Origin: a virus
Length of the DNA: 64,000 nt
Strand: one strand, 5' to 3'
IMG/VR virus record: IMGVR_UViG_3300008262_006986
Coordinates: 1 to 64,000 of that record
Under the pieces are notes generated by a model. It saw only the letters and a list, made by a program, of their open reading frames with translations. It did no database searches and was not told where the DNA came from. Both the position numbers and the translations under genes were made by a program. Below, piece by piece: positions 1 through 64,000 of this stretch. Numbering within the stretch: position 1 is the first letter of the stretch; every line of letters begins with the position of its first letter.

Positions 1-1
1 T

Positions 2-474
2 GGTCCTCAAGGAGCCCAAGGTATTCAGGGTGCTCAAGGCTCTGGTCCTCAAGGAGCCCAAGGTATTCAGGGCGCTCAAGGTTCTGGACCACAGGGCGCA
101 CAAGGTATTCAGGGTGCTCAAGGTTCTGGACCACAAGGAGCCCAAGGTATTCAGGGTGCTCAAGGTTCTGGACCTCAAGGAGCCCAAGGTATTCAGGGTG
201 CTCAAGGAGCACAGGGTATACAGGGTATACAAGGTATTCAAGGGAGACAGGGTAACCAAGGAAACCAAGGAAACCAAGGCAACCAAGGTAACCAAGGTAA
301 CCAAGGTAATCAAGGTAATCAAGGTAATCAAGGTAATCAAGGAAGTCAGGGCTCTGGACCTCAAGGCGCTCAAGGTGCTCAAGGATCAGGTGCTCAAGGA
401 TCACAGGGAATTCAAGGAATTCAGGGTAATTTAGGAAACCAAGGATACCAAGGATCACAGGGAGCCCAAGGAGC
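2..474 (+). repeat. Collagen-type GXQ coding repeat
   Basis: Imperfect tandem repeats of 9-45 bp encode Gly-X-Gln triplets. A repeated block reads GPQGAQGIQGAQGS and is followed by a run of GNQ units. Such DNA is prone to length change by slippage or recombination, so the shaft length probably varies between relatives. Confidence 0.85.
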
Positions 475-1462
475 AGGTTCCGTTTCTGGTACACAAAACT
501 TTATTGCAAAATTCACTAGTTCTACTGCAATTGGAAATAGTTTGGCTTTCGACAATGGAACAAATGTAGGAATTGGAACACAAGCTCCAGATGGGCTTTT
601 ACATCTTTATTTGAATGCAAATAGCCAACTAGGTTTTTACATCGAAAACCCGAACTCAGGTTCTGCTGCAAAAAGTCGCTTACAATTTGGTGCAAAGTCT
701 CTTGATACCGATTTGGTTTTTAGTGCCTATAATTCTGGCCACCAAGGCAATGGCTTGATTGGTGTTCAAGCAGCCTCCTTAACAGAACTTTGTGCCAACA
801 CTAATAGTTCTGGCCTTGCGGTTGGCACTAGAGGCGCTTCCTCTTTTATTGTCTCAACAAACGCTACTCCTAGGATGCGTGTGCTATCAACTGGAGAACT
901 ATCGGTTGGAACCATAACAACTATTCCTAGTGGCGTTGGCATTCGTGTTGATAATGGGGATGTTGGGATTATGAGCCAGCTGGGTTTACGGCTTTATGAT
1001 TCTGATAACAGTAATTACTTAGTCATCAAATCTCCTTCATCTATAAGTTCCAATTACACATTAACTATGCCTGCTGATGATGGAAATTCTTATCAATTCT
1101 TGCAGACCGATGGTTCTGGAACATTATCTTGGTCTAGCACAATACAAGGCGATGTTCAATTAATAAATACTCAAGTTGGCACAACATATACTTTGGCTTT
1201 GGCTGATGCGGGCAAATTAATTACATTAAATAATGGCTCACCAATTTCTGTGACAGTACCACTCAATTCATCTGTCGCATTTCCAACTGGTACACATATT
1301 GACTTCGCACAACTTGGTGCTGGACAAGTTACTATCGCAGGGGATGTGGGAGTAACCTTGAACTATACTCCGGGCAATAAGCTAAGAGCACAGTATTCAG
1401 GCGCATCTATAATTAAGATTGGAACAGATACTTGGATGCTATTTGGAGATATATCAGCATGA
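2..1462 (+). CDS. Collagen-like tail fibre / virion surface protein (5' end outside window)
   Basis: The frame is open from the first full codon of the window, so the gene starts upstream. The first ~150 visible residues are Gly-X-Gln triplets (GPQGAQGIQGAQGSG and a run of GNQ units), typical of phage collagen-like fibre shafts that form a triple helix. After residue ~160 a globular part begins (about 320 aa) with the phrase NGTNVGIGTQAPDGLLHLY, which resembles fibre or needle head domains of environmental phages. The last ~80 residues look like a beta-rich C-terminal domain. It is probably exposed on the particle and involved in host contact. The stop codon overlaps the start of the next gene (ATGA). 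The family type is clear; the exact particle location is inferred. Confidence 0.8.
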   Translation, partial: GPQGAQGIQGAQGSGPQGAQGIQGAQGSGPQGAQGIQGAQGSGPQGAQGIQGAQGSGPQGAQGIQGAQGAQGIQGIQGIQGRQGNQGNQGNQGNQGNQGNQGNQGNQGNQGNQGSQGSGPQGAQGAQGSGAQGSQGIQGIQGNLGNQGYQGSQGAQGAGSVSGTQNFIAKFTSSTAIGNSLAFDNGTNVGIGTQAPDGLLHLYLNANSQLGFYIENPNSGSAAKSRLQFGAKSLDTDLVFSAYNSGHQGNGLIGVQAASLTELCANTNSSGLAVGTRGASSFIVSTNATPRMRVLSTGELSVGTITTIPSGVGIRVDNGDVGIMSQLGLRLYDSDNSNYLVIKSPSSISSNYTLTMPADDGNSYQFLQTDGSGTLSWSSTIQGDVQLINTQVGTTYTLALADAGKLITLNNGSPISVTVPLNSSVAFPTGTHIDFAQLGAGQVTIAGDVGVTLNYTPGNKLRAQYSGASIIKIGTDTWMLFGDISA

Positions 1463-1824
1463 GAAGAGTTATGATATTTTTACCTCCAAAATCGAGCCCA
1501 ACCCCTACACCCACACCCACACCCACACCCACACCCACACCCACACCCACACCCACCCCAAGTCCTTTGCCTCCTATTCCTCCGTTTGCCCCACCAGCAG
1601 CTTTCATGGAAAGAACAGTCGCAGAATCAGGATTGTTAAAAAATGATTTACAACAAGATAAGCTTCAGTTTACTTTTTATGTTGTTGAGGGAGCTAATAA
1701 TCAACCTGAAATTGTATGTCTGGAAACTTCTCCTGAGATTAAATGTCTTGCAGGTCCATATGATTCTTATGATGTTGCTAAAAAAATACAAGAAAATTTG
1801 ACAAGTGTACCACCGACACCATAA
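1459..1824 (+). CDS. Small protein with Thr-Pro repeat linker
   Basis: 121 aa. The ATG at 1459 overlaps the stop of the fibre gene (ATGA), so translation is probably coupled. A short N-terminus (MRRVMIFLPPKSSP) is followed by ten Thr-Pro units, a further Pro-rich stretch, and a ~80-residue C-terminal domain containing FTFYVVEGANNQPEIVCLE. No family is recognised. The Thr-Pro run should be a stiff extended linker. Its position suggests a fibre-associated or cleaved attachment protein, which is inference. Confidence 0.65.
   Translation: MRRVMIFLPPKSSPTPTPTPTPTPTPTPTPTPTPSPLPPIPPFAPPAAFMERTVAESGLLKNDLQQDKLQFTFYVVEGANNQPEIVCLETSPEIKCLAGPYDSYDVAKKIQENLTSVPPTP
1507..1554 (+). repeat. Perfect ACACCC hexanucleotide repeat, 8 copies
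   Basis: Eight perfect tandem copies of ACACCC encode Thr-Pro in the overlapping gene, with two degenerate TP codon pairs at the edges. Copy changes keep the frame and would only alter linker length. Confidence 0.95.
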
Positions 1825-1832
1825 AATTGTTT

Positions 1833-2468
1833 ATGATTACATTTGTAGAAAATTTTTATTCTAATGCAAATCAAATATACGATATTGTCTCTAAGCTAGA
1901 TTACAAGCAAGAAACATTTGGAACACAAATAAAAGATTTTTATCTTGTTCCGCAAGGTATAGAACATGGATTTTCTCAAATACTAAATACAAGTATCACG
2001 CTTGGGAAACACTCTGGGTGTTTTCGTAAGCCATATGAATTTATTCATTTTGAAAATTTTGAACCTAAATCATTCTTTCTAGCAATAATTGCTTTAAGCA
2101 AAACTAAATTCTACACTTACAGACATAAAGAAAAAAATTATTCGCAAGTAATACAAGTTCAAGAAAATATAGAAGAGTTTATAAGTAAAAATTGTAACAA
2201 CAAATCGGCATGGGATGTCACATGTGAATTAAACATGTCTCCCGGAGACATGGTGCTCGTTAAGCCATGGTTCTGGCACTCAATTGATCCAAGTATTGTA
2301 AATGTGTTTTATCTAGATATTCCAACAAATGATTCCACCCAAGAATCACAACAGGCAATAGAACAAGAACATGCTTCAGATAATCAGTTGAGTGCAAAGT
2401 CTGATGCAATCGATGCAGAAAACATTTTGCCCACTCCAGATTCATGTTCAACTGATGGAACTTGCTAA
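1833..2468 (+). CDS. Uncharacterised protein, possible cupin/oxygenase-like fold
   Basis: 211 aa from the ATG at 1833 (a TTG at 1827 is an alternative). It begins MITFVENFYSNANQIYDIV. Residues ~145-165 contain MSPGDMVLVKPWFWHSI, the 'PGD...P...H' strand-turn-strand pattern seen in cupins and 2-oxoglutarate oxygenases, and an earlier HSGCFRKPYEFIHFENF segment could supply another ligand. The last 50 residues are polar and low complexity. Its position before the sugar cassette suggests a modifying role. The fold call is weak. Confidence 0.5.
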   Translation: MITFVENFYSNANQIYDIVSKLDYKQETFGTQIKDFYLVPQGIEHGFSQILNTSITLGKHSGCFRKPYEFIHFENFEPKSFFLAIIALSKTKFYTYRHKEKNYSQVIQVQENIEEFISKNCNNKSAWDVTCELNMSPGDMVLVKPWFWHSIDPSIVNVFYLDIPTNDSTQESQQAIEQEHASDNQLSAKSDAIDAENILPTPDSCSTDGTC

Positions 2469-2479
2469 GAAAGGCTCAA

Positions 2480-3706
2480 ATGCTAAAGATTTCTATATTC
2501 ACTCCTACACATAATCCAATTCATTTACAAAGGCTATATGATAGCATAAAAACCCAAACCTACCAAAATTGGGAATGGGTTATTGTGCCAAATAATGGTG
2601 TAGAAATATCGTTAAGTCCTCCAGATGATAGAATAAAAATTTATCCTTGTGATCAATCTGGTAATATTGGGCTTTTGAAAAAATTTGCCTGCGAAAAGGC
2701 GACTGGTGATATTTTGGCAGAGGTTGATCATGATGACGAATTATTCTCAGATTGCTTGGAAGAAGTCGCAAAAGCTTTTCAAGACCCAACTATTGATTTT
2801 GCCTACTCAAACTGCGTTGATGTAGATAAAAACTGGAATTCACGCACATTTGGTCCAGACTTCGGCTGGAAGACCCGTCCATGCAACTACAAAGGCCGAC
2901 AACTCATACAAAATGTATCATTTCCTCCTGATGCAACTTCCATAAGCAAGATATGGTTTGCACCCAATCACATTCGTGCTTGGAGAGCAAATTTTTATCA
3001 TGGCATAGGAGGACACGACACATCTCTAGATGTTTGTGATGATCATGATATTGTTTGCAGAACATATATTCATGGAAAAATGTATCATATCAATAAGTGC
3101 CTATACTTATATCATCTACATGATGAAAACACATGCTATGGTGAAAAAAATGCTAAGATTCAAGAGATGACTCTTGACCTACATGATAAATACATCTATC
3201 AAATAGTTGAAAAATGGTGTGACGAAAAAGGTCTCAAGAAAGTAGACTTATGTGGTGGTCATAGCAAGCCTTTGGGCTATACCAGCGTTGATATGCTGAA
3301 TGGTGATATCATAGCTGATTTAAACGAACGATGGCCGTTTGAAGATGGTGAAGTAGGTTTGTTCAGAGCACATGACGCACTAGAACACCTTAAAAATCCT
3401 ATTCATACCATGAAAGAAGCATATCGTTGCTTGGCAGATAATGGTTGGTTTCTAACTATGACTCCATCAACAGACGGAAGAGGAGCATTCCAAGACCCAA
3501 CTCATGTTTCATTTTGGAATAGCAACAGTTTTTGGTACTATTGCAAATCCGATCAGGCAAGATACATAAACACTCCAGTTAGATTCCAGTTAAATAGAAT
3601 CAAAAACTTTTATCCAAATGATTTCTGCAAATTCCATGAGATCGTTTATGTTAAGGCCGATTTAGTTAAATTCACTTCAGATACCCCCGGACTCAAGGAA
3701 ATCTAA
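2480..3706 (+). CDS. Glycosyltransferase family 2 fused to SAM-methyltransferase-like domain
   Basis: 408 aa from the ATG at 2480, chosen because AAGAAAGG lies just upstream; a TTG at 2462 is in frame. The N-terminal ~230 residues are a GT-A glycosyltransferase: it starts LKISIFTPTHNP, has QTYQNWEWVIVPNNG, and carries the metal/nucleotide-sugar motif EVDHDDELF. The C-terminal ~170 residues (VDLCGGHSKPLGYTSVDM, then DALEHLKNPIHTMKEAYRCL) match the class I methyltransferase layout of sugar loci. It probably transfers and methylates a sugar on a glycan. The stop shares bases with the next start (TAATG). Confidence 0.8.
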   Translation: MLKISIFTPTHNPIHLQRLYDSIKTQTYQNWEWVIVPNNGVEISLSPPDDRIKIYPCDQSGNIGLLKKFACEKATGDILAEVDHDDELFSDCLEEVAKAFQDPTIDFAYSNCVDVDKNWNSRTFGPDFGWKTRPCNYKGRQLIQNVSFPPDATSISKIWFAPNHIRAWRANFYHGIGGHDTSLDVCDDHDIVCRTYIHGKMYHINKCLYLYHLHDENTCYGEKNAKIQEMTLDLHDKYIYQIVEKWCDEKGLKKVDLCGGHSKPLGYTSVDMLNGDIIADLNERWPFEDGEVGLFRAHDALEHLKNPIHTMKEAYRCLADNGWFLTMTPSTDGRGAFQDPTHVSFWNSNSFWYYCKSDQARYINTPVRFQLNRIKNFYPNDFCKFHEIVYVKADLVKFTSDTPGLKEI

Positions 3707-4080
3707 TGGATGTCAAAACACTAGAAGAACTACCTAAGACAGTAGTTTGCGATATTGATGGATGCATTTTTAAACATATGGGCAATCTACCAAATATGAT
3801 TTTGGGAACGCCTGAGATTTGTCCTAATGTAAAAGAACAATTCGATTTGTGGGACAAAAAGGCTTATAAAATTATCCTCCTTACTGGCAGAAGAGAAAGT
3901 ATGAGAGATGTAACTGAAAGGCAACTACGGTCATTCGGGCTTTTCTGGGATGTTCTGGTTATGAATGCCACCAGAGGACAAAGAATTTTGGTGAATGACA
4001 TCAAACCCGGAATAGACGGAAAGACAGCGGTGGCTCACAATTTAGAAAGAAATCAAGGGTTTGTCGAACTTATTGCTTGA
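3706..4080 (+). CDS. HAD-family phosphatase, capsule-locus type
   Basis: 124 aa. Residues 13-20 VVCDIDGC give the HAD DxDG nucleophile motif. KIILLTGRRES is motif II (Thr) and ILVNDIKP is near motif IV. It is short, like the capsule-biosynthesis phosphatases that sit beside sugar nucleotidyltransferases. It is coupled to the preceding GT by TAATG and converges with the GHMP kinase gene (11-nt overlap). It probably dephosphorylates a sugar phosphate in this cassette; the substrate is unknown. Confidence 0.75.
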   Translation: MDVKTLEELPKTVVCDIDGCIFKHMGNLPNMILGTPEICPNVKEQFDLWDKKAYKIILLTGRRESMRDVTERQLRSFGLFWDVLVMNATRGQRILVNDIKPGIDGKTAVAHNLERNQGFVELIA

Positions 4081-5050
4081 AAATAATCTCACTTCCCGTA
4101 TGTGAAAATCTAACCGGCAAGACTTTGAATGCATTCATATTGTTTAAAAATCTTTCCTGTTCAGACTCGCTAACATAAAAAAGAATAAAACCCCCACCAC
4201 CAGCACCCAACAACTTACCACCTGAAGCACCGTTCTTTTTTCCAAACAGATACAAATCATCAATTTTTGGATTTGATATATTCTCAGCATATTTCTTCTT
4301 CAGTTTCCAAGCTTCGTCTAATAGTGCGCCAAAGTTACTTAAATTATCCTCCAGTATATCTTTTTCAAGCAATTTTGCCATATCAACAATTTTGCCTATT
4401 GCCTCTTTCGTTTGAGCGTTAGTGCGTGTATTTTTTTCTTGCACAGATAAAATATCATCAGCTGATCTGTTGATCCCCGTATAAACTAAAAACAAATTTT
4501 TTTGTAAGGCATCGTATGTTTTTGTTTTGCAATTGATTCTCTTGACCGATATTTCCTTTTTACTGAACCTTATAGAAATTAAACCACCGTAAACAGCAAA
4601 ATACTGATCTTGTTTTCCGATGGGCTTACCAAGTTTTTCGATTTCTAATTGACAAGTTTTTTCTGCTAATATTTTATCTTCTAAAATTTTACCAGTCTTG
4701 TAGTAATGAACTGCTTTTAACAGCCCAGCACAGTAACTTGAGCTTGAACCCATGCCTGTTCCATTACTAGGGACATCTGACATACTTGAAATTTCAAAAT
4801 GATTTTGAATGTCATAATCTAATAAAACTTGCCTAGCAATATCGTGTTTTATCAACTTACTATTTTCAACTATTTCTGCTTTCGAATAGCTAACCCGAAC
4901 ATCTTGATCAAATTTTTCATTTACATTTATGTAAATATACTTTTGGATTGTAGCACCAAGGACCAAGCCTTCTTGCTCTTCGTAAAATGCTGGAAAGTCG
5001 CTGCCTCCACCTAAAAAACTAATTCGTAGAGGAGTTCTGGTTATAATCAT
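4070..5050 (-). CDS. GHMP-family sugar kinase (heptose-7-phosphate kinase-like)
   Basis: 326 aa. The N-terminus MIITRTPLRISFLGGGSDF is the diagnostic start of D-glycero-D-manno-heptose-7-phosphate and related sugar GHMP kinases. The ATP loop appears as SNGTGMGSSSSYCAGL near residue 100. The C-terminal motif GASGGKLLGAGGGGFILFY is complete. Length is normal. It would phosphorylate C1 of a sugar phosphate before nucleotidyl transfer. Its 5' end overlaps the upstream nucleotidyltransferase gene by 32 nt, so they form one minus-strand operon. The exact sugar is inferred from family likeness only. Confidence 0.85.
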   Translation of the reverse strand: MIITRTPLRISFLGGGSDFPAFYEEQEGLVLGATIQKYIYINVNEKFDQDVRVSYSKAEIVENSKLIKHDIARQVLLDYDIQNHFEISSMSDVPSNGTGMGSSSSYCAGLLKAVHYYKTGKILEDKILAEKTCQLEIEKLGKPIGKQDQYFAVYGGLISIRFSKKEISVKRINCKTKTYDALQKNLFLVYTGINRSADDILSVQEKNTRTNAQTKEAIGKIVDMAKLLEKDILEDNLSNFGALLDEAWKLKKKYAENISNPKIDDLYLFGKKNGASGGKLLGAGGGGFILFYVSESEQERFLNNMNAFKVLPVRFSHTGSEIIFKQ

Positions 5051-5750
5051 AAAATAATTTTTTCAATTTTTCGTAGTTTACAAAAGTCCCCATATCAATA
5101 AAATAATCATCATCTCCAATCTCTTGATGATAAACTTTTATTTTATCTTCGATACATCTTGGTAAAAAATCTTTTGCTATATCAAATAGATTATCGTTCT
5201 TATATTTTTCTATAACATTTTTATTGATAATAATAATTCCAGCATTTATTAAGTTAGATGTACATTCTTCTTTACTTGGCTTTTCAATTATTTTTTGGAC
5301 TCTATTTTTATTGTCACAAAATAAAACTCCTCCCGTCCAAGGAGTTTCACTTTTGCCGGATAAAATTGTGATGTCAGCTTTTGTATTTTCGTGTTGTTCA
5401 AATAGCTGTTTTAAATTTGCATTTGTTACGACATCTCCATAAACAACGCAAATTTGGTCATCTAAGAAATCAATAGCGTTTACGATTCCACCAAATGTAC
5501 CAAGTATATCTTCTTCTTCAGACACCAATATATTTTTTGTTGAATTTTTAACAAATTCCACAATTAATTCTTTTTTCCAAAAAGCATTGCAAATATGTTT
5601 TTTTATCTCATGTTTTTCTAACCAATCAATTATCAAATCTAAAACAGTATTTTTGTCATCTACCAATAATAAACACTTTGGAGAATTAAGTGTTATTGGA
5701 TATAACCTAGTAGCTTTGCCAGCACAAAGAATAAAAGATTGATTAATCAA
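5019..5750 (-). CDS. Sugar-1-phosphate nucleotidyltransferase
   Basis: 243 aa. It begins MINQSFILCAGKATRLYPIT, a version of the nucleotidyltransferase signature GGxGTRL with Cys-Ala-Gly-Lys-Ala in place of the usual Gly-rich loop. NSPKCLLLVDDK follows, and VVYGDVVTN is the metal-binding Asp region. Length fits the short HddC/RmlA-like enzymes. The start appears to be TTG, overlapping the stop of the gene upstream. Next to the GHMP kinase it should activate the sugar as an NDP-sugar; which nucleotide is used cannot be told. Confidence 0.8.
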   Translation of the reverse strand: MINQSFILCAGKATRLYPITLNSPKCLLLVDDKNTVLDLIIDWLEKHEIKKHICNAFWKKELIVEFVKNSTKNILVSEEEDILGTFGGIVNAIDFLDDQICVVYGDVVTNANLKQLFEQHENTKADITILSGKSETPWTGGVLFCDNKNRVQKIIEKPSKEECTSNLINAGIIIINKNVIEKYKNDNLFDIAKDFLPRCIEDKIKVYHQEIGDDDYFIDMGTFVNYEKLKKLFYDYNQNSSTN

Positions 5751-6958
5751 TCAACAACCTCTACACAAGGGAAATATTTGATAAATTTATGCGATATATC
5801 TGTATTTTTCAATACATTATTGTGTATCTCATCATAAAAATTCCACGCTAGACACACAATTGCAACGGGATTTTTTTCTTGATACAGCTGTGTTGGGCTA
5901 GAAATAGGAATATCCATGCCGGGGGTGAGATAGCCCCATTTCAAACTATTATCGTCAACGATGTAGTCCAATTTTTTATTCAACCAGTTCAGTAGAGTAT
6001 TGCCTTTTGCAGATGCCCCATAACCAATCACCTTCATATTTTGTGATTTGAAGTATGCAATCTGGTTGAGGAGGTCTTCTTTAATTTTATTTGCGTTCTT
6101 TGCAAACCCTAAATAAGAATCAAAACTATTCCTGTTAAGTTGAATTTCTTCTAGGATCATAGCCTTGTACTCATCACAATCTTCACCTTCTATAGATAAT
6201 TCAAATACGAAACACATGGAGTGAATAGGAGCTTTCCAAGCACCCGTAATTTGAAAACCAAGAGTTTTGGCCATGCGTCCAAAAGACAAAGCAGTAAAAT
6301 AAGAAACATGTTCGTGATAAATTGCATCAAATTCATTATTCAAGAACATGTTACATTGTGATGTTTGAATATATATTTTTCCGTCCGGTTTCAGAACTTT
6401 TTTACACCAAGCCAAGAAAGAAACAGGGTCTGGCACATGTGGTAATACATGAATTGCCATCACGATGTCAAATGAATTGGCTTCAGCAACTTCCGCTGCG
6501 GTTTTTTCATTCCAAAAATCAACTATAACATCTAGCTTTCTTTTTCTGGATAATTCTCTCAGATTTGCAGCTGGATCAATTCCAAGACAATTAGCACCTT
6601 TTTGAGCAAACATTTCTAGAAACAAACCAGAATTACAAGCAATTTCAAATACACTCAGTTGCTTATTTTGATTTCTATTCAATATTTTTTCACACATTGA
6701 TTCAAAATATTCTGTTAGTGTTTGACTAGTATCGCTGATATACAAATAATGCTCGAACATTTCTTTCGGATCGACGGAAGCTGTAAGCTGACTGTGTGAA
6801 CAATTGCTACAATATTGAACAGCTAATGGATAGTGTGGCAACCGTACTCCATGATGATAAGAGTTTGCTAAAGGCTGCAATCCAAAATCTAAATACTCTC
6901 TAAGATAATTGCTTTCCTTACAAGCAACGCATTCCTTCAATAAATCATATTTTCCCAT
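5747..6958 (-). CDS. NDP-sugar C-methyltransferase (three-domain type)
   Basis: 403 aa. The architecture is that of deoxysugar C-methyltransferases: an N-terminal Zn-type domain with ECVACKES and QYCSNCSHSQL, a central SAM domain (VFEIACNSGLFLEMF, then LGIDPA), and a C-terminal domain beginning VIGYGASAKGNTLLNWL. The catalytic-region pattern AIYHEHVSYFT is present. It would add a methyl branch to an NDP-sugar. It overlaps the epimerase upstream by 14 nt and the nucleotidyltransferase downstream by 4 nt. Confidence 0.85.
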   Translation of the reverse strand: MGKYDLLKECVACKESNYLREYLDFGLQPLANSYHHGVRLPHYPLAVQYCSNCSHSQLTASVDPKEMFEHYLYISDTSQTLTEYFESMCEKILNRNQNKQLSVFEIACNSGLFLEMFAQKGANCLGIDPAANLRELSRKRKLDVIVDFWNEKTAAEVAEANSFDIVMAIHVLPHVPDPVSFLAWCKKVLKPDGKIYIQTSQCNMFLNNEFDAIYHEHVSYFTALSFGRMAKTLGFQITGAWKAPIHSMCFVFELSIEGEDCDEYKAMILEEIQLNRNSFDSYLGFAKNANKIKEDLLNQIAYFKSQNMKVIGYGASAKGNTLLNWLNKKLDYIVDDNSLKWGYLTPGMDIPISSPTQLYQEKNPVAIVCLAWNFYDEIHNNVLKNTDISHKFIKYFPCVEVVD

Positions 6959-7853
6959 GGATTACCGATGCCTTTCTTGCAGGAAAATCTTTATGATAAA
7001 TAATTTCTTGATGGTCTTTTATCGATGTGACAATAGATTCGACTGTGTCAAAAAACTCAAAGTCATATGCTTTTTTGAATTTATCACTATTGATGCAAAA
7101 ATCATATGATCCCAATCCGGGAGTTTCATTCACTTTACATTCTAAGATATCAGAAACAGCTTCTCCTACTTTTCTAATATTGACATTAAAACTTGCCAAG
7201 TTATAGATTCCTCTCTTATCTTCTTGGCATTCAACTATTTTATTAACAGCATTAAGCAAGTCACGCATACCCAAAATTGGCCTATAATTGGCACCATTTG
7301 ACACATGCAATTCTCTTTGCTTCAAACCATTTACTGTCATTGAATTTATCATCAAATCAGACCTGAAATTTTCTGACCATCCATTAACACTACCAAATCT
7401 TAAACCATAATACTCACAGGGATTAAATGTCTGCATATATTGGTCAATAGTAGCTTTGCTATATGAAAGCATATCATTTGGATTTAAAGAATCGGTCTCG
7501 ACTGCACCGACTAAATCAGTTTTGACATAAACACAAGAAGAACTTGCATAAATTAATTTTTGATTTTTATTTAATTTTTGTACAAAATTTATAAAATTAT
7601 ATACATTATTTTGCAAAGCACCAGCATGATCTTCATTACAAAGCGGGACGGAAGAGTGTGCTGCTGTCAAAATAAATATATCGAACTTCTCTAGATCGTT
7701 TTTTTCTAACTTATTGTAGTTACAACACCAATTCATAGAGTTGTTGCAACCAAAAAGGTTTAGATCACAACTCCAAACATTGTGTTTATCACGAAATCGA
7801 TCAAACAAAGCGCTGCCAATATATCCACATCCACCAACAAGTAATATATTCAT
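6945..7853 (-). CDS. NAD-dependent sugar epimerase/dehydratase (SDR)
   Basis: 302 aa. It begins MNILLVGGCGYIGSALFD, giving the Rossmann GGxGYIG motif at residues 7-13. The SDR catalytic region is present as ASSSCVYV and, about 30 residues later, YSKATID (YxxxK). An SD sequence (CTAGGAG) precedes the ATG at 7853. It works on an NDP-sugar, probably the product of the nucleotidyltransferase downstream. Length is normal. Confidence 0.85.
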   Translation of the reverse strand: MNILLVGGCGYIGSALFDRFRDKHNVWSCDLNLFGCNNSMNWCCNYNKLEKNDLEKFDIFILTAAHSSVPLCNEDHAGALQNNVYNFINFVQKLNKNQKLIYASSSCVYVKTDLVGAVETDSLNPNDMLSYSKATIDQYMQTFNPCEYYGLRFGSVNGWSENFRSDLMINSMTVNGLKQRELHVSNGANYRPILGMRDLLNAVNKIVECQEDKRGIYNLASFNVNIRKVGEAVSDILECKVNETPGLGSYDFCINSDKFKKAYDFEFFDTVESIVTSIKDHQEIIYHKDFPARKASVIHGKI

Positions 7854-7862
7854 AGGTGTCTC

Positions 7863-9296
7863 CTAGTATTTGATTCCATACTGCGAAAGTATAGGTCTCA
7901 AATCCTCTGTTTTTGAAACACAATCCATGTAGGCATTTTTCTCTTCTTCAGGTGTCCATCGATGTTGAACGCCATTGATAATAGATTCTCTGCTAGAAGG
8001 GTCTATTGATGGCATCTTGTTCCTGATTTGTCTTCTACGAGCTAAAAGCTTTTCTGTGTATGGTGACCAACCATACCAAACGACAGCCAATCGTTCTTCC
8101 GGGTGAGATACCCAATAATGCCTGCCTGCCTCATATGGCTCTGGACTGTTATGCAACAGTCGTGTGTACCGCAAATTAAAACTGTTTTCGAAATTCAAAC
8201 CATGATATTTCTGTTCTAGCAAAGGAATATCGTAGTTTGCTATCTTTTCTGACTCTCCGGGTGGATCAACCATGGCCAAACAACGCATATAAACCTTGGA
8301 AGGAGCATTTGGCTGATCTAAGAAACCAAGATCACCGATCAAAAATTCTGTAGTATTCAAAGCCATTTTATATCCATCGATATAAGCCATGATGTCCATG
8401 ACTTCTTCGTCTACTTGCAAGGCTAAAAACTCTTTGTTTCTGGACGGCACAATAGTCCATGTTGGGCATAGTTCTCTTATGATTTCAACTGAACGGTCTG
8501 TTGATGCATAATCAATCATAATTCCATGGTCGAAAATTTCCCGATGATGCTTGCACCACCAAGGTAAAAGATATTCTTCGTTGTAAAAATGACTTATTAC
8601 TGTTTTTCTTAATTTCTTTTCTGGATACTTTGAGCCAGCAAAAACATAATGGCCACCACCGCTTGGACGATTGTGCTCAAAAACTGGATACTTAATGATA
8701 GAAAAATATTTACTTATTTTTTCTGCCCACCACTCTCTTGGAAACACACTTTGATGGTACTCTATTTCGGGAGTGTTGCCATGACCCAAACTACTGAAGA
8801 GTGCAACATTTCCAAGGAAAATACCCCCTTCCTCCAAATGATTGGCAACCATTTGTAATGCTAAATCAACACTATCAGGATGAATATGTTCAAGAACATC
8901 CCAAGTACTAATAACATCAAACTTTAGAGGTTTGCCATTTTCTTGAATTTGATATGGTTTTGAAAGGTCGCAAGTGAACAAGACCTCATTATAATGCTTT
9001 TGCCAGTTCTCATGTCCAGCTGGCAAAAAGCCTCGTTGTTGTACGATCTCAGGCTTTGGATTCAAGCATTGATCAGACCCATCTACACCTACAGCTAGAT
9101 GACCTCTTCGATGAAACTCAAGAGCCAAATTGCCACCAGCACAGCCAATATCTAAGAACTTTATTGGCCTTCGAAAAAGGTGTTCTATTTGAGCTACAAA
9201 TTTATGATTAACACGGTTATCAAAATATACGCCTTCTGGATAAATGAAGTCGTTACTGTAGTCTGCTAAAGGGTATTCAGTTTTGATTGAAATCAT
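7863..9296 (-). CDS. Methyltransferase-glycosyltransferase fusion
   Basis: 477 aa. The N-terminal half is a SAM methyltransferase: KFLDIGCAGGNLALEFH is motif I and FDVISTWDVLEHIHPDS the post-motif. The C-terminal half, from about residue 225, is a GT-A-like glycosyltransferase beginning VISHFYNEEYLLPWWCKHH and continuing MIDYASTDRSVEIIRELCP. This half is paralogous to the stand-alone gene at 42408-43169. Domain order is the reverse of the fusion at 2480-3706. An SD sequence (AGAGG) precedes the ATG. It lies first in the minus-strand sugar operon. Confidence 0.8.
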   Translation of the reverse strand: MISIKTEYPLADYSNDFIYPEGVYFDNRVNHKFVAQIEHLFRRPIKFLDIGCAGGNLALEFHRRGHLAVGVDGSDQCLNPKPEIVQQRGFLPAGHENWQKHYNEVLFTCDLSKPYQIQENGKPLKFDVISTWDVLEHIHPDSVDLALQMVANHLEEGGIFLGNVALFSSLGHGNTPEIEYHQSVFPREWWAEKISKYFSIIKYPVFEHNRPSGGGHYVFAGSKYPEKKLRKTVISHFYNEEYLLPWWCKHHREIFDHGIMIDYASTDRSVEIIRELCPTWTIVPSRNKEFLALQVDEEVMDIMAYIDGYKMALNTTEFLIGDLGFLDQPNAPSKVYMRCLAMVDPPGESEKIANYDIPLLEQKYHGLNFENSFNLRYTRLLHNSPEPYEAGRHYWVSHPEERLAVVWYGWSPYTEKLLARRRQIRNKMPSIDPSSRESIINGVQHRWTPEEEKNAYMDCVSKTEDLRPILSQYGIKY

Positions 9297-9302
9297 AATT
9301 AC

Positions 9303-9319
9303 CTCTATAAATTATAGAG
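9303..9319. repeat. Perfect 8-bp inverted repeat between operons
   Basis: CTCTATAA-A-TTATAGAG lies immediately upstream of the minus-strand fusion gene and overlaps its SD sequence on that strand. It could be an operator or a weak hairpin. The rest of the 9297-9405 gap is AT-rich and shows nothing else clear. Confidence 0.5.
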
Positions 9320-9405
9320 AATTATGTTCAATAAACAAAACAAGGCAGATCATTTATTTTTTATAAAATATTTACTCAAAATTTATGATTAGTCTACCGT
9401 TATAA

Positions 9406-10305
9406 CTAGTCAAGAGTAATTGGTAGGATGTCACCATATCTTGTTATCAACTGTTCTTTCCAATCCTTCAAGTCTTGATTTCCTTCTGTCAATAATGTAT
9501 CCCCGTCTAATTGAACTCCACCACCGGGACCGGGAGGATTTTTAATTTTACTGCGGATTCTTCCGAGCATGATCTTTGCATAAGCCAACGCTCCTTCTTG
9601 CATCACAGATTGTACTCTTGGCCAGTCCATATTTTTTTGCAGGTAGTGTACAACAACTCTGTGGTTTCTATATGGAATTGGATAAAGCTTGATATGTTGA
9701 TATCCACCGTACCATTCCCATCCACCTAAATTGGAAGCCAATCTACTATAAGTTTGCTCGTACCCCTTGTAAAGGCTCCACTCACCCATTCTGCCCCATA
9801 TTGGTTGTACTGGGTCAATAAGGCCACCCTGAATTGAAGCATATGCACCACCGGGATAAAAATACTCAACAGGCAATGCACCACCTAAGTCACTTGACTG
9901 AAAAGCAAAAGTTCCTGTTTCTTTGTAGAAAACATTTCTGATGTAACCAACATCCGCTGGCATTTCATAAATACTTTGCCCCGGAATAGTATTGAAAACA
10001 TAATATCTGAAGAATTCTCTAGGAGCCCATTCTTCAAGAACTTGAAGTGCCAAATCTACTGCTGCATCTAATTGTTGTTCATCAAGCTCGATTGTTACTA
10101 CTGGTGCGCCAAGCATCAACAAAATGAAATCTTTTAATTGCGACTTTACTTTTGATCGATTTGGTCTTGAACTTAATTTTGCAACATCTAGCGGATCAGA
10201 AACGCCTAAATTATAGTTTTTCTGATTGCAATTTGCGTTTTGACTAGGCTTTTTGATATAAAGCGTATTTGGATTTGTGTAGGTGCTCATACAAATATGT
10301 ATCAA
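9406..10305 (-). CDS. gp13: T4 gp13-like neck protein
   Basis: 299 aa. The core LKDFILLMLGAPVVTIELDE followed by QQLDAAVDLALQVLEEW lines up with T4 gp13 (LKDVILRRLGAPIINVELT, then a helix ending in ALELYGEY). The C-terminal part contains AKIMLGRIRSKI and LTEGNQDLKDWKEQLITRYG, as expected for the gp13 end. The protein should join the head portal to the tail connector. The TTG at 10305 has AGGA 4 nt upstream; the ATG at 10290 gives a more ordinary N-terminus but has no SD. It is transcribed away from the large gene at 10355. Confidence 0.7.
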   Translation of the reverse strand: MIHICMSTYTNPNTLYIKKPSQNANCNQKNYNLGVSDPLDVAKLSSRPNRSKVKSQLKDFILLMLGAPVVTIELDEQQLDAAVDLALQVLEEWAPREFFRYYVFNTIPGQSIYEMPADVGYIRNVFYKETGTFAFQSSDLGGALPVEYFYPGGAYASIQGGLIDPVQPIWGRMGEWSLYKGYEQTYSRLASNLGGWEWYGGYQHIKLYPIPYRNHRVVVHYLQKNMDWPRVQSVMQEGALAYAKIMLGRIRSKIKNPPGPGGGVQLDGDTLLTEGNQDLKDWKEQLITRYGDILPITLD

Positions 10306-10354
10306 ATTTTCCTAAAAAGTTGATAACTACATTATAAAGAAAAAGGAATCTAAC

Positions 10355-13300
10355 ATGCAAAAGAATACAAAGCTTTATGAAGCATACCTGCGTTCAAGAA
10401 TTTCGACATCCAAATGTATGTTGGAGCAAGTAATTTTACACGCTCATCGACTAGATGAAGCCGTATTAGGTAGCCACTACAAAGCTAGTCTGTTTTTTGG
10501 TCCAGACGATGTCAAGTTTCTACAGCAATTTCCAAGAAAGCATTGGATAGATGCGTTGAACCAAAGATATAATAGTGAAGTGCCGGGATTTAATAGTTTA
10601 TATAATTACTTATCTTCTCTACAAGAAAAGAGAGACCCAGCTTTTAAGGAAAGATTTGATGATTATCATCAACAAGAGTTGGAACACTTCAACAGCAATC
10701 CTGTCTACTCCAACTTGCAGCCCTCGGTCAAGGCACATCTGGCGCACGATCATGCAAGGAATGCTGCCAAGCATTATGCATACAACACCGTGAAGCCGGA
10801 AGATCATCCCGCTCCAGATAAACCTGAGATATTTGAGTTCAGGAAAGGCAAAGGCGTTGAGCGCATTAAAGCAAATCCATATATCAACGAACTTGTGAAA
10901 AAGCTTGAAGGCAACTTCGGGCAAGAAGACGGATACGATTTGATGCATCCTGAAAAGGTTGTAACCAAAAGATATAACGAAAGAACTGGGAAAACTACTT
11001 ATGGTTCATTCCTGAAAACAGATGGATTCAGACTTCCCACTAAAGAAACAATTCGTAGAACAATTCAAAACTATTTGAAGTTTATTGGGCAAGGTATTCT
11101 AAAGCTTGATTCCCAAGACTTAGAAGATTCTGTTGATTTGGCAGACAAAGATAAAAATAGAAATCCTGAAGGTCTCAGGGACAACATGACCAGAGACATC
11201 TTGATAAAAGACCTAGAAAAAAGATATTCTCATTTGCCTAAATCGGAAGCAAAAAGTAACGCAGAAGCAGATTTTAATGAGTTGCTGAAATCAGGCAAAC
11301 TTTCTGGTCCAAAGGGACAAGCCGTTGATTCCGAAGGCATACATGACTTAATCATTCCACATAAGGAAGTAACAATTACTGAAGTGGATAAGAATGGAAA
11401 TGAGATTACAAAAAAAGTAATGAATCCAGTAATTGGTGGTGGACACTTCTTCAGAAGAATCACACAAAAAGAAGCTGATGCTGTTGATGCCGTTTTAGCT
11501 TACGAGCAAAATCCTCAAGCAAATCCGGCCCCTACTGATGATCAAAAAATGATATTCAATGGTATCAAAGACAAACTTCGTGGCTCTCACTACGATATTC
11601 ATTCAGAATTGATTGATCCTAATGGAAAGAGAATTGCTGGTTCTGGCAAGATTCGTGCAATCCACATTGATTCATCTCATGAGGGAGGCCTAAGCAGACA
11701 AGGAGATGCACACGGTTTGGCTGGTGGAATGAATCCTAACCATGATACTGATGCCAAAAAGTTCTTGGGAAGACACAAGGAAAGCCAAGATACATACGAG
11801 AAAAAAATCAATACTTTGTTCAAGCTTTTCAAAATGGATAAAAATGGAAATTATATGCTGGATGAATCTGGAAATAAAATCCCAAATCCAGACGCTGATA
11901 AAGACGGATCGAAATTAAAAGACGAAATCAGAGCAAACATCAACAGGCAACTAGCTTTCGGTGCAAGCAAAAAAGGTGAAACAGCAATCTATAAGGGAAC
12001 CCTTCCAGAGAGAATGGTTCTTCGTAGTGCCAAGAAACAACTTGTGAACTTGGTTTTCAAAAGAATTTTGGAGAGGCTTGGCGTTGATGGCATGGAACTT
12101 CATGACGCAACCGGCAGGTATTTACGCAAAGAACAAAGTGCTGCTGAAATTAATGACTTATTGCAACAAAATATTGCCGGTCGTGGTAGCCGTAGAACCA
12201 GAAGAGATGCTCCTGTTGATGTAGAGTTAAGTGAAATTGAAGATATTCAAAAATATGCTGCATCTGTTACATGCCCTCCAGAAAAAGATTTTAGAAGACT
12301 TACGAGCAGCCGATGCGGATTCGCATACAGCTTGGACTCTCTTCTTAAAAGGGCACAAGCTGCTGTTGCACAGGTTGTTGCTACAGCTAATTCATTGAGC
12401 GGTAGCGCAGACATGAGCCATAAAGACATGGCATCTGAACTTCAATCAATTCAAGAGATGTTTGAGGAAGCCTTAGCTTACCTACACTTCTCTTTCTTCG
12501 AGCTTATCAAATGTACTAATTTCTTAGATACATCTAAAAAGATCGATCATTCAACAATTCAAAAAATTGCTGGTAAGCTCTATGGCAAATCTGGCAATGG
12601 ATCAGACGGTGATTTCTCTGGTTTCCCGGAGCCTGATAAGGCAAAACAATTCTTCATGCAGAATTTTGCTGGCAAACCTTTCAACAACGATCAATTCCAT
12701 GATTTTGTTAAAGACTTTATGCATGATGATGTGACTATGGCAGATGATCTACAAGCCAACATTAAAGCTAAAGAAGAAACAGATGCTTTCTTGGCCACTA
12801 TTGGCGAAAAATATATGTCTGCTTCTCCCGAAAATGATGAAGATGATTTAAGCAAGAGCCTGATTGGTCACATAAATGAGAAAATCAAGGAGAATGTTGA
12901 AAAGGCTGCTGGTATGATGCAGAAAATTGTTGGAAACACACCCGATGTGACTGTGACAACGGCAGCAACCACACCTTCACCATCTGATATTGTCAAACCT
13001 GCTGGACCTGCTGCTCCGGTTGGACTTGGTGTCATGCAAGAACTGAAACAGCAATTAGATGCCAATCCTTTAAATTATGAAGCGATTGCAAAATCAGTTG
13101 TTGAAAAACTAGGAAAGAAATATCCAGAAGAAACACCTGATGAGATCAAAAATCAAATCGATAATTTGGTAAAAGAAATAACTGCCGAAAATAAAAAGGC
13201 AGATGCAATCATGACTACTAGAACATATACATCTGTTGGAAACCTTAACAAAAAATTGCTTTCCAAACAAAAATTGGAGCAATTACTCAATTCTATTAAG

Positions 13301-13387
13301 ACATATTTCAAAGATAATCCCGGATTTATAATTTTGAAGCCAATTATTGACAAGCTAGAAGCCGAGGTAAACGCAAGGACTTCGTGA
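10355..13387 (+). CDS. Large uncharacterised phage protein (1010 aa)
   Basis: An AAAAAGGA SD lies 7 nt before the ATG. No family is recognised. The protein is hydrophilic and charged, with several long helical stretches. Near residue 505-525 it has DKNGNYMLDESGNK and then DADKDGSKLKDE, the latter close to an EF-hand loop (Asp at 1, 3, 5; Gly 6; Glu 12). A Pro/Ala-rich linker occurs around residue 870-890. The N-terminus has KLYE, a possible (L/I)-x-E prohead-protease site. Its setting among neck and tail genes suggests a virion or head-core protein; this is inference. A TATAAAGA element lies at 10333-10340. Confidence 0.7.
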   Translation: MQKNTKLYEAYLRSRISTSKCMLEQVILHAHRLDEAVLGSHYKASLFFGPDDVKFLQQFPRKHWIDALNQRYNSEVPGFNSLYNYLSSLQEKRDPAFKERFDDYHQQELEHFNSNPVYSNLQPSVKAHLAHDHARNAAKHYAYNTVKPEDHPAPDKPEIFEFRKGKGVERIKANPYINELVKKLEGNFGQEDGYDLMHPEKVVTKRYNERTGKTTYGSFLKTDGFRLPTKETIRRTIQNYLKFIGQGILKLDSQDLEDSVDLADKDKNRNPEGLRDNMTRDILIKDLEKRYSHLPKSEAKSNAEADFNELLKSGKLSGPKGQAVDSEGIHDLIIPHKEVTITEVDKNGNEITKKVMNPVIGGGHFFRRITQKEADAVDAVLAYEQNPQANPAPTDDQKMIFNGIKDKLRGSHYDIHSELIDPNGKRIAGSGKIRAIHIDSSHEGGLSRQGDAHGLAGGMNPNHDTDAKKFLGRHKESQDTYEKKINTLFKLFKMDKNGNYMLDESGNKIPNPDADKDGSKLKDEIRANINRQLAFGASKKGETAIYKGTLPERMVLRSAKKQLVNLVFKRILERLGVDGMELHDATGRYLRKEQSAAEINDLLQQNIAGRGSRRTRRDAPVDVELSEIEDIQKYAASVTCPPEKDFRRLTSSRCGFAYSLDSLLKRAQAAVAQVVATANSLSGSADMSHKDMASELQSIQEMFEEALAYLHFSFFELIKCTNFLDTSKKIDHSTIQKIAGKLYGKSGNGSDGDFSGFPEPDKAKQFFMQNFAGKPFNNDQFHDFVKDFMHDDVTMADDLQANIKAKEETDAFLATIGEKYMSASPENDEDDLSKSLIGHINEKIKENVEKAAGMMQKIVGNTPDVTVTTAATTPSPSDIVKPAGPAAPVGLGVMQELKQQLDANPLNYEAIAKSVVEKLGKKYPEETPDEIKNQIDNLVKEITAENKKADAIMTTRTYTSVGNLNKKLLSKQKLEQLLNSIKTYFKDNPGFIILKPIIDKLEAEVNARTS

Positions 13388-13695
13388 TGGAAAATCAGCA
13401 AACAAATCAGTATGTTCATTTTATGATAACTCAAGCTTTAGTTGAATCTCTCAAAGGACTTTTGGGAGATTCAGCTAAAAACTACATGGCGGTCGTTTAT
13501 AAAATATGCTTAGGAGTCAGCACTCAACAAGAGCTTGAAGCAGTTACTCATTTCCTTGGCAAAATTTATGAGGCTGGATATATGAAATCTGTTGACAATC
13601 ACAGACAGGCTTTAGAGCAAATGGGATTTCAATCTGTTGTTGTTCCAAATGTCAATCAAAATTCGGATGGTACTCAGATGGAATGCAGTATATAA
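13387..13695 (+). CDS. Uncharacterised small protein
   Basis: 102 aa. The ATG overlaps the stop of the 1010-aa gene by one base (TGATG), so translation is coupled. It is mostly helical (MENQQTNQYVHFMITQALVE, later LEAVTHFLGKIYEAG). Coupling suggests it works with the large protein. No family is recognised. It converges with the next gene (44-nt overlap). Confidence 0.65.
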   Translation: MENQQTNQYVHFMITQALVESLKGLLGDSAKNYMAVVYKICLGVSTQQELEAVTHFLGKIYEAGYMKSVDNHRQALEQMGFQSVVVPNVNQNSDGTQMECSI

Positions 13696-14320
13696 AAAAT
13701 CCTTCTGGGGCATTTTTAACCTGATTAATCTTCCACCATCTTTTTTCTTTGTTTTGTGGGTAAATTATTGAATGTTTTGTGACCTTATCCAGATGTGTCC
13801 AAAATACTAAATTAAAGTCATCTTCATTTATCAAAATAGACTCAAAAGTGAATTTACCAATATATTTTATTTTGGTGCTTCTTTCACCATAAAGGTCATC
13901 TATTCTCGTTTTAGATTCAGCTTGCATGCAATGCATAATAGTTTTTTTGTAATTTGCTAAGCTAGCATTGACACTTGGAGGCCTTTCTACTGCAAAGTCT
14001 TCAGCAGATTTTTGTGGTTCTGGTTCTTTTATAACAATTGGTTGAGAAACAGTTTCCTTTGGCAGAGCTTCAAGTACAATTGGCTTTGATTGTACTGATA
14101 TGACTTCTCTATTTTCTTGGTTTAAATTACTGTCCACAACAGTTTTGCCAAGATTTATCTTTTTTTTATTTTTGATAGTTTCTTTATTAGAATTAGCGAC
14201 TGTTTCTTCTTGAAACTGCATGTTGTGTGTTTCAAAATCAGTCCATATATCTTGTTGTACCATAATAGGATTAGGTCTTCTAAGTTGGTATGTAGTCCCA
14301 TCTTTATTTTTTATGACCAT
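13652..14320 (-). CDS. Uncharacterised protein
   Basis: 222 aa from the ATG at 14320; an in-frame ATG at 14338 is possible. The start at 14320 is preceded by TATATAAG and then 4 nt, similar to late-promoter spacing at other genes here, and there is no SD. It has a short basic N-terminus (MVIKNKDGTTYQLRRPNPIM), a low-complexity polar middle, and a conserved-looking C-terminal ~90 residues with KIKYIGKFTFESILINEDDF and KRWWKINQVKNAPEGFFIYC. Function unknown. Confidence 0.6.
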   Translation of the reverse strand: MVIKNKDGTTYQLRRPNPIMVQQDIWTDFETHNMQFQEETVANSNKETIKNKKKINLGKTVVDSNLNQENREVISVQSKPIVLEALPKETVSQPIVIKEPEPQKSAEDFAVERPPSVNASLANYKKTIMHCMQAESKTRIDDLYGERSTKIKYIGKFTFESILINEDDFNLVFWTHLDKVTKHSIIYPQNKEKRWWKINQVKNAPEGFFIYCIPSEYHPNFD

Positions 14321-14335
14321 AATTCTTATATAGTA

Positions 14336-14343
14336 CATAAATA
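14336..14343 (+). promoter_or_regulatory. T4-type late promoter element CATAAATA
   Basis: CATAAATA, one mismatch from the T4 late consensus TATAAATA, lies 19 nt before the ATG of the next gene with GGAGGA between them. Spacing predicts a start site around 14349. Confidence 0.55.
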
Positions 14344-14362
14344 AAGTAGAATCGGAGGAATT

Positions 14363-14782
14363 ATGGCATTAGTTGTACCAGACGAAGCTGAAGTGCAAAT
14401 GTTGATTAGATTAGTGGGTGATATTACATCCTTACCTAGCAGAAATCAAGTGATGAAACTATACACCAGCCCTGCTGGAGATATTCTCGAAAACTTTACT
14501 GCTGCTTCTTTCACAGAAGCTACTGCTGCTGGTTATGCAGCAGCAACTATGGTCCCTGCCGGTTGGACTGCTGCTACAGTTTCTGGCACTAGCACAGCAA
14601 CATATTCTCCTGATGTAACATTTTCATTTACCGCTGCCGAAACTGTTATGGGATATTATGTTGTGGACACAACTTCCCCCACAGCTGTTCTTTTATGGGC
14701 AGAATCCTTCTCTGGTGGCCCATTTGTTCTTCCTTCAAGCGGTGGACAAATTCAAATCACACCAACTTTATCGCTTGCTTAA
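14363..14782 (+). CDS. Small Ala/Thr-rich probable virion protein
   Basis: 139 aa with a strong SD (GGAGGA). It begins MALVVPDEAEVQMLIRLVGD and then has Ala/Thr/Ser-rich beta-type sequence, a composition common in phage decoration or fibre proteins. A late element stands directly upstream. The family is not recognised; the virion role is inferred from promoter and setting. Confidence 0.65.
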   Translation: MALVVPDEAEVQMLIRLVGDITSLPSRNQVMKLYTSPAGDILENFTAASFTEATAAGYAAATMVPAGWTAATVSGTSTATYSPDVTFSFTAAETVMGYYVVDTTSPTAVLLWAESFSGGPFVLPSSGGQIQITPTLSLA

Positions 14783-14788
14783 TAAATA
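14781..14788 (+). promoter_or_regulatory. Late-promoter-like AATAAATA
   Basis: TTAATAAATATAA spans the stop codon of the preceding gene, 25 nt before the next ATG. It has one mismatch to TATAAATA. SD GAGG follows at 14805. It may give the 562-aa gene its own late transcript. Confidence 0.4.
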
Positions 14789-14813
14789 TAATATTCGATA
14801 TACAGAGGTAAAC

Positions 14814-16502
14814 ATGAGTATTCAAAGTGGGTTAGGCTTCAAAGAATGGATTGCTGTAATTTCAGAGAGCAGCGATAAATTTGAAGTTTTATTATCTTGG
14901 TACGATTCGGAATTGAAAAAAATGGCTACTGCTATTTTGAATCACAACACACAGCTTGGAAACAATTTTGTAAAATCGTCTCAAGATTTAGCCATAATAC
15001 AAGAATTTAAAGATAAGGGCATTGACGCATTATCTGATAAATTTGATGAAACAAAAGGAAAGTTGGCTGTTGAACTTGGAATTAAAAATATTATAACCAG
15101 AATTAACAAAATAATTAATGAAGACCTTCCGCAATCAACAGACTTAAATGAATTGCTCAACAAAACAAAATTAGCAAATAACGCCCAAAATTTAAAGCAA
15201 TCTTTGTTTGCAAAAGTATTGGCTTACGGTGGAAAATCTGCCTCAAAGCAAGACATCCAAGCAGCACAACAATTAGGTGGAGAAAAAGTTCAATCTCTTG
15301 ATGCTACTGGCGGTGACGGTGGACAGGGGCGAGCAGCTGCTGTCGCTTCAAAAGATGGTGATGTTCTGAGTGCCATTATTACAAGAGATGAAAATGCAGC
15401 AAAACAAAAATTAATGGATACGCTTGGACCTATATTTGTAGAGAAAAGCAAGGTTTGTTTTGACCATCTTTACAAACAAACGCAATCTAAGTTAAAAGGA
15501 TTTGATATTAATAATGTCTTTAAAAAACCAGAAGAAGCTGCAAAATATAGAGATTATTCTTATGCGTTTTATTTTTCCGAATACATCAAGGATATGATTC
15601 AAACTCAACCAGATTTATACAAACAAATTATCTGGACTCTTTTGCAAGTTAAACCAGCCCTTCGTGGTGTCGAAGACGAGTCTTTGCAAGCCAAAAAAGA
15701 AAAACAAGAAAAAGGGGCCAGATTTGGAAAACACCAAGTTGGTATCGGTGGTGTAAAGAAAGCTTTCGAGGTACAAAGGGCATCAACTGAAAGACGGGCA
15801 AGAGAAGAGATTATTTCCAAATTCGAAGAATACTGCTATGACGAAGTAGTTACCGATGATAATTTACTAAAAGCAATATCTGCAAGATGTCTTTTCGGAT
15901 TGGTAAAAGGCAAGACTTGCATGACCCCAGTACAAGCTGTTTGTATGTTGCCATCTGATTTCCGTGATGAAATCAATGAAAAGATGAAGCTTGGAGTTGA
16001 TGTCGCAAACCTAGACTGCTCTGCAAAAAATGACTCTGCCAGCATCGTAGCTGCTGCCAACTTGCAACAAAAAAAGGTTGGCATGCTTGGAAAAGTTCCA
16101 TCTATGGAAAAAATAAAAACTCCTGAAGGAACACTTAAAGCCAAGGCTGTTGTTACTTGCGATCAAATTTTAGCGATTACTGGAAATACTGATGATGAGA
16201 AAAAACATAGCTTAGCAGAAAAATTTTTCAGGCCAGATTTTCCAAGCAAAGACTTCATCCAAAAAGTTATTACAAACTTGTTTGATACATGGATTTTTGG
16301 AACAATACTTTCTTCTTTGAAAACAGGTTCTAGAGTTCAATCTTGTGCAGATGCTCCAGAAAGCTGGGAAAAGGCATATACATTAGGCAGAAGATATGAT
16401 GTCCAAACTCATGCAGTTTCCGAATCAACTGGATTTGATAATATAGAAATATTCTATATAGTTCGTGAATTTGTGAGGACATTAGGCAATGATATATCGT
16501 AA
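14814..16502 (+). CDS. Uncharacterised 562-aa protein, probable virion/internal head protein
   Basis: The start at 14814 is set by SD GAGG 6 nt upstream; the frame is open further up but only as a shadow of the previous gene. It begins MSIQSGLGFKEWIAVISE, where FKEW and the ISE tripeptide resemble a T4 capsid-targeting sequence with an (I/L)-x-E protease site. The rest is helical and lysine-rich (LAVELGIKNIITRINKII; KQEKGARFGKHQVGIGG). There is no enzyme motif. It lies in an apparent operon with the gp14-like gene, which overlaps its end by 14 nt. Confidence 0.7.
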   Translation: MSIQSGLGFKEWIAVISESSDKFEVLLSWYDSELKKMATAILNHNTQLGNNFVKSSQDLAIIQEFKDKGIDALSDKFDETKGKLAVELGIKNIITRINKIINEDLPQSTDLNELLNKTKLANNAQNLKQSLFAKVLAYGGKSASKQDIQAAQQLGGEKVQSLDATGGDGGQGRAAAVASKDGDVLSAIITRDENAAKQKLMDTLGPIFVEKSKVCFDHLYKQTQSKLKGFDINNVFKKPEEAAKYRDYSYAFYFSEYIKDMIQTQPDLYKQIIWTLLQVKPALRGVEDESLQAKKEKQEKGARFGKHQVGIGGVKKAFEVQRASTERRAREEIISKFEEYCYDEVVTDDNLLKAISARCLFGLVKGKTCMTPVQAVCMLPSDFRDEINEKMKLGVDVANLDCSAKNDSASIVAAANLQQKKVGMLGKVPSMEKIKTPEGTLKAKAVVTCDQILAITGNTDDEKKHSLAEKFFRPDFPSKDFIQKVITNLFDTWIFGTILSSLKTGSRVQSCADAPESWEKAYTLGRRYDVQTHAVSESTGFDNIEIFYIVREFVRTLGNDIS

Positions 16503-17022
16503 TGACGGTCTGCCTTATTCTCCAACAGGTTCAAGGCAGCAATTTGATGATGGACTACCCGAACACGATTTATTCAATACTTGGGACGAAGAATCGATAA
16601 AGATAGGTGGAACTCCACTTTTCTATCACGAACTTTATATTGATACAAATAATGTTGACCCTATTTATCTTGAAAGTAGGGTCAAGATGTTTAATCCACA
16701 TCCGGTTCAACTTTATGCGACCTATGAACCAGTTCCAAGTCAAAATATGCAAACAGCATTCGGAATTGATTCTCCAGACGAGATGATTTTCGACCTCAAT
16801 TATAGAGCAGTACTTAGAGATTTAGGCCATGTGCCAAAAATTGGCTCAAGACTTTTCACTCCTTTTTTGAAGGAAAATTGGGTAATTATAGAAAGAAAAA
16901 CAGGTGAATTCAAAATGTATGGAGTTGTTAGGCTTCAACTCATATGTCAGAGATTCCAAGAAGATGATGTTAGTGGCACTTCGGTGAATAAAAGTCCCGA
17001 TGTCGATTTTAAAATTGTTTAA
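16489..17022 (+). CDS. T4 gp14-like neck protein (probable)
   Basis: 177 aa. The segment LFYHELYIDTNNVDPIYLES resembles T4 gp14 ECYYVPREYVSPDLIFGED. After it, PDEMIFDLNYRAVLRDLGH, PKIGSRLFTPFLKENWVIIE follows the gp14 order 'structured strand - EGDLIYFPMDNSLFEIN'. It is shorter than T4 gp14 (256 aa). It would sit with gp13 in the neck. The assignment rests on motif order by eye. The start overlaps the preceding stop by 14 nt. Confidence 0.55.
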   Translation: MIYRNDGLPYSPTGSRQQFDDGLPEHDLFNTWDEESIKIGGTPLFYHELYIDTNNVDPIYLESRVKMFNPHPVQLYATYEPVPSQNMQTAFGIDSPDEMIFDLNYRAVLRDLGHVPKIGSRLFTPFLKENWVIIERKTGEFKMYGVVRLQLICQRFQEDDVSGTSVNKSPDVDFKIV

Positions 17023-17036
17023 GAAAGGTAAACCAA

Positions 17037-17663
17037 ATGAAAAGTTTTTATGAGTTTTATAGAGTTCTACAAGCTAAAAACCTATTTGAACAAGAGATGG
17101 CAGACCCAATGGCAGCTGCATCTGCTGCGCCCCCCGCTCAAGGTGGAGTTCCAGCAGGCGCTGGCATGCCCAACGCTGCTGCTGGAGATATGGCTCCATC
17201 TGGTGCTCAACAAGCTGCCCCCGCTCAAGGTCAAGAGCAACCAGAAGAAGGTTCAGAAGAAGATCAAAGCAATGTGTCTCCTAGCGAAGGAGAACTCGAT
17301 ATGACTTCAGTTGACCAAGCACTTGAGTCTCTTCAAGGAATGGTTGACAACTTCAAGAGCATGGATGAGGAAAAAGGCAACCAAGTTGAAGAACTTGTGT
17401 CTCAATTAAGCAGCCTAATCAAGAGCATGACAGGCGGGGAAGAAGAAGAGCAAGGAGATGAACAAGAGGGAGAAGAACAACCAGAAGATGCTGGCAACGG
17501 TATGTCTCCTGTTCCTCCCGGTGGTGCCGGAATGGAGTCTCCAGAGGGAGCAGGTGATTTAGGTGGTCAAGGTGGCATGCCTGCATCTCCCGGTGAAGGT
17601 ACTGCACAGATGGCTACTGGTGGAATGGCTGGTGGTGCAGCAGGTGCTCCTCCCATGGCCTAA
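17037..17663 (+). CDS. Acidic Gly/Pro/Ala-rich protein with capsid-targeting-like N-terminus
   Basis: 208 aa with SD AAAGG. The N-terminus MKSFYEFYRVLQAKNLFEQE resembles the T4 internal-protein capsid-targeting peptide (MKTYQEFIAE) and contains LFE, fitting the (L/I)-x-E prohead-protease site. The remainder is low complexity: Ala/Pro/Gly-rich, then a helical acidic stretch (SQLSSLIKSMTGGEEEEQGD), then Gly/Pro-rich. This composition suits a head-core or packaged internal protein. Its stop interlocks with the convergent dam gene (4-nt overlap). Confidence 0.65.
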   Translation: MKSFYEFYRVLQAKNLFEQEMADPMAAASAAPPAQGGVPAGAGMPNAAAGDMAPSGAQQAAPAQGQEQPEEGSEEDQSNVSPSEGELDMTSVDQALESLQGMVDNFKSMDEEKGNQVEELVSQLSSLIKSMTGGEEEEQGDEQEGEEQPEDAGNGMSPVPPGGAGMESPEGAGDLGGQGGMPASPGEGTAQMATGGMAGGAAGAPPMA

Positions 17664-18550
17664 TAATTGGTGATGATCAATTCTTTGCCAACTTTTTTGC
17701 CAACTTTCTCGTTGTTATCATCCATGTAAATATGGTTCTCTATGGATTTGGCACTTGAGGTTCCACCATAGAACCATGATTCACGATAAAAATTGAATCT
17801 TTTATCTGAAAACAGTTCCCATATCTCTGGTCGGTCATCATAGCTGACACAGATTTTATGGGGACTGTTTTTGCATACATCTGCAAATTTTGCATGATCT
17901 TCAAACTTGAAGTTATTGTCATACAGTTTTAACTTTTCAGGTAATTCAGAATTGACATAATAAGGTGGGTCACAATATATCCAACAGTTTTTATCTGATG
18001 GCTGCAACAAAAGCTCTTCATAATTTGTACTTGTTATTTTTACATTTTGTAGATGCACAGCTGCTTTTTCTAATAAATCTTTTTTAATTATATTCCAACC
18101 CTCTGGCTTACTGTAATACATCTGGCATTTGACACCATATCTTACTCTGCCATACCAAACCGTTCTATTCACAAAAAAGTATCTCAATGCCTGATCACAT
18201 GTTTCGTTTTCAGCAAAATATTCAAAAACTTCTTTAAGCCTTTTATTGTAAAGAGCTTTTCCTCCCGGTTTCGTAGCGACTTTTTCTTCATCTGGTTTTT
18301 GTGGTTCTATTTGTCTGCATTTGTTTATGAAATCATCAGGTCTGTCTCTTAGTGCCAAATAAACGGTCATCAAATTTTTATCGATATCATTAATCCATCT
18401 GTTTTCAATTTTATCCATAGCAAAAAAAATTCCACCACCGCCAACAAAAGGCTCACGATATTCATTTATATCATTAGGTTTATATTTAAGAATTCTTTTT
18501 TGTACTGTGGAAACACTTTTTCCACCCGGATATCTAAAAATACTTTTCAT
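17660..18550 (-). CDS. dam: DNA adenine-N6 methyltransferase (D12/Dam class)
   Basis: 296 aa from the ATG at 18550. It starts MKSIFRYPGGKS, the conserved D12-class N-terminus. REPFVGGGGIFFAM is the SAM-binding FxGxG motif, NDIDKNLM the target motif, and WIYCDPPYYVNSE the catalytic DPPY. Length fits T4 Dam (259 aa) and E. coli Dam (278 aa). It probably methylates phage DNA to resist host restriction; the recognition site cannot be told. There is no obvious SD. It is the only minus-strand gene inside a tail-gene block. Confidence 0.9.
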   Translation of the reverse strand: MKSIFRYPGGKSVSTVQKRILKYKPNDINEYREPFVGGGGIFFAMDKIENRWINDIDKNLMTVYLALRDRPDDFINKCRQIEPQKPDEEKVATKPGGKALYNKRLKEVFEYFAENETCDQALRYFFVNRTVWYGRVRYGVKCQMYYSKPEGWNIIKKDLLEKAAVHLQNVKITSTNYEELLLQPSDKNCWIYCDPPYYVNSELPEKLKLYDNNFKFEDHAKFADVCKNSPHKICVSYDDRPEIWELFSDKRFNFYRESWFYGGTSSAKSIENHIYMDDNNEKVGKKVGKELIITNY

Positions 18551-18555
18551 TATAA

Positions 18556-18563
18556 TATAAATA
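18556..18563 (+). promoter_or_regulatory. Perfect T4-type late promoter TATAAATA
   Basis: TATAAATA matches the T4 late consensus at all 8 positions, 20 nt before the ATG of the gp15-like gene, with SD AGGA in between. It lies in the 33-bp divergent gap beside dam. Confidence 0.65.
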
Positions 18564-18583
18564 AATAAAAGACAGGAATTTTT

Positions 18584-19576
18584 ATGAAGCCAATCGGACC
18601 AAATGTAAACAGTTATGGAAAATCTTTGAATGATATCAAAGAACAGTCCTTCCAATGGCGTTCAGAAAATATAGACCCACCTCCGGGATATACGAAGAAA
18701 CCACCGGACAATCAAAATAACATGGGGATTCCAGTACCTGAAGACTGGACCACAGATGTATTCACACAAAAAATAGGATTGGGAACAGAAAACAATTGCG
18801 ACCCTATGCAAACCGGAGCAATTGTAAATGACTTGAATACACCTAATAGAAACACAATTTATCGATATGCAAAATCTGTCCGTGCTTGTGATGAAGCAGT
18901 AATGGACCTTTTTAGAAATCTTGTGATATTGGATGAGGATGGTAAAGCGCATCCAGTCCCAATCATATGGGCAACTCAAGAAAGAGCGGTTGCTGCTGTT
19001 GTCCAAGAGAATGTTCGTAAAGATGAGACTTTGGTAGTTGACAGAATAAAGCTTCCTATGCTTGCAATCAGCAGCACCGGATATGCAATTGCACCTGCTA
19101 GGTACACATATCATCAGGCGATTAACTGGCTTAATGGTCCTGATGGAAAACCAAATTTTACAGCTTCAGAAAAGTACGAAAGAGATACTGTTTTTGGTGT
19201 CGCTAGAGGAATTCCGTTAGACATCGAATACACCTTGCTTGCTTGGACCATGCACTTAGAAGATATGAATCAGATATTGGAACAAATTGTTACCAAATTC
19301 AGCCCTGTGGCATACATAAAAGTAAGAGGCGTTTTGTGGGAAGTTTCCGTAAAAATAAGTTCGATTGCGAACAACCTGCAAACAGAACCGGGAGATCAAG
19401 CTTTGAGAGTCGTAAAATTTCAATTTGGTTTGACAGCAGAAACATATGTTGCCCAACCGATCAAGAGAGAAAAAGCGGTTCTCAAAACAAGGGTTGATAT
19501 AGTAAATGCTTTGAATGAAGACCAAATCAGTCAAGTTTTACACAGGCTGGAAGATGCGGTTGAGGAACTGAAATGA
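18584..19576 (+). CDS. gp15: T4 gp15-like tail terminator
   Basis: 330 aa. Residues ~200-250 (GIPLDIEYTLLAWTMHLEDM, NQILEQIVTKFSPVAYIKV) match the T4 gp15 stretch with YELSIFTRYEDDMFQIVEQILPYF. The upstream LVVDRIKLPMLAIS strand matches gp15 VPITYAS. gp15 caps the sheath and tube and joins the tail to the neck. It is somewhat longer than T4 gp15 (272 aa), with a Pro-rich N-terminal extension. It is first in an apparent tail operon running gp15, small ORF, sheath, tube. Confidence 0.75.
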   Translation: MKPIGPNVNSYGKSLNDIKEQSFQWRSENIDPPPGYTKKPPDNQNNMGIPVPEDWTTDVFTQKIGLGTENNCDPMQTGAIVNDLNTPNRNTIYRYAKSVRACDEAVMDLFRNLVILDEDGKAHPVPIIWATQERAVAAVVQENVRKDETLVVDRIKLPMLAISSTGYAIAPARYTYHQAINWLNGPDGKPNFTASEKYERDTVFGVARGIPLDIEYTLLAWTMHLEDMNQILEQIVTKFSPVAYIKVRGVLWEVSVKISSIANNLQTEPGDQALRVVKFQFGLTAETYVAQPIKREKAVLKTRVDIVNALNEDQISQVLHRLEDAVEELK

Positions 19577-19797
19577 TAGAAATAAAAAACAACAAAAGAC
19601 ATCCGATACAACTAATAATCAAGTCTCGACTTGCTCCAAAAAGCTTCACAGTTTTGAACATTCCGGGGATAGGAAACGGAAAAAATATTTTTCATTTAGA
19701 AGAAGAGAGATCAACTGAATATATAGATAGAGCAGAAAAGGCTGGTCTTATATCAACCAGACATTTAAGTATAGGAGACAAACATGGCAATACTTAA
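19573..19797 (+). CDS. Small protein between tail terminator and sheath genes
   Basis: 74 aa. The ATG overlaps the gp15-like stop (ATGA) and the 3' end overlaps the sheath start by 14 nt. It is basic, with strand-type sequence PIQLIIKSRLAPKSFTVLNI. No family is recognised. Translational coupling on both sides suggests a tail assembly or structural role. Confidence 0.65.
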   Translation: MIEIKNNKRHPIQLIIKSRLAPKSFTVLNIPGIGNGKNIFHLEEERSTEYIDRAEKAGLISTRHLSIGDKHGNT

Positions 19798-22150
19798 GGG
19801 ATTTCCTCCCTCCAACACAATCAGTCCTTCGGTAAGAATTACCGAAAAAGATTTAAGCTTCGTGCCAACCACACCAAGTTTGAACCGTATAGGTTTAGTT
19901 GGGTTTGCCTCGAAGGGGCCAATCAATACACCAACAACCATTACCACACTAACACAACTCGCAAACATATTTGGCAACCCACACCCAGAGTCTGGCGATC
20001 CCTATCTTGTTTACGCTGCCCAACTTGCCTTGCAAGTAAGCAACGAGGTAGTGATTGTTCGTGTTGCTGATACCAATATTGCAAGTCCAACCTATGCCGA
20101 GACTGCCAGCGCTCCTATTCTGCCAGCAGGCCAAGTTATTAGCGTCTATTCCGCAACCTCTCCAGTTGGCAACTCAATCACTTTTGCTGACGATGCTTTC
20201 TTCCGCTGGAAGCTGAATGGTGTCCTAGCTGCAAAAACCTTGGTTGTTTTGGCTGGAACCTATTCAACAAGCACTTTGGTTGACGAACTTAATAGTCAGC
20301 TAGACTATGCTGTCGATGGAATCGAGTTCTTCGTACAAGGTACCGGATACCCAACTGTTGGAATTAAAACTACTTGGGCTTATGGTCCTAGCGCAGTTCT
20401 AGAGTTTGTCAGCGTACAAAACATGCTTGTTGGTCCCGGTAGTCCTGTCTACTTGGGTGAGGACATGGAGCCTGCCGTTCTTACCGGCACAGCCGTCCAA
20501 TTCCCTGATGATGGTTCTTCCACATCCCCAGACACTTGGGACTTCAGCACACTTACCAGCTTGACACTACAGGTTGTTGTTCAAGGCACAGACAATGTGA
20601 ACATCGATGATGTTGTTCAAGTTGTTGACCTAGCAACCCTCTTGTCAGGTGGCCCTTACACCACCCAAGATGTAGTTGATGAAATTAACAACTACATCAC
20701 AGCTGAACTCCCCGGAGGATTTGAAGCTGTTACAGAAGGTGGCTACAACATAATACTAAAAACTCTAACTTTCGGTAGAGATGCCAAGATTAGCGTTAAG
20801 CCTGCCAGCACCGGAGATGTAGTCTTTGGTATGTCAAATAACATTCAGTCTGGTGTTTCTCCCAGCACAAGTTCCGATGCAGTCGGCGCTTATACAGCTG
20901 GCATCTTCACCGGCCCAACAGCTGCCGGAACTACTCCAACATTCACAGTTCTAGCTGATTCCCCCGGTCAAGATGGCAACAGCACTAGCGTAGTCATCAC
21001 CAACGAAACTGGTGGAACTTTCAATATTCAGGTCTACAACAACTCAAATCCTGTTGAGGCTTGGGGCAACCTAACTAAGAATGAGATGTCCCAATACTAT
21101 GTTGGAACCTACTTGGCATTAGTGAGCGATTACATCAAAGTCACAGACAACACTACCATCTCTGCCCCTCCAGTAAACAGCCCAGCAACTGGTGTTGCTT
21201 TGTCTGGTGGAACCGATGGTATTCCAACTGATCCAGATGCTCAAGATGCTCTCTTGATAGGAAGCCCTGTTGCATACACAGGATTATATTCCTTGTCTGA
21301 GCCAGAGCAAATTGATATTGATCTAGTTGCAGTCCCCGGACACTCCTCAACAAGTGTTGTAGTGGCTCTACTGAATCTCTGCCAAAATCTCAGACAGGAT
21401 TGCTTGGCAATCGTTGATCCTCCTCTTGGTCTCACACCACAGGAAATCATAGACTGGCAAAATGGTGTTCATCCACTTAACACCGTCCGATTTGACTCTG
21501 ACTTTGGCGCACTTTACTGGCCTTGGGTCAAGATTCGTGACACTTACAACAATCTAGATGTTTGGGTTCCACCTAGTGGTGCCGTATTAGCAACAATCGC
21601 CAGAAGTGACAGCTTGTCATTCCCATGGTTTGCACCAGCCGGTGTAAACAGAGGTGTTGTTCCCGGCATCACAGATGTCTACTCTCAACCAACTCTAACA
21701 GAGAGAGACTTGATGTATGGCAACAGAAATGCAATCAACCCAATTATCACCTATCCCGACATCGATGGATTCTTAGTGTGGGGCCAAAAGACTCTACAAC
21801 GCAGACCCACCGCTCTTGATAGAGTGAATGTAAGAAGATTGATGTTTTATCTTGAAAAGAACATCAGAATTCAAAGTCGTTCCTTGCTGTTCGACCCACA
21901 CACCGAGCAGTTGAGAGAGCGCTTTGTCGATCTTTGCAAGGGTATTCTTCAAAATGTAGTTACAAACCAAGGCATTTATGACTATGTCGTGAAATGTGAT
22001 GCAGAATTGAATACTGCTGATGTAATCGACAGAAACGAAATGAGAGCCAGAATTGGCGTACAGCCTGTAAAAGCAGCAGAGTTCATCTTCATCGAGTTCT
22101 CTTTGCACAGAACTGGCAGCTTTACTGAAAATACTGAGGTAGTTGTTTAA
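19784..22150 (+). CDS. gp18: Tail sheath protein (T4 gp18 family)
   Basis: 788 aa. The N-terminus has SVRITEKDLSFVPTTPSLNR, IGLVGFASKGPINTPTTITT and the usual gp18 opening; the C-terminal conserved domain has YPDIDGFLVWGQKTLQRRPT, then ALDRVNVRRLMFYLEKNI and RIGVQPVKAAEFIFIEFSL. This is the contractile sheath subunit, so the phage has a contractile tail. It is longer than T4 gp18 (659 aa), with extra surface domains in the middle (residues ~120-480). Codon use is richer in C than its neighbours, as for highly expressed genes. Confidence 0.95.
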   Translation: MAILKGFPPSNTISPSVRITEKDLSFVPTTPSLNRIGLVGFASKGPINTPTTITTLTQLANIFGNPHPESGDPYLVYAAQLALQVSNEVVIVRVADTNIASPTYAETASAPILPAGQVISVYSATSPVGNSITFADDAFFRWKLNGVLAAKTLVVLAGTYSTSTLVDELNSQLDYAVDGIEFFVQGTGYPTVGIKTTWAYGPSAVLEFVSVQNMLVGPGSPVYLGEDMEPAVLTGTAVQFPDDGSSTSPDTWDFSTLTSLTLQVVVQGTDNVNIDDVVQVVDLATLLSGGPYTTQDVVDEINNYITAELPGGFEAVTEGGYNIILKTLTFGRDAKISVKPASTGDVVFGMSNNIQSGVSPSTSSDAVGAYTAGIFTGPTAAGTTPTFTVLADSPGQDGNSTSVVITNETGGTFNIQVYNNSNPVEAWGNLTKNEMSQYYVGTYLALVSDYIKVTDNTTISAPPVNSPATGVALSGGTDGIPTDPDAQDALLIGSPVAYTGLYSLSEPEQIDIDLVAVPGHSSTSVVVALLNLCQNLRQDCLAIVDPPLGLTPQEIIDWQNGVHPLNTVRFDSDFGALYWPWVKIRDTYNNLDVWVPPSGAVLATIARSDSLSFPWFAPAGVNRGVVPGITDVYSQPTLTERDLMYGNRNAINPIITYPDIDGFLVWGQKTLQRRPTALDRVNVRRLMFYLEKNIRIQSRSLLFDPHTEQLRERFVDLCKGILQNVVTNQGIYDYVVKCDAELNTADVIDRNEMRARIGVQPVKAAEFIFIEFSLHRTGSFTENTEVVV

Positions 22151-22170
22151 TAACTAGATAGGAGATTTTT

Positions 22171-22752
22171 ATGGCCTACAATATGGGTATTGGCAAAATT
22201 GCCGATCAAAATGTTACATTCAAAAGGAAGTTTAGATGGGTTTTCAGAGTCGATGGCATCGGTGGCAACGCTAGTGCCTTCATTCCTGATCACTTTGTGA
22301 AAACCACAAAGAGGCCCAGCGTTGATATGCAGGAAGTTACCGTGCATCACTTGCATGGCTATATGCCAATGCCGGGAAAACCAACCTTTGGTGATGCCGA
22401 AGTTGTTTACTATGATATCGTTGATAGCGATAACAGCATGTTATCTCTTTACAACTGGATTGGTGGAGTCTATGACTTCTTATCCCCCAGCAGCAGCCCA
22501 ATCAACCCAAGAATGGCAGTAAGGGCAACTGGTCCCGGTGGTTACACCGCAACAGCTAAGCTCGTCATGCTTGATGGTTGCGGTAATGGACTAGAGCAAT
22601 TCACGATGTACCTATGCTGGCCCAAGAGTGTTGATTTTGGTGATTTGGGTTATGATCAAAACGACCAATGCGATATCACCGTGAGCATGAAATACCAGTT
22701 CATGAACAGAACAAACTTGGCTGGAGCACAGCCAGTATTCAATGGTTGCTGA
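22171..22752 (+). CDS. gp19: Tail tube protein (T4 gp19 family)
   Basis: 193 aa with SD AGGAG. The sequence NVTFKRKFRWVFRVDGIGG and later VVYYDIVDSDNSMLSLYNWI, then LVMLDGCGNGLEQFTMYLCW and a C-terminal DITVSMKYQFMNRTN, follow the gp19 tube pattern. It forms the inner tail tube. It directly follows the sheath gene, as in T4, and ends before a rho-independent terminator. Confidence 0.9.
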   Translation: MAYNMGIGKIADQNVTFKRKFRWVFRVDGIGGNASAFIPDHFVKTTKRPSVDMQEVTVHHLHGYMPMPGKPTFGDAEVVYYDIVDSDNSMLSLYNWIGGVYDFLSPSSSPINPRMAVRATGPGGYTATAKLVMLDGCGNGLEQFTMYLCWPKSVDFGDLGYDQNDQCDITVSMKYQFMNRTNLAGAQPVFNGC

Positions 22753-22775
22753 TTCTGAATATTAAACAATACCTC

Positions 22776-22805
22776 AAAGGCATCAGTTTTACTGATGCCT
22801 TTTTT
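22776..22805 (+). terminator. Rho-independent terminator after tail tube gene
   Basis: A perfect 12-bp stem (AAAGGCATCAGT / ACTGATGCCTTT) with a 3-nt loop runs into a U tract. It closes the gp15-gp18-gp19 operon. Confidence 0.9.
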
Positions 22806-22815
22806 CATATCAAAA

Positions 22816-22823
22816 CATAAATA
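22816..22823 (+). promoter_or_regulatory. Late promoter element CATAAATA
   Basis: CATAAATA lies between the terminator and the second tube-type gene, 16 nt before its GTG start, followed by the strong SD GGAGG. It allows separate late expression of that gene. Confidence 0.6.
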
Positions 22824-22839
22824 ATCTTGGAGGATTATA

Positions 22840-23325
22840 GTGGCGCAATTACTTGGAATATCTTGGGCTTGGCAAACAGTTTTCAAGAGGAAATTTCGTT
22901 ATTTATTTACGATTCCAGATGTTTGTGATGATGGCATATTTTCATGGCCGTCATTAACAGCTGGAAGACCGTCTATAAAATTTGACTCAATAACAGTACC
23001 ACACTTGCAAGAAACCATTAGTTTTCCATCAAGGCCGAATTTTGATCCGATTAACATAACTTTATATGACATTTCATCAAATAATCCGGTATGGAATTGG
23101 ATATTACAGATTTACAACCCTAATTTTGGACTTTACACAAAGAGTAGCCCACATAAAAAGTTGTGTCGGATTTTTACCTTAGATGGTTGTGGAAATCCCT
23201 TAGATGTTTGGATTTTAGAAGGCGCTTATTGTGAAAGTGCCAATTTTGGCTCTCTAGATATGTCTAATGGAGATGTTGTTACTGTAGACATATCAATTAA
23301 ATATGACAGAGCATATAAAAACTAG
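22840..23325 (+). CDS. Second gp19-type tail tube paralogue
   Basis: 161 aa from a GTG start with SD TTGGAGG. VFKRKFRYLFTIPDVCDDG, INITLYDISSNNPVWNWILQ and FTLDGCGNPLDVWILEGAYC align with the tube gene just upstream (FKRKFRWVF, YYDIVDSD, MLDGCGN) at clearly lower similarity. A diverged duplicate could be a tube initiator, baseplate-tube or tail-tip protein. Own late promoter and terminator separation suggest different dosage. Its stop TAG shares CTAG with the convergent gene. Confidence 0.75.
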   Translation: MAQLLGISWAWQTVFKRKFRYLFTIPDVCDDGIFSWPSLTAGRPSIKFDSITVPHLQETISFPSRPNFDPINITLYDISSNNPVWNWILQIYNPNFGLYTKSSPHKKLCRIFTLDGCGNPLDVWILEGAYCESANFGSLDMSNGDVVTVDISIKYDRAYKN

Positions 23326-23558
23326 TCTAAAAACTGATCTGCCTTAATTGTTTCTCTGCATTTACTCAAAAAATCTTCAAGCTCTTTAGGCTTCATTCCA
23401 AGAATCCGACATGCTCCGCTTTTATTAAGCCTGCCTTTTTTGGTATACACTTTGCTTTCATTGAGAAGAAGAGCTTCAATCTTATCTTTGAAACCATTGT
23501 TTTCTAAAATTTGAAGAATTTCTTGTTTTTCGAGTACTTCTAAAAAATTTTTTCGCAT
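23322..23558 (-). CDS. Small helix-turn-helix-like protein
   Basis: 78 aa, all helical. Residues ~40-68 read KKGRLNKSGACRILGMKPKE and then LEDFLSKC, the layout of a helix-turn-helix. It is encoded just downstream of the gp55-like sigma factor on the same strand, so a transcription co-factor is possible; that is inference. No SD is seen. It overlaps the second tube gene by 4 nt at the stops. Confidence 0.55.
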   Translation of the reverse strand: MRKNFLEVLEKQEILQILENNGFKDKIEALLLNESKVYTKKGRLNKSGACRILGMKPKELEDFLSKCRETIKADQFLD

Positions 23559-23640
23559 GATATTAAGACAGCATATAAGCAGTCATTCCTTTCCTTATAA
23601 AAGAAATACAAACTATTATATGAATCATTGAATGATAAAA

Positions 23641-24177
23641 CTATCTTCTTTCATAATACTTATCAAAATTTTTACTATTTATTTTGTCTTTTCTTTTATT
23701 CATCAAATCAATTCCAAGTCTTATTTGTTGTATGTCATTGTATCTCTTTTTCAATTCTTGGTAATTTCTAGCTGATCTCCATAACTGTCTAAAATGGTTT
23801 AGGATACATGTTGTCATGTAATTGAATGCTTTTCCTTTTGCCGGATCGAATTTTTCTGCTCTTTCAAAGCATATCAATACGCCTTCTTGTACAGCGTCAT
23901 CTTCATCTATATGGCTAAACTTAGCATATCTAACTATGTTTTGTGACAGGGTGTAAAACGCAGTTGCCAAAATTCGTTGTGCTTCTGCATAGTCTAATTC
24001 GGCATTTCTTATTTCAGATTCATCAACTATCAAAGGCGATTTAAGATTTTTAGCTATTCGTTTTTGCATTTCCATATCTTTTTGCAAAAAGCTTAACCTC
24101 TGCTTGGCTCTTTGTGCTTTTTGATACTTTATTATTATTATCTCAAATGATTTATTGTTTAGATATTCAGTAGACAT
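23641..24177 (-). CDS. gp55: gp55-like late sigma factor
   Basis: 178 aa with SD AAAGGAG. Residues ~105-150 read IDEDDAVQEGVLICFERAEK, then FDPAKGKAFNYMTTCILNHF, which is sigma region 2 (compare T4 gp55 ...ENCLQYIDNFDPAK...FAYFTQICYYAF). No region 4 is present, as in gp55 (185 aa), which recognises only the -10-like TATAAATA element. The many TATAAATA/CATAAATA elements in this window fit that role. A basic N-terminal coiled-coil stretch precedes the region 2 core. Confidence 0.75.
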   Translation of the reverse strand: MSTEYLNNKSFEIIIIKYQKAQRAKQRLSFLQKDMEMQKRIAKNLKSPLIVDESEIRNAELDYAEAQRILATAFYTLSQNIVRYAKFSHIDEDDAVQEGVLICFERAEKFDPAKGKAFNYMTTCILNHFRQLWRSARNYQELKKRYNDIQQIRLGIDLMNKRKDKINSKNFDKYYERR

Positions 24178-24198
24178 TTTTCTCCTTTGGTAATATAA

Positions 24199-24366
24199 AT
24201 GAAAAACATACTTGAAATTTTTTACGACTATTTATGGAATCCGCAAAAAAAACATCTTTTAATTCACATTATAGAAATTTTAGATAATAATAAAACATTA
24301 GTCAAGAACAAAGATATATTTAAATCTATTTTTGAGGAAAAAATAAATGATAGCAATATTAATTGA
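24199..24366 (+). CDS. Short ORF, possible leader protein
   Basis: 55 aa: MKNILEIFYDYLWNPQKKHL at the N-terminus, highly charged afterwards. The 3' end overlaps the next gene by 20 nt, and that gene's SD (GAGGA) lies inside it, so coupling is likely. TATAAATG overlaps its own start. Supported by position only; family unknown. Confidence 0.4.
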   Translation: MKNILEIFYDYLWNPQKKHLLIHIIEILDNNKTLVKNKDIFKSIFEEKINDSNIN

Positions 24367-25195
24367 TCATTTAAAAGACCCATCTCAAGAGGTTTATTTT
24401 AAAAAATTTTCTGATTTAATATTAACGACAAATCAAGACTTCAAATATTTCGATTCAAAGATACTTAATGATAAAAATTCATTAGAAAAGTTTTGTTATC
24501 AAAATAAAATTGATGGCATACTTAAAGTAAATGCTAGTGAAAGTATCAAACATTTTAGTTTGGATGATTTCGAAGTTAAAACAAACTTTGTTTGTGTGAG
24601 TGATGGAAAATGGATTAAAAAACAAAAACGATTTTTTTCTAATAAATTATTATATAAAAACCAATCTTCTCAACAAATAATTTTACAAGACACATCAGTA
24701 AAATTTAAAAGTCCTATATTAGATGACGATTGTAAGGATTTAGTTTCGATTTATGAAAAAAAAGACTACAAAAAATTCTTACTAGAGTCTGAAAAATGGA
24801 TATTCCACAATTCTAAAGAAATTCAAAATCAAGTCATGATTCGTTATTACTGTGGTTTAGTTTATAACTTTAAGATGCAAAATTTAAAAAAATCATTGGA
24901 GCATTTAGGAGTAGCTATTTTTCTGGCTCCCTCTATGGTCGAATTGTGGTGTGCATGGGCAGATATTTTACTTGACAACAAATTTTATGAAAAGTCTTTA
25001 GCCATTTACAAGAACGCAATGATCGTTAAACAAAAAAGAGATATATTCGATACACAACCAATATGGATTGACAGAAATGAAGACTATGCTAAGAAAATGT
25101 ATGACTCAGTAAAAAAAACAATATCGAATATAAAAATTGTAATAAGCACAGATCAAAACAATTCTTCAAGTTCATTTACAACTACAGTAACTTGA
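24347..25195 (+). CDS. Uncharacterised protein with TPR-like C-terminal half
   Basis: 282 aa with SD GAGGA 8 nt upstream. The N-terminal half (MIAILIDHLKDPSQEVYFKK; DGILKVNASESIKHF) resembles an alpha/beta domain. The C-terminal half has helix pairs with TPR-like spacing: YYCGLVYNFKMQNLKKSLEH, then LGVAIFLAPSMVELWCAWAD and ILLDNKFYEKSLAIYKNAM. A scaffold or glycosyltransferase-associated TPR role is possible. The base composition is very AT-rich. Confidence 0.6.
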   Translation: MIAILIDHLKDPSQEVYFKKFSDLILTTNQDFKYFDSKILNDKNSLEKFCYQNKIDGILKVNASESIKHFSLDDFEVKTNFVCVSDGKWIKKQKRFFSNKLLYKNQSSQQIILQDTSVKFKSPILDDDCKDLVSIYEKKDYKKFLLESEKWIFHNSKEIQNQVMIRYYCGLVYNFKMQNLKKSLEHLGVAIFLAPSMVELWCAWADILLDNKFYEKSLAIYKNAMIVKQKRDIFDTQPIWIDRNEDYAKKMYDSVKKTISNIKIVISTDQNNSSSSFTTTVT

Positions 25196-25536
25196 TCTTC
25201 GTATCGTGTAACTGCTATTTGTTTTCTACCGGGGCGTAGCGACTTTAGTTTAGATTCTAGCTCACCTATAGAACAATTTATAACCATCCAGTTATTTCTC
25301 GAAAGCTTTTCTATTTTTTCATCTAATGACTTATAGTTTTTATCTGGGAAATATTCTTCCAAAGCTTTTTTTGCTTCACGCATTATTTTTTCATAAATTG
25401 GAAAATTGCATGTGCAATTTGGATTATTAAGAAACTTTTGCACATCTGGATGAACAGATTCTGGTAGTTTTTCTCTGAATTTTTTATCTCTTAAAGCTGT
25501 TTTTATATCAAGTAGTGTTATATCACCGCTTTTCAT
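25153..25536 (-). CDS. Uncharacterised protein
   Basis: 127 aa, starting MKSGDITLLDIKTALRDKKF. It has a short cysteine pair (NPNCTCNFPIYEKIM) and a C-terminal strand pattern KQIAVTRYEDQVTVVVNELE. No family is recognised. It overlaps the convergent TPR-like gene by 43 nt and the zinc-ribbon gene upstream by 14 nt, so it ends a four-gene minus-strand operon. Confidence 0.6.
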   Translation of the reverse strand: MKSGDITLLDIKTALRDKKFREKLPESVHPDVQKFLNNPNCTCNFPIYEKIMREAKKALEEYFPDKNYKSLDEKIEKLSRNNWMVINCSIGELESKLKSLRPGRKQIAVTRYEDQVTVVVNELEELF

Positions 25537-25753
25537 TTTTGACTTCCTTCAACAAAAATCCACAAGTCATACATTTTTTAAAACTTTTTCTTTCTACATA
25601 TTCCGCTTTAGTTTTTTTACTAGTTTCTGGCTCAATGTGAGGAATCTTCTTTTGCAAGTTTGCTCGTTGAATTTCAACTAAATGAGTTTCAGAAGTATCA
25701 TAATAATACTTCTTTGCACACTTTTCACACCAAAATGTTGATTTATTATTCAT
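25523..25753 (-). CDS. Small zinc-ribbon protein
   Basis: 76 aa from the ATG at 25753. Two CxxC knuckles (FWCEKCAKKYYY near the N-terminus and KKCMTCGFLL near the C-terminus) frame a basic middle, so it probably binds one zinc. The start overlaps the stop of the membrane-protein gene by 8 nt. No further function can be told. Confidence 0.6.
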   Translation of the reverse strand: MNNKSTFWCEKCAKKYYYDTSETHLVEIQRANLQKKIPHIEPETSKKTKAEYVERKSFKKCMTCGFLLKEVKNEKR

Positions 25754-26072
25754 GAACTTTAATTTGTGTATTAGCCTCAATATACATAAGAAGCATAGCA
25801 TAAAAATAAGAAAGACAAGAACCAGCACATCCTACAGCGAATACTTTACCGACATCAAAAAAAGATAATTGTGGTGGAAAAAAGAAAATTAGTCCCATGA
25901 AAATTCCTGACCAAAATCCAGAGCATTGATAACAATTAAGCATCTTCATCAAAAAAACCGGGACAATTTTTTCTATAAGAGATTTAAATTTGCTAGATAT
26001 TTCACTTTCAACAATAATTTGTGTCATGCCTACTGTTCCTATGAGACACAACAAAAGACTCACTACTTCCAT
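25746..26072 (-). CDS. Small membrane protein, DUF1360-like
   Basis: 108 aa with SD GGAG. It has a hydrophobic N-terminal segment (VVSLLLCLIGTVGMTQII), then LNCYQCSGFWSGIFMGLIFF, the C-x2-C-x2-FW motif typical of DUF1360 membrane proteins, then a third segment (VFAVGCAGSCLSYFYAMLL). About three membrane spans are expected. Function is unknown; such proteins occur in Bacillus and in phages. Confidence 0.65.
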   Translation of the reverse strand: MEVVSLLLCLIGTVGMTQIIVESEISSKFKSLIEKIVPVFLMKMLNCYQCSGFWSGIFMGLIFFFPPQLSFFDVGKVFAVGCAGSCLSYFYAMLLMYIEANTQIKVHE

Positions 26073-26431
26073 AATGTTACTCCTATAAAATTATTTTTAC
26101 GATACAAGCAAAAGTCTATACAATTAAAGTCTTCTGGCATTTGAAATTCAAGATTTTCTATAGTTTCGTCTACATTATGGACTAATGATGAATCGTCTCT
26201 AAGAAGAATAACATCATCTTGTAATATATATTTTAAGATATTAATGTCATCCGAATCTATGTTTTTCAATAATTTTGAAATACTTTCTGATCTGATAAAC
26301 TTCAAAGCTGGAATTACTTGAGACATATTCCAATTATCAAAAATATGTTTATGCCTTGTTAGTTTTGATGTTATTTTTTTGTTCTTAAATATAATATCTT
26401 CTATATTTTTCGAAGTTAAAATAATTGGCAT
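26063..26431 (-). CDS. Uncharacterised protein
   Basis: 122 aa, starting MPIILTSKNIEDIIFKNKKI. The ATG is only 5 nt after a TATAAT on the same strand (26437-26442) and there is no SD, so it may be read from a leaderless transcript, although no good -35 is visible. It is charged and helical. No family is recognised. It overlaps the DUF1360-like gene downstream by 10 nt. Confidence 0.6.
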   Translation of the reverse strand: MPIILTSKNIEDIIFKNKKITSKLTRHKHIFDNWNMSQVIPALKFIRSESISKLLKNIDSDDINILKYILQDDVILLRDDSSLVHNVDETIENLEFQMPEDFNCIDFCLYRKNNFIGVTLWK

Positions 26432-26470
26432 AAACTATTATAATCTTAAATTGTGAAATTAGGAGAAAAA

Positions 26471-27565
26471 ATGACTGATGAGATTTATCGCCCACAAAGA
26501 CCCAATCAAAACCCACAGCAATCTAATCCAATGCAGAACCTCCCGCATCAGCATCCGGCTTTTAACCCAGCCATGCAGCCCGAACCCGTTCCCCCACACA
26601 TTGCCCAAAGAATGGAAGTTGAAGACGAATCAAAAGTAAAAATTTCTGGCAACATTCCCCCCAAGCTTTTAGAACGCCTACAAAAGACTGGTGGTGTTCC
26701 TGAACAACAAGCGCCTGTTTTTACTAATGCACCTTCAATAAATACATTTTCGCAAAACTTTAGTGGCAATTTACAAAGTATTCTCGAAAGCTTGAAATCA
26801 CATTCGAGCCACTATGAGCAAGTTACTTTGCCATCTATGGGGCGCTTTTATGACGGCACAGATGGCCCTACTAATGGGGTGCTACATATTCGACCTATGA
26901 CAGGGGAAGAAGAGCAAATCTTAGCCACACCACGATTTGTGAAAAAGGGTACTGCAATAAATATGATTTTCTCAAGGTGCATTCAAGAAAACATAAAGCC
27001 GGAAAATCTTTTATCTGTTGATAGAACATTTATCTTGATTTACTTGCGTGGCATTTCTTACGGTACAGAGTATGAAGTTGAAATCAAAGACCCAGAAAGT
27101 GATCGTAAGTTTACTACTGTTATTGACCTTGATACTTTAGAAGTCGAAAACTGCCCTGTTGATTATGGCCCTACTTTGATGGATGTTCTTCCGAAGAGCA
27201 ACCTTTCAGTCACATATCGTTTGAGTAGAGGAAGAGATGAGATTGCGCTACAAGAATACAGAGAGAAGAAACTAAAAAACATCGGTGAAAATGGTTCTGA
27301 TGATAGTTTGATTTACAGAACTGCTCAGCTTATCGAAGAAATTCAGGGAGTAACAGATAAACATGAACTTCAGATATTGATCAAGAATCTACCGATTCAA
27401 GATGTTTCTTATTTGCGTAATTTGGTCACAGAACCTCCTTTTGGTATCGATACCAAAGTTACAGTTATTTCTCCTCTCACATCTGATGAATTCACTATCG
27501 AACTACCACTTGAAGCAAATTTTTTCTTCCCAAGGGGCAAGAAGAAGGAGAAAACCCAAGCATAA
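26471..27565 (+). CDS. gp26: T4 gp26-like baseplate hub/chaperone protein
   Basis: 364 aa from the ATG at 26471, chosen for SD AGGAG 6 nt upstream rather than the GTG at 26453. The first ~90 residues are Pro/Gln-rich. The conserved T4 baseplate domain follows: VTLPSMGRFYDGTDGPTNGV, LHIRPMTGEEEQILATPRFV, then NLLSVDRTFILIYLRGISYG and TEYEVEIKDP. The C-terminus has a helical part and a strand ending in FTIELPLEANFFFPRGKKK. T4 gp26 is shorter (208 aa). In other tailed phages this slot holds tail-assembly chaperones with a frameshifted form. Confidence 0.75.
   Translation: MTDEIYRPQRPNQNPQQSNPMQNLPHQHPAFNPAMQPEPVPPHIAQRMEVEDESKVKISGNIPPKLLERLQKTGGVPEQQAPVFTNAPSINTFSQNFSGNLQSILESLKSHSSHYEQVTLPSMGRFYDGTDGPTNGVLHIRPMTGEEEQILATPRFVKKGTAINMIFSRCIQENIKPENLLSVDRTFILIYLRGISYGTEYEVEIKDPESDRKFTTVIDLDTLEVENCPVDYGPTLMDVLPKSNLSVTYRLSRGRDEIALQEYREKKLKNIGENGSDDSLIYRTAQLIEEIQGVTDKHELQILIKNLPIQDVSYLRNLVTEPPFGIDTKVTVISPLTSDEFTIELPLEANFFFPRGKKKEKTQA
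27517..27523 (+). other. Candidate -1 frameshift heptamer A_AAT_TTT
   Basis: The heptamer AAATTTT falls in the gp26-like frame as A AAT TTT, the canonical X XXY YYZ slippery pattern. A -1 shift enters a frame that is open from 27514 to 27732 and runs directly into the small ORF at 27583. No clear stimulatory hairpin was found by eye. Confidence 0.35.
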
Positions 27566-27582
27566 TTTTATGGAAAAACCTC

Positions 27583-27732
27583 ATGGAAGAAATATTTTTC
27601 TTTAGATATCATTTAAGTACGAGTCGTGAGGAATGGGGCAGAATGCAAGTTGCAGAAAGACGATTCCTCATGGAAAGATTTATCGAACAGAAAAACATGG
27701 AACAAGAAGAGCTAGAAAAAAATAAAAAATGA
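27583..27732 (+). CDS. Small ORF downstream of gp26-like gene (possible frameshift extension)
   Basis: 49 aa if read from its own ATG: MEEIFFFRYHLSTSREEWGR then a charged helix ending in Lys/Asn. GGA lies 8 nt upstream as a weak SD. The frame is open back to 27514, so it could also be made as a C-terminal extension of the gp26-like protein by -1 frameshift, as for lambda G/GT. Helical, charged and baseplate-adjacent; family not recognised. Confidence 0.55.
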   Translation: MEEIFFFRYHLSTSREEWGRMQVAERRFLMERFIEQKNMEQEELEKNKK

Positions 27733-27754
27733 TTTCCAATGAGGTAAATAAAGG

Positions 27755-28498
27755 ATGGCAGCAGTAAAAGAGAGATACCAAAATCCAGTCGTTGGTGACA
27801 CAGTCATCCTTAGATTGTTTTTTTACAATAGCAATAATTTTGCAAATGTTGAAGGCATAGTAAAAATAGATATTTACAAATTGGCTGATGGAGCCGGGAT
27901 TAACGACCCTGCTGCAAGAACACTTGTTCAAACAATTGAACCTGTTGATATATTACAAACAGATACTGGTCAATACTATACCGAAATATTAGTTGAAGAA
28001 AACCAGTACACTATTGGTAATTATGTTGATGTTTGGACTGTAAATTTCAATAACAACTACGAAGAAGTTTCTGAAGTTACAAACCCATTCACTATCTATC
28101 CTAATCTTTGGTATACAACTCCAATTCCAGTTGTTTACGATTTCAATTTTGCATTTAGACCATCAAGACTAAGACAGGGTTCAAAGCGTTACATAATTAT
28201 TGAAGTAACTCCTAATGTGCCAAAAGGAACAGATTTACAAAGATACTATGAAAATTTAGCAATCGTCGGACAGATGAAAGTATCTATCGAGCAAAGATCA
28301 GGTGCTTGCTTGCCACAAGAGCAAGATTTAAGGATGATCGTTGAGGGAGAGCCTGTAACTTTTAGAGAAAAACGATTTGGATATTATATGATAGATACTA
28401 GTGATATGGAAGTTGGAATTTATGATATATGGTTTGAACTTGATCTTGGAGATAACATTTATATTTCTGAAAGAAACCAACTGCAAATTTTCAATTAG
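27755..28498 (+). CDS. Probable virion structural protein
   Basis: 247 aa with SD AAAGG close to the ATG. It consists of beta-rich repeats that read like two Ig-like domains (VGDTVILRLFFYNSNNFANV; QYTIGNYVDVWTVNFNNNY; later FREKRFGYYMIDTSDMEVGI). No enzyme motif. It follows the gp26-like gene, so a baseplate or tail-surface role is likely but not shown. Confidence 0.6.
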   Translation: MAAVKERYQNPVVGDTVILRLFFYNSNNFANVEGIVKIDIYKLADGAGINDPAARTLVQTIEPVDILQTDTGQYYTEILVEENQYTIGNYVDVWTVNFNNNYEEVSEVTNPFTIYPNLWYTTPIPVVYDFNFAFRPSRLRQGSKRYIIIEVTPNVPKGTDLQRYYENLAIVGQMKVSIEQRSGACLPQEQDLRMIVEGEPVTFREKRFGYYMIDTSDMEVGIYDIWFELDLGDNIYISERNQLQIFN

Positions 28499-28611
28499 TA
28501 GTCAAAAATAATTCAGCTTAGTAATATGTCATCAGTCTGGCGAAACTATTTTTGGTTTCTCCTAATGATGTTCTGAAAGATTCAATATCAATACTTATGG
28601 AGGATTTTTAA

Positions 28612-30096
28612 ATGGCTACTTTTACTGATGAGCGTCTGGATCATTGGTTCAATACAAATCAAAATGTTCTGCTTTCTGGCAAGCACGGCGTTGGTAAAAC
28701 CGCTAGGATTCAGGCCTGCTTCGAGCGCCATGGTCTGGTACAAAACGATACCTATCTCTACTTTAGTGCAAGCACACTTGACCCTTGGGTTGATCTCATC
28801 GGTGTGCCCAAGGAACAACTGGATCAGAATGGAGAGAAATATCTTGGCATCATCCGTCCGCAGAATCTGTATAAAGGCAATGTTGTTGCTATCTTTTTCG
28901 ATGAGTATAATCGGTCTCCCAAAAAGGTTCGTAATGCCGTCATGGAGTTGATTCAAAAGAAATCAATCAACGGACTTGTTTTCCCTAACTTGAAGTGTGT
29001 TTGGGCTGCTGTAAACCCTGCTACTGAAGACGATGTCTATGATGTCGAAAAGATCGATCCCGCACAGGAAGATCGTTTTCAAGTTCAAGTAGCGCTTCCT
29101 TATGCTTGCGATCAAGATTTCTTCGTGAAGCGTTATGGAGATGCTGCTGCCTCTGCTGCTATCGAGTGGTGGAACGAACTTCCTGAACCCGAAAAGAACA
29201 AGGTGTCTCCTCGTCGCCTTCAGTACGCTTTGGATGATTATGTGAATGGCGGGGATATGGAGTTCGTTCTACCTATCAGCGCAAATATAACCAAACTTAG
29301 GCTTTCACTTAAGAATGGTTCTGTTGAAAGTAAACTCAAGGAGTTTTTTTCCAAAAAAGAACCAAAGTCAACCAAAGCTTGGTTTTCTCTCGAAAATAAT
29401 TGCAATAGTGCGTTGAGATACATTCTCAACGATAAGGAGTATTTCAACTACTTTTTACCTTTTATCAACAAAGAAAAGCTGATGGCTTTGATGTCAACTA
29501 ATGATAAAGTGCTTGAGTATATGGTTCGTAATCGTGAATCTCATGATTATCAAATCATTCTCCAGAATATCGTGACTGGCACAAATGCTGACCTGCAAGC
29601 GAAGGTGCGAAGGCTTATCAACAAGATCAAAGCTGAAATGCCTGATCTTCATCATGCGCCTTATCAACCATCACCAAAAGATGATGTTGAGCCTTTCAAA
29701 CCGACTCGTAAGTCTAGCCATTCTAACAGCGCAGGTATTGCAGCTGGAATTTCAGTAATGAATACTTTTTCAATAGACACAATCGAAAAGAAAGTTGATC
29801 TTTATGAAAGAGTAGTAAATTACATTACAGAAGATATCAGCAGCGATACTGCTGTTGGTTTGCTCAAAATCATTCAGAAGATTGTTTGCTCATCCTCTGT
29901 TGCTACCTTGAAAAGCAGCGATTTTGCAAATTTGGCTTCAGTCGTGAAATTTCTTTTGAGCCGATGCGTAAACAATGATGTAGTCAGGATTGATTCTGAC
30001 TTGGCTGAGATGGCGAAACTTTTGAAGCAGTACGCTATTTATGATGTCACTACCAATAACCAAGGAGGATCAAATGTTACTCTCACAGCCTGCTAA
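28612..30096 (+). CDS. MoxR-type AAA+ ATPase
   Basis: 494 aa with SD GGAGG. Walker A is GKHGVGKT (residues ~24-31), Walker B VVAIFFDEYNRSP, and sensor 1 lies in VWAAVNPATEDD. QEDRFQVQVALP is the arginine-finger region of MoxR proteins. MoxR ATPases remodel partner proteins that carry VWA domains. The partner is encoded next, with a 23-nt overlap. The C-terminal ~200 residues are helical and unknown. Codon use is less AT-rich than in most of the window, which may reflect acquisition or high expression. Confidence 0.85.
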   Translation: MATFTDERLDHWFNTNQNVLLSGKHGVGKTARIQACFERHGLVQNDTYLYFSASTLDPWVDLIGVPKEQLDQNGEKYLGIIRPQNLYKGNVVAIFFDEYNRSPKKVRNAVMELIQKKSINGLVFPNLKCVWAAVNPATEDDVYDVEKIDPAQEDRFQVQVALPYACDQDFFVKRYGDAAASAAIEWWNELPEPEKNKVSPRRLQYALDDYVNGGDMEFVLPISANITKLRLSLKNGSVESKLKEFFSKKEPKSTKAWFSLENNCNSALRYILNDKEYFNYFLPFINKEKLMALMSTNDKVLEYMVRNRESHDYQIILQNIVTGTNADLQAKVRRLINKIKAEMPDLHHAPYQPSPKDDVEPFKPTRKSSHSNSAGIAAGISVMNTFSIDTIEKKVDLYERVVNYITEDISSDTAVGLLKIIQKIVCSSSVATLKSSDFANLASVVKFLLSRCVNNDVVRIDSDLAEMAKLLKQYAIYDVTTNNQGGSNVTLTAC

Positions 30097-31477
30097 TCAA
30101 GTTGAACAAATGTCTAAAAAGGAATGGCTTGAGATTTGCGAAGGGCTTGAGCCGTATCACGCTGTGTTCTATAAAATGTGGCATCTCGGCAAGCCGGTTT
30201 TTACCAACGAGATTCCGACTGCCTGTGTACAGTTTGATAAAGTTGGACAATGCATCACTTGGAAATTCAATCCAAATTTTTGGAATGACTGCTCTTTTTA
30301 TAAGAAAATGTTTGTGATTTGCCATGAAGCTTTGCATATCTTGCTGAACCATGGGCAACGCTTCAATAAGCCAGAGCTTGCAGAAATTGCGAATGTAGCT
30401 ATGGATGTTGCAGTCAACCACTCTTTGGTTTCTAGGTTTGGTTTTGTTCGTGAGCAGATTTCAGAACATGAGCAACTTTGCTGGGTTGATACCGTATTTC
30501 CTAATGAAAAATACAAGGGATTTCCTGTTCCAGATGATCAATGCTCTGAATTCTATTTGAATTTACTCCGTAAGAAAAAACCGCAATCTAAAAACAACAA
30601 CGGTACACCTTCAAACAACAACGGCACACCTTCTCCTAGTCAAGGAAAAGGAACCCCTAGTCCTGAATCGAGTCAGGGTTCCAAACAAAAAGGGAAGTCT
30701 CAACCATATAAAACTTTAGATAGCCATACATTCTCCGATCAAGGTGATGATTTCTCGAATATTATCAAGAAGCTTGATCAGGAGCTAAGCAATGATGAAA
30801 AAAAAGAATTGCGGAATTTTCTCGACAAGCAGGTTGACGATGAGTATGGCAGAAAAGCTGGCACCTCTCCTTCTAGCCTAATATATGTAATCCCAGACGA
30901 AATCTTAAAGACGAAGAAAAAAGAGAAGTGGGAGACTGTCATTAAAAAATGGACAGTCAAGGCTTTATCTAATCTTGATTATGAAACCGAGCAATGGGCT
31001 AGAATTCATCGCAGAAACAGCGAGTTGGATCGCAATCTATTTCTTCCTAGTGAACTGGATGATGAAGATTGCAAGCTTGAAAAGAAAAAAATCAAGCTGC
31101 ATTTCTATTTGGATGTTTCAGGAAGCTGCTATCATTTAAAAGATAGATTCTTCAAAGCAGCTATGAGTTTGAATCCTAAGTATTTTGACATTAATCTCAA
31201 TGTCTTTAATACTGATGTATTCCATGTTGATATCAAAAATCCTGAAGCTTGTCCGGTTGGAGGAGGGACTGCTTTCGATATTATAGAGGATGATATTCAA
31301 AGGCATATGCGAGAGACAGAAAGCAAATATCCTGATGCCGTTTGGATTGTTACTGATGGGGGAGGAACAGATGTTAATCCCGAAAAGCCAGAAAGATGGT
31401 ATTGGTTTCTATCGGAAGACTATACTCATCATATTCCAAAAAAATCTCCCAAGTTTATGCTTGAGGATTATGAGTAA
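30074..31477 (+). CDS. Metallopeptidase-like + VWA-domain protein (DUF2201 type)
   Basis: 467 aa from the ATG at 30074 with SD AGGAGG inside the preceding gene. The N-terminal part has a zincin motif CHEALHILLNHGQRF (HExxH). A Gln/Asn/Ser/Pro-rich linker follows (~175-225). The C-terminal part is a VWA-like domain with the MIDAS sequence FYLDVSGSCY (DxSxS) and IVTDGGGTDV. This is the layout of DUF2201 proteins, the usual partners of MoxR ATPases. It probably forms a chaperone-like pair with the upstream AAA+ protein; the target is unknown. Confidence 0.8.
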   Translation: MLLSQPANQVEQMSKKEWLEICEGLEPYHAVFYKMWHLGKPVFTNEIPTACVQFDKVGQCITWKFNPNFWNDCSFYKKMFVICHEALHILLNHGQRFNKPELAEIANVAMDVAVNHSLVSRFGFVREQISEHEQLCWVDTVFPNEKYKGFPVPDDQCSEFYLNLLRKKKPQSKNNNGTPSNNNGTPSPSQGKGTPSPESSQGSKQKGKSQPYKTLDSHTFSDQGDDFSNIIKKLDQELSNDEKKELRNFLDKQVDDEYGRKAGTSPSSLIYVIPDEILKTKKKEKWETVIKKWTVKALSNLDYETEQWARIHRRNSELDRNLFLPSELDDEDCKLEKKKIKLHFYLDVSGSCYHLKDRFFKAAMSLNPKYFDINLNVFNTDVFHVDIKNPEACPVGGGTAFDIIEDDIQRHMRETESKYPDAVWIVTDGGGTDVNPEKPERWYWFLSEDYTHHIPKKSPKFMLEDYE

Positions 31478-32012
31478 AAAAAAATTCGTCAGAGAGCTTT
31501 AAAAGTTCCTTGACTGGAACACAAGTCCACTCTCTATAGTTTATTTTATACTCATATTCACCTTTGATATCTTCGGTGCGGAGAAATGCCAGCCAAGGTC
31601 TTCTATCTTTTTTCCAGAATAGAAGAGGCATTTTTCCGCATCTTTTGCTATCATCAGATACTTGTTTTAAGAAATTATCTAGCTCTGTGTTTCCGCTTTC
31701 AAAAATCGAGTTTAAATCGATTTTGTTGTAACCGCCTTTAGACTCAATTACGAAATTAAAACCCTCTGGGCAGCAAATATCGCCTGTTAGCGTGTCTTTG
31801 GCATGCTTGGGTAGGTTTTTGACTTGAGCCCATCTATTTCCTGAACCTACAGACCTACTGAATGTTTTTTCTTTTAAGTGTGAGAAACGATTATTCAAAA
31901 TACCTACGATTTCTCTCTCGACCCTTTTTCCCTTTTTACCACCATCAACTTTTTTTGTTTTATTTTTTAGTTTTTCAACATGGTAAGCATCATCTAGATC
32001 ATCAAAATTCAT
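31455..32012 (-). CDS. PDDEXK-type nuclease, possibly Holliday-junction resolvase-like
   Basis: 185 aa. KRVEREIVGILNNRF at the N-terminus, then SVGSGNRW, then LTGDICCPEGFNFVIESKGG give the E...GD...ExK order of the PD-(D/E)xK fold (Hjc/RecU type). SD AGGA precedes the ATG at 32012. It could trim or resolve recombination intermediates produced by the gp46/47-UvsX system. It is the last gene of the long minus-strand operon and overlaps the VWA gene by 23 nt. Confidence 0.65.
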   Translation of the reverse strand: MNFDDLDDAYHVEKLKNKTKKVDGGKKGKRVEREIVGILNNRFSHLKEKTFSRSVGSGNRWAQVKNLPKHAKDTLTGDICCPEGFNFVIESKGGYNKIDLNSIFESGNTELDNFLKQVSDDSKRCGKMPLLFWKKDRRPWLAFLRTEDIKGEYEYKINYREWTCVPVKELLKLSDEFFFTHNPQA

Positions 32013-32021
32013 ATTTATTTC

Positions 32022-33071
32022 CTATAGTCTTAAATTAAGAGAGTTAAGTTTTTTATTTATTTCTATTATTGTTGAAACAGCATCTTCATATTGTTTGCAA
32101 TCTACATTTTTATAATGTATAAAAGATGCTATTTTAGTTAAAAGCTTAGTTTGTTGGTTTTGTAGTTCAAAAATACAGTCAATTAAATCTTCCTCAAGAT
32201 TGTTTTGCTTATAATTGTTTTTATCAGATTCAAACTTTTTACTAACACTATCATTTATAAAATAATAATCTTTTGGAGTGTCTATGTATTTATTTTCTTG
32301 ATTCAATACATGCATATATTTTTCTATGTTGCAATTTTTTTTATAAACGAATTCAAATATCTCATATGGATTTATTTCTGTAATTTTAAATTGACCTAGG
32401 CTCAAACCTTTGTTTTTCAAATCATCAATTGAGCTTAGAAATATTTCTTCTGTGCTGAAAAAAAATATTTGTCCTAGTTCTTCCAACAAGTCTGCATAAA
32501 ACAACGGTCTTTGTTTGTTTCTGAACAAGACAAGCTTTCGTTCATTCTGTCTGTTCTGTGTAAAAGCTACTGAGAAATGTGATTCGTGTGCATAATTCAA
32601 AAAAAATGATAAGTTATCAAGATAACTTTTGTCTTCTTGCTCTAAAATTCTAAGTATTATTTCTGAATCACATGTAGATTTTGTCTGGTAAAAATTTTTA
32701 AGGAAACCAAGTTCATTTTTTATGACTATTCCATTATGGATTACTGCTTTGGATAAGTCTTCGCTAACAAATGGATGATTGTTTATGTTATCGGATGGAA
32801 GTCCCACACCAGTAGAAGCTGCTCGGCAATGAAATAAACCAAGATTAGTTCTTTTATCCCATAGATTTTTGAATACCGTCTTTTTGATCAAATCAATAGA
32901 TGGTCCGGGCTGCTTGTGGTAATAAATTTTGTTTTCTTCAAATTCTGAAACACAATAAAATCCAGCTGCATCAATGCCTCTGGCTTGAGTTTTATCAAAT
33001 AGCGTTGTAACTAGCTCTTCAGTTTTTTTTGGATTTTTGCTAGTTCCAATGTATCCTAATAGCCCACACAT
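32022..33071 (-). CDS. Class II glutamine amidotransferase (GATase-II)
   Basis: 349 aa. It starts MCGLLGYIG, giving the N-terminal catalytic Cys after Met removal. HCRAAS, then NNHPFVSEDLSKAVIHNGIV and CDSEIILRIL match the conserved Arg, Asn-Gly and Asp of GlmS/PurF-type glutaminase domains. There is no SIS or phosphoribosyltransferase domain, so the ammonia acceptor must be elsewhere. The C-terminal ~100 residues are unknown. Start overlaps the preceding stop (TAATG). A link to the amidoligase at 57555 is a hypothesis. Confidence 0.85.
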   Translation of the reverse strand: MCGLLGYIGTSKNPKKTEELVTTLFDKTQARGIDAAGFYCVSEFEENKIYYHKQPGPSIDLIKKTVFKNLWDKRTNLGLFHCRAASTGVGLPSDNINNHPFVSEDLSKAVIHNGIVIKNELGFLKNFYQTKSTCDSEIILRILEQEDKSYLDNLSFFLNYAHESHFSVAFTQNRQNERKLVLFRNKQRPLFYADLLEELGQIFFFSTEEIFLSSIDDLKNKGLSLGQFKITEINPYEIFEFVYKKNCNIEKYMHVLNQENKYIDTPKDYYFINDSVSKKFESDKNNYKQNNLEEDLIDCIFELQNQQTKLLTKIASFIHYKNVDCKQYEDAVSTIIEINKKLNSLNLRL

Positions 33072-33595
33072 TATTGTATAGGTGGTTCTCCTAGTGGTGC
33101 CTGTGGTTTTTGGGGAGGATTAGTTGTAAAGCCTGACATGCCTTCTGGACCTGTTTCTGGGGCTGCTGGAGGCAAAGTATTAGCTGGTTCTATTTGTGGT
33201 GATGGGCCTGCTTCTTTTGGAGTGACAGCCAAGTTGTTTACAGGAACATTCATTTTCTTCAAAGTAGCTTCTATTTCGGAAATACAGCTACCTATTGTTT
33301 GCTCCAAGTTATCATTTTCTTCGAGCGCTTTGGCAAGAGCAACTCCAACTTTTTGCATGGATTTTAAAAACTTAATATCATCACCAGACCAATGACCACC
33401 AAGCAAGCTTCTAACTTGACAGACAATTTTATCGGTGAACCTAACTAAATTTTTTGTCCCTATTTTACTGGCTTCTTCTTGTATCTCTTGCAGAGATGTA
33501 AGAATATTGCCGATTTCTTTCCCAAGGAAAGCTCTATTTTCATTTAATACGAAAGACCTGAAATCTAGGTCATCGTGTTTATATTCGTTTATCAT
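33071..33595 (-). CDS. Small protein with Pro-rich tail, probable late/internal head protein
   Basis: 174 aa. The N-terminal region contains FRSFVLNE (residues 12-19), with LNE fitting the (L/I)-x-E prohead-protease site. A helical middle is followed by a Pro-rich C-terminus (APETGPEGMSGFTTNPPQKP). CATAAATA lies 4 nt upstream of the ATG, inside the end of pyrG, and there is no SD, so a leaderless late transcript is predicted. It is also cotranscribed with pyrG. Confidence 0.6.
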   Translation of the reverse strand: MINEYKHDDLDFRSFVLNENRAFLGKEIGNILTSLQEIQEEASKIGTKNLVRFTDKIVCQVRSLLGGHWSGDDIKFLKSMQKVGVALAKALEENDNLEQTIGSCISEIEATLKKMNVPVNNLAVTPKEAGPSPQIEPANTLPPAAPETGPEGMSGFTTNPPQKPQAPLGEPPIQ

Positions 33596-35229
33596 GCTGT
33601 ATTTATGCTCTCAGCCTTTCTCTTTGCTGCACTTTCCATCAATCCAATAAATAATGGAGAGGCACTTTGAAGCCTTGATTTGAATTCAGGATGGGCTTGT
33701 GTTCCTATGAAAAATGGATGAATTTCCTGATTTAACTCCATGATTTCAATTAGATTAGTTTCTGGGTTTCTTCCCGTCACTTTCATGCCCTTTTTTTCAA
33801 AACCTTGAACATTGATAATTTCATCGTTAACTTCATAACGATGCCGATGTCTTTCGTGTATTGTCTTCTTTTTATATAAATCATATGCCAATGAATCTTT
33901 TGATAGCTCACAGGCATATGAGCCAAGTCTCATAGTCCCTGACTTCTTCGTGATTTTTTCTTGTCCCGGAATGTAATGAACGACAGGATGCTTTGTGTTC
34001 GGATCAAATTCCTCACTAGTAGCTTCATCCAATCCTAAGTGCCTAGCAAACTCAATAACAGCACATTGAAGACCTAAACAGATTCCTAAAAATGGTATCT
34101 TCTTTTCCCGTACATATTTAATCCCTTTTATCTTTCCCTCTACGCCACGAACATCAAATCCACCGGGAACAATTAGTCCGTCTATGTTTTCGAATAGCTT
34201 ATTTAAGCACTTGGCATCTTTGCATGCCTCTGCTTCATCGGCATTTATCCATACTATTTCAGCTTTAACATTTTTGGCTACTGCTGCATGAAAAATGGCC
34301 TCTTTAAGGCTTAAATATGCCTCATCACAGTTATCGTATTTGTTCAGAACGGCAATTCTGACAGTCGTTAATTCTTCATTACCGATATACTTTTCTACCA
34401 AGTCACGATATTTATGAATTCTGACTCCGTTTCGGGTAAGATGAAACTTGTCTATAATTAGATCATCAACATGTCGATTATAAAATTCTATTGGAACTTG
34501 ATAAACAGATTTGACATCAGGAGCCTCGAATACTGCGGACCTTGGAACATTAGTTAAGTTTGAAATCTTGTCCATAATAGACTTTGGTATTTCACGGTCT
34601 GTTCTACAGAATAATATTTCTGGCTGTAGGCCAGAGCTTTGCATTTGTTGAACCGCTTGTTGAAATGGTTTGGTCTTGAACTCTTTAATAGTTGGAACCC
34701 ACAAAACTGGTGCCACTAAAGAAATGATTACATCATTCCAATTTCTTTGTTTAAATTGCCTAATTGCCTCAAGGAACGGATATGATTCCGAATCGCCCAC
34801 AGTCCCACCAATTTCGATTAAAACAATATCTGCATCTTTACCTAAGTCTAGCAATCTATTAATAATTTTATCAGTAACATGTGGAACTATTTGAACTGTT
34901 TGACCCAAGTATTTACCATTATCTTGTTCGTCTAGTATCTCTTTATATACAGTACCAGAAGTAAGTATGTTTTTTGAACTTACTTGGCAATTGATAATTC
35001 TTTCGTAGGTTCCAAGATCAAGGTCTGTTTCAGACCCATCGTCGCACAGAAACACCTCTCCGTGCTCTCTTGGAGCCAAAACACCAGCATTCGTGTTTAG
35101 ATAGGGGTCGAACTTAATAGGGACTATTTTAAGGCCTCTTAATGACAATAAAAGTCCAAGGCTAGCTATTGAAACTCCCTTGCCAGTACCGCTAATAACA
35201 CCACCGCAAACAACAATGTACTTGGCCAT
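33592..35229 (-). CDS. pyrG: CTP synthase
   Basis: 545 aa, full length for PyrG. The N-terminal synthetase domain has KYIVVCGGVISGTGKGVSIA (P-loop), FDPYLNTNAGVLAPREHGEV and ETDLDLGTYERI. The C-terminal class I glutaminase domain has LGICLGLQCAVIEFAR with the catalytic Cys and the QAHPEF catalytic His/Glu. It converts UTP to CTP with glutamine. It is rare in phages and fits the nucleotide set here (NrdAB, dCMP deaminase, dNMP kinase). SD AGGG precedes the ATG; its own sigma70-type promoter lies upstream. Confidence 0.95.
   Translation of the reverse strand: MAKYIVVCGGVISGTGKGVSIASLGLLLSLRGLKIVPIKFDPYLNTNAGVLAPREHGEVFLCDDGSETDLDLGTYERIINCQVSSKNILTSGTVYKEILDEQDNGKYLGQTVQIVPHVTDKIINRLLDLGKDADIVLIEIGGTVGDSESYPFLEAIRQFKQRNWNDVIISLVAPVLWVPTIKEFKTKPFQQAVQQMQSSGLQPEILFCRTDREIPKSIMDKISNLTNVPRSAVFEAPDVKSVYQVPIEFYNRHVDDLIIDKFHLTRNGVRIHKYRDLVEKYIGNEELTTVRIAVLNKYDNCDEAYLSLKEAIFHAAVAKNVKAEIVWINADEAEACKDAKCLNKLFENIDGLIVPGGFDVRGVEGKIKGIKYVREKKIPFLGICLGLQCAVIEFARHLGLDEATSEEFDPNTKHPVVHYIPGQEKITKKSGTMRLGSYACELSKDSLAYDLYKKKTIHERHRHRYEVNDEIINVQGFEKKGMKVTGRNPETNLIEIMELNQEIHPFFIGTQAHPEFKSRLQSASPLFIGLMESAAKRKAESINTA
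33600..33607 (-). promoter_or_regulatory. Late element CATAAATA 4 nt from start codon
   Basis: On the minus strand CATAAATA-CAGC-ATG. It sits within the last codons of pyrG. T4-type spacing would put the transcript start at the ATG. Confidence 0.5.
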
Positions 35230-35256
35230 ATTTTTTCCCTGTGACTGGTTTTTTCA

Positions 35257-35284
35257 ATTGTACAGAAAGTACAAAGTGAATCAA
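35257..35284 (-). promoter_or_regulatory. Sigma70-like promoter for pyrG
   Basis: On the minus strand TTGATT (35284-35279), 16-bp spacer, TACAAT (35262-35257). It lies 27 nt before the pyrG ATG in a ~90-bp AT-rich gap. The spacer length matches the other sigma70-like promoters in the window. Confidence 0.55.
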
Positions 35285-35321
35285 CATTTTTATTATTTCA
35301 TTTAATTGAGTGTATTAAATT

Positions 35322-35552
35322 TTATTCTTCAAAAAAAGAACATCCCTGATGCTCAAAAGTCAAAAGTCCCTTTCTAGGACTTTTAGGATTGCAACAAACA
35401 CCCCAATCCGATCCTAATTTTCCTTCTAATTTAATAAAGTTTTTGCATCCACAACTACAATCTGGTCCCCAATCATCTGACCTAGACCTCGAACCATATG
35501 GCTCGAAGTCCGAGTCAAGATTGATTAGGACCATTTGTAGTTTATTGTGCAT
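35322..35552 (-). CDS. Small Cys-rich conserved protein
   Basis: 76 aa from the ATG at 35552, which overlaps the nrdA stop (TGATG). It has WGPDCSCGCKNFIKLEGKLG and DWGVCCNPKSPRKGLLTFEH then QGCSFFE, a Cys pattern seen in small bacterial proteins of the DUF3027-like group. It probably binds metal. Cotranscribed with nrdBA. Confidence 0.6.
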   Translation of the reverse strand: MHNKLQMVLINLDSDFEPYGSRSRSDDWGPDCSCGCKNFIKLEGKLGSDWGVCCNPKSPRKGLLTFEHQGCSFFEE

Positions 35553-37198
35553 CAGCTTTCGCAAGAGGTACAGGTTAGAATTGATCTTGCAAAGTTTTGT
35601 GCTGCGTTGATTGATATTTGATAGTAAAAACCTTTTACACCCATCTTCCAAGCGTCAACTAATAAGGCATTTACATCCTTGGTAGGTATGGATGGATGAA
35701 TCATAAGATTCAACGATTGTCCTTGGTCAATATATTTTTGGCGCTGTGCTGCTTGAATCACAATTTCTTTCGGACTAATTTCTGCAAATGTTTTGAAAAC
35801 ATTTTTTTCATGTTCCGTCAAGAACTCAAGATGTTGAACGCTACCAGCATTCATAAGAATGCTTTTCCAAACCTCATCAGTATTCTTGCCCTTTGATTCT
35901 AAAAGGCTTTCAAGCTCATGATTCTTTACCGTGAACTTACCCTTTTGCAAGTCCTTGATATAGTAATTAGTTCTGTGAGGCTCAATACCTTCTGAAACTT
36001 GACCAAGTATGAAGGCTGATGATTTTGTTGGAGCAATAGCTAGAAGCGTGGTATTTCTTCTGCCATATCCTTGGCAAACTTCAGGCTCACCATATTCTTG
36101 AGCTAACTTAGCACTTGCCTTATATGCAGATTCTTTTATATTTTTGGCAATAGTGGTGTTATGGAATTTGGCTTCCATGCTTTCCCAAGCAATCATTTTG
36201 CTTTGGAGGTAGCTGTGCCAGCCTAGCCAGCCGATGCCCAGCGCACGATGCCTTTCGGCAAACCGGACAGACCTCTCCATGAATTTTATTTTCTTAGCCT
36301 TGTCAATAAATTCTGTCATTACTGCATCAAGCAAATATACTAAAAGCTCTACAGCATCAGTATCTTTCCATTCATCATAATAAAGAATATTCATACTACT
36401 CAAATCACATACGAAAGACTCTTCTTCGTTGTCTGGAAGATATATTTCGTTACAAAGGTTTGAGTGAGTAATTTTCAAACCTTGTTGTTTGTAGCAATCA
36501 GCAGTATTATTGTTAGCATTATCAATAAAAGAAATATAAGGATATCCAAAGTTCGACCTCATTTCGAGTACTTTGGCCCATACTTTTCGCTTTTCGGTAT
36601 CTCCGTCGATCATTTCTTGCATCCAGTAGTCTGGAACACAGACTCCAAATGACAAATCCTGTATCGGAAAACCTTCAGTCCTTATTTGTAAAAACTCCAT
36701 GATATCGCCATGATCTATGGGCAGGTAGGCTGCGAAATTACCTCTTCTGGTAGAGCCTTGGCTGACTATTTGAATCAGGTTTTCAAAAGCCTGCATAAAA
36801 TGGACTGAACCAGAGCTAGTCCCATTTTTACGAATTGACGATCCTCTTGGTCTTAAATTACCAAATGTGGCAGAAGTACCTCCACCATATTTGGTCATCA
36901 TAGCGACTTCTGCCCATGTGAAAGCAATTGATTCCATGGAATCGCCTAGTGTCGATCCAAAGCAAGATATTGGAAGACCTCTGTCGTTTCCAAAATTAGT
37001 CCATATTGGGGTAGAAAGGCTGTACCAGCCTTTCTTGAAATTCTCCTTGAATCTTGCTGCAAATCCCGGTTTATTCAGTATTTTTTCTGCACAATTGCAG
37101 ATTTCATCTACTCTGTTATCAACTGTTTGCCCGTCTACCAAATAGTCTCTTTCCAAGAAAATACGGGAAAGTTCTGTGAGCCATCTGTAATCTGACAT
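35552..37198 (-). CDS. nrdA: Ribonucleotide reductase class I, alpha subunit (NrdA)
   Basis: 548 aa from the ATG at 37198 (TAATG overlap with nrdB). Active-site elements are visible: LPISCFGS and FVCDLSSMNI (redox Cys pair), NLCNEI (N-x-C-x-E with the thiyl Cys and Glu), GFYYQ (radical-transfer Tyr pair) and the C-terminal CTSC shuttle. It lacks the N-terminal ATP-cone and is ~200 aa shorter than E. coli NrdA, so it is probably not inhibited by dATP. It makes dNDPs for phage DNA. Confidence 0.95.
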   Translation of the reverse strand: MSDYRWLTELSRIFLERDYLVDGQTVDNRVDEICNCAEKILNKPGFAARFKENFKKGWYSLSTPIWTNFGNDRGLPISCFGSTLGDSMESIAFTWAEVAMMTKYGGGTSATFGNLRPRGSSIRKNGTSSGSVHFMQAFENLIQIVSQGSTRRGNFAAYLPIDHGDIMEFLQIRTEGFPIQDLSFGVCVPDYWMQEMIDGDTEKRKVWAKVLEMRSNFGYPYISFIDNANNNTADCYKQQGLKITHSNLCNEIYLPDNEEESFVCDLSSMNILYYDEWKDTDAVELLVYLLDAVMTEFIDKAKKIKFMERSVRFAERHRALGIGWLGWHSYLQSKMIAWESMEAKFHNTTIAKNIKESAYKASAKLAQEYGEPEVCQGYGRRNTTLLAIAPTKSSAFILGQVSEGIEPHRTNYYIKDLQKGKFTVKNHELESLLESKGKNTDEVWKSILMNAGSVQHLEFLTEHEKNVFKTFAEISPKEIVIQAAQRQKYIDQGQSLNLMIHPSIPTKDVNALLVDAWKMGVKGFYYQISINAAQNFARSILTCTSCES

Positions 37199-38184
37199 TA
37201 GAATAAGTCCTCCGCTGTGCATGATTTTGAAAACTTGCTGTAAGTGACTGGTTTCTTGTGAAAGAAGTCTGTGTTGACTTCTGCATGAATTTCGTCTTCA
37301 AACCATTTTAGCTCTGCTACTGCCTTTGGGTCAGCATCAAATACTTTATTTCCACCAATCATTTGAAGACTTTCATTGAACCTATGCTTGATATATTCTT
37401 TAACGACCGACTTTTTGAGAAATGAAAGTTCTCCCGCTTCAAAAATCCAATCGATAATTTTTGCCTCTGCCTCGTATGCTTTTTTACAAGCACGGTAGAG
37501 CTTTTCATAAAATTCTTCGTTGAACCACTCTGGGAATTCTTTTTGTATTTGTTTTATTATATAAACACCAAGAAGAGCATGTAATGTTTCTTCTTTTTGT
37601 GTTGCTTGCACAACATTATCAATATCTTTAAGACAGTTCATATATTTGTTGAAAGATTTTATCACAACAAACTGTGAGAATAAACTAACATTTTCTATAA
37701 AGATAGAGAATAAAGTTAATGTCAAAGTATAGTTTTCGTCGCTGTTGTCTGAAGCGCCTTTCAAATATTTTGTTAAATAATCAACTCTTCCTTGAATTAC
37801 TGGATTTTGTAACAACTGATCGAATTCATTATTCATGCCAAGGATTTCTAGTAAATGCGAATACGCATCACTATGTCTTACTTCTGACTCCCCAAATGTC
37901 ACACCAACTTGATCGAACTCTGCTTTTGGAAATCTTTCTCCAAGCTTCGTCCAAAACTTTTTGACAGATATTTCTATTTGTGAAATAGCAAGCATGGCAT
38001 TCTTAAGAACGCTTTTTTCTATGTCAGAAAGCTTAACATTAAAATCTTGTATATCTCCTATGAAATTCCATTCACTTACTAGCCAATAACTATGATTTAT
38101 TGCGTTTTTATACTCGCTAACTTCCGGGTATTCAAATGGTTTAAATGCGACTCTTTTTTCAAAAATATTTCTTTTACTAGACAT
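37198..38184 (-). CDS. nrdB: Ribonucleotide reductase class I, beta subunit (NrdB)
   Basis: 328 aa. GESEVRHSDAYSHLLE holds the E-x2-H-x3-Y block with the radical Tyr. FSIFIENVSLFSQF and QKEETLHALLG supply the remaining Glu and His metal ligands. The C-terminal TAEDLF tail is the usual peptide that docks on NrdA. It is encoded before nrdA, the reverse of the E. coli order. A perfect TATAAATA lies 31 nt upstream. Confidence 0.95.
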   Translation of the reverse strand: MSSKRNIFEKRVAFKPFEYPEVSEYKNAINHSYWLVSEWNFIGDIQDFNVKLSDIEKSVLKNAMLAISQIEISVKKFWTKLGERFPKAEFDQVGVTFGESEVRHSDAYSHLLEILGMNNEFDQLLQNPVIQGRVDYLTKYLKGASDNSDENYTLTLTLFSIFIENVSLFSQFVVIKSFNKYMNCLKDIDNVVQATQKEETLHALLGVYIIKQIQKEFPEWFNEEFYEKLYRACKKAYEAEAKIIDWIFEAGELSFLKKSVVKEYIKHRFNESLQMIGGNKVFDADPKAVAELKWFEDEIHAEVNTDFFHKKPVTYSKFSKSCTAEDLF

Positions 38185-38215
38185 GCTGTTTGCCTCATTT
38201 AAATTGTTGGGAAGT

Positions 38216-38223
38216 TATTTATA
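38216..38223 (-). promoter_or_regulatory. Late-type TATAAATA upstream of nrdB
   Basis: TATAAATA on the minus strand, 31 nt before the nrdB ATG, inside a 7-bp palindrome (AAGTTAT-TT-ATAACTT, 38212-38227). A late promoter for nucleotide-metabolism genes would be unusual, so this may be an operator instead. Confidence 0.4.
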
Positions 38224-38252
38224 ACTTGGTTCGTTATTTTATTCAATTAAAT

Positions 38253-40268
38253 TTATTTTTCGATTTTTGTCAAACCTTTTTCCATAACCAAATCCAAAGT
38301 GTCACAACCATTGAGATAATCAATCAAATCATGATCATGAGTAGTGATGAAAACCTGTTTTTCTTTGTTCAATTCACAAATCATGTTGTAAATCCCACTT
38401 ACTCCTTGAGGATCAACATTTGATGTAACTTCGTCAAGAAATACAATATTTGGAGTTTTACCAGAATTCAAAGACATAACATGTGCAAAAGCCTGACTAA
38501 CAGCTAAATTTATTCTTCTTCTTTGTCCATTGCTCATGGTTTCATAATTGTAAATTTTTTCATCGGTTGGATACTTTTCAATTGTCTCTTCAAATTCATT
38601 ATTGAATTTGAGAGTTATTTTATTCTCTATCAAAAATTGCATCCAATAGTCTATGTTCGCATTTAAAGCCGGAACGATCTCGTCAATAACATACTTGCGA
38701 ATTCCCGAATCACCAAATGCTGTAATCCAATAGTCGAAGTATTTGGTAGTTTCAGAAAGATTATTATATTCCCTATCTTTAATATCTTTGTTAGCTGAAA
38801 TATCTTTTATATTGTTTTCAGAAACTTCGATTAGATTTGAATACGGACTCCCTGCCGAAGCTTCCTTAATTTTCTCAGTAATTTGCGATTTTATTATTTC
38901 TATCTTTTGCTCGATAGCTTTTACTTTTTGATTTTCTTCAGGTTTTTTTATCTTCAAAAGTTCGTTTAACTCTTTCGAAAAAGTAGATTTGTCTTGATTG
39001 CATTTTTTGATTGCATCTTTTATAGAATTTAACTTTTGATTACAAACTTTATAATTTTGATCTATTTTATCTAATTTCTCTTTTTCTGATGCAAGCTTTT
39101 CAGTCTTTGATTGTTTTTCTTGTGTGTAATTTGCAGCTTCATTTTTATAGTTTTGCAAAACTAAATCGTGGGATTCTTTGTTCACGACAGAAAGACAATG
39201 GGAGCATTGAACTCCATCTTCCAGATTTTCAATTTTTGTTATATTTGAATTAGCTTTAAATATGCTTGAATCTAAATCCCTGATTTCAGTACGAATGTCC
39301 GAACAAACTATTGTTTGTGAATCAAATGCAGACTTCATTTTAGAAGCTAATTCAGAAAAAGTTGTTTCGTTTTTTTCATGAGATTGTAGACTATCATCCA
39401 AATCAGCTATATTTTTTTCCAGTATCGTAATTTTTTCTACTACTTGTTCATACTTTTTATGTTCAGAATCGTCAGCTAATGCTTTTTCTTTTTCATCAGA
39501 TAAAATTTCGATAGCTAGTTTTAACTTTTGTAGCTCTGATTTTTTATTTTCTTTCCAATCTTCTTGTGACTTCTTCAATCTAGTCAAATTCAATTCTTCG
39601 TCAGAAAGACTTTTTTGACAGAATGAAATATCTTTTTCTAAATTTTTTATAGTTTCCTTATGTGCTTTTTGCAAAACCTTGGCATTTTCATGATACTTTC
39701 TGTATTTCTCTAACGAAAGCAAATTTTCAACTATTTCTCTTTTGTCCGCTGCATCACATTCTAGAAACGAACTTGATGAATCATCTGTAAACACAGCGAC
39801 ATTTATAAATGTTTCATAAGACATACCGATAATATCTTCAATAAATGCTTGTGTAGCAGGCATGCCACCAAGTGTTATTTCTGAGGATTCGTCCCACTTG
39901 TCTTCAGAACTTTTCCAAAGACGAAGGCTGTCTGGCTTTCTGGTTCTTTGTAACTTGTAGTCATCCCAATAAATTTCAACTTTAAGCTTCTTGCCAACTG
40001 ATTGATTGATTATGTCTTTGTGGTTGATTTTATTGGGTTTCCGAATAGTTTTACCATATAACCCGTAGACAAGAATTGCTGGAATAGATGATTTTCCAGC
40101 ACCATTACTTGAATGCTTTTCAGTAATTGATGTGTTTTCAACTGTGTCTAGATTTTTTCCACGAATCAAAACTATGTTGTTGAAATTTGAAAAGTCTATA
40201 GAAACTCCATCGGAGCCAAAACACATAAAATTTTCAGCATACATCTTTTTGAAGTTGATCTTTTTCAT
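38253..40268 (-). CDS. gp46: Recombination nuclease ATPase subunit gp46 (Rad50/SbcC family)
   Basis: 671 aa with SD GGAG. The N-terminal P-loop is HSSNGAGKSSIPAILVYG. A long coiled coil (residues ~190-540) is broken by the zinc hook QCSHCLSV. The C-terminal signature is SNGQRRRINLAVSQAF and Walker B NIVFLDEVTSNVD. Together with gp47 it resects DNA ends for recombination-dependent replication and degrades host DNA in T4. T4 gp46 is 560 aa. gp47 lies 2 nt upstream in the same operon. Confidence 0.95.
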   Translation of the reverse strand: MKKINFKKMYAENFMCFGSDGVSIDFSNFNNIVLIRGKNLDTVENTSITEKHSSNGAGKSSIPAILVYGLYGKTIRKPNKINHKDIINQSVGKKLKVEIYWDDYKLQRTRKPDSLRLWKSSEDKWDESSEITLGGMPATQAFIEDIIGMSYETFINVAVFTDDSSSSFLECDAADKREIVENLLSLEKYRKYHENAKVLQKAHKETIKNLEKDISFCQKSLSDEELNLTRLKKSQEDWKENKKSELQKLKLAIEILSDEKEKALADDSEHKKYEQVVEKITILEKNIADLDDSLQSHEKNETTFSELASKMKSAFDSQTIVCSDIRTEIRDLDSSIFKANSNITKIENLEDGVQCSHCLSVVNKESHDLVLQNYKNEAANYTQEKQSKTEKLASEKEKLDKIDQNYKVCNQKLNSIKDAIKKCNQDKSTFSKELNELLKIKKPEENQKVKAIEQKIEIIKSQITEKIKEASAGSPYSNLIEVSENNIKDISANKDIKDREYNNLSETTKYFDYWITAFGDSGIRKYVIDEIVPALNANIDYWMQFLIENKITLKFNNEFEETIEKYPTDEKIYNYETMSNGQRRRINLAVSQAFAHVMSLNSGKTPNIVFLDEVTSNVDPQGVSGIYNMICELNKEKQVFITTHDHDLIDYLNGCDTLDLVMEKGLTKIEK

Positions 40269-40270
40269 GG

Positions 40271-41347
40271 TTATTCTCCGTCTTTATCTTGGTGATGAAT
40301 GATGCTCATGCCAATTTTTACCAGAAGCTCTTCTTCTAGTTTATTGGGGTTCACCTGCATCACATATTTTTCAACCAATTTGTTTTCATCAGCAAGAATG
40401 CTTTTTGCATCATGCAAAACATGTTCTTCAAGCTTTTTCGCATTTTGTCGAATTTGCACAGATGCAAGATTCAAACTCTCTATTTTTTTTTCGATTTGTT
40501 TTTTTGCCTTACTGTCAATCGTTTCATCGGAAATAATTGTGACAAACGATTGGTTTAACACATCTTTATCATAATTGTCTATCTGGTCTTCTCTGATATA
40601 AAAGTGCTTAGGGCTAAAATTATTATCAATATACTTCATCTTATTTGTTTTAGTATCCAACAAGATTATGTGTTTAGACTCATGCGCCTCACCGAAAGAA
40701 AGTTGCAGAGGACTACCTATGTACTCTATTGTTTTAGATAGCTTTTGTGCGCTATGGTAGTGTCCTAAGTAAACATGGACATAATTGGAAAAAATCTTCC
40801 TGTCTACCTTGGTCATGTCTCCATCATGCTCGATGACAACATCAGAAACTGATCCAGCTGAATTCAACTTTGAGCCATCAACAGCTATATGAGCAAGTAA
40901 ATAACTTGATGATACTTCATTCGAAGGTAATTTCTCTAGTTCTTTGATTGGATCATGAGTGTAAGGTATGAAGTGCCAATTCGCATCCATGATTTTTATA
41001 CTTTTGGTTTCACAAACAGTCTCAAAATTTTTAAGTGCGCCAAAAGGGTAAATGCTATTCACATTCCAATTACTTGAAAACCACATATCGTGATTGCCAA
41101 GCAACAAATATGTTTTAAAATTGTAATTTTGATATTTTTCAAGTATTTTAAAAACTTCTGTAAAAGTCAAAGAGTCAATTTTCTGTCGTTCATGCAATAG
41201 GTCACCACCAAACAATACTGCATCAACATTATTTTCAACAGCTTGCTCAAAACACCAATTCAAACACTTAAGACAATCGTTTAAACGATTGTGACTCTTT
41301 TTATGTGGGTGAACATGAATGTCAGAGAAAAGAAGTATTTTTGCCAT
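40271..41347 (-). CDS. gp47: Recombination nuclease subunit gp47 (Mre11/SbcD family)
   Basis: 358 aa. All the metallophosphoesterase motifs are present: LLFSDIHVHPH, LFGGDLLHER, LLLGNHDMW, LLAHIAVDG, and YLGHYHSAQ. It is the nuclease partner of gp46. There is no SD before the ATG, but a sigma70-like promoter ends 6 nt upstream, so the mRNA is predicted to be leaderless. Confidence 0.95.
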   Translation of the reverse strand: MAKILLFSDIHVHPHKKSHNRLNDCLKCLNWCFEQAVENNVDAVLFGGDLLHERQKIDSLTFTEVFKILEKYQNYNFKTYLLLGNHDMWFSSNWNVNSIYPFGALKNFETVCETKSIKIMDANWHFIPYTHDPIKELEKLPSNEVSSSYLLAHIAVDGSKLNSAGSVSDVVIEHDGDMTKVDRKIFSNYVHVYLGHYHSAQKLSKTIEYIGSPLQLSFGEAHESKHIILLDTKTNKMKYIDNNFSPKHFYIREDQIDNYDKDVLNQSFVTIISDETIDSKAKKQIEKKIESLNLASVQIRQNAKKLEEHVLHDAKSILADENKLVEKYVMQVNPNKLEEELLVKIGMSIIHHQDKDGE

Positions 41348-41353
41348 GAAGGC

Positions 41354-41381
41354 ATCATACCAACAATCCGAATAAATTCAA
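41354..41381 (-). promoter_or_regulatory. Sigma70-like promoter directly before gp47 start
   Basis: Minus strand: TTGAAT (41381-41376), 16-bp spacer, TATGAT (41359-41354), then 6 nt, then ATG. The predicted transcript begins at or next to the start codon. Same geometry as the promoter at 59994-60021. Confidence 0.55.
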
Positions 41382-41388
41382 ATACAAA

Positions 41389-41667
41389 TCACTTCGACTT
41401 ATTAGTGTCTTGTGGAAATTTTTCTTTGATATAGTCAGATAAATCTTTCCAAACTTCGTACACATCCATTTTAGTTTTGGGTGCTCCCCCAGCCGGTGCT
41501 GCACCTCCACCCATATCTGGTGGTGGTCCTCCCGGTGGCAGTCCTCCTCCCATGTCAGGAGGCCCTCCAGCCGGTGGCCCTCCGGGGGGTGGTGCTGCCC
41601 CTAAATCTGGAGGCGGTGCATCTTCTTCTTTGAAAAGATACTGTATATATTCCCTGAAAGTTTTCAT
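41389..41667 (-). CDS. Pro/Gly-rich protein with capsid-targeting-like N-terminus
   Basis: 92 aa. It begins MKTFREYIQYLFKEE, close to the T4 internal-protein leader MKTYQEFIAE. A Pro/Gly-rich middle (GGPPAGGPPDMGGG) and a short helical end follow. TATAAATACTAT, matching the extended T4 late promoter, stands 6 nt upstream and no SD is seen. It is probably a small internal head protein made late. The P/G-rich reading is not from the opposite strand, which merely mirrors it. Confidence 0.6.
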   Translation of the reverse strand: MKTFREYIQYLFKEEDAPPPDLGAAPPPGGPPAGGPPDMGGGLPPGGPPPDMGGGAAPAGGAPKTKMDVYEVWKDLSDYIKEKFPQDTNKSK

Positions 41668-41673
41668 CGATAG

Positions 41674-41681
41674 TATTTATA
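41674..41681 (-). promoter_or_regulatory. Perfect late promoter TATAAATA (extended TATAAATACTAT)
   Basis: Minus-strand TATAAATA-CTATCG-ATG. Perfect match to the T4 late core, and the following CTAT matches well-known T4 late promoters. Predicted start site at the ATG. Confidence 0.6.
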
Positions 41682-41710
41682 GCAAATCAAATCAAATTTG
41701 ATCCATAAAC

Positions 41711-41718
41711 AATAAATA
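41711..41718 (+). promoter_or_regulatory. Late-promoter-like AATAAATA 4 nt from start codon
   Basis: AATAAATA-TAAT-ATG with no SD. One mismatch to TATAAATA. It is divergent from the late element at 41674-41681. Confidence 0.45.
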
Positions 41719-41722
41719 TAAT

Positions 41723-42148
41723 ATGATCAAATTTGACAGATGGAGAGGTTTGAACGAGGATGTTGAAAATCCCGTGCCCCAACCTAGACCAGCACCTGCT
41801 GCTACTACGGTTGCTCCTGCGACACCTGCTGTAAAAATAAAGCCTTGGAAAGCGGGTAAAGATGAGATTATGAATTTTTGGAAGGGTGTACAAACCAATA
41901 TGCCTTTTGCTTTGAAGCCCATTTCATATGACCATAAAGGATCAACAATTCAGGAAGATGGTTTGCGTATTACAGGCTCTAAAGAATTTATTCAAAGTGT
42001 TTTATCTAGATTGAAAGATTTCATGATTTATGAAAATCCTGATACCAAGCTAATGGTTTCTTATAGGCAATCTCCAAAAAGCCTAACACCGGGGAATAGA
42101 AATAGCTATACATTTTATTTGCAAGTAAAACAAAGAGGAAAGAAATAA
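41723..42148 (+). CDS. Uncharacterised protein with capsid-targeting-like N-terminus
   Basis: 141 aa. It begins MIKFDRWRGLNEDVENPVPQ: aromatic/basic start, then LNE (residues 10-12), fitting an (L/I)-x-E prohead-protease site. An Ala/Pro linker follows, then a compact C-terminal domain of ~95 residues (FWKGVQTNMPFALKPISYDH; NSYTFYLQVKQRGKK). It lacks an SD and has a late-like element 4 nt upstream. Probably a packaged or internal head protein; family unknown. Confidence 0.6.
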   Translation: MIKFDRWRGLNEDVENPVPQPRPAPAATTVAPATPAVKIKPWKAGKDEIMNFWKGVQTNMPFALKPISYDHKGSTIQEDGLRITGSKEFIQSVLSRLKDFMIYENPDTKLMVSYRQSPKSLTPGNRNSYTFYLQVKQRGKK

Positions 42149-42152
42149 ATTA

Positions 42153-42332
42153 TTATTTGTGGCTTTTCTTTTTTTTATGTTTCTTTACCGTCATTTTGTC
42201 TAAAAAGTTTTGCGAATTTTTAATTGATCCGTCTACCTTCTTGCCAAGGTTTGCTTGATTTTCAACCATTCTTTCCGCTTTTTTTTCTAAGCTATTGAAA
42301 ATTCGGACAACATTATCTAATTCTTCATACAT
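42153..42332 (-). CDS. Small basic helical protein
   Basis: 59 aa. MYEELDNVVRIFNSLEKKAE at the start, then a helical stretch and a Lys-rich end (VKKHKKKKSHK). SD AAAGGG lies 7 nt upstream of the ATG, which supports translation. It could bind nucleic acid through its basic tail. It ends 4 nt from the convergent gene. Confidence 0.6.
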   Translation of the reverse strand: MYEELDNVVRIFNSLEKKAERMVENQANLGKKVDGSIKNSQNFLDKMTVKKHKKKKSHK

Positions 42333-42407
42333 TTGAGTGCCCTTTCATTCGGTAGCTTATTTACACTCTTTAAATTAAATATAAAAGTACATTTGGTTTT
42401 AATGTAA

Positions 42408-43169
42408 TCAATAATTGAAACTTGCAATCCATTCAACATCCTCCCTTACATTCCGTATTTCATCTCTTTGAAATAAGATCAATCTCCAATACAATTCATC
42501 CCAATCGACATTGTTTGGATGATTGACTGTTTTTTCTTTTTCTTGGTTAGACATCTTGTTTTGAATCTGTAGTTTTCTCATTTGCATTTCTGGACCCATA
42601 GAACAAAATCCGTAATAAAATATCCATAAATCATAAAATGAGGGCTGATTAGGATAATGCCTTCCACCTTCAATCGGATATTCTATATTTTTATTGTGTA
42701 TGCTTCTGCTAGAACGAAAGCACATACTCAACATGTTGGTTCTATCCATCCAGTCTTTATATCCTGTGAAACATTGCTCATGTAAAGGCTTATTCTTGTC
42801 CAGTACAAAATTTCCGTTTACATCTATGAACACATAATTTCCTAGGTACTTTTGTTCTGGATCGGTTATGTTTAAAAGCTGTTTTGTATTGCCATACAGG
42901 AACTCAGTTGTATTCAAAGCCAGTTTCCATCCAGACACAGTTCTTTCATAGTACTCGACCTCTCTGTCTACTGATGCTGCATCAAAGTGCTTGTTTGTAG
43001 TTTTTACGATAGTCCATTCAGGGCATATTTCTTTTATGACTTCAACACTTCGATCTGTGCTGCCGTAATCTATTAGTATGGCATCGTCACAAATTCGCTT
43101 ATGATGTTTACACCACCACGGGAGCAAATACTCTTCGTTGTAGAAATGACTTATTATTGTGAGTCCCAT
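42408..43169 (-). CDS. GT-A-type glycosyltransferase, paralogue of the fusion gene
   Basis: 253 aa. LTIISHFYNEEYLLPWWCKH at the N-terminus is nearly identical to the C-terminal half of the 7863-9296 gene, and AILIDYGSTDRSVEVIKEIC continues the match (IDYxSTDRSVE). LALNTTEFLYGN is also shared. It is a stand-alone copy 33 kb away from its relative. An SD (GAGG) lies before the ATG. It probably acts on a glycan with the sugar cassette. Confidence 0.75.
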   Translation of the reverse strand: MGLTIISHFYNEEYLLPWWCKHHKRICDDAILIDYGSTDRSVEVIKEICPEWTIVKTTNKHFDAASVDREVEYYERTVSGWKLALNTTEFLYGNTKQLLNITDPEQKYLGNYVFIDVNGNFVLDKNKPLHEQCFTGYKDWMDRTNMLSMCFRSSRSIHNKNIEYPIEGGRHYPNQPSFYDLWIFYYGFCSMGPEMQMRKLQIQNKMSNQEKEKTVNHPNNVDWDELYWRLILFQRDEIRNVREDVEWIASFNY

Positions 43170-43178
43170 GATTGCCTC

Positions 43179-43206
43179 TTGAAATCCTCAAGAATTAAAT
43201 TATTAT
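43179..43206 (+). promoter_or_regulatory. Sigma70-like promoter for Dda
   Basis: TTGAAA, 16-bp spacer, TATTAT. It lies 25 nt before the Dda ATG, with SD AGGA between them. Confidence 0.5.
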
Positions 43207-43231
43207 TGGATTTTTACCACAGGAAAAAAAC

Positions 43232-44278
43232 ATGTACAACTTCACGGATGAACAAAAAAATCTTATAGACTTTGTTTTAAAGGAATATAAACAACAACCA
43301 TATTTGACGCTTGGAGGCGTTGCTGGTTCGGGTAAATCAACTTGCCTTGCACACCTTCATAATAAACTTGCAAACTTTAAGGTGTGCGCTTACACCGGCA
43401 AAGCTGCAAATGTACTTAGAAAGAAAGGAATAGCAAACGCTGCCACAATACATTCCACTATATATGAGTATTACGATAATGAGGGAGAACTTGAATTTAG
43501 AAGAAAATTTAAAAATGAAATTGATTTTTCAGGACTGTTTGTTGATGAAGCCAGTATGGTAAGTGAAGATATATTTGATGATCTTTTAAGTTTTGGTGTT
43601 CCTATTATTTTTTTTGGTGATCATGGGCAGCTAGAGCCTGTGCAATCTAAATTTAATTTGATGAAAAGTCCCCAAGTTGTTCTTGAAACAATTCACCGTA
43701 ATGCAAACACGATTGCTAAATTTGCTGATTTCCTTAGAAAAGGAAACGATGCCAAATCTTTTAAGGAATTTGATGACACCGTACAGTTATTGCCAAAGAG
43801 ACTTGTAAAAACAGAAGATTTTACAAAAACTGATCAGGTCATATGTGCTTTTAATAAAACAAGAAATCTGATTAATAGAAAAGTCAGGGAGTTTCTCGGA
43901 TATGAAAAGACTGTGGTTAAGAATGAAAAGATTATATGCTTGAAAAATAATAAAAAACTTGGTATATTTAACGGGATGCAAGGAACAGTATTAAATACGG
44001 CTAGAAATATAATTACATTCAAGGATGATACCAACAATATCATATCTGTAAAAGCATTTATGCCTCAATTTGGGGTAGATAAGTTGCATGAATCTGCTAA
44101 TAACGAAAAGGATAAAGGTTATTTTGATTATGGATATTGTATCACTTGTCATAAGGCACAAGGTGATGAATGGAATAGAATCATCGTGATTGAGGAAAAG
44201 TGTGATCTTTGGGATCACAGAAGATGGGCATACACAGCTGCTTCAAGAGCTAAAACAAACATCGTATGGGCAATTTAA
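43232..44278 (+). CDS. dda: SF1 helicase, Dda/RecD-like
   Basis: 348 aa. Walker A LGGVAGSGKST (residues ~30-40), Walker B LFVDEASMVS, FGDHGQLEPV (motif III), and a C-terminal YGYCITCHKAQGDEW with WAYTAASRAKTNI (motifs V/VI). T4 Dda is 439 aa, so this is shorter. It is a 5'-3' helicase that helps start replication and clears proteins from DNA. It is followed 7 nt later by UvsW. Confidence 0.9.
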   Translation: MYNFTDEQKNLIDFVLKEYKQQPYLTLGGVAGSGKSTCLAHLHNKLANFKVCAYTGKAANVLRKKGIANAATIHSTIYEYYDNEGELEFRRKFKNEIDFSGLFVDEASMVSEDIFDDLLSFGVPIIFFGDHGQLEPVQSKFNLMKSPQVVLETIHRNANTIAKFADFLRKGNDAKSFKEFDDTVQLLPKRLVKTEDFTKTDQVICAFNKTRNLINRKVREFLGYEKTVVKNEKIICLKNNKKLGIFNGMQGTVLNTARNIITFKDDTNNIISVKAFMPQFGVDKLHESANNEKDKGYFDYGYCITCHKAQGDEWNRIIVIEEKCDLWDHRRWAYTAASRAKTNIVWAI

Positions 44279-44285
44279 GGAAAAC

Positions 44286-45704
44286 ATGAGCACTAAAATA
44301 ATAGTCAACAACGACATTAGCGTATTGTCATCAAACAATAACGAATTACTCAAATTTCTATTTGATAATTTGAGATTTAGAGATAGATCATATTTTCACA
44401 ATGCTAGATTCAGACAGCGCCTGTGGGATGGGTATACTAATTTTTTTAATCAAACTAATGGTAAATTCCTTACTGGACTGCTTCCAGAAGTTTATGGTGC
44501 ATGTAAACACTTTAATGAAAAAGTAGAATTTGTTGATAATAGGACAAAATGTGATTTTGCAATTAGTAAAATTACACCTGATTTCATGAATCAATGGCTT
44601 CCTGAAGGTATGAGTCCAATCACTCTCGAAGATTATCAATGTGAATTAGCAAATCAAGCTATAAAAAATAAGCGTGGTATTATATTTGCTCCAACTAGCG
44701 CTGGCAAGTCATTAATTATGTTATCTATTTTAAAGTCTTTGCCTCCTGAAACCAATACTCTTATTTTGCAAAATAGAAAGACCCTTGCTGCCCAAAACTA
44801 CGATGAGTATGTAAAGTGGGGCCTACCCAATGTAGGTAGAATCTGGCAAGGATATAACGAGCCGAATACATTTACTGTAGCAACAGTTCAATCCATGGAA
44901 AAAGCTTTGGATATATTACCAAAAACTCAAGTTTTACTTGTTGACGAAATACATGACATGATGTCAGCTGCACCTAAAAAGGTTTATAGGTTACTCAAAA
45001 ATTGCTCTGTAAGAATAGCGGTTAGTGCAACACCATTTAAATATGGAGAAAAAGATAAGATACAGAAATATTATGTTAAAGGATTTTTTGGCCCATTATT
45101 TAAAATTCAATCTACTGAAACAGGTTTAATCACTACAAAAGAATTACAGGAACGAGGAAGGCTATCAAAAAGCAAATGCACATTTTATAAGATTAAAGAA
45201 CCTCAATTAGATTATGAAATTTATATAGACGCTGTTACAAAAGGCCTAGTGGAAAATACTGCTTTTCATCAAAAAGTCGTTGGCCTTACCATGGATATGA
45301 AAGGTCGAACCCTCATTCTTGTTGAAAGACTTGCCCATGGGGATGCCCTGAAACAATTAATTCCGCATGCCTTGTGGGTACAAGGAAAAGATGATAATGA
45401 AACCAGACAGGAAGTTATAAAAAAGCTACAAAAATCTAAAAATTGCATTGCTATTGCTACACAAGGAATCTTTAATACTGGAATTAATGTTTTTGTGCAT
45501 AACCTTGTAAATGCTGCTGGGGGTCAGGCAGATCACTTGATTATCCAAAGAATGGGCAGAGGATTAAGAACAGCCAAGGATAAAGACGACTTAAATTATA
45601 TTGATTTTGTTTTTGATATTAATCCATATTTGCACAAGCATAGCATGAAAAGAATTAAGATACTAAAAGAACAAGGGCATGAGGTACAAGTATTAGATTT
45701 TTAA
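44286..45704 (+). CDS. uvsW: SF2 helicase UvsW
   Basis: 472 aa from the ATG at 44286; the longer open frame is a shadow of dda. The N-terminal ~120 residues are the UvsW-specific domain (FRQRLWDGYTNFFNQTNGKF). Helicase motifs: APTSAGKSL (I), LLVDEIHDMM (II, DEIH), AVSATPFK (III), IIQRMGRGLRT (VI). Length is close to T4 UvsW (503 aa). It unwinds branched DNA and R-loops and in T4 shuts off origin replication. Confidence 0.9.
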   Translation: MSTKIIVNNDISVLSSNNNELLKFLFDNLRFRDRSYFHNARFRQRLWDGYTNFFNQTNGKFLTGLLPEVYGACKHFNEKVEFVDNRTKCDFAISKITPDFMNQWLPEGMSPITLEDYQCELANQAIKNKRGIIFAPTSAGKSLIMLSILKSLPPETNTLILQNRKTLAAQNYDEYVKWGLPNVGRIWQGYNEPNTFTVATVQSMEKALDILPKTQVLLVDEIHDMMSAAPKKVYRLLKNCSVRIAVSATPFKYGEKDKIQKYYVKGFFGPLFKIQSTETGLITTKELQERGRLSKSKCTFYKIKEPQLDYEIYIDAVTKGLVENTAFHQKVVGLTMDMKGRTLILVERLAHGDALKQLIPHALWVQGKDDNETRQEVIKKLQKSKNCIAIATQGIFNTGINVFVHNLVNAAGGQADHLIIQRMGRGLRTAKDKDDLNYIDFVFDINPYLHKHSMKRIKILKEQGHEVQVLDF

Positions 45705-45991
45705 TCTCCAAGAATTGTTTTAACCAATTCTGCTAAAGTTGCGTTTCCAGTTTCTACCATTTTAAGTATTTCTTGTTTGGTAAAGTCGGATAAATCTTCA
45801 AACATCTTCCAATTCATTATTTTTGCTTTCAACAAATCAAGATCGTACTCTTTCATTCGCTTTTGATTAAGCTCTTTGTTGTCTTTAACTTTTATAGGAT
45901 GTATTTGAATAAGAAGTGCGTCTTTGATATTATCAAATGTATTTCTTGATTCAGATTCTATCCAAATTTTAAAATTTGAAAAAGTATTCAT
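45701..45991 (-). CDS. Small protein with late leaderless-type start
   Basis: 96 aa: MNTFSNFKIWIESES, an N-terminus similar in spirit to MKTxxEF leaders, then a helical body (KMFEDLSDFTKQEILKMVET). A perfect TATAAATA lies 4 nt upstream of the ATG, without an SD. Stop codons interlock with uvsW (4-nt overlap). Possibly an internal head protein. Confidence 0.55.
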   Translation of the reverse strand: MNTFSNFKIWIESESRNTFDNIKDALLIQIHPIKVKDNKELNQKRMKEYDLDLLKAKIMNWKMFEDLSDFTKQEILKMVETGNATLAELVKTILGD

Positions 45992-45995
45992 GTTT

Positions 45996-46003
45996 TATTT
46001 ATA
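45996..46003 (-). promoter_or_regulatory. Perfect late promoter TATAAATA 4 nt from start codon
   Basis: Minus-strand TATAAATA-AAAC-ATG. T4 late spacing would start the transcript at or beside the ATG. Confidence 0.6.
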
Positions 46004-46011
46004 CATAATAT

Positions 46012-46836
46012 ATGCAAGAAAATATGACATTTATGGAATGGCTTGGTGTCCCCCCGGAACAAATGTTCGGTTTTGTGGGAAATTTCGGACCAAAAGCAAC
46101 TGAAAAAACAAAAGTTTATTCCGAAGAGCCTTTGGAACCGCTACAAGTGTCTCTCATTTTAGACGAATTAGGATGGCTCGGATCAATTAATAATAAAAAG
46201 CCTCAAAGATTGTTCGAAAATGTTATGAGCTACGGAGATGTTGCAGACAGAATGCAAGTTGTTGTATCTCCATATGGCTCTCTTAAAATTATATTAAGAA
46301 AAGTCGCAACCACTTTGGAGGGAAGCTACATACCACTTTGTTATTCAATATATCCACTTATTAATGATTATAATCATAATGGAGAAAATGATGATCATAT
46401 TGAAAATATGATAGCAAATAAAATTGCAGATAAGCTTAATGAAATGGATAAAAGAATGATGTTAGGTGGAGAACGAAATTTTGAAGGCACCAGAGAATTG
46501 GTTTTAGAAATGGCTCAACATGTGAGAGCAAATCATCCTAGGTGTATGCACTTTGAGGGTGTAATTCAAAATGGAGAAAATGATTACACAATATACTTGC
46601 AATATAATGGACAAGGTGTTGAGGCCCCATCTGCCAAAAGAGTTGAGCAGTTTGATATACATCTGAATTACGATAAGGATACTGGATTGATTCGTTGCTG
46701 GGCTAATGAAATTACTAGTCCTACAAGACAACATCTTTGGCAAGTCCAACCTAGTGAATGGGATGAATACTTTTCTCCTAAACAAAAAAATAGTGAGATT
46801 GTTGAGTGTATAATGAACGCTCTATATACCTATTAA
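46012..46836 (+). CDS. Uncharacterised protein
   Basis: 274 aa. It begins MQENMTFMEWLGVPPEQMFG; a second start at 46024 (MTFMEW) has a weak AAGAAAA upstream. It has an alpha/beta body (MQVVVSPYGSLKIILRKVAT; DYTIYLQYNGQGVEAPSAKR) and an acidic C-terminus. No family is recognised. The first start is also without an SD and sits next to CATAATAT. Divergent from the small late gene at 45991. Confidence 0.6.
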   Translation: MQENMTFMEWLGVPPEQMFGFVGNFGPKATEKTKVYSEEPLEPLQVSLILDELGWLGSINNKKPQRLFENVMSYGDVADRMQVVVSPYGSLKIILRKVATTLEGSYIPLCYSIYPLINDYNHNGENDDHIENMIANKIADKLNEMDKRMMLGGERNFEGTRELVLEMAQHVRANHPRCMHFEGVIQNGENDYTIYLQYNGQGVEAPSAKRVEQFDIHLNYDKDTGLIRCWANEITSPTRQHLWQVQPSEWDEYFSPKQKNSEIVECIMNALYTY

Positions 46837-47516
46837 AATTCAAAACCAAAATACTTATTGTACATATCTGATAATTCTTTGATGTCAAAGTCTTTTAGGT
46901 TTTCTATGTTCGATAGGTCTATTATATCAGTTCTTATTTGATCAGGTAATTTCTGAATCCATTTCGAGCAAAAAACATATAATGGACTTATTTTTTTAAG
47001 TATGACAAACCTCAAAATATTTGGAGATTCTTTAATATAATTTTCTAAAGAAACATCTTCTTTTAATAAATCTTTTATTGTACGCAGAGTAAGTTCAAAT
47101 TCACTAACCACATTGGCTTCGAGATGAGCATAAGCTACTTTTGTAGTTTGCCTTTTTTCCTTAATTAATTTTTTCCACACAGCCCATCGGGCCTTTGCTT
47201 TATCTCCATGCAACAATGAGGGATCAACAAGTATACGATGGCCTTCTTTTTGGAGTTTGTGTGCTATTTCTAGTTGTGCTCTCATATACAGAACAAATTG
47301 AAAACCACTCAATGTTTCTTTGTTTGCTTTGACAAACTTCAACATATGTTTGAAAACAATACTTTTTCGAATATCTCCTTTTTTTGCTACCCTTGGGTGG
47401 CAATAATTTGGTAAAATCTTTCTTGTTAATTCAATCCATTGACAACAAAGTTGGTAGGCAAGAATCTCATCTTGATTGAGTCCTAGTTCCAGAGCCATAT
47501 GTGGGTCGTATTTCAT
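46833..47516 (-). CDS. Uncharacterised helical protein
   Basis: 227 aa, starting MKYDPHMALELGLNQDEILA. It has conserved-looking aromatic and Cys positions (YQLCCQWIELTRKILPNYCH; VFCSKWIQKLPDQIRTD). Helical throughout. No family is recognised. It interlocks stop codons with the convergent gene by 4 nt. It lies just before the gene-free RNA interval, pointing away from it. Confidence 0.6.
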   Translation of the reverse strand: MKYDPHMALELGLNQDEILAYQLCCQWIELTRKILPNYCHPRVAKKGDIRKSIVFKHMLKFVKANKETLSGFQFVLYMRAQLEIAHKLQKEGHRILVDPSLLHGDKAKARWAVWKKLIKEKRQTTKVAYAHLEANVVSEFELTLRTIKDLLKEDVSLENYIKESPNILRFVILKKISPLYVFCSKWIQKLPDQIRTDIIDLSNIENLKDFDIKELSDMYNKYFGFEF

Positions 47517-47532
47517 ACTTCCAAGTTTACAC

Positions 47533-47562
47533 TTTACAAAATGTTTGGCAATAGACTATAAT
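47533..47562 (+). promoter_or_regulatory. Sigma70-type promoter of the gene-free interval
   Basis: TTTACA (47533-47538), 18-bp spacer, TATAAT (47557-47562). The -10 is perfect and the -35 has one mismatch to TTGACA. The predicted start is about 47569. It is among the best sigma70-like promoters in the window and is not followed by a start codon for ~470 nt. Confidence 0.65.
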
Positions 47563-47568
47563 GCATTT

Positions 47569-47935
47569 GTGATTCAAGTAGGGTGAAGTGTCAACCCAAA
47601 CGATGATCATTTTAAAAATTGAAAGAAGTGAATTTGTTAAAAATTCTATTCAATTGATTTTTAAAATCAAAACCTGTCGGAGCGGTACTCCCTGCTAAGC
47701 CCATTAGGTAATACGGGAACCTAATGACCGACTTGAAGACAAGGTGAGCCTGTGCTTCGCCAAAAACGGCAGGCAGTAATTAGTCTAACTAATTACAGGG
47801 GTGCAGGTTAAGCGTCTTAAAATCGACACATTAAACCAAGACTAAGTTTATATACTTAGCAATAAGGTTTAAGTAGCTGTGAGAAAACTTATTTAAGTTT
47901 TTTTTCTCACACCTCCTTAAGCCTGCCCCCCGGTT
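47569..47935 (+). ncRNA. Candidate structured non-coding RNA or long structured leader
   Basis: No plausible ORF lies in 47517-48036. Stems read by eye: TTTTAAAAAT 47610-47619 / 47657-47666; AACCT 47671-47675 / AGGTT 47805-47809 enclosing a multi-branch region; GTCGG 47676-47680 / CCGAC 47728-47732; CATTAGGT 47702-47709 / 47719-47726; GGTGAG 47743-47748 / CTTCGCC 47755-47761; GTAATTAGT 47776-47784 / 47788-47796 (9 bp, perfect); CTAAGT 47842-47847 / 47854-47859; AGGTTTAAG 47865-47873 / CTTAAGCCT 47916-47924 enclosing GTGAG-AAAACTT 47879-47890 with its complement. Loop and stem bases of the 9-bp hairpin could also pair with AGACTAA near 47840. GC content of the core exceeds the flanks. It could instead be the leader of the polymerase mRNA. 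Confidence 0.6.
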
Positions 47936-48036
47936 TGGTTTTATTTTTAAATGATTTATAATAAGCCAAATTTTAGTTTGTTTTATTGTGCCGTTTTTGT
48001 ATGCTTATTGGATTCCCTTCTTTATAGGAATATTCC

Positions 48037-49365
48037 ATGATTGACTTGGAAGCCTTATGCGCTGAGTTTTTAAGTGTTGGTTCCAAAGAGCCTATTTTAT
48101 TTTTAGACTGGTCCCCTTCTGATCCTGATTCAACTACCTTGGTTAATTTGGCCCTTAAAATTCGTTTACAGAGCATTTCTGGCTATAGTCGTACTCTGGA
48201 CCTGAATTCGGAAAATTCCTTTTCTATTCTGCGTTTAATCGAGTCTGTTTTTTCTTCTAAGAAAATTTTTATACTTGGATATAATTTTAAATCTTTATTT
48301 TCTTATTATCGTCGTGTCTGTCGATCTGAACTGGTTTTGACTAATGTAATTGATCTTTTTTGGTACGAGTCTTATAGGTCAATTGAATCTAGTAAGGGTA
48401 ATATGAATTTGGGCTTATCTAATTTTAAATCTCTGATAAAAGATGCAGAAACATACAAGCTATATTCAAGTTACTATCGTGATTTAATAAGCAAAGTTGT
48501 TCCATTCATGGAATCTTTTCCTATATTGAATGATGATACTGGAACTATAGTCTATAGTAATTATAACATTGAGGGGCAAGAGAATGGGAGGCTCTCATGT
48601 TCTTGCAATAAGAAGAATGTTTTCAATCCACATTCTTTAGGAGAAGAGAAGAAAAATCTTTTATTTTATAGTTCGAATTACAAGTATTTTATGCAATTCG
48701 ACTATCGGAACATGGAAGTTGCGGTTTTGGCTGAATTGTCTGAAGACTCCGAGCTTCTTGATATTGTAAAGTCTCCTGATAATAATGTATATTCAAAGAT
48801 ATTTGAAAAGGTTACTGGGGTAAAGAATCACGAAGATGCAAAAAATTTGGGTAAAAAAATATTTCTCCCGCTTATATATGGGCAGACCAAGAATGGCCTA
48901 TCTAAGTCATTAGACATATCAATAGATCAGGCAGAAATATATTTTAATAACGCCAAAAAATACTTCAAGAAAAGTTTTGATTATGTTGAAGCTGCACAAA
49001 ATGAGGCTTCTTCTAAGGGTTATCTTGAAGACTGTTTCAGGAGAAAAAGATATTTCATAGATGGGGAATCATATAAGGCAAGGAATTTTATAATACAATC
49101 TCCTTCTGCTTTAATTTGTTTGGAATCGTTGTTAAAATTGTATAGAGAAGCTCAAGATATTTTCGCTGTTGCGTTTCATGTGCATGACGGATATTTCTTG
49201 GCAATTAAGAAAGACAGTATACAGGAAGCTTTTTATAGTGCAAAAAAAGCTCTTGAAGGTAAGTTGAACCTGATGCCAAATTTACAGTTAAAAACAACTG
49301 CAAAGTTGGGAAAAACGCTGGATAAAATGGTTTTACTTGAGAAAAGAAAAGAAGGTGTAATTTGA
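48037..49365 (+). CDS. Family A DNA polymerase, compact
   Basis: 442 aa with SD AGGA 8 nt upstream. The N-terminal ~110 residues look like a degenerate 3'-5' exonuclease (LFLDWSPSDPDSTTL lacks the DxE; ILGYNFKSLFSYYRR resembles the GHNxKxD region). Polymerase motifs follow: NGRLSCS (pre-A), FMQFDYRNMEVAVLAELS (A), LGKKIFLPLIYGQTKNGLSK (B) and FHVHDGYFLAI (C). Motif C has HDG where HDE is usual. T4 uses a family B polymerase, so this replisome differs. It overlaps the next gene by 4 nt. Confidence 0.85.
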   Translation: MIDLEALCAEFLSVGSKEPILFLDWSPSDPDSTTLVNLALKIRLQSISGYSRTLDLNSENSFSILRLIESVFSSKKIFILGYNFKSLFSYYRRVCRSELVLTNVIDLFWYESYRSIESSKGNMNLGLSNFKSLIKDAETYKLYSSYYRDLISKVVPFMESFPILNDDTGTIVYSNYNIEGQENGRLSCSCNKKNVFNPHSLGEEKKNLLFYSSNYKYFMQFDYRNMEVAVLAELSEDSELLDIVKSPDNNVYSKIFEKVTGVKNHEDAKNLGKKIFLPLIYGQTKNGLSKSLDISIDQAEIYFNNAKKYFKKSFDYVEAAQNEASSKGYLEDCFRRKRYFIDGESYKARNFIIQSPSALICLESLLKLYREAQDIFAVAFHVHDGYFLAIKKDSIQEAFYSAKKALEGKLNLMPNLQLKTTAKLGKTLDKMVLLEKRKEGVI

Positions 49366-49919
49366 GTTCAATATATTTAAATTTTCCGATCACATCTGAA
49401 GAGTATAAAAGTCTCGAAAAGAAATTTGGCCAGTTGTGTTATTATGCTGCATGGCAGTTAACCCGCAAGAACTCCAATAATAATCATCAATGTGATCTGG
49501 ATGATTTTCAACAGGAATTAATGCTTGCGGTACTTCGTGCTGGCTCATATTACAAGAGGCAAGTTTATATTGATAGTAGTTTTTCTGCTTTATTTGATAG
49601 CAAGATGGATAAAGTTGCCAGAATGGTTTTGGAAGAATTGTTTGATTTATGGAAGAATCGTACTCGTCACGGCGCTAATCGGCAAAAATTTGGAGATCAT
49701 CAAGAGAAAATTTTGGACAATTTGTGCGAATGCTATTTACGAGACTTCAGAATTCCTGATAAAAAAAGAGAATTGATTTTTGATGCCAAGTTTTTTACCT
49801 ATTGCAAACAAATAGTATGGAATGCACAGAGAAACCTTGGTAAAAAGATTACTAGGGAAAAGCCGATCCGAAGTGGTCAAGTAAGTTTGTCCGATCATGA
49901 TTATCTTGTTTATGGGTGA
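49362..49919 (+). CDS. Sigma-70-like protein (second sigma-type factor)
   Basis: 185 aa from a TTG start that overlaps the polymerase stop; SD AAGG is 6 nt upstream. CDLDDFQQELMLAVLRAGSY resembles region 2.1-2.2 of small sigma factors, and DAKFFTYCKQIVWNAQRNLG region 2.4. The tail REKPIRSGQVSLSDHDYL also fits ECF-like proteins. It is distinct from the gp55-like protein at 23641. It may be a sigma for replication-region genes or an inactive relative. Confidence 0.5.
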   Translation: MSSIYLNFPITSEEYKSLEKKFGQLCYYAAWQLTRKNSNNNHQCDLDDFQQELMLAVLRAGSYYKRQVYIDSSFSALFDSKMDKVARMVLEELFDLWKNRTRHGANRQKFGDHQEKILDNLCECYLRDFRIPDKKRELIFDAKFFTYCKQIVWNAQRNLGKKITREKPIRSGQVSLSDHDYLVYG

Positions 49920-49921
49920 GT

Positions 49922-51430
49922 ATGAGTGATTTAAGTGAATCTGAAAAACAAACTCTTACTTCACTTATAGCAAGTGCTCCTAAACCATCTAAATTCAAAT
50001 GGGACGATAATTTTCAGCGAAGAATATTAGGTCTGATTCTCACAGATAGTTTTTTTCTGGTTCAAAGTAAATCATTGATTCAGGCAGAATATTTTACAAA
50101 TGAAGCGCATGTTCAAATTTGCAGTACAATTTATGATTACCATGAAAAATACAAGTCCATGCCTGAGAAGTTTGTTGTCAAACAACTTTTGTTGGAAAAA
50201 ATAAAACAAAAACAAGAATCTGTAATACTTTACTATCAAAACGAATTAGAAAATATATATGAAGCTTTTGTTCCCTCGACAGCATCTAGGGAAATACTGC
50301 TTGACAAGATATTGGTATTTGCGAAAACCCAAGCTCTGCGAATAGCCATGGATGTTTCGCAAAAGGATTTGAAGAAAGACCCAGAAAGCGAAGAAGTATG
50401 GACTAAAATATACGAGCGTTTTAGAGACGCTATGAATATAAATAAGAATTTTGAAATAGGATTTGAATATTTCAAGGATATAGAATTATTCTTTGCTGAT
50501 TTAGGTAAAGATACATGTGTCGAAGATACATTTACAAGTGGTTTTTCGAAGATAGACACCGCTCTTGCTGGCGGGGGCTGTAAGCGTGGAGAGATATTTG
50601 CGTGGATTGGTATGCCCGGAAAGGGCAAATCTTTGAGTCTTGTTAAGGCTGCTGTAGACAATGTGAAGCGTGGCAAGAAGGTTATGTATCTGTCTGTAGA
50701 AATGGATTGTTATAGTATCGCCAAACGATTCACAAGTCAGTTCACATTCTTGCCCCATGTCAATCTTCTCAAGCATCGTGAAGAGATTGTCAATCTTTTG
50801 TCGATGGAAACAAGGAATTATACAGACAAGAATCGATTTCTAATCAAGCAGTTCCCATCTGGTCAGATAGATGTTAACGATATTGTTGCCTACTTGAATC
50901 AATTAGAGCTTTATGGATTCAGGCCAGACCTTCTCATAGTGGATTACCCCGGTGAAATGAAAGATGCTCCGGGTATTCCACAATGGGAAAGCAAATACAG
51001 AATCATGCGTGATTTGCGTGGCCTTGCAATTCAAAATAAAATGTGTGTTTTCACCGCAATGCAGCCAAATAAAAATGCTGCAAATTTAGCAGAATCAGAG
51101 TTTATTGATGAAGGTACGATTGGTGGAAGCTTTGATCAATTCAAGCCTTTGGATGGTTTGTGGTCAATTAATCAGACGAATGATGAAACTTCTGCTGGAT
51201 TCGGAAGAGTGTTTGTGGTAAAACACAGGAATGGAAGAAGTAGGTTTAGCTTTACTGTCAAATACAACAAAGAGAACTTGGATATATCAGAGTGCTCCGA
51301 AGGTTTGTATCGCATTGGAATGCACAATTACCAACAGGCTAAGTCTGGTGAAGTTAATTTAGACGGTGCGGTTGAAAACAAAAATTACGAACCCAAGAGT
51401 GAAGAAGAGGAGATAGATTATGCCGAGTGA
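49922..51430 (+). CDS. gp41: Replicative DNA helicase (T4 gp41 / DnaB family)
   Basis: 502 aa from the ATG at 49922, preceded by GGTGA; a GTG at 49916 is also in frame. The N-terminal domain (~170 aa) is DnaB-like. The RecA-like domain starts at FTSGFSKIDTALAGGGCKRG, with Walker A IGMPGKGKSLSLV, YLSVEMDCYSIAKRF (motif 1a/H2), LLIVDYPGEM (Walker B) and FTAMQPNK. The C-terminus has VVKHRNGRSRF. Length fits T4 gp41 (475 aa). It unwinds DNA at the fork with the primase. Confidence 0.9.
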   Translation: MSDLSESEKQTLTSLIASAPKPSKFKWDDNFQRRILGLILTDSFFLVQSKSLIQAEYFTNEAHVQICSTIYDYHEKYKSMPEKFVVKQLLLEKIKQKQESVILYYQNELENIYEAFVPSTASREILLDKILVFAKTQALRIAMDVSQKDLKKDPESEEVWTKIYERFRDAMNINKNFEIGFEYFKDIELFFADLGKDTCVEDTFTSGFSKIDTALAGGGCKRGEIFAWIGMPGKGKSLSLVKAAVDNVKRGKKVMYLSVEMDCYSIAKRFTSQFTFLPHVNLLKHREEIVNLLSMETRNYTDKNRFLIKQFPSGQIDVNDIVAYLNQLELYGFRPDLLIVDYPGEMKDAPGIPQWESKYRIMRDLRGLAIQNKMCVFTAMQPNKNAANLAESEFIDEGTIGGSFDQFKPLDGLWSINQTNDETSAGFGRVFVVKHRNGRSRFSFTVKYNKENLDISECSEGLYRIGMHNYQQAKSGEVNLDGAVENKNYEPKSEEEEIDYAE

Positions 51431-51860
51431 AAATTTCAGAATTGGTGAGCAAACTTTTGAAATTAATGCTGAAAACCTCAAGTTTTCAGATGCGACCCTG
51501 AATACTTTTTTTGAAAAGATTTCAGGAATTACTGATTATGTTGGTGCTGCTTTGTCTGAAGCCACAAGACAGCACTCTTTGCTGGAAGCAAAATATAAAC
51601 AAGATTACATAGGCAAGTTCAAGTTTTACAAGGAAGAGGGCAAGAGCGATAAAACCTCTGAGTTATATGCAGAGGGAGACCCTGATGTAGCTTTGGTAAA
51701 AGAAGCAGTCATAAATGCAAAATATATCAAAGATCGTCTGTATGCTCATTTAAATGCTCTTAACAATGCCAGAGATGATGCTCATAATCGTGGTCATATG
51801 TTGAGAAAAGAAATGGATAAATTGGATATGGACATAAAGATGGGTGTCGCTGGACTTTAA
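51420..51860 (+). CDS. uvsY: UvsY-like recombination mediator
   Basis: 146 aa, close to T4 UvsY (137 aa), with SD GGAG inside the gp41 gene. The layout matches UvsY: a helix with LLEAKYKQDYIGKFKFYKEE, then DPDVALVKEAVINAKYIKDR, then ALNNARDDAHNRGHMLRKEM, compared with T4 ...DKDVLKVDTSLQYWGILLDF..ALDAIKSRGFAIKH. It would load UvsX on gp32-covered ssDNA. The gp32 and UvsX genes are nearby. Assignment by eye. Confidence 0.6.
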   Translation: MPSENFRIGEQTFEINAENLKFSDATLNTFFEKISGITDYVGAALSEATRQHSLLEAKYKQDYIGKFKFYKEEGKSDKTSELYAEGDPDVALVKEAVINAKYIKDRLYAHLNALNNARDDAHNRGHMLRKEMDKLDMDIKMGVAGL

Positions 51861-51872
51861 AAGGATTTAGTG

Positions 51873-52670
51873 ATGCAAATTAAAAGGAAAACTGTAAGAC
51901 AAGATGGAAAAATGTTTTGGGCTTACAGGTATAAACAAGGTCAGAAAAAGGAAGTATGGTTATCCCCAGATGTTTTTAAAAAATGGGATGAGACCAGAAG
52001 AAAATATGCAAGGAAGCAATACGATGAGTTCTTGAAAAAATATAAAAATGGTTCTCAAGATAAAAAATATTGTAGAGGAGAACATGATCCAGAAACGGGA
52101 TTGTATTTTATCCGTGTTTCAACTTGTGGCAAACCTGTATGGGGGTCCATTGAAGAGCTTCAAAAATACATAGGTCAAAATAGAAAAGCTAAAAGAAAAT
52201 ATTATTCACGATGCTCTAGTTTAAATCCTCCTTCCGTCTGCGTTGGTGATCCCCACCCAACAACAGCAGGGCTTGTTGTTAAAAGAATTTATGGACATAA
52301 AGTTTATTATGGAACGATTGAAGAGGCAAAAAAGCATACAGATAGCAGAAAAGAAAGTTATAAGAAATACAAGCAAAAAAATAAAGAGGCTATAAAACAA
52401 AGAAGTAAAAATATAAGAAATGCTAGAATGGAAAAAATTAAAATGAACCCTATTTTAAAAAGAAGGCGTGGAGATATCGATCCGGTCTTAGGAAAAATTT
52501 TTTGGGAATATAACTATCTCGGTAACGAAATTTGGCTACATAAAGATGATTTTGAAAAAAAACATGCCAAGATTAAACAAGATAGAAAAAAATATCATTT
52601 GAAGAGAAAAGAGGCAGGCAATGACAGAGGGAGCGTTTCAATCAAAAATAATCAGACCATCATTTGTTGA
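51873..52670 (+). CDS. Basic protein with four tandem 'G-D/P-G..W' modules
   Basis: 265 aa from the ATG at 51873 with SD AGGA 8 nt upstream; a GTG at 51870 is adjacent. Four diverged modules each have a strand pattern ending in Trp or Tyr-Gly then a Lys/Arg-rich helix: RQDGKMFWAYRYKQGQKKEV, DPETGLYFIRVSTCGKPVWG, PTTAGLVVKRIYGHKVYYGT, DPVLGKIFWEYNYLGNEIWL. High Lys/Arg content suggests DNA or RNA binding. No known family is recognised. The end overlaps the deaminase by 50 nt. Confidence 0.6.
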   Translation: MQIKRKTVRQDGKMFWAYRYKQGQKKEVWLSPDVFKKWDETRRKYARKQYDEFLKKYKNGSQDKKYCRGEHDPETGLYFIRVSTCGKPVWGSIEELQKYIGQNRKAKRKYYSRCSSLNPPSVCVGDPHPTTAGLVVKRIYGHKVYYGTIEEAKKHTDSRKESYKKYKQKNKEAIKQRSKNIRNARMEKIKMNPILKRRRGDIDPVLGKIFWEYNYLGNEIWLHKDDFEKKHAKIKQDRKKYHLKRKEAGNDRGSVSIKNNQTIIC

Positions 52671-53124
52671 TTACTTTATGGCTATTGCAACGATTGCCAG
52701 CAAAAGAAGTCATGATATGCAGACGCAGCATGGATGTGTCATAACCGATGATAAAAACAGAATTTTGAGCATCGGTTATAATGGATTTGCAAGGGGTATG
52801 AAGGACGATGAGTTGCCAAACTTAAGGCCAAAAAAGTACACATGGATGCTTCATGCAGAAAGAAATGCTTTAGCAAATTGTATGGTTAGGCCTGATGGTG
52901 GTATTGCATATGTTACTGGACAATGCTGCCTTGATTGTGGAATGGCTCTCTGGGAACATGGTATAAAAAAAATTTATATGATAGATGGGCATGGCACAGT
53001 TTTGTATGATGATGAAATGAAAGCTAATTGGAATACATTTATAGAACACACAGGTATTGATGTACACAAAATCAAGCCAGATTTAGATTGGGCAAAATCA
53101 GTTTTTGATAAGTTTTGTAATTAG
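52621..53124 (+). CDS. dCMP deaminase-type zinc enzyme
   Basis: 167 aa. LHAERNALANCM gives the catalytic HAE motif, and TGQCCLDCGMALW gives the second zinc Cys pair; the usual PCxxC has Cys in place of Pro. MQTQHGCVITDDKNRILSIG and YNGFARG match the substrate region of dCMP deaminases. It makes dUMP for dTMP synthesis. It overlaps the preceding gene by 50 nt. Confidence 0.85.
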   Translation: MTEGAFQSKIIRPSFVDYFMAIATIASKRSHDMQTQHGCVITDDKNRILSIGYNGFARGMKDDELPNLRPKKYTWMLHAERNALANCMVRPDGGIAYVTGQCCLDCGMALWEHGIKKIYMIDGHGTVLYDDEMKANWNTFIEHTGIDVHKIKPDLDWAKSVFDKFCN

Positions 53125-53186
53125 TTTGTATTCTCTATTTGGATTTTTTCCAGCAATAGAATAGAATTATTGGAGCGGAGCAAAAG

Positions 53187-53963
53187 ATGGGTTACGAAAT
53201 ACATTTTAAATATTACAATAAAAAGGAAAACTCCTTTGACTATGACTGTGATAATCCACAAATACTCAAAAAAGTATATGGGAAAATTGATGAGGATTAT
53301 CCTATAGAAAAATTGATGTCTCATGTAAATACGCAATATGCAAGAAGAGACATTTTAGTTTTTGATGCTGATATCTACGAATTTGTAAGAAAAAAGATTA
53401 CTTTCAAACAAACAAAAAATGGTTTTAACTTAAAGAACAAAAAATTTACGATTAAAAATGACCCAATTTTTGATTACGAAGATGAAGATACAGATGCAGC
53501 GCCTGATGTTCCAGAATTAGGGCACAAACATTTACCAGAGCACCATCCTGTCGCACCGCCACAGCCTGACTTGGTTCCAAGGCCTGCGCCTGTTGTGCAA
53601 CAAACCAACATCAATCTAGCATCTGCACCGCCTCCTCCAAAACAAAAAAGAGTTATAAAAACAGTTGTTTTTGCCCCGCTGACAGCAGAGGCAAGACAAA
53701 AGTTTCCTTATAAGTTCACTATTGACAAAAGGTATCCGGTATTTTCAGAAAAACTAATTATGAATGGAGTTGGATTAATTATCGAGACTGTTGATGATCT
53801 TGGAAATACAGTACATGTAAATGATGAACTTTTTGTATCAGATGATATTAATTTAATTGGAGATAGTGAAGTTGATTTTTCGTCAAGATCAAAATCTAGT
53901 GTTGACAATAGATTGAACTGGAGTGGTGTTGTTAAAGACGGTAGTGTTCCAAAATTGAGGTGA
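53187..53963 (+). CDS. Uncharacterised protein with Pro-rich linker
   Basis: 258 aa with SD GGAG upstream. It begins MGYEIHFKYYNKKENSFDYD. A Pro/His-rich linker (HLPEHHPVAPPQPDLVPRPA, residues ~115-150) joins an N-terminal domain to a beta-rich C-terminal domain. No enzyme motif. No family is recognised. It lies between the deaminase and gp32. Confidence 0.55.
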   Translation: MGYEIHFKYYNKKENSFDYDCDNPQILKKVYGKIDEDYPIEKLMSHVNTQYARRDILVFDADIYEFVRKKITFKQTKNGFNLKNKKFTIKNDPIFDYEDEDTDAAPDVPELGHKHLPEHHPVAPPQPDLVPRPAPVVQQTNINLASAPPPPKQKRVIKTVVFAPLTAEARQKFPYKFTIDKRYPVFSEKLIMNGVGLIIETVDDLGNTVHVNDELFVSDDINLIGDSEVDFSSRSKSSVDNRLNWSGVVKDGSVPKLR

Positions 53964-53967
53964 TGCC

Positions 53968-54330
53968 ATGAGCAAAGAAAGAAAAAAGTTACAGAAGAAG
54001 AAGGCTCGTCAAAAAGCTGTTAAGAAAAAAATTATTGAGAAGAGGCTCGAAGCCCGAAGAGAGGCAAAGCTCGTCCGTGAAAGAGATGAAGCTTATGAAA
54101 GAGCTTTTGCAAAAAAACAAAATTTGAATCTTTCCGCTGAAGAGATAAAGGAAAGACTTGAAAATAACATGAAAATTCTTGAAGCTTTGGAAGAAGAATA
54201 TTTGAAAGAAAACCCAGACAACAAGAAGAATGTTGAAAGCGTAAAAGAACAACTTGAACTTCAAAAGGAAATGCTTGCTGCTGTAAAGGAAAAAGAAGAA
54301 TCTTTACAAAATCAGAAAAATTCTGATTGA
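53968..54330 (+). CDS. Charged coiled-coil protein
   Basis: 120 aa, almost all helical with alternating Lys/Arg and Glu. The N-terminal 35 residues are strongly basic (KERKKLQKKKARQKAVKKKI), and the C-terminal half is acidic coiled coil (ILEALEEEYLKENPDNKK). It may bind nucleic acid. No family is recognised. SD GAGG lies close upstream. Confidence 0.55.
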   Translation: MSKERKKLQKKKARQKAVKKKIIEKRLEARREAKLVRERDEAYERAFAKKQNLNLSAEEIKERLENNMKILEALEEEYLKENPDNKKNVESVKEQLELQKEMLAAVKEKEESLQNQKNSD

Positions 54331-54354
54331 AAATTGGCGTGATAATAATACAAT
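54327..54354 (+). promoter_or_regulatory. Sigma70-like promoter for gp32
   Basis: TTGAAA, 16-bp spacer, TACAAT. It overlaps the stop codon of the preceding gene and would give a ~85-nt leader before gp32. Confidence 0.55.
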
Positions 54355-54375
54355 AATTTAAGTTGTTTGTTTTAA

Positions 54376-54438
54376 TGCATTCGTTGAATGCAGGCAATCA
54401 ACTTGACAAATTTTACTTTTTTTACTTTTTTTACGAGG
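54376..54438 (+). promoter_or_regulatory. Candidate gp32 autoregulatory leader (hairpin plus U-rich tract)
   Basis: A perfect 7-bp hairpin (TGCATTC 54376-54382, GAATGCA 54386-54392, loop GTT) is followed by AAC 54400-54402, which could close a pseudoknot with the loop. An unstructured tract of repeated TTTTACTTT units then runs to SD GAGG at 54435-54438. T4 gene 32 mRNA has the same order (5' pseudoknot, A/U-rich stretch, SD), used for autogenous repression. Confidence 0.5.
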
Positions 54439-54445
54439 TTTACAC

Positions 54446-55423
54446 ATGAGTTACGAAATTGAAGATATTAACATGGAGCAAATGGGCCTAGAGGCTGCTG
54501 CCCTTAACAAAGAAACCACAGCGATGGATAACTTTGTTAAGATGCCCGAAAAAGAAGGATATGTCCTTCTTCGGTTGCTCCCAGCCCTAAAAGGCAAGTG
54601 GCATTTCTGCGCCACAAGAATTCACCGTCTTGGTGAATACCCCAATTCAAAAACTTTTCATTGCCTTCGCCAAAGAGTCAAGACTCCAAAAGGTTTTATG
54701 TGGTTGAATCCCACAAACAACCCGAAGGATGACTGCCCAATTTGCCAAAAATATGGTGAATTGTGGAAGATTGCCAACAACCAACATGGTGATGAGCAAA
54801 TCCGTACCCAGAATACCGCCCGTGGCATCAAGCCAATCGAGCGATTTTACTGGAACACGATTGTGCGCCAACAGCTGAATCCAAAAACCAATTCCATGGA
54901 CACCAATGTTGGCCCCAAGGTGTTTTCTTGCGGGAAGACCTTGCAGACCATCATAATTGATTCCATCAATGGAAATCAAATAACCGGCTTGAAGAAGCTT
55001 GGCAATGTTCTCCATCCATCTGAAGGCAGAGACTTCCGATTGGTGAAGAAAATCAAGAAAGGCAACGGTGGGTTTGAATACCCTGACTATGCTCAAAGTA
55101 GCTTTGAGGACATTTCTCCTCTTGGCACAGATTCCGAAATCAAATCATGGCTTGCAAATCTCCATGATCTTGACAGTTTCAGGGTGTTGTTGCCTAGGGA
55201 AGAAATCATTGCTGCAATGGCTGAATTCTTCAACGGTGGCAATGAAAAGGCTGACTGGGAAGATGATTCCCCCAAGTCAGCTAAACCACAACCCGCAGCT
55301 GTAAAAGCAGCAACGCCAGCAGCTAAACCTGTTGCCAAAGCTGCTCCCAAGTCCGAGATCGAGGATTTAATCAATCTTGGAATGGATGACGAACTGCAAG
55401 CTGCCCTCGATAAGCTAGGCTGA
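54446..55423 (+). CDS. gp32: Single-stranded DNA-binding protein (T4 gp32 family)
   Basis: 325 aa, near T4 gp32 (301 aa). The core has YVLLRLLPALKGKWHFCATR, TFHCLRQR and DDCPICQKY, which supply the His/Cys zinc site. LHDLDSFRVLLPREEIIAAM lies near the end of the core. An Ala/Pro/Lys linker leads to an acidic C-terminal tip (EIEDLINLGMDDELQAALDK) that recruits partner proteins. It coats ssDNA in replication and recombination. Confidence 0.9.
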   Translation: MSYEIEDINMEQMGLEAAALNKETTAMDNFVKMPEKEGYVLLRLLPALKGKWHFCATRIHRLGEYPNSKTFHCLRQRVKTPKGFMWLNPTNNPKDDCPICQKYGELWKIANNQHGDEQIRTQNTARGIKPIERFYWNTIVRQQLNPKTNSMDTNVGPKVFSCGKTLQTIIIDSINGNQITGLKKLGNVLHPSEGRDFRLVKKIKKGNGGFEYPDYAQSSFEDISPLGTDSEIKSWLANLHDLDSFRVLLPREEIIAAMAEFFNGGNEKADWEDDSPKSAKPQPAAVKAATPAAKPVAKAAPKSEIEDLINLGMDDELQAALDKLG

Positions 55424-55435
55424 TATTAATTTACC

Positions 55436-55467
55436 CGCACCAAGGAGTTGTTTGGCTCCTTGGTGCG
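55436..55467 (+). terminator. Rho-independent-type terminator after gp32
   Basis: A perfect 12-bp stem (CGCACCAAGGAG / CTCCTTGGTGCG) with an 8-nt loop. The T-run downstream is interrupted (TCCTTTCG then an 8-T run about 15 nt later), so it may act as an attenuator. Confidence 0.7.
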
Positions 55468-55508
55468 TCCTTTCGTATTCTTTTTTTTAAAAATTTAGGA
55501 GATTTGAG

Positions 55509-56732
55509 ATGGCAAGAGCAAAAAAAGCTGATGCTGGCGATGACGATATTTTTGCAAGCCTCGCAAGCAATACTGGCGGTGAGGTAGTAGGGGAATCTGA
55601 AAAAGCCTCCAACTATTATATCGATACTGGCAATTTAGCAATTAATTATTGTTGTTCAGGAAGGTTTATCAAAGGTGGCGTTCCCGGTGGTCGTTTAACA
55701 GAGATATTCGGCCCCAGCGCTTCATCAAAGTCGTTATTGGGGACTAATTTACTCTTCGGTTGTCAGAAGCTTGGTGGCATACCGATATTGATTGATAGTG
55801 AAAACGCCATAAACAAGGATTTCATTAAGAAGGCCTCTCACGCTGACCTTAATAGAATTGTTAGATACACACCAGAAACGCTAGAAAAGTGTTTCCATGT
55901 CATGTATCTTGCAATTGAGCATATTCGTAGCAACAAGAAATATGCTGATAAGCCTATTGTAATAGTTTATGACTCTATTTCTGTTAGCCCTTGTGCCAGA
56001 GAATTCAGGGAGACTGATCTGCCTGAAGGATATACACAGGCTGATTTTAAACGCATAGTTGGCGGTAATGAGCAGCCGGGAGAACGGGCAAAGATTTGTA
56101 GCAAGGAGCTTAGAAAACTCAATACTATCATGGAAGAAAACAATGTTAGTGTTGTGATTATGAATCAGATTAGAGATAAAATTGGAGTTCTATACGGAAA
56201 TCCTGAAACAACCGCAGGCGGGGGCAACTCTTTGCCTTTTTATGCATCTTTGAGATTTCGCACTCAAACGCAGAAAAAGATTGAAGAAAAAGTGCCGGGA
56301 CTTGCGAAGAAAAAAAGTATCGGCATCAACATCAAAATTAGCAACAAGAAAAACAGGAGTGTTAGACCTTTTATTGAGGTTGAGAACATTCCTCTATTCT
56401 TCGAAAAAGGAATTAATCCTATTGGCGGGCTTCTGGGAGCCCTGCTAGATGCGGATAGAATAGTAGCTGGAGGTGCTGGCAACTTTACAGTCAGGCCGGA
56501 ATATGCAAACGGAAAAGAAGGTTTTAAATTTAAATCAAGTATGGAAAGAAATGATGTTCCTATTGAAGTGCTAACAGAATGTCCGTCCTTGATCGATGCT
56601 AGCTCATCTGAGGAGGTTTTGGAATATCTTGAGCCATTCAAAGAGGCAATCAATGCTACTGACAATCCTGATGTTGAAGCATTTGATGCTGGCGATGGGG
56701 ATGACGAAGAGATTGATAACATTCTAGGCTGA
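55509..56732 (+). CDS. uvsX: Recombinase UvsX (RecA/Rad51 family)
   Basis: 407 aa with SD AGGAG. Walker A IFGPSASSKSLLGTN follows the T4 UvsX form (GPSKSFKS) rather than RecA GPESSGKT. IVIVYDSISVSPC is Walker B; TAGGGNSLPFYASLRFR is the L2-type region. The C-terminus is acidic (DAGDGDDEEIDNILG), as in T4 UvsX (391 aa). It drives strand exchange for recombination-dependent replication. Ends before a terminator. Confidence 0.95.
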   Translation: MARAKKADAGDDDIFASLASNTGGEVVGESEKASNYYIDTGNLAINYCCSGRFIKGGVPGGRLTEIFGPSASSKSLLGTNLLFGCQKLGGIPILIDSENAINKDFIKKASHADLNRIVRYTPETLEKCFHVMYLAIEHIRSNKKYADKPIVIVYDSISVSPCAREFRETDLPEGYTQADFKRIVGGNEQPGERAKICSKELRKLNTIMEENNVSVVIMNQIRDKIGVLYGNPETTAGGGNSLPFYASLRFRTQTQKKIEEKVPGLAKKKSIGINIKISNKKNRSVRPFIEVENIPLFFEKGINPIGGLLGALLDADRIVAGGAGNFTVRPEYANGKEGFKFKSSMERNDVPIEVLTECPSLIDASSSEEVLEYLEPFKEAINATDNPDVEAFDAGDGDDEEIDNILG

Positions 56733-56742
56733 ACCTTGATTG

Positions 56743-56771
56743 TTGCAAAAAACAAGGACTTCCGGTACAAT
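56743..56771 (+). promoter_or_regulatory. Sigma70-like promoter embedded in terminator hairpin
   Basis: TTGCAA (56743-56748), 17-bp spacer, TACAAT (56766-56771). The -10 occupies the loop of the uvsX terminator and the spacer is its left arm. Predicted transcript start at ~56778, before the acyl carrier protein gene. Confidence 0.5.
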
Positions 56772-56792
56772 GCCGGGAGTCCTTGTTTTTTT
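56747..56792 (+). terminator. Rho-independent terminator after uvsX
   Basis: AAAAACAAGGACT-T-CCGG (56748-56765) pairs with CCGG-G-AGTCCTTGTTTTT (56773-56790), 17 bp plus one mismatch, ending in a U run. The loop is TACAATG. Confidence 0.85.
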
Positions 56793-56803
56793 GGGGGAAA
56801 GGT

Positions 56804-57046
56804 ATGCAAGCCCAGACTACTGTTCAAGACGGCATCAAAGAAGTTTATTTCGAAATATTCAACGAAAAATTGTGCCCTGAAGATTTCGACATCTGCTTAT
56901 CCAGCAAAGGAGTTGATAGTTTGGATATTGTTGATTTGATATATAATCTTGAAGATAAGTTCAATATTAAACTTGATATGAATAAAAAAGATTCTGCTAA
57001 TTTAACATTATCAAATGTTGCAGACATGATCAAGGAGAGGATTTGA
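56804..57046 (+). CDS. Acyl carrier protein
   Basis: 80 aa from the ATG at 56804 with SD AAAGG. The phosphopantetheine site is GVDSLDIVDLIYNLEDKFNI (DSL at residues ~45-47), matching the LGADSLD..ELxxxLExxF pattern of bacterial ACP. The C-terminal helix fits TLSNVADMIKERI. Length is normal (E. coli AcpP 78 aa). It would be modified by host ACP synthase. Phage ACPs are unusual; the partner enzyme is not visible here. The stop overlaps the convergent gene by 17 nt. Confidence 0.85.
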   Translation: MQAQTTVQDGIKEVYFEIFNEKLCPEDFDICLSSKGVDSLDIVDLIYNLEDKFNIKLDMNKKDSANLTLSNVADMIKERI

Positions 57047-57497
57047 TCATATAAGTGCCTTTTTTGACCATTTCAATTTGAATTCCACGAATGCTCAATT
57101 TTTTTCGCACTTCAGAAAAGTGTGTTGATAGGCTACTTGTAGAAATATTTTCTGCAAAAAAAAGTTTCTTGATTTCTTCAAGGCTAGTTTTTTGATTTTG
57201 CATGAATGTTTTTTCGATTGTATCTCTTATCTTTTTTGCTTTAGTATTTTGTCTTTTTTTTAATTGTAGATTTTTTTTCATAATTACATAACTTGAGTTA
57301 TTATCCGTATAGTTTTGATTGCAAAGTAATTTTATGAAATCTTGAATTGTCTTGATGTTTTTTGTATCAGTTTTGACAATAGAAATATTGCATCCAAAAT
57401 TTTCCGAAAAATCAATTAGTTGTTTGAGGTATTTTCTTGATATGAAAAATTTTCTATTTTCTTTCGTTGTGAGCATCAAACAAATTTTCTGTGACAT
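57030..57497 (-). CDS. Uncharacterised protein, possible DNA-binding
   Basis: 155 aa with SD AAGG 7 nt upstream. The C-terminal ~60 residues (KTSLEEIKKLFFAENISTSS, LSTHFSEVRKKLSIRGIQIE) look like a winged-helix or helix-turn-helix unit. The N-terminal half is unknown. It lies between, and opposite to, the ACP and amidoligase genes, so it could regulate them. Confidence 0.5.
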   Translation of the reverse strand: MSQKICLMLTTKENRKFFISRKYLKQLIDFSENFGCNISIVKTDTKNIKTIQDFIKLLCNQNYTDNNSSYVIMKKNLQLKKRQNTKAKKIRDTIEKTFMQNQKTSLEEIKKLFFAENISTSSLSTHFSEVRKKLSIRGIQIEMVKKGTYMIKSSP

Positions 57498-57554
57498 TAT
57501 ATTGCCTTTCTTTATGGTTATAATATTATAAGTACAAATCTATAAGGTTTGCAA

Positions 57555-58478
57555 ATGTTTAGTTTTTGTTCTAGAAGGATGGGAGTTGAATTAGAATACA
57601 ACTCATTTGATCGGCTCAGTCGTTCAAGCTCGGAAAATAATCTGCCTAATGGTATTTATGTTTTTGGAGACATAATCAAAAATACACTTGGAAAAAGTGT
57701 TGATATTAATAAATGGCATCAAACAAATAATAATGATCATTGGATTGTCAAACCAGACTCTAGTTGTGGTCTTGAAGTATGCAGCCCGCCGGATCAGCCT
57801 TACCATGCCTTGTTAGAAATTCGTAAAGTAATTGAGGGCTTGTTAAGCCACAAGTCTATTGCTGCCGACGATAGATGTAGCTTGCACTTACATGTAGAGG
57901 TTGAGGACTTTGATGAAAAAGATTTGTGCGCTTTAGTTGCGAGATGGATTCAATTTGAGCATTTTTTCTTTTTCTTGACTAAGAAAAACAGGTGGTTGAA
58001 CAGATACTGCAAACCGCTAGGATTTTACTATGAGTTTGATGGCTCATGTAGAGTCACAATAAAAAAATGCATGGAGATATTAAGTGAAAATAAATATTTT
58101 GCTATAAATTTTTTCCATTATAAAAAGGAAAAGAGGAAGACAGTTGAATTTAGGATTATGGGAAATGATGCTTGCATGGATGTAGATGATGCCATAAATT
58201 GGTGTAAGTTAATTCTATGTTTTGTTGAAAGATGTAAAAAATTGAATTACGAATCAACATTTATAGGTGATATTAGTTATGCAAATATTGATCAAGTAAA
58301 CAAATTCCTCAACATTCATGATTTTTTTGATGAAGATGATGTTATTCTATGGGTAATATCTAGACTGAATGAAACATTGAATGAGCATTTACATGATGGG
58401 AATATTTGGAAGCAAATAATTCAATATTGTAAACCAAGTATCAGAAACCTCATAGAAGAGTTGCAAGGAAAAATATAA
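57555..58478 (+). CDS. Amidoligase (COOH-NH2 ligase, glutamine synthetase-like fold)
   Basis: 307 aa from the ATG at 57555 with SD AAGG. RRMGVELEYNSFDR at the N-terminus, DHWIVKPDSSCGLEVCSPPD, then CSLHLHVEVEDF and KRKTVEFRIMGN are the four blocks of the Amidoligase_2 family. Known members form amide bonds between carboxyl and amine groups on peptides or cell-wall parts. It is coupled to the next gene (TAATG). The substrate is unknown. Confidence 0.75.
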   Translation: MFSFCSRRMGVELEYNSFDRLSRSSSENNLPNGIYVFGDIIKNTLGKSVDINKWHQTNNNDHWIVKPDSSCGLEVCSPPDQPYHALLEIRKVIEGLLSHKSIAADDRCSLHLHVEVEDFDEKDLCALVARWIQFEHFFFFLTKKNRWLNRYCKPLGFYYEFDGSCRVTIKKCMEILSENKYFAINFFHYKKEKRKTVEFRIMGNDACMDVDDAINWCKLILCFVERCKKLNYESTFIGDISYANIDQVNKFLNIHDFFDEDDVILWVISRLNETLNEHLHDGNIWKQIIQYCKPSIRNLIEELQGKI

Positions 58479-58924
58479 TGTTGAAATCAAAAAATTTTAT
58501 AGAGATGGTCGATCTTTGCAAACTCTGGGCTAAGGTCATGCGACCTTTTTCATCTTTTAAAATGAGCTATGAAGTAGAAAAAAGGTTCAATGCTTACAGA
58601 TTATGGAATGTTGATTTAGACGGATATAACATATGTGTGTTTTACACAGAGACAGAAATTGAGAAAAGTATAGTCAGAAGCATTCAGATTTTTAGTAAGA
58701 ATCTTTTTACCTTGCCATTTCATATTGTGTTCAAGGTTGGAATATCTATTTTAGGGAATCAAGATTCAAATATCTTTTTTTCATTTGTAAGAGAAGGCAC
58801 TACAGTTTTTTGTTGGACCAAGGTAGAGGATGAAAATGGTGAGCCGTTGCCACTAGTTGAGGAGGAAGTTGAGTATAAATATTATATGGGAAGAAAATTT
58901 GCTTATATAAGTGATCAGCATTAA
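58478..58924 (+). CDS. Uncharacterised protein coupled to amidoligase
   Basis: 148 aa; ATG overlaps the amidoligase stop (TAATG). It begins MLKSKNFIEMVDLCKLWAKV and has a beta-rich middle (AYRLWNVDLDGYNICVFYTE) and an acidic C-terminal strand pattern. Its coupling suggests it acts with the amidoligase. No family is recognised. Confidence 0.6.
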   Translation: MLKSKNFIEMVDLCKLWAKVMRPFSSFKMSYEVEKRFNAYRLWNVDLDGYNICVFYTETEIEKSIVRSIQIFSKNLFTLPFHIVFKVGISILGNQDSNIFFSFVREGTTVFCWTKVEDENGEPLPLVEEEVEYKYYMGRKFAYISDQH

Positions 58925-58945
58925 TTTAGTTTTATGTCTGTATAG

Positions 58946-58953
58946 CATAAATA
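58946..58953 (+). promoter_or_regulatory. Late element CATAAATA
   Basis: CATAAATA lies 29 nt before the next ATG, with SD AAGGA between them. One mismatch to the T4 late core. Confidence 0.45.
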
Positions 58954-58982
58954 TAGTAGTCTTTTTTATAAAGGACACTTCA

Positions 58983-59285
58983 ATGAAAAAAACAGACAAG
59001 ATTCAGGCCTTGCTCATCAACCATCTTTTAAAACATGGGCACATTCAGTTAAGGCTACCAGATGGAGTTCTTCTAGAGATAGGGATCACGGAAGAAAGTG
59101 AAAACGGAAAAATTCTGAAGTCAGATGATTACTGTTGGGTTATTGCTAAAAAAGAGAACAGAGCAGCTGTTATCGATAGCTACAATCTTGGTATTCGATT
59201 TGAAGACGAAGACAAAGCGATAGTTCTAGATGAAACATTTGTTGATTCTGATGGTATATCCATAAGACAAGTGAATGTAGTCTAA
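58983..59285 (+). CDS. Uncharacterised small protein
   Basis: 100 aa from the ATG at 58983 with SD AAAGGA. It has LRLPDGVLLEIGITEESENG and SDDYCWVIAKKENRAAVIDS, a beta-rich pattern. No family is recognised. Late element upstream. Stop codons interlock with the convergent gene by 4 nt. Confidence 0.6.
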   Translation: MKKTDKIQALLINHLLKHGHIQLRLPDGVLLEIGITEESENGKILKSDDYCWVIAKKENRAAVIDSYNLGIRFEDEDKAIVLDETFVDSDGISIRQVNVV

Positions 59286-59611
59286 GGACTATAAAATAAA
59301 TTACCAACTATTTGTTCTATACGGTAATTACCAGATAATTCTTGGCAGAATTGAATAGTGCCAATAGCTACTTTGTTTTCTATTGGCACTTCAAAGTCTA
59401 CCCAGAAAACTAAACCATGTTTTTCTATTATGGTTTTGCTGATCATTATTTTATTTCCTTGAATTTTTTTGTCATATTCTAACATCGACCAATTATTTGC
59501 ATATAATTTTACAGAGTTTATTGCAAGGCTCATAAGGGTTCTGTAATCAATAAACTTTGTCCAATTGGCTGTTAGCAAATCTGCTAATTTTTCTTTTTTT
59601 AAAATTGACAT
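59282..59611 (-). CDS. Uncharacterised small protein
   Basis: 109 aa. It begins MSILKKEKLADLLTANWTKF. It has a helical N-terminus and a strand pattern HGLVFWVDFEVPIENKVAIG. No SD is visible; the ATG is 11 nt from the divergent ATG at 59623. Family unknown. Confidence 0.55.
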   Translation of the reverse strand: MSILKKEKLADLLTANWTKFIDYRTLMSLAINSVKLYANNWSMLEYDKKIQGNKIMISKTIIEKHGLVFWVDFEVPIENKVAIGTIQFCQELSGNYRIEQIVGNLFYSP

Positions 59612-59622
59612 GGAGAAATCTC

Positions 59623-59913
59623 ATGGCAAGTAAGAAACCAGAGTCTGTATTCAAAACTTTTGCACATACTCTGGGTGATGGTGATCTTAATTTCCTGTGT
59701 AGCAGACTACACTATAGGTATCAAGATGATTTTGCAGAAGCTTTGAATTATCTAGATACTTTGAAGCTTGATGAAAATGAACTTAACCCTGCATCCTACT
59801 GCTTATCAAATGCAAAAAACAATGAGGAATTTGATAAGTTGACAGATATGCTTACATACTTCTTGCTGAAAGAGTATGATAAAAGAGGATTCAGGTCCGA
59901 ACAACTCGTATAA
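59623..59913 (+). CDS. Uncharacterised small helical protein
   Basis: 96 aa from the ATG at 59623 with SD GGAG 7-8 nt upstream. It reads MASKKPESVFKTFAHTLGDG and then is helical with acidic residues. No family is recognised. Its end is followed by a structured gap and a terminator. Confidence 0.55.
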   Translation: MASKKPESVFKTFAHTLGDGDLNFLCSRLHYRYQDDFAEALNYLDTLKLDENELNPASYCLSNAKNNEEFDKLTDMLTYFLLKEYDKRGFRSEQLV

Positions 59914-59962
59914 TTGAGTCGTTTCCCTTGAAAGGTGGTGATTTCCAACCCTGACTCAATTT

Positions 59963-59990
59963 GCCGGATTCCTTCGGGAATCCGGCTTTT
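59963..59990 (+). terminator. Strong rho-independent terminator with UUCG loop
   Basis: A perfect 10-bp stem GCCGGATTCC / GGAATCCGGC with a TTCG tetraloop is followed by TTTT. Upstream, TTGAGTC and GACTCAA near 59914-59962 could also pair across a short element. Confidence 0.85.
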
Positions 59991-59993
59991 CTA

Positions 59994-60021
59994 TTGACAT
60001 TTTGCTGATTTGTTCGATAAT
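59994..60021 (+). promoter_or_regulatory. Sigma70 promoter placed 6 nt before a start codon
   Basis: TTGACA (59994-59999, perfect), 16-bp spacer, GATAAT (60016-60021), then 6 nt, then the ATG of the Hel308-like gene. No SD. Predicted leaderless mRNA. Confidence 0.7.
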
Positions 60022-60027
60022 TAATTC

Positions 60028-62034
60028 ATGAGCCAAACAATTGAACTAATAGAAGTAAACAATCTAGTTGCAACCTCAAATCATAAGTTTGCGAAATGGC
60101 CTTTTGAAAATTTCAATATAGTTCAATCTTCAATATTTGAAACTATTGAAAAAGACTGTAATTGTTTGATTGCAGCGTCTACAAGTGCTGGTAAGACAGT
60201 AATATCAGAAATGTATGGGTCTTATGAAATAAGAAAAAATAGAAAAAAGTTTTTATTTTTGTGTCCTCTTAGAGCCTTGGCTAATGAAAAATATTATGAC
60301 TGGACGCATGCTTCACATCATTTTTCAGACTTGAAAATCGGCATATTTACAGGTGATTATAAGAAAGATAACAAATTAAACGATTTTGATAGCTTTGATG
60401 TCATAATAATGACTTCGGAAATGTTAAACCACAAGTTAAGGACTAGTAAGAAAAATCAAGATTGGGTTAAAAACATAGGGGTATGCGTTGTAGATGAATC
60501 TCACCTGCTAACAGTAGAGGGTCGTGGAGATCATCTAGAAGCAGCGCTAATGAATTTTTCTACAATAAACCCACAATGTCGAATGGTATTCCTGTCAGCA
60601 ACTTTGCCTAATGTGCATGAAATAGCTGAATGGATGTCAGTATCCTTGAATCAAAAACCAACATACATTATCAAAAGCAAGTATAGGCCTTGCGTTTTGA
60701 ATATTCACACAAAAACATACGACGATCAATCAGGTGTCAGATCATCAATTTACGAAATGATTGATGAAGCCTGTGAATTAGTACTTAGGCATTTCAGCGA
60801 CAAGTTTCTTATTTTTGTTCATGCCAAGAAAATTGGAGAGACATTCGTTGAAGAACTCAAAAGAAAAAATATCAAGGCTGAATTTCATAACGCAAATTTA
60901 GATAAAGATCAGAGAGAAAAGCTGGAAACAAAATTCAAATCAGACAAAGAATTTAGAGTTTTGGTAGCAACTAGTACATTAGCGTGGGGCGTTAATTTAC
61001 CAGCAAGAAGAGTGATTATTGCAGGAGTTACTAGAGGAAATGAAGTAGTTCCGTCATATGATGTTTTGCAAATGATTGGAAGAGCAGGCCGCCCAGCATT
61101 TGATCCCCAAGGGGACGCATATATTTTATTCCCTGCTAATAGAAGAACAGAGCTAGAAAAGGTTGTTTTGACACCACAAAATATAGAATCTCGTATGCTT
61201 GCGATAAGTGCTTTAACGACCTATGACACATTAGCATTTCATATAGTCTATGAAATTCATGTGGAAAATGTTAAAAATATTGACGATATAAAAACATGGT
61301 TTTCCAAGACTTTAGCATCATTTCAGAATAAAAAACTAAGTGACAGCATTTTAGAGAAAACAGTATCTCGTTTGGTTATGCTTGGAATAATAGGCATAGA
61401 TGATGCAACACAAAGTTTTTTCATTAAAGGACTCGGTAAGGTCTCCGCTTTGTTTTATGCTAACCCATATGATGTTGCAAACTGGTCTTCAAACTTCAAC
61501 AAACTATTTCAAAATCAACAAATTTATGATATTGATCTGTCTTTAGCTTTGGCAAATACATCATCAAATCTAGTTGGAAATTTATCTAAAGAAGATAAAA
61601 ACGAAATGGAAAAATTTCTTAGTGCGATAAGCAAGAGGTCAACAAAACAATATCCAGAGAATGTTTTGAAAATTGCCTTTCTGTATTACAAAATTATGAA
61701 CGGTAGATATGAGGCCAGACATATTTCAGTATACAAAAACTTACAAAACGATTTCCCAAGAGTATCTGAAATTCTTAAGGGGATAGATTCAATAGCAAAA
61801 GGATGGAATCAAAAACAGTTTTTTGATGTTCTGCAAAAACGCATGCAACATGGCGTTCCAGCTAAGTTAGTTGATCTGATAGAAGTTAAGGGAATTGGTA
61901 AAATCAAAGCAGAAAAACTATATGAAAAGGGTTTCAAGAATAAAAAAGATGTATTACAAAAATTAGAAGAAGCATCTAAAGTATGTGGATTGAAGCCAGA
62001 TACACTAAAAAAGTATTTAGAAGGAAGTATTTAA
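60028..62034 (+). CDS. Hel308/Ski2-like SF2 DNA helicase
   Basis: 668 aa. Motif I LIAASTSAGKTVISE, Ia LFLCPLRALANEKYY, II VCVVDESHLL (DESH), III VFLSATLPN, IV-V VLVATSTLAWGVNLPARRVI, VI MIGRAGRPAFDPQGDAYILF. A winged-helix and ratchet region follows, then a helix-hairpin-helix end (DLIEVKGIGKIKAEKLYEKG), the Hel308 order. Hel308 restarts stalled forks in archaea and some eukaryotes. It is rare in phages. It is probably read from a leaderless transcript. Confidence 0.85.
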   Translation: MSQTIELIEVNNLVATSNHKFAKWPFENFNIVQSSIFETIEKDCNCLIAASTSAGKTVISEMYGSYEIRKNRKKFLFLCPLRALANEKYYDWTHASHHFSDLKIGIFTGDYKKDNKLNDFDSFDVIIMTSEMLNHKLRTSKKNQDWVKNIGVCVVDESHLLTVEGRGDHLEAALMNFSTINPQCRMVFLSATLPNVHEIAEWMSVSLNQKPTYIIKSKYRPCVLNIHTKTYDDQSGVRSSIYEMIDEACELVLRHFSDKFLIFVHAKKIGETFVEELKRKNIKAEFHNANLDKDQREKLETKFKSDKEFRVLVATSTLAWGVNLPARRVIIAGVTRGNEVVPSYDVLQMIGRAGRPAFDPQGDAYILFPANRRTELEKVVLTPQNIESRMLAISALTTYDTLAFHIVYEIHVENVKNIDDIKTWFSKTLASFQNKKLSDSILEKTVSRLVMLGIIGIDDATQSFFIKGLGKVSALFYANPYDVANWSSNFNKLFQNQQIYDIDLSLALANTSSNLVGNLSKEDKNEMEKFLSAISKRSTKQYPENVLKIAFLYYKIMNGRYEARHISVYKNLQNDFPRVSEILKGIDSIAKGWNQKQFFDVLQKRMQHGVPAKLVDLIEVKGIGKIKAEKLYEKGFKNKKDVLQKLEEASKVCGLKPDTLKKYLEGSI

Positions 62035-62036
62035 AA

Positions 62037-62318
62037 TTACTTTGTGACCATATCTTCAGGTCCAAAAAAATCATTTGGATATTCAATTTTCACTTTTCCA
62101 TCACCATCAGTTGGATTTCCGTTTTCATCTTCTACCCACCACCTTACTTGTTTGATTTCGATTCCAAGTTCGTCCATATGGCAACTATCTCCCGGATCAA
62201 CTGGAAGGTGGTATTCATCACCTTCGATCAATACTGCAACTTTACATGTTGAATTTGCTCTATTGTAAAGCAAACAGTTATTGCATATTTTTTTTACTTT
62301 ATTTGAAATCGAATCCAT
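62037..62318 (-). CDS. Small Cys-rich protein
   Basis: 93 aa from the ATG at 62318 with SD GAGG. N-terminal KICNNCLLYNRANSTCKVAV and PVDPGDSCHMDELGI give four conserved Cys, fitting a small metal (Zn or Fe-S) binding domain. The acidic C-terminus includes VRWWVEDENGNPTDGDGK. No family is recognised. Overlaps the next minus-strand gene by 20 nt. Confidence 0.55.
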   Translation of the reverse strand: MDSISNKVKKICNNCLLYNRANSTCKVAVLIEGDEYHLPVDPGDSCHMDELGIEIKQVRWWVEDENGNPTDGDGKVKIEYPNDFFGPEDMVTK

Positions 62319-62589
62319 TATGTACAACCTCAAGAATTTTTGGCTCTTTGCCTATAAAGTTATTATAGGTTTCCAAAGCTTCAAATTCATGGAGGGTAAA
62401 TGTATCCCCATATTTTAAAGGTCTAGGAACATAAGGTATCCATACAGTTTGAGCTTTAAGCTGTAATAAAATGTTTTCCATGTTGCCGTCTGGAGAAGAT
62501 TGAGAAAGTATTTTAGGAAAATCTATGTTTGATACTTTGAATGTGATTGATGGGAGACCAAATGTTTGATTGCTTATTTTTATTGACAC
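62299..62589 (-). CDS. Uncharacterised small protein
   Basis: 96 aa from a GTG start with SD GAGG 6 nt upstream. It reads MSIKISNQTFGLPSITFKVS and has IPYVPRPLKYGDTFTLHEFE. A beta-rich small fold. No family is recognised. Confidence 0.55.
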   Translation of the reverse strand: MSIKISNQTFGLPSITFKVSNIDFPKILSQSSPDGNMENILLQLKAQTVWIPYVPRPLKYGDTFTLHEFEALETYNNFIGKEPKILEVVHNGFDFK

Positions 62590-62646
62590 GACATTCCTCT
62601 CTATGTTAAAATTTCAATATAGTTATTTTAATTAAGAGAGAAAAAA

Positions 62647-63270
62647 ATGAAATTAATTGCTGTCTACGGTCAACTGGCAAACGGAAAAGATGCTTTATGT
62701 GATGATTTGGCATTAGCCTTGAATGAAAAATCCGAAAATAAATGGGAGCGTGGAGCATTTGCTAACGCCGTAAAAGATACTTTTTGCCGTTCCTTTGATG
62801 TAGATCGTGAATTTATTGAAAAATGGAAAAGAATCGATGAGCCACCTCCGGGGTTTTTATTACCAATTCGGAAAGGTCTTCAAAATATAGGAGATGGCTT
62901 CAGGCAAATTGTCCCAGACATTTGGATAAAAATTGCTCTTAGAGAAGCGAGAAATAAGAATACTATTATTTCTGACGGAAGATATATTAATGAGGCAAAA
63001 AGTGTAAGAGAAAATAAAGGAATAAATGTTTTAATTTACAGAGATGGATTTTTGAATAACGATCCTAACCCTTCAGAGGCACAGTTAAAACCATTGATCA
63101 TTTATGCAAAGGATCATTTAATTGACGGTGTTATCAACAAGAATAATCTCATGGATGCCCCTGCTGGACTTGAGTATTTCGATGTTTTTATACGAAATGA
63201 ATCAGATAAACTGACATTTCTCAAGAAGTCTAGAAGTATTTTGGTTCCTATTGCAAACAATCTTGCTTAG
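62647..63270 (+). CDS. Deoxynucleoside monophosphate kinase-like P-loop protein
   Basis: 207 aa. The P-loop is LIAVYGQLANGKDALCDDLA (GxxxxGK). FRQIVPDIWIKIALREARNK and IISDGRYINEAKSVRENKGI (the acidic-to-Arg 'DGRY' motif) match T4 gp1-type dNMP kinases (241 aa) found in phages. It probably phosphorylates dNMPs for DNA synthesis. Preceded by GAGAG; stop interlocks with the convergent gene by 4 nt. Confidence 0.75.
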   Translation: MKLIAVYGQLANGKDALCDDLALALNEKSENKWERGAFANAVKDTFCRSFDVDREFIEKWKRIDEPPPGFLLPIRKGLQNIGDGFRQIVPDIWIKIALREARNKNTIISDGRYINEAKSVRENKGINVLIYRDGFLNNDPNPSEAQLKPLIIYAKDHLIDGVINKNNLMDAPAGLEYFDVFIRNESDKLTFLKKSRSILVPIANNLA

Positions 63271-63893
63271 ACCGGATTTCTTCCTTTTTTGAACAGTCTC
63301 AGTCCTCGTTCGGTGAGGACGATAAATTCCCAGTTTCTGCGTTTGCAGTATTCGTTTGCTGCTTTCCATTTAGCTTGGTTTTTTGGCAGCTTTCTTTGAT
63401 GGAATGGTTTAATTTCCCACAATTGTTTTTTCCCATCGCTGTATTCAACTAGTATGTCTGGGATATATCGATGGGATGATCCTTCAAATATGTAGTCGAT
63501 TTCAATTGGCTCTACATTATATTTTGATACATCGGTTTTATCTTCTAGTATTTTATAAAATTCTAGTTCCATGCCTGATCTGAAAAATAAATCCTTGTTG
63601 TTTTTTTTACTAAAATAATTGCCTTGTTTGTAAGCTGGTTTTTTCTTTTTTTGCTTTTTAATATCACGAAGTATAATTGGCTTAGTTGGATAGTCTTTTG
63701 GTATTTGAAGTTCTGGGTGTTTCAAAGCCAGATGAGTTTTAAGCTCTCTTAGTGGAAATTTGCAATGTGGGCAGAATATAAAATCTGTGCCTTCTTCATG
63801 GTTTGTGATTATATGATCTCTGAATGAATCGATATCCTCAAATCCTTCGAAGCAGACAAAGCAAACATAGTCTCTTGTGTTTTTGATGCTCAT
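63267..63893 (-). CDS. TnsA-like endonuclease with two N-terminal zinc fingers
   Basis: 208 aa. Two C2H2 fingers stand at the N-terminus (CFVCFEGFEDIDSFRDH then ITNH; CPHCKFPLRELKTHLALKH). The nuclease domain has RSGMELEFYKILEDKTD (Glu), YIPDILVEYSDGKKQLWEIK (D...ExK) and KPFHQRKLPKNQAKWKAANE, as in TnsA. It is found without other transposon genes. Phages use such nucleases in packaging or homing. The start overlaps the stop of the upstream gene (ATGA). Confidence 0.7.
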   Translation of the reverse strand: MSIKNTRDYVCFVCFEGFEDIDSFRDHIITNHEEGTDFIFCPHCKFPLRELKTHLALKHPELQIPKDYPTKPIILRDIKKQKKKKPAYKQGNYFSKKNNKDLFFRSGMELEFYKILEDKTDVSKYNVEPIEIDYIFEGSSHRYIPDILVEYSDGKKQLWEIKPFHQRKLPKNQAKWKAANEYCKRRNWEFIVLTERGLRLFKKGRNPV

Positions 63894-64000
63894 AATCTGT
63901 CAGTAAGTGATGATCCGCTGTCCTCATAAGGAATATAAGTTTTAGCATCTTTTATCTTGGCAAGCTCTTTTGCCACATCTTTTTTATCCTCTATTATTGT
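63890..64000 (-). CDS. C-terminal end of a further minus-strand gene
   Basis: Partial: 36 visible residues ending TYIPYEDSGSSLTDRL and then TGA, which overlaps the next gene's ATG (ATGA). Acidic and helical. The gene runs past the end of the window, so no call can be made. Confidence 0.5.
   Translation of the reverse strand, partial: TIIEDKKDVAKELAKIKDAKTYIPYEDSGSSLTDRL

Follow-up and report, generated by a model that had tools for sequence, protein, structure and literature searches.

A putative noncoding RNA with three pseudoknots upstream of a family-A DNA polymerase gene in uncultured phages, and its possible link to replication initiation

A gene-free interval upstream of polA

The DNA analysed here (the window) is the first 64,000 nucleotides of the IMG/VR virus record IMGVR_UViG_3300008262_006986. 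Its only ORF-free stretch longer than 400 bp is an interval of 520 bp (47517-48036), which extends from the start of a minus-strand gene for a 227-aa protein to the start of the plus-strand gene for a family-A DNA polymerase (polA) (Table 1). An earlier note, made from the sequence alone, had read this interval as gene-free, with a TTTACA-N18-TATAAT promoter, a GC-richer core between AT-rich flanks and a position directly upstream of a DNA polymerase operon. All of these readings are borne out. The GC content is 49% in the core (47668-47815) and 25-37% in its surroundings. The interval has no ORFs, and none is conserved across it in the relatives on either strand; a translated conserved ORF, which the note had named as a finding that would refute its proposal of a structured RNA, is thus absent.

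A sigma70 promoter ends 9-17 nt 5' of the conserved AGTA/H1 in 8/8 near relatives (Fisher p 8e-8). Support for a promoter of polA's own within the spacer is only weak (p 0.0015). Some 370 nt separate the promoter from the AT-rich spacer between the proposed RNA and polA. In 26 loci, the GC content of this spacer has its median at the 9th percentile of local windows. The RNA would be about 370 nt long in the window and roughly 330-460 nt in the relatives; in the absence of RNA data, its start is inferred from the promoter and its end from the last paired segment that is conserved.

Table 1. Features of the polA locus in the window. Counts are the reshufflings as good as the matched partners, in 8 near relatives (per 20000) and in a second, distant group of 10 (per 50000).
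Feature	Position	Strand	Near relatives	Second group	Remarks
Conserved neighbour, 227 aa, function unknown, helical	46833..47516	-			no PDB match
sigma70 promoter of the RNA	47533..47562	+			TTTACA 47533-47538, N18, TATAAT 47557-47562; 11/12 consensus matches
Proposed RNA extent, about 370 nt	47569..47938	+			limits of conservation/covariation; no RNA data
Hairpin H1, GGGT/ACCC	47581..47597	+	271		relatives TGGT/ACCA, AGGC/GCCT
PK1 5' strand GTGTC (H1 loop)	47588..47592	+	33		partner 47825-47829; relatives TTGTC/GACAA, TTAAC/GTTAA
AT-rich peripheral hairpin	47609..47667	+			differs between relatives
Conserved AAACC segment	47670..47674	+			GAAAAAC(C/T)-like, common to groups, by eye
Helix H3, GTCGG 47676-47680 / CCGAC 47728-47732	47676..47732	+	2		
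Hairpin H4, CATTAGG/CCTAATG	47702..47726	+	3	1	PK2 5' strand in loop; 4/8 pairs changed on both sides
PK2 5' strand CGGG (H4 loop)	47714..47717	+	51	16	partner 47929-47932; 0/100000 in 23 contigs
Conserved AGGTGAGCC	47742-47750	+			H7 5' strand sits at its end
H7 5' strand CCTGTGC	47749..47755	+	0	2	
Long-range helix H5, 5' strand GGCAGGC	47768..47774	+	5	21	
Hairpin H6	47776..47796	+			by eye, pairing kept in relatives despite other sequence
H7 3' strand GTGCAGG	47801..47807	+			same test as H7 5' strand
PK1 3' strand GACAC	47825..47829	+			tested with 47588-47592
Hairpin H8, CTAAG/CTTAG	47842..47859	+			variable
Helix H9, TTAAG/CTTAA	47869..47920	+			variable arm beside H5; relatives TTCAAG/CTTGAA, CCAAG/CTTGG by eye
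H5 3' strand GCCTGCC	47921..47927	+			tested with 47768-47774
PK2 3' strand CCCG + conserved GT	47929..47934	+			23-contig permutation; sequence-blind detector
AT-rich spacer between RNA and polA	47935..48036	.			25% GC
Family-A DNA polymerase (polA), 442 aa	48037..49365	+			PF00476 E 8e-32; directly downstream of RNA

A conserved fold with three pseudoknots

Folded as RNA, the interval reaches -140.7 kcal/mol versus -107.9 +/- 6.0 kcal/mol for dinucleotide shuffles (z -5.52; 0/100 shuffles equal it), and so passes the comparison with shuffled sequence that the earlier note had proposed. Nine homologous regions, including that of the window, give z values from -2.6 to -8.6. Their antisense strands give similar values, so that folding energy alone cannot assign the strand.

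Covariation in homologues, also proposed there as a check, is strong, and every helix tested is supported (Table 1). When longer stretches were aligned with MAFFT, several helices came out in the wrong place; we used anchored permutation tests, in which matched partners are compared with reshuffled ones in fixed windows set from sequence motifs, and no covariance model. On an independent alignment of H3 and H4, 7/13 pairs are changed on both sides (0/500 shuffles as high). PK2 is formed by CGGG/CCCG, CTGG/CCAG, CGAG/CTCG and CAAG/CTTG pairs across 23 contigs; some selection is left in this test because the hairpins were chosen by eye. A sequence-blind detector found the hairpin, PK2 and H5 together in 31/62 loci where 3.9 were expected, with few evident false matches (L030, L031, L053, L117) and with none in the two clades that lack the RNA (see below).

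The GTCGG/CCGAC stem that had been read by eye is correct and covaries (H3). Its companion, the AACCT/AGGTT closing pair, stands in part: AACC/GGTT is invariant in the near relatives, and the fifth pair fails. The counterpart in the L118/L132 group is AACT/AGTT by eye, and the GG of the AACC/GGTT pair overlaps the better-supported H7. Since the 5' strand of H5 is enclosed by H7, H5 crosses H7 and forms a pseudoknot; with PK1 and PK2, which tie hairpin loops to distant segments, this makes three. The predicted RNA thus has at least seven helices and three pseudoknots that are kept through compensatory changes, and we regard its reality as close to certain. In the H9 arm, CCTCCTTA (window 47912-47919) resembles the 16S rRNA 3' end and is absent from most relatives.

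Comparison with known RNA classes

Searches of the window and of 12 relatives against Rfam 15 gave no family above the gathering threshold other than unrelated tRNAs. Weak matches in the interval are microRNA-like and fall on one AT-rich hairpin. The GOLLD, ROOL and OLE models gave nothing in the interval at E values up to 10, and nothing at the gathering threshold in the window and the 12 relatives; RNase P, 6S, SRP, group I intron and riboswitch models likewise do not match the interval. Neither ARAGORN nor Rfam detected a tRNA or tmRNA domain, and there are no tRNA genes in the window or the remainder of its 109-kb contig. The helix order also does not match the topologies of group I introns, HDV-like ribozymes or RNase P. 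Retron-like coupling and a diversity-generating retroelement were rejected because no reverse transcriptase was found: five genomes lack RVT_1, and the adjacent polymerase is of family A. A nucleotide search of phage records returned chance matches only, and the RNA is not described in the literature searched, which mostly left out subscription papers.

The earlier note's view of a complex structured RNA belonging to no known class, and being neither GOLLD nor ROOL, is thus upheld by the Rfam, tRNA and tmRNA results, and by covariation, folding and the lack of a conserved ORF. Judged from sequence, this is a new class of phage noncoding RNA, with its transcription inferred. Its three pseudoknots, its clade-wide spread, the second polymerase and the skew switch described below had no place in that note. 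GOLLD and ROOL are likewise large phage RNAs with elaborate folds and no known function (PMC12286853), but the present RNA is shorter and is tied to polA rather than to tRNA islands; GOLLD and ROOL are often near tRNAs (PMC12286853). OLE shares large size and an intricate, conserved structure with the present RNA, but is about 600 nt long and mostly found in Bacillota (PMC12054373).

Distribution in a clade of uncultured phages

We gathered loci from IMG/VR using the polymerase, a 185-aa neighbour and a DnaB-like helicase as baits. The phages concerned are uncultured and form a large family, with a 381-kb genome among its members. We surveyed 62 distinct polA loci; in most of them, polA is preceded by a gap of about 400-1000 bp without ORFs. 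Two clades lack the RNA. In one (L014, L016, L050, L054 and LR756511), there is no gap and polA directly follows another plus-strand gene. In the other (ten loci), the gap is occupied by long inverted repeats. Such repeats stand in place of the RNA upstream of polA in L062, L064, L067, L068, L070, L072, L073, L076 and L013; they consist of TTGGCACGG..TTTGCTTCGTGCG and its complement, enclosing hairpins such as CTCTGAGCGAAGCGAAGAG, and possibly represent a mobile element or another type of origin.

Each RNA-less clade forms one group in the polymerase tree. Among the assigned loci, RNA presence requires only two changes on this tree, and the RNA therefore looks ancestral; 13/62 gaps could be assigned neither as RNA nor as RNA-less. 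Long noncoding gaps unassigned to the RNA lie upstream of polA in L107, L111, L119, L104 and L043, and those of L107, L111 and L119 share a well-conserved sequence of their own.

Because the bait searches were anchored on these genes, we also ran a scan with DNA motifs only. It gave 24 matches, 3 by chance and 21 to the RNA. A family-A polA lies 378-484 nt downstream in 18 of the latter, and the other three reach the end of the sequence. A scan of genome contigs for the 185-aa neighbour turned up no relatives.

Polymerases and neighbouring genes

The catalytic D, K and D residues of PolA are invariant in the 62 loci. The 185-aa protein (window 49362-49919) is highly conserved in the clade, helical and, by eye, slightly similar to sigma factors. 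It has no Pfam or PDB match, and a PDB structure search with the 227-aa neighbour was also empty.

A DnaE-type polymerase is encoded as well in 12 of the 18 genomes searched, including the contig of the window, and PolA therefore need not be the main replicase. DnaE is usually split into two genes, with the break at about the same point in most clade genomes where it was found. On the G000 contig the parts lie at 81317-81631 and 84851-85351 (L154, L155), and the DnaE of G010 is unsplit (1379 aa). Visual inspection of the break in the contig of the window showed no intein. These phages also carry UvsX-, Dda- and UvsW-like genes and a DnaB-like helicase. No phage RNase H1 was found in 10 genomes, so that priming from an RNA would need a host or other nuclease. 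Near its end (107366-108789), the G000 contig has a second long region without ORFs, about 1.4 kb in size.

Strand skew at the RNA

Raw cumulative GC skew tracks gene direction and is uninformative for this reason. We used a coding-corrected GC3 skew, in which the coding strand is regressed out at third codon positions. On the RNA strand this skew rises across the RNA in 9/11 genomes (positive side term; Fisher p 5e-6), and the best upward switch is no more than 4 kb from the RNA in 6/11 genomes, where 0.57 would be expected. These figures include G002, which was taken in by synteny; it has an ORF-free gap without a recognisable RNA and without similarity to its sister L034. When G002 is excluded, Fisher p is 9e-5 and the best switch is near the RNA in 5 of the 10 genomes whose RNA is recognised, against an expectation of about 0.5. 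The result is robust to gene-length filters, and TA skew agrees more weakly.

In the genome of the window, the best switch is at 30 kb, 18 kb from the RNA at 47.7 kb (p 0.27), which is only weakly consistent. The best switch misses the RNA also in G001 and G011, and no skew support comes from G006 and G022, where the RNA is at most about 10 kb away from the end of a contig. There is no significant switch at polA in the few genomes available from the gap-less clade (p 0.97 and 0.71) and the inverted-repeat clade (p 0.14, 0.55 and 0.37). The direction of the switch fits an RNA of leading-strand polarity with regard to the downstream fork. We consider it probable that a replication origin coincides with the RNA or adjoins it; that the switch marks an origin in use is inferred. 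The flip of strand bias there in several genomes suggests that the RNA may help to start viral DNA copying.

A possible role in replication initiation

The anatomy of the locus (promoter, folded RNA, AT-rich spacer, Pol I-type polymerase and DnaB-like helicase) fits an RNA-primed scheme. In our best explanation, the RNA would be transcribed from its own sigma70 promoter toward polA, and the transcript would fold into a core with three pseudoknots and help to open an origin in the AT-rich spacer 3' of it. It may also serve as a pre-primer or as a loading platform for leading-strand synthesis, perhaps extended initially by the adjacent phage PolA, with the DnaE-type polymerase and the DnaB helicase taking over later. 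Transcription, the RNA end and the priming steps are all inferred, and as a whole we hold this explanation only tentatively, with doubt slightly outweighing belief. The same hesitation applies to the primer role taken by itself, which falls a little short of being an even call. The hybrid of ColE1 requires a G-rich RNA tract, but the 3' tract of the predicted RNA is C-rich and is not conserved in other groups; AT-richness before genes, moreover, is common.

The RNA might instead be a cis-acting leader, which would form the 5' segment of the mRNA of the polA operon and regulate its expression. It could do so, for instance, by binding the polymerase, an autogenous control of the kind known for T4 gene 43, or some other protein of the phage. 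The RNA invariably precedes polA and shares its strand, a promoter precedes the RNA in turn, no terminator was found between the RNA and polA in the window, and the RNA is missing from the clade in which polA directly trails another plus-strand gene. Because the promoter of polA's own is weakly supported, such a role is not excluded. We nevertheless think it rather unlikely: a variable distance, mostly of 60-160 nt, separates the conserved structure from the start codon, the ribosome-binding site is not reached, three pseudoknots in 330-460 nt would be a lot for a leader, and the skew switch is left unexplained.

The skew switch is equally unexplained by a trans-acting ornate RNA or RNP of the GOLLD, ROOL or OLE kind, with a structural or host-takeover role and with its placement due to a stable replication module. 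An own promoter and an elaborate conserved fold are what such an RNA would have, and abundant large phage noncoding RNAs are known, for example a ~800-nt ICP1 transcript (PMC7567579). The strict placement before polA across very divergent phages speaks against it, as does the frequent location of GOLLD and ROOL near tRNAs instead (PMC12286853), and we judge it to be no more probable than a minor possibility. A DNA-only origin, in which proteins recognise the hairpins in the DNA itself and the RNA is incidental, would accommodate the equally strong antisense folding and the sister clade with long inverted repeats at the same place. However, the loop-to-3'-end and long-range pairings covary over 150-400 nt, which fits RNA, and one strand retains a promoter at a constant distance; we find this reading very improbable.

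The origin RNA that we favour would work in the mode of ColE1 RNA II (PMC5043065, PMC11012335) or the T4 oriF transcript (PMC3016281), both of which start replication as leading-strand primers. Like the phage RNA as we infer it, ColE1 RNA II is a structured noncoding RNA of several hundred nucleotides that is made from its own promoter shortly before an origin, with leading-strand polarity and a tie to a Pol I-type polymerase (PMC5043065, PMC11012335). No sequence relation to it is shown; the phage RNA has another fold with three conserved pseudoknots, the phage encodes the polymerase next to the RNA, and priming in the phage is inferred. The R-loop origins oriF and oriG of T4 have a phage promoter, a transcript, an AT-rich unwinding region and leading-strand priming, to which the promoter, the predicted RNA, the spacer and its proposed role would correspond, but about 100 bp suffice in T4 (PMC3016281), with no conserved RNA structure. 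The UvsX-, Dda- and UvsW-like genes are a further likeness to T4. The T4 polymerase belongs to family B.

Phages have so far yielded few large structured RNAs, and the best examples (GOLLD and ROOL) lack a known function, whereas this RNA is paired with a conserved gene in the genome and its location suggests a function that is testable. As a new RNA family it lends itself to structural study, and it can mark a little-known clade of phages, one of which has a 381-kb genome. That these DnaE-bearing phages use a dedicated pseudoknotted origin RNA with a co-encoded small Pol I, the primer fold being the conserved part, is a speculative and somewhat unlikely proposal; if true, it would represent a viral RNA-primed replicon. 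If the RNA is an origin RNA, it would mean that phages evolve complex RNA folds that control the start of DNA replication.
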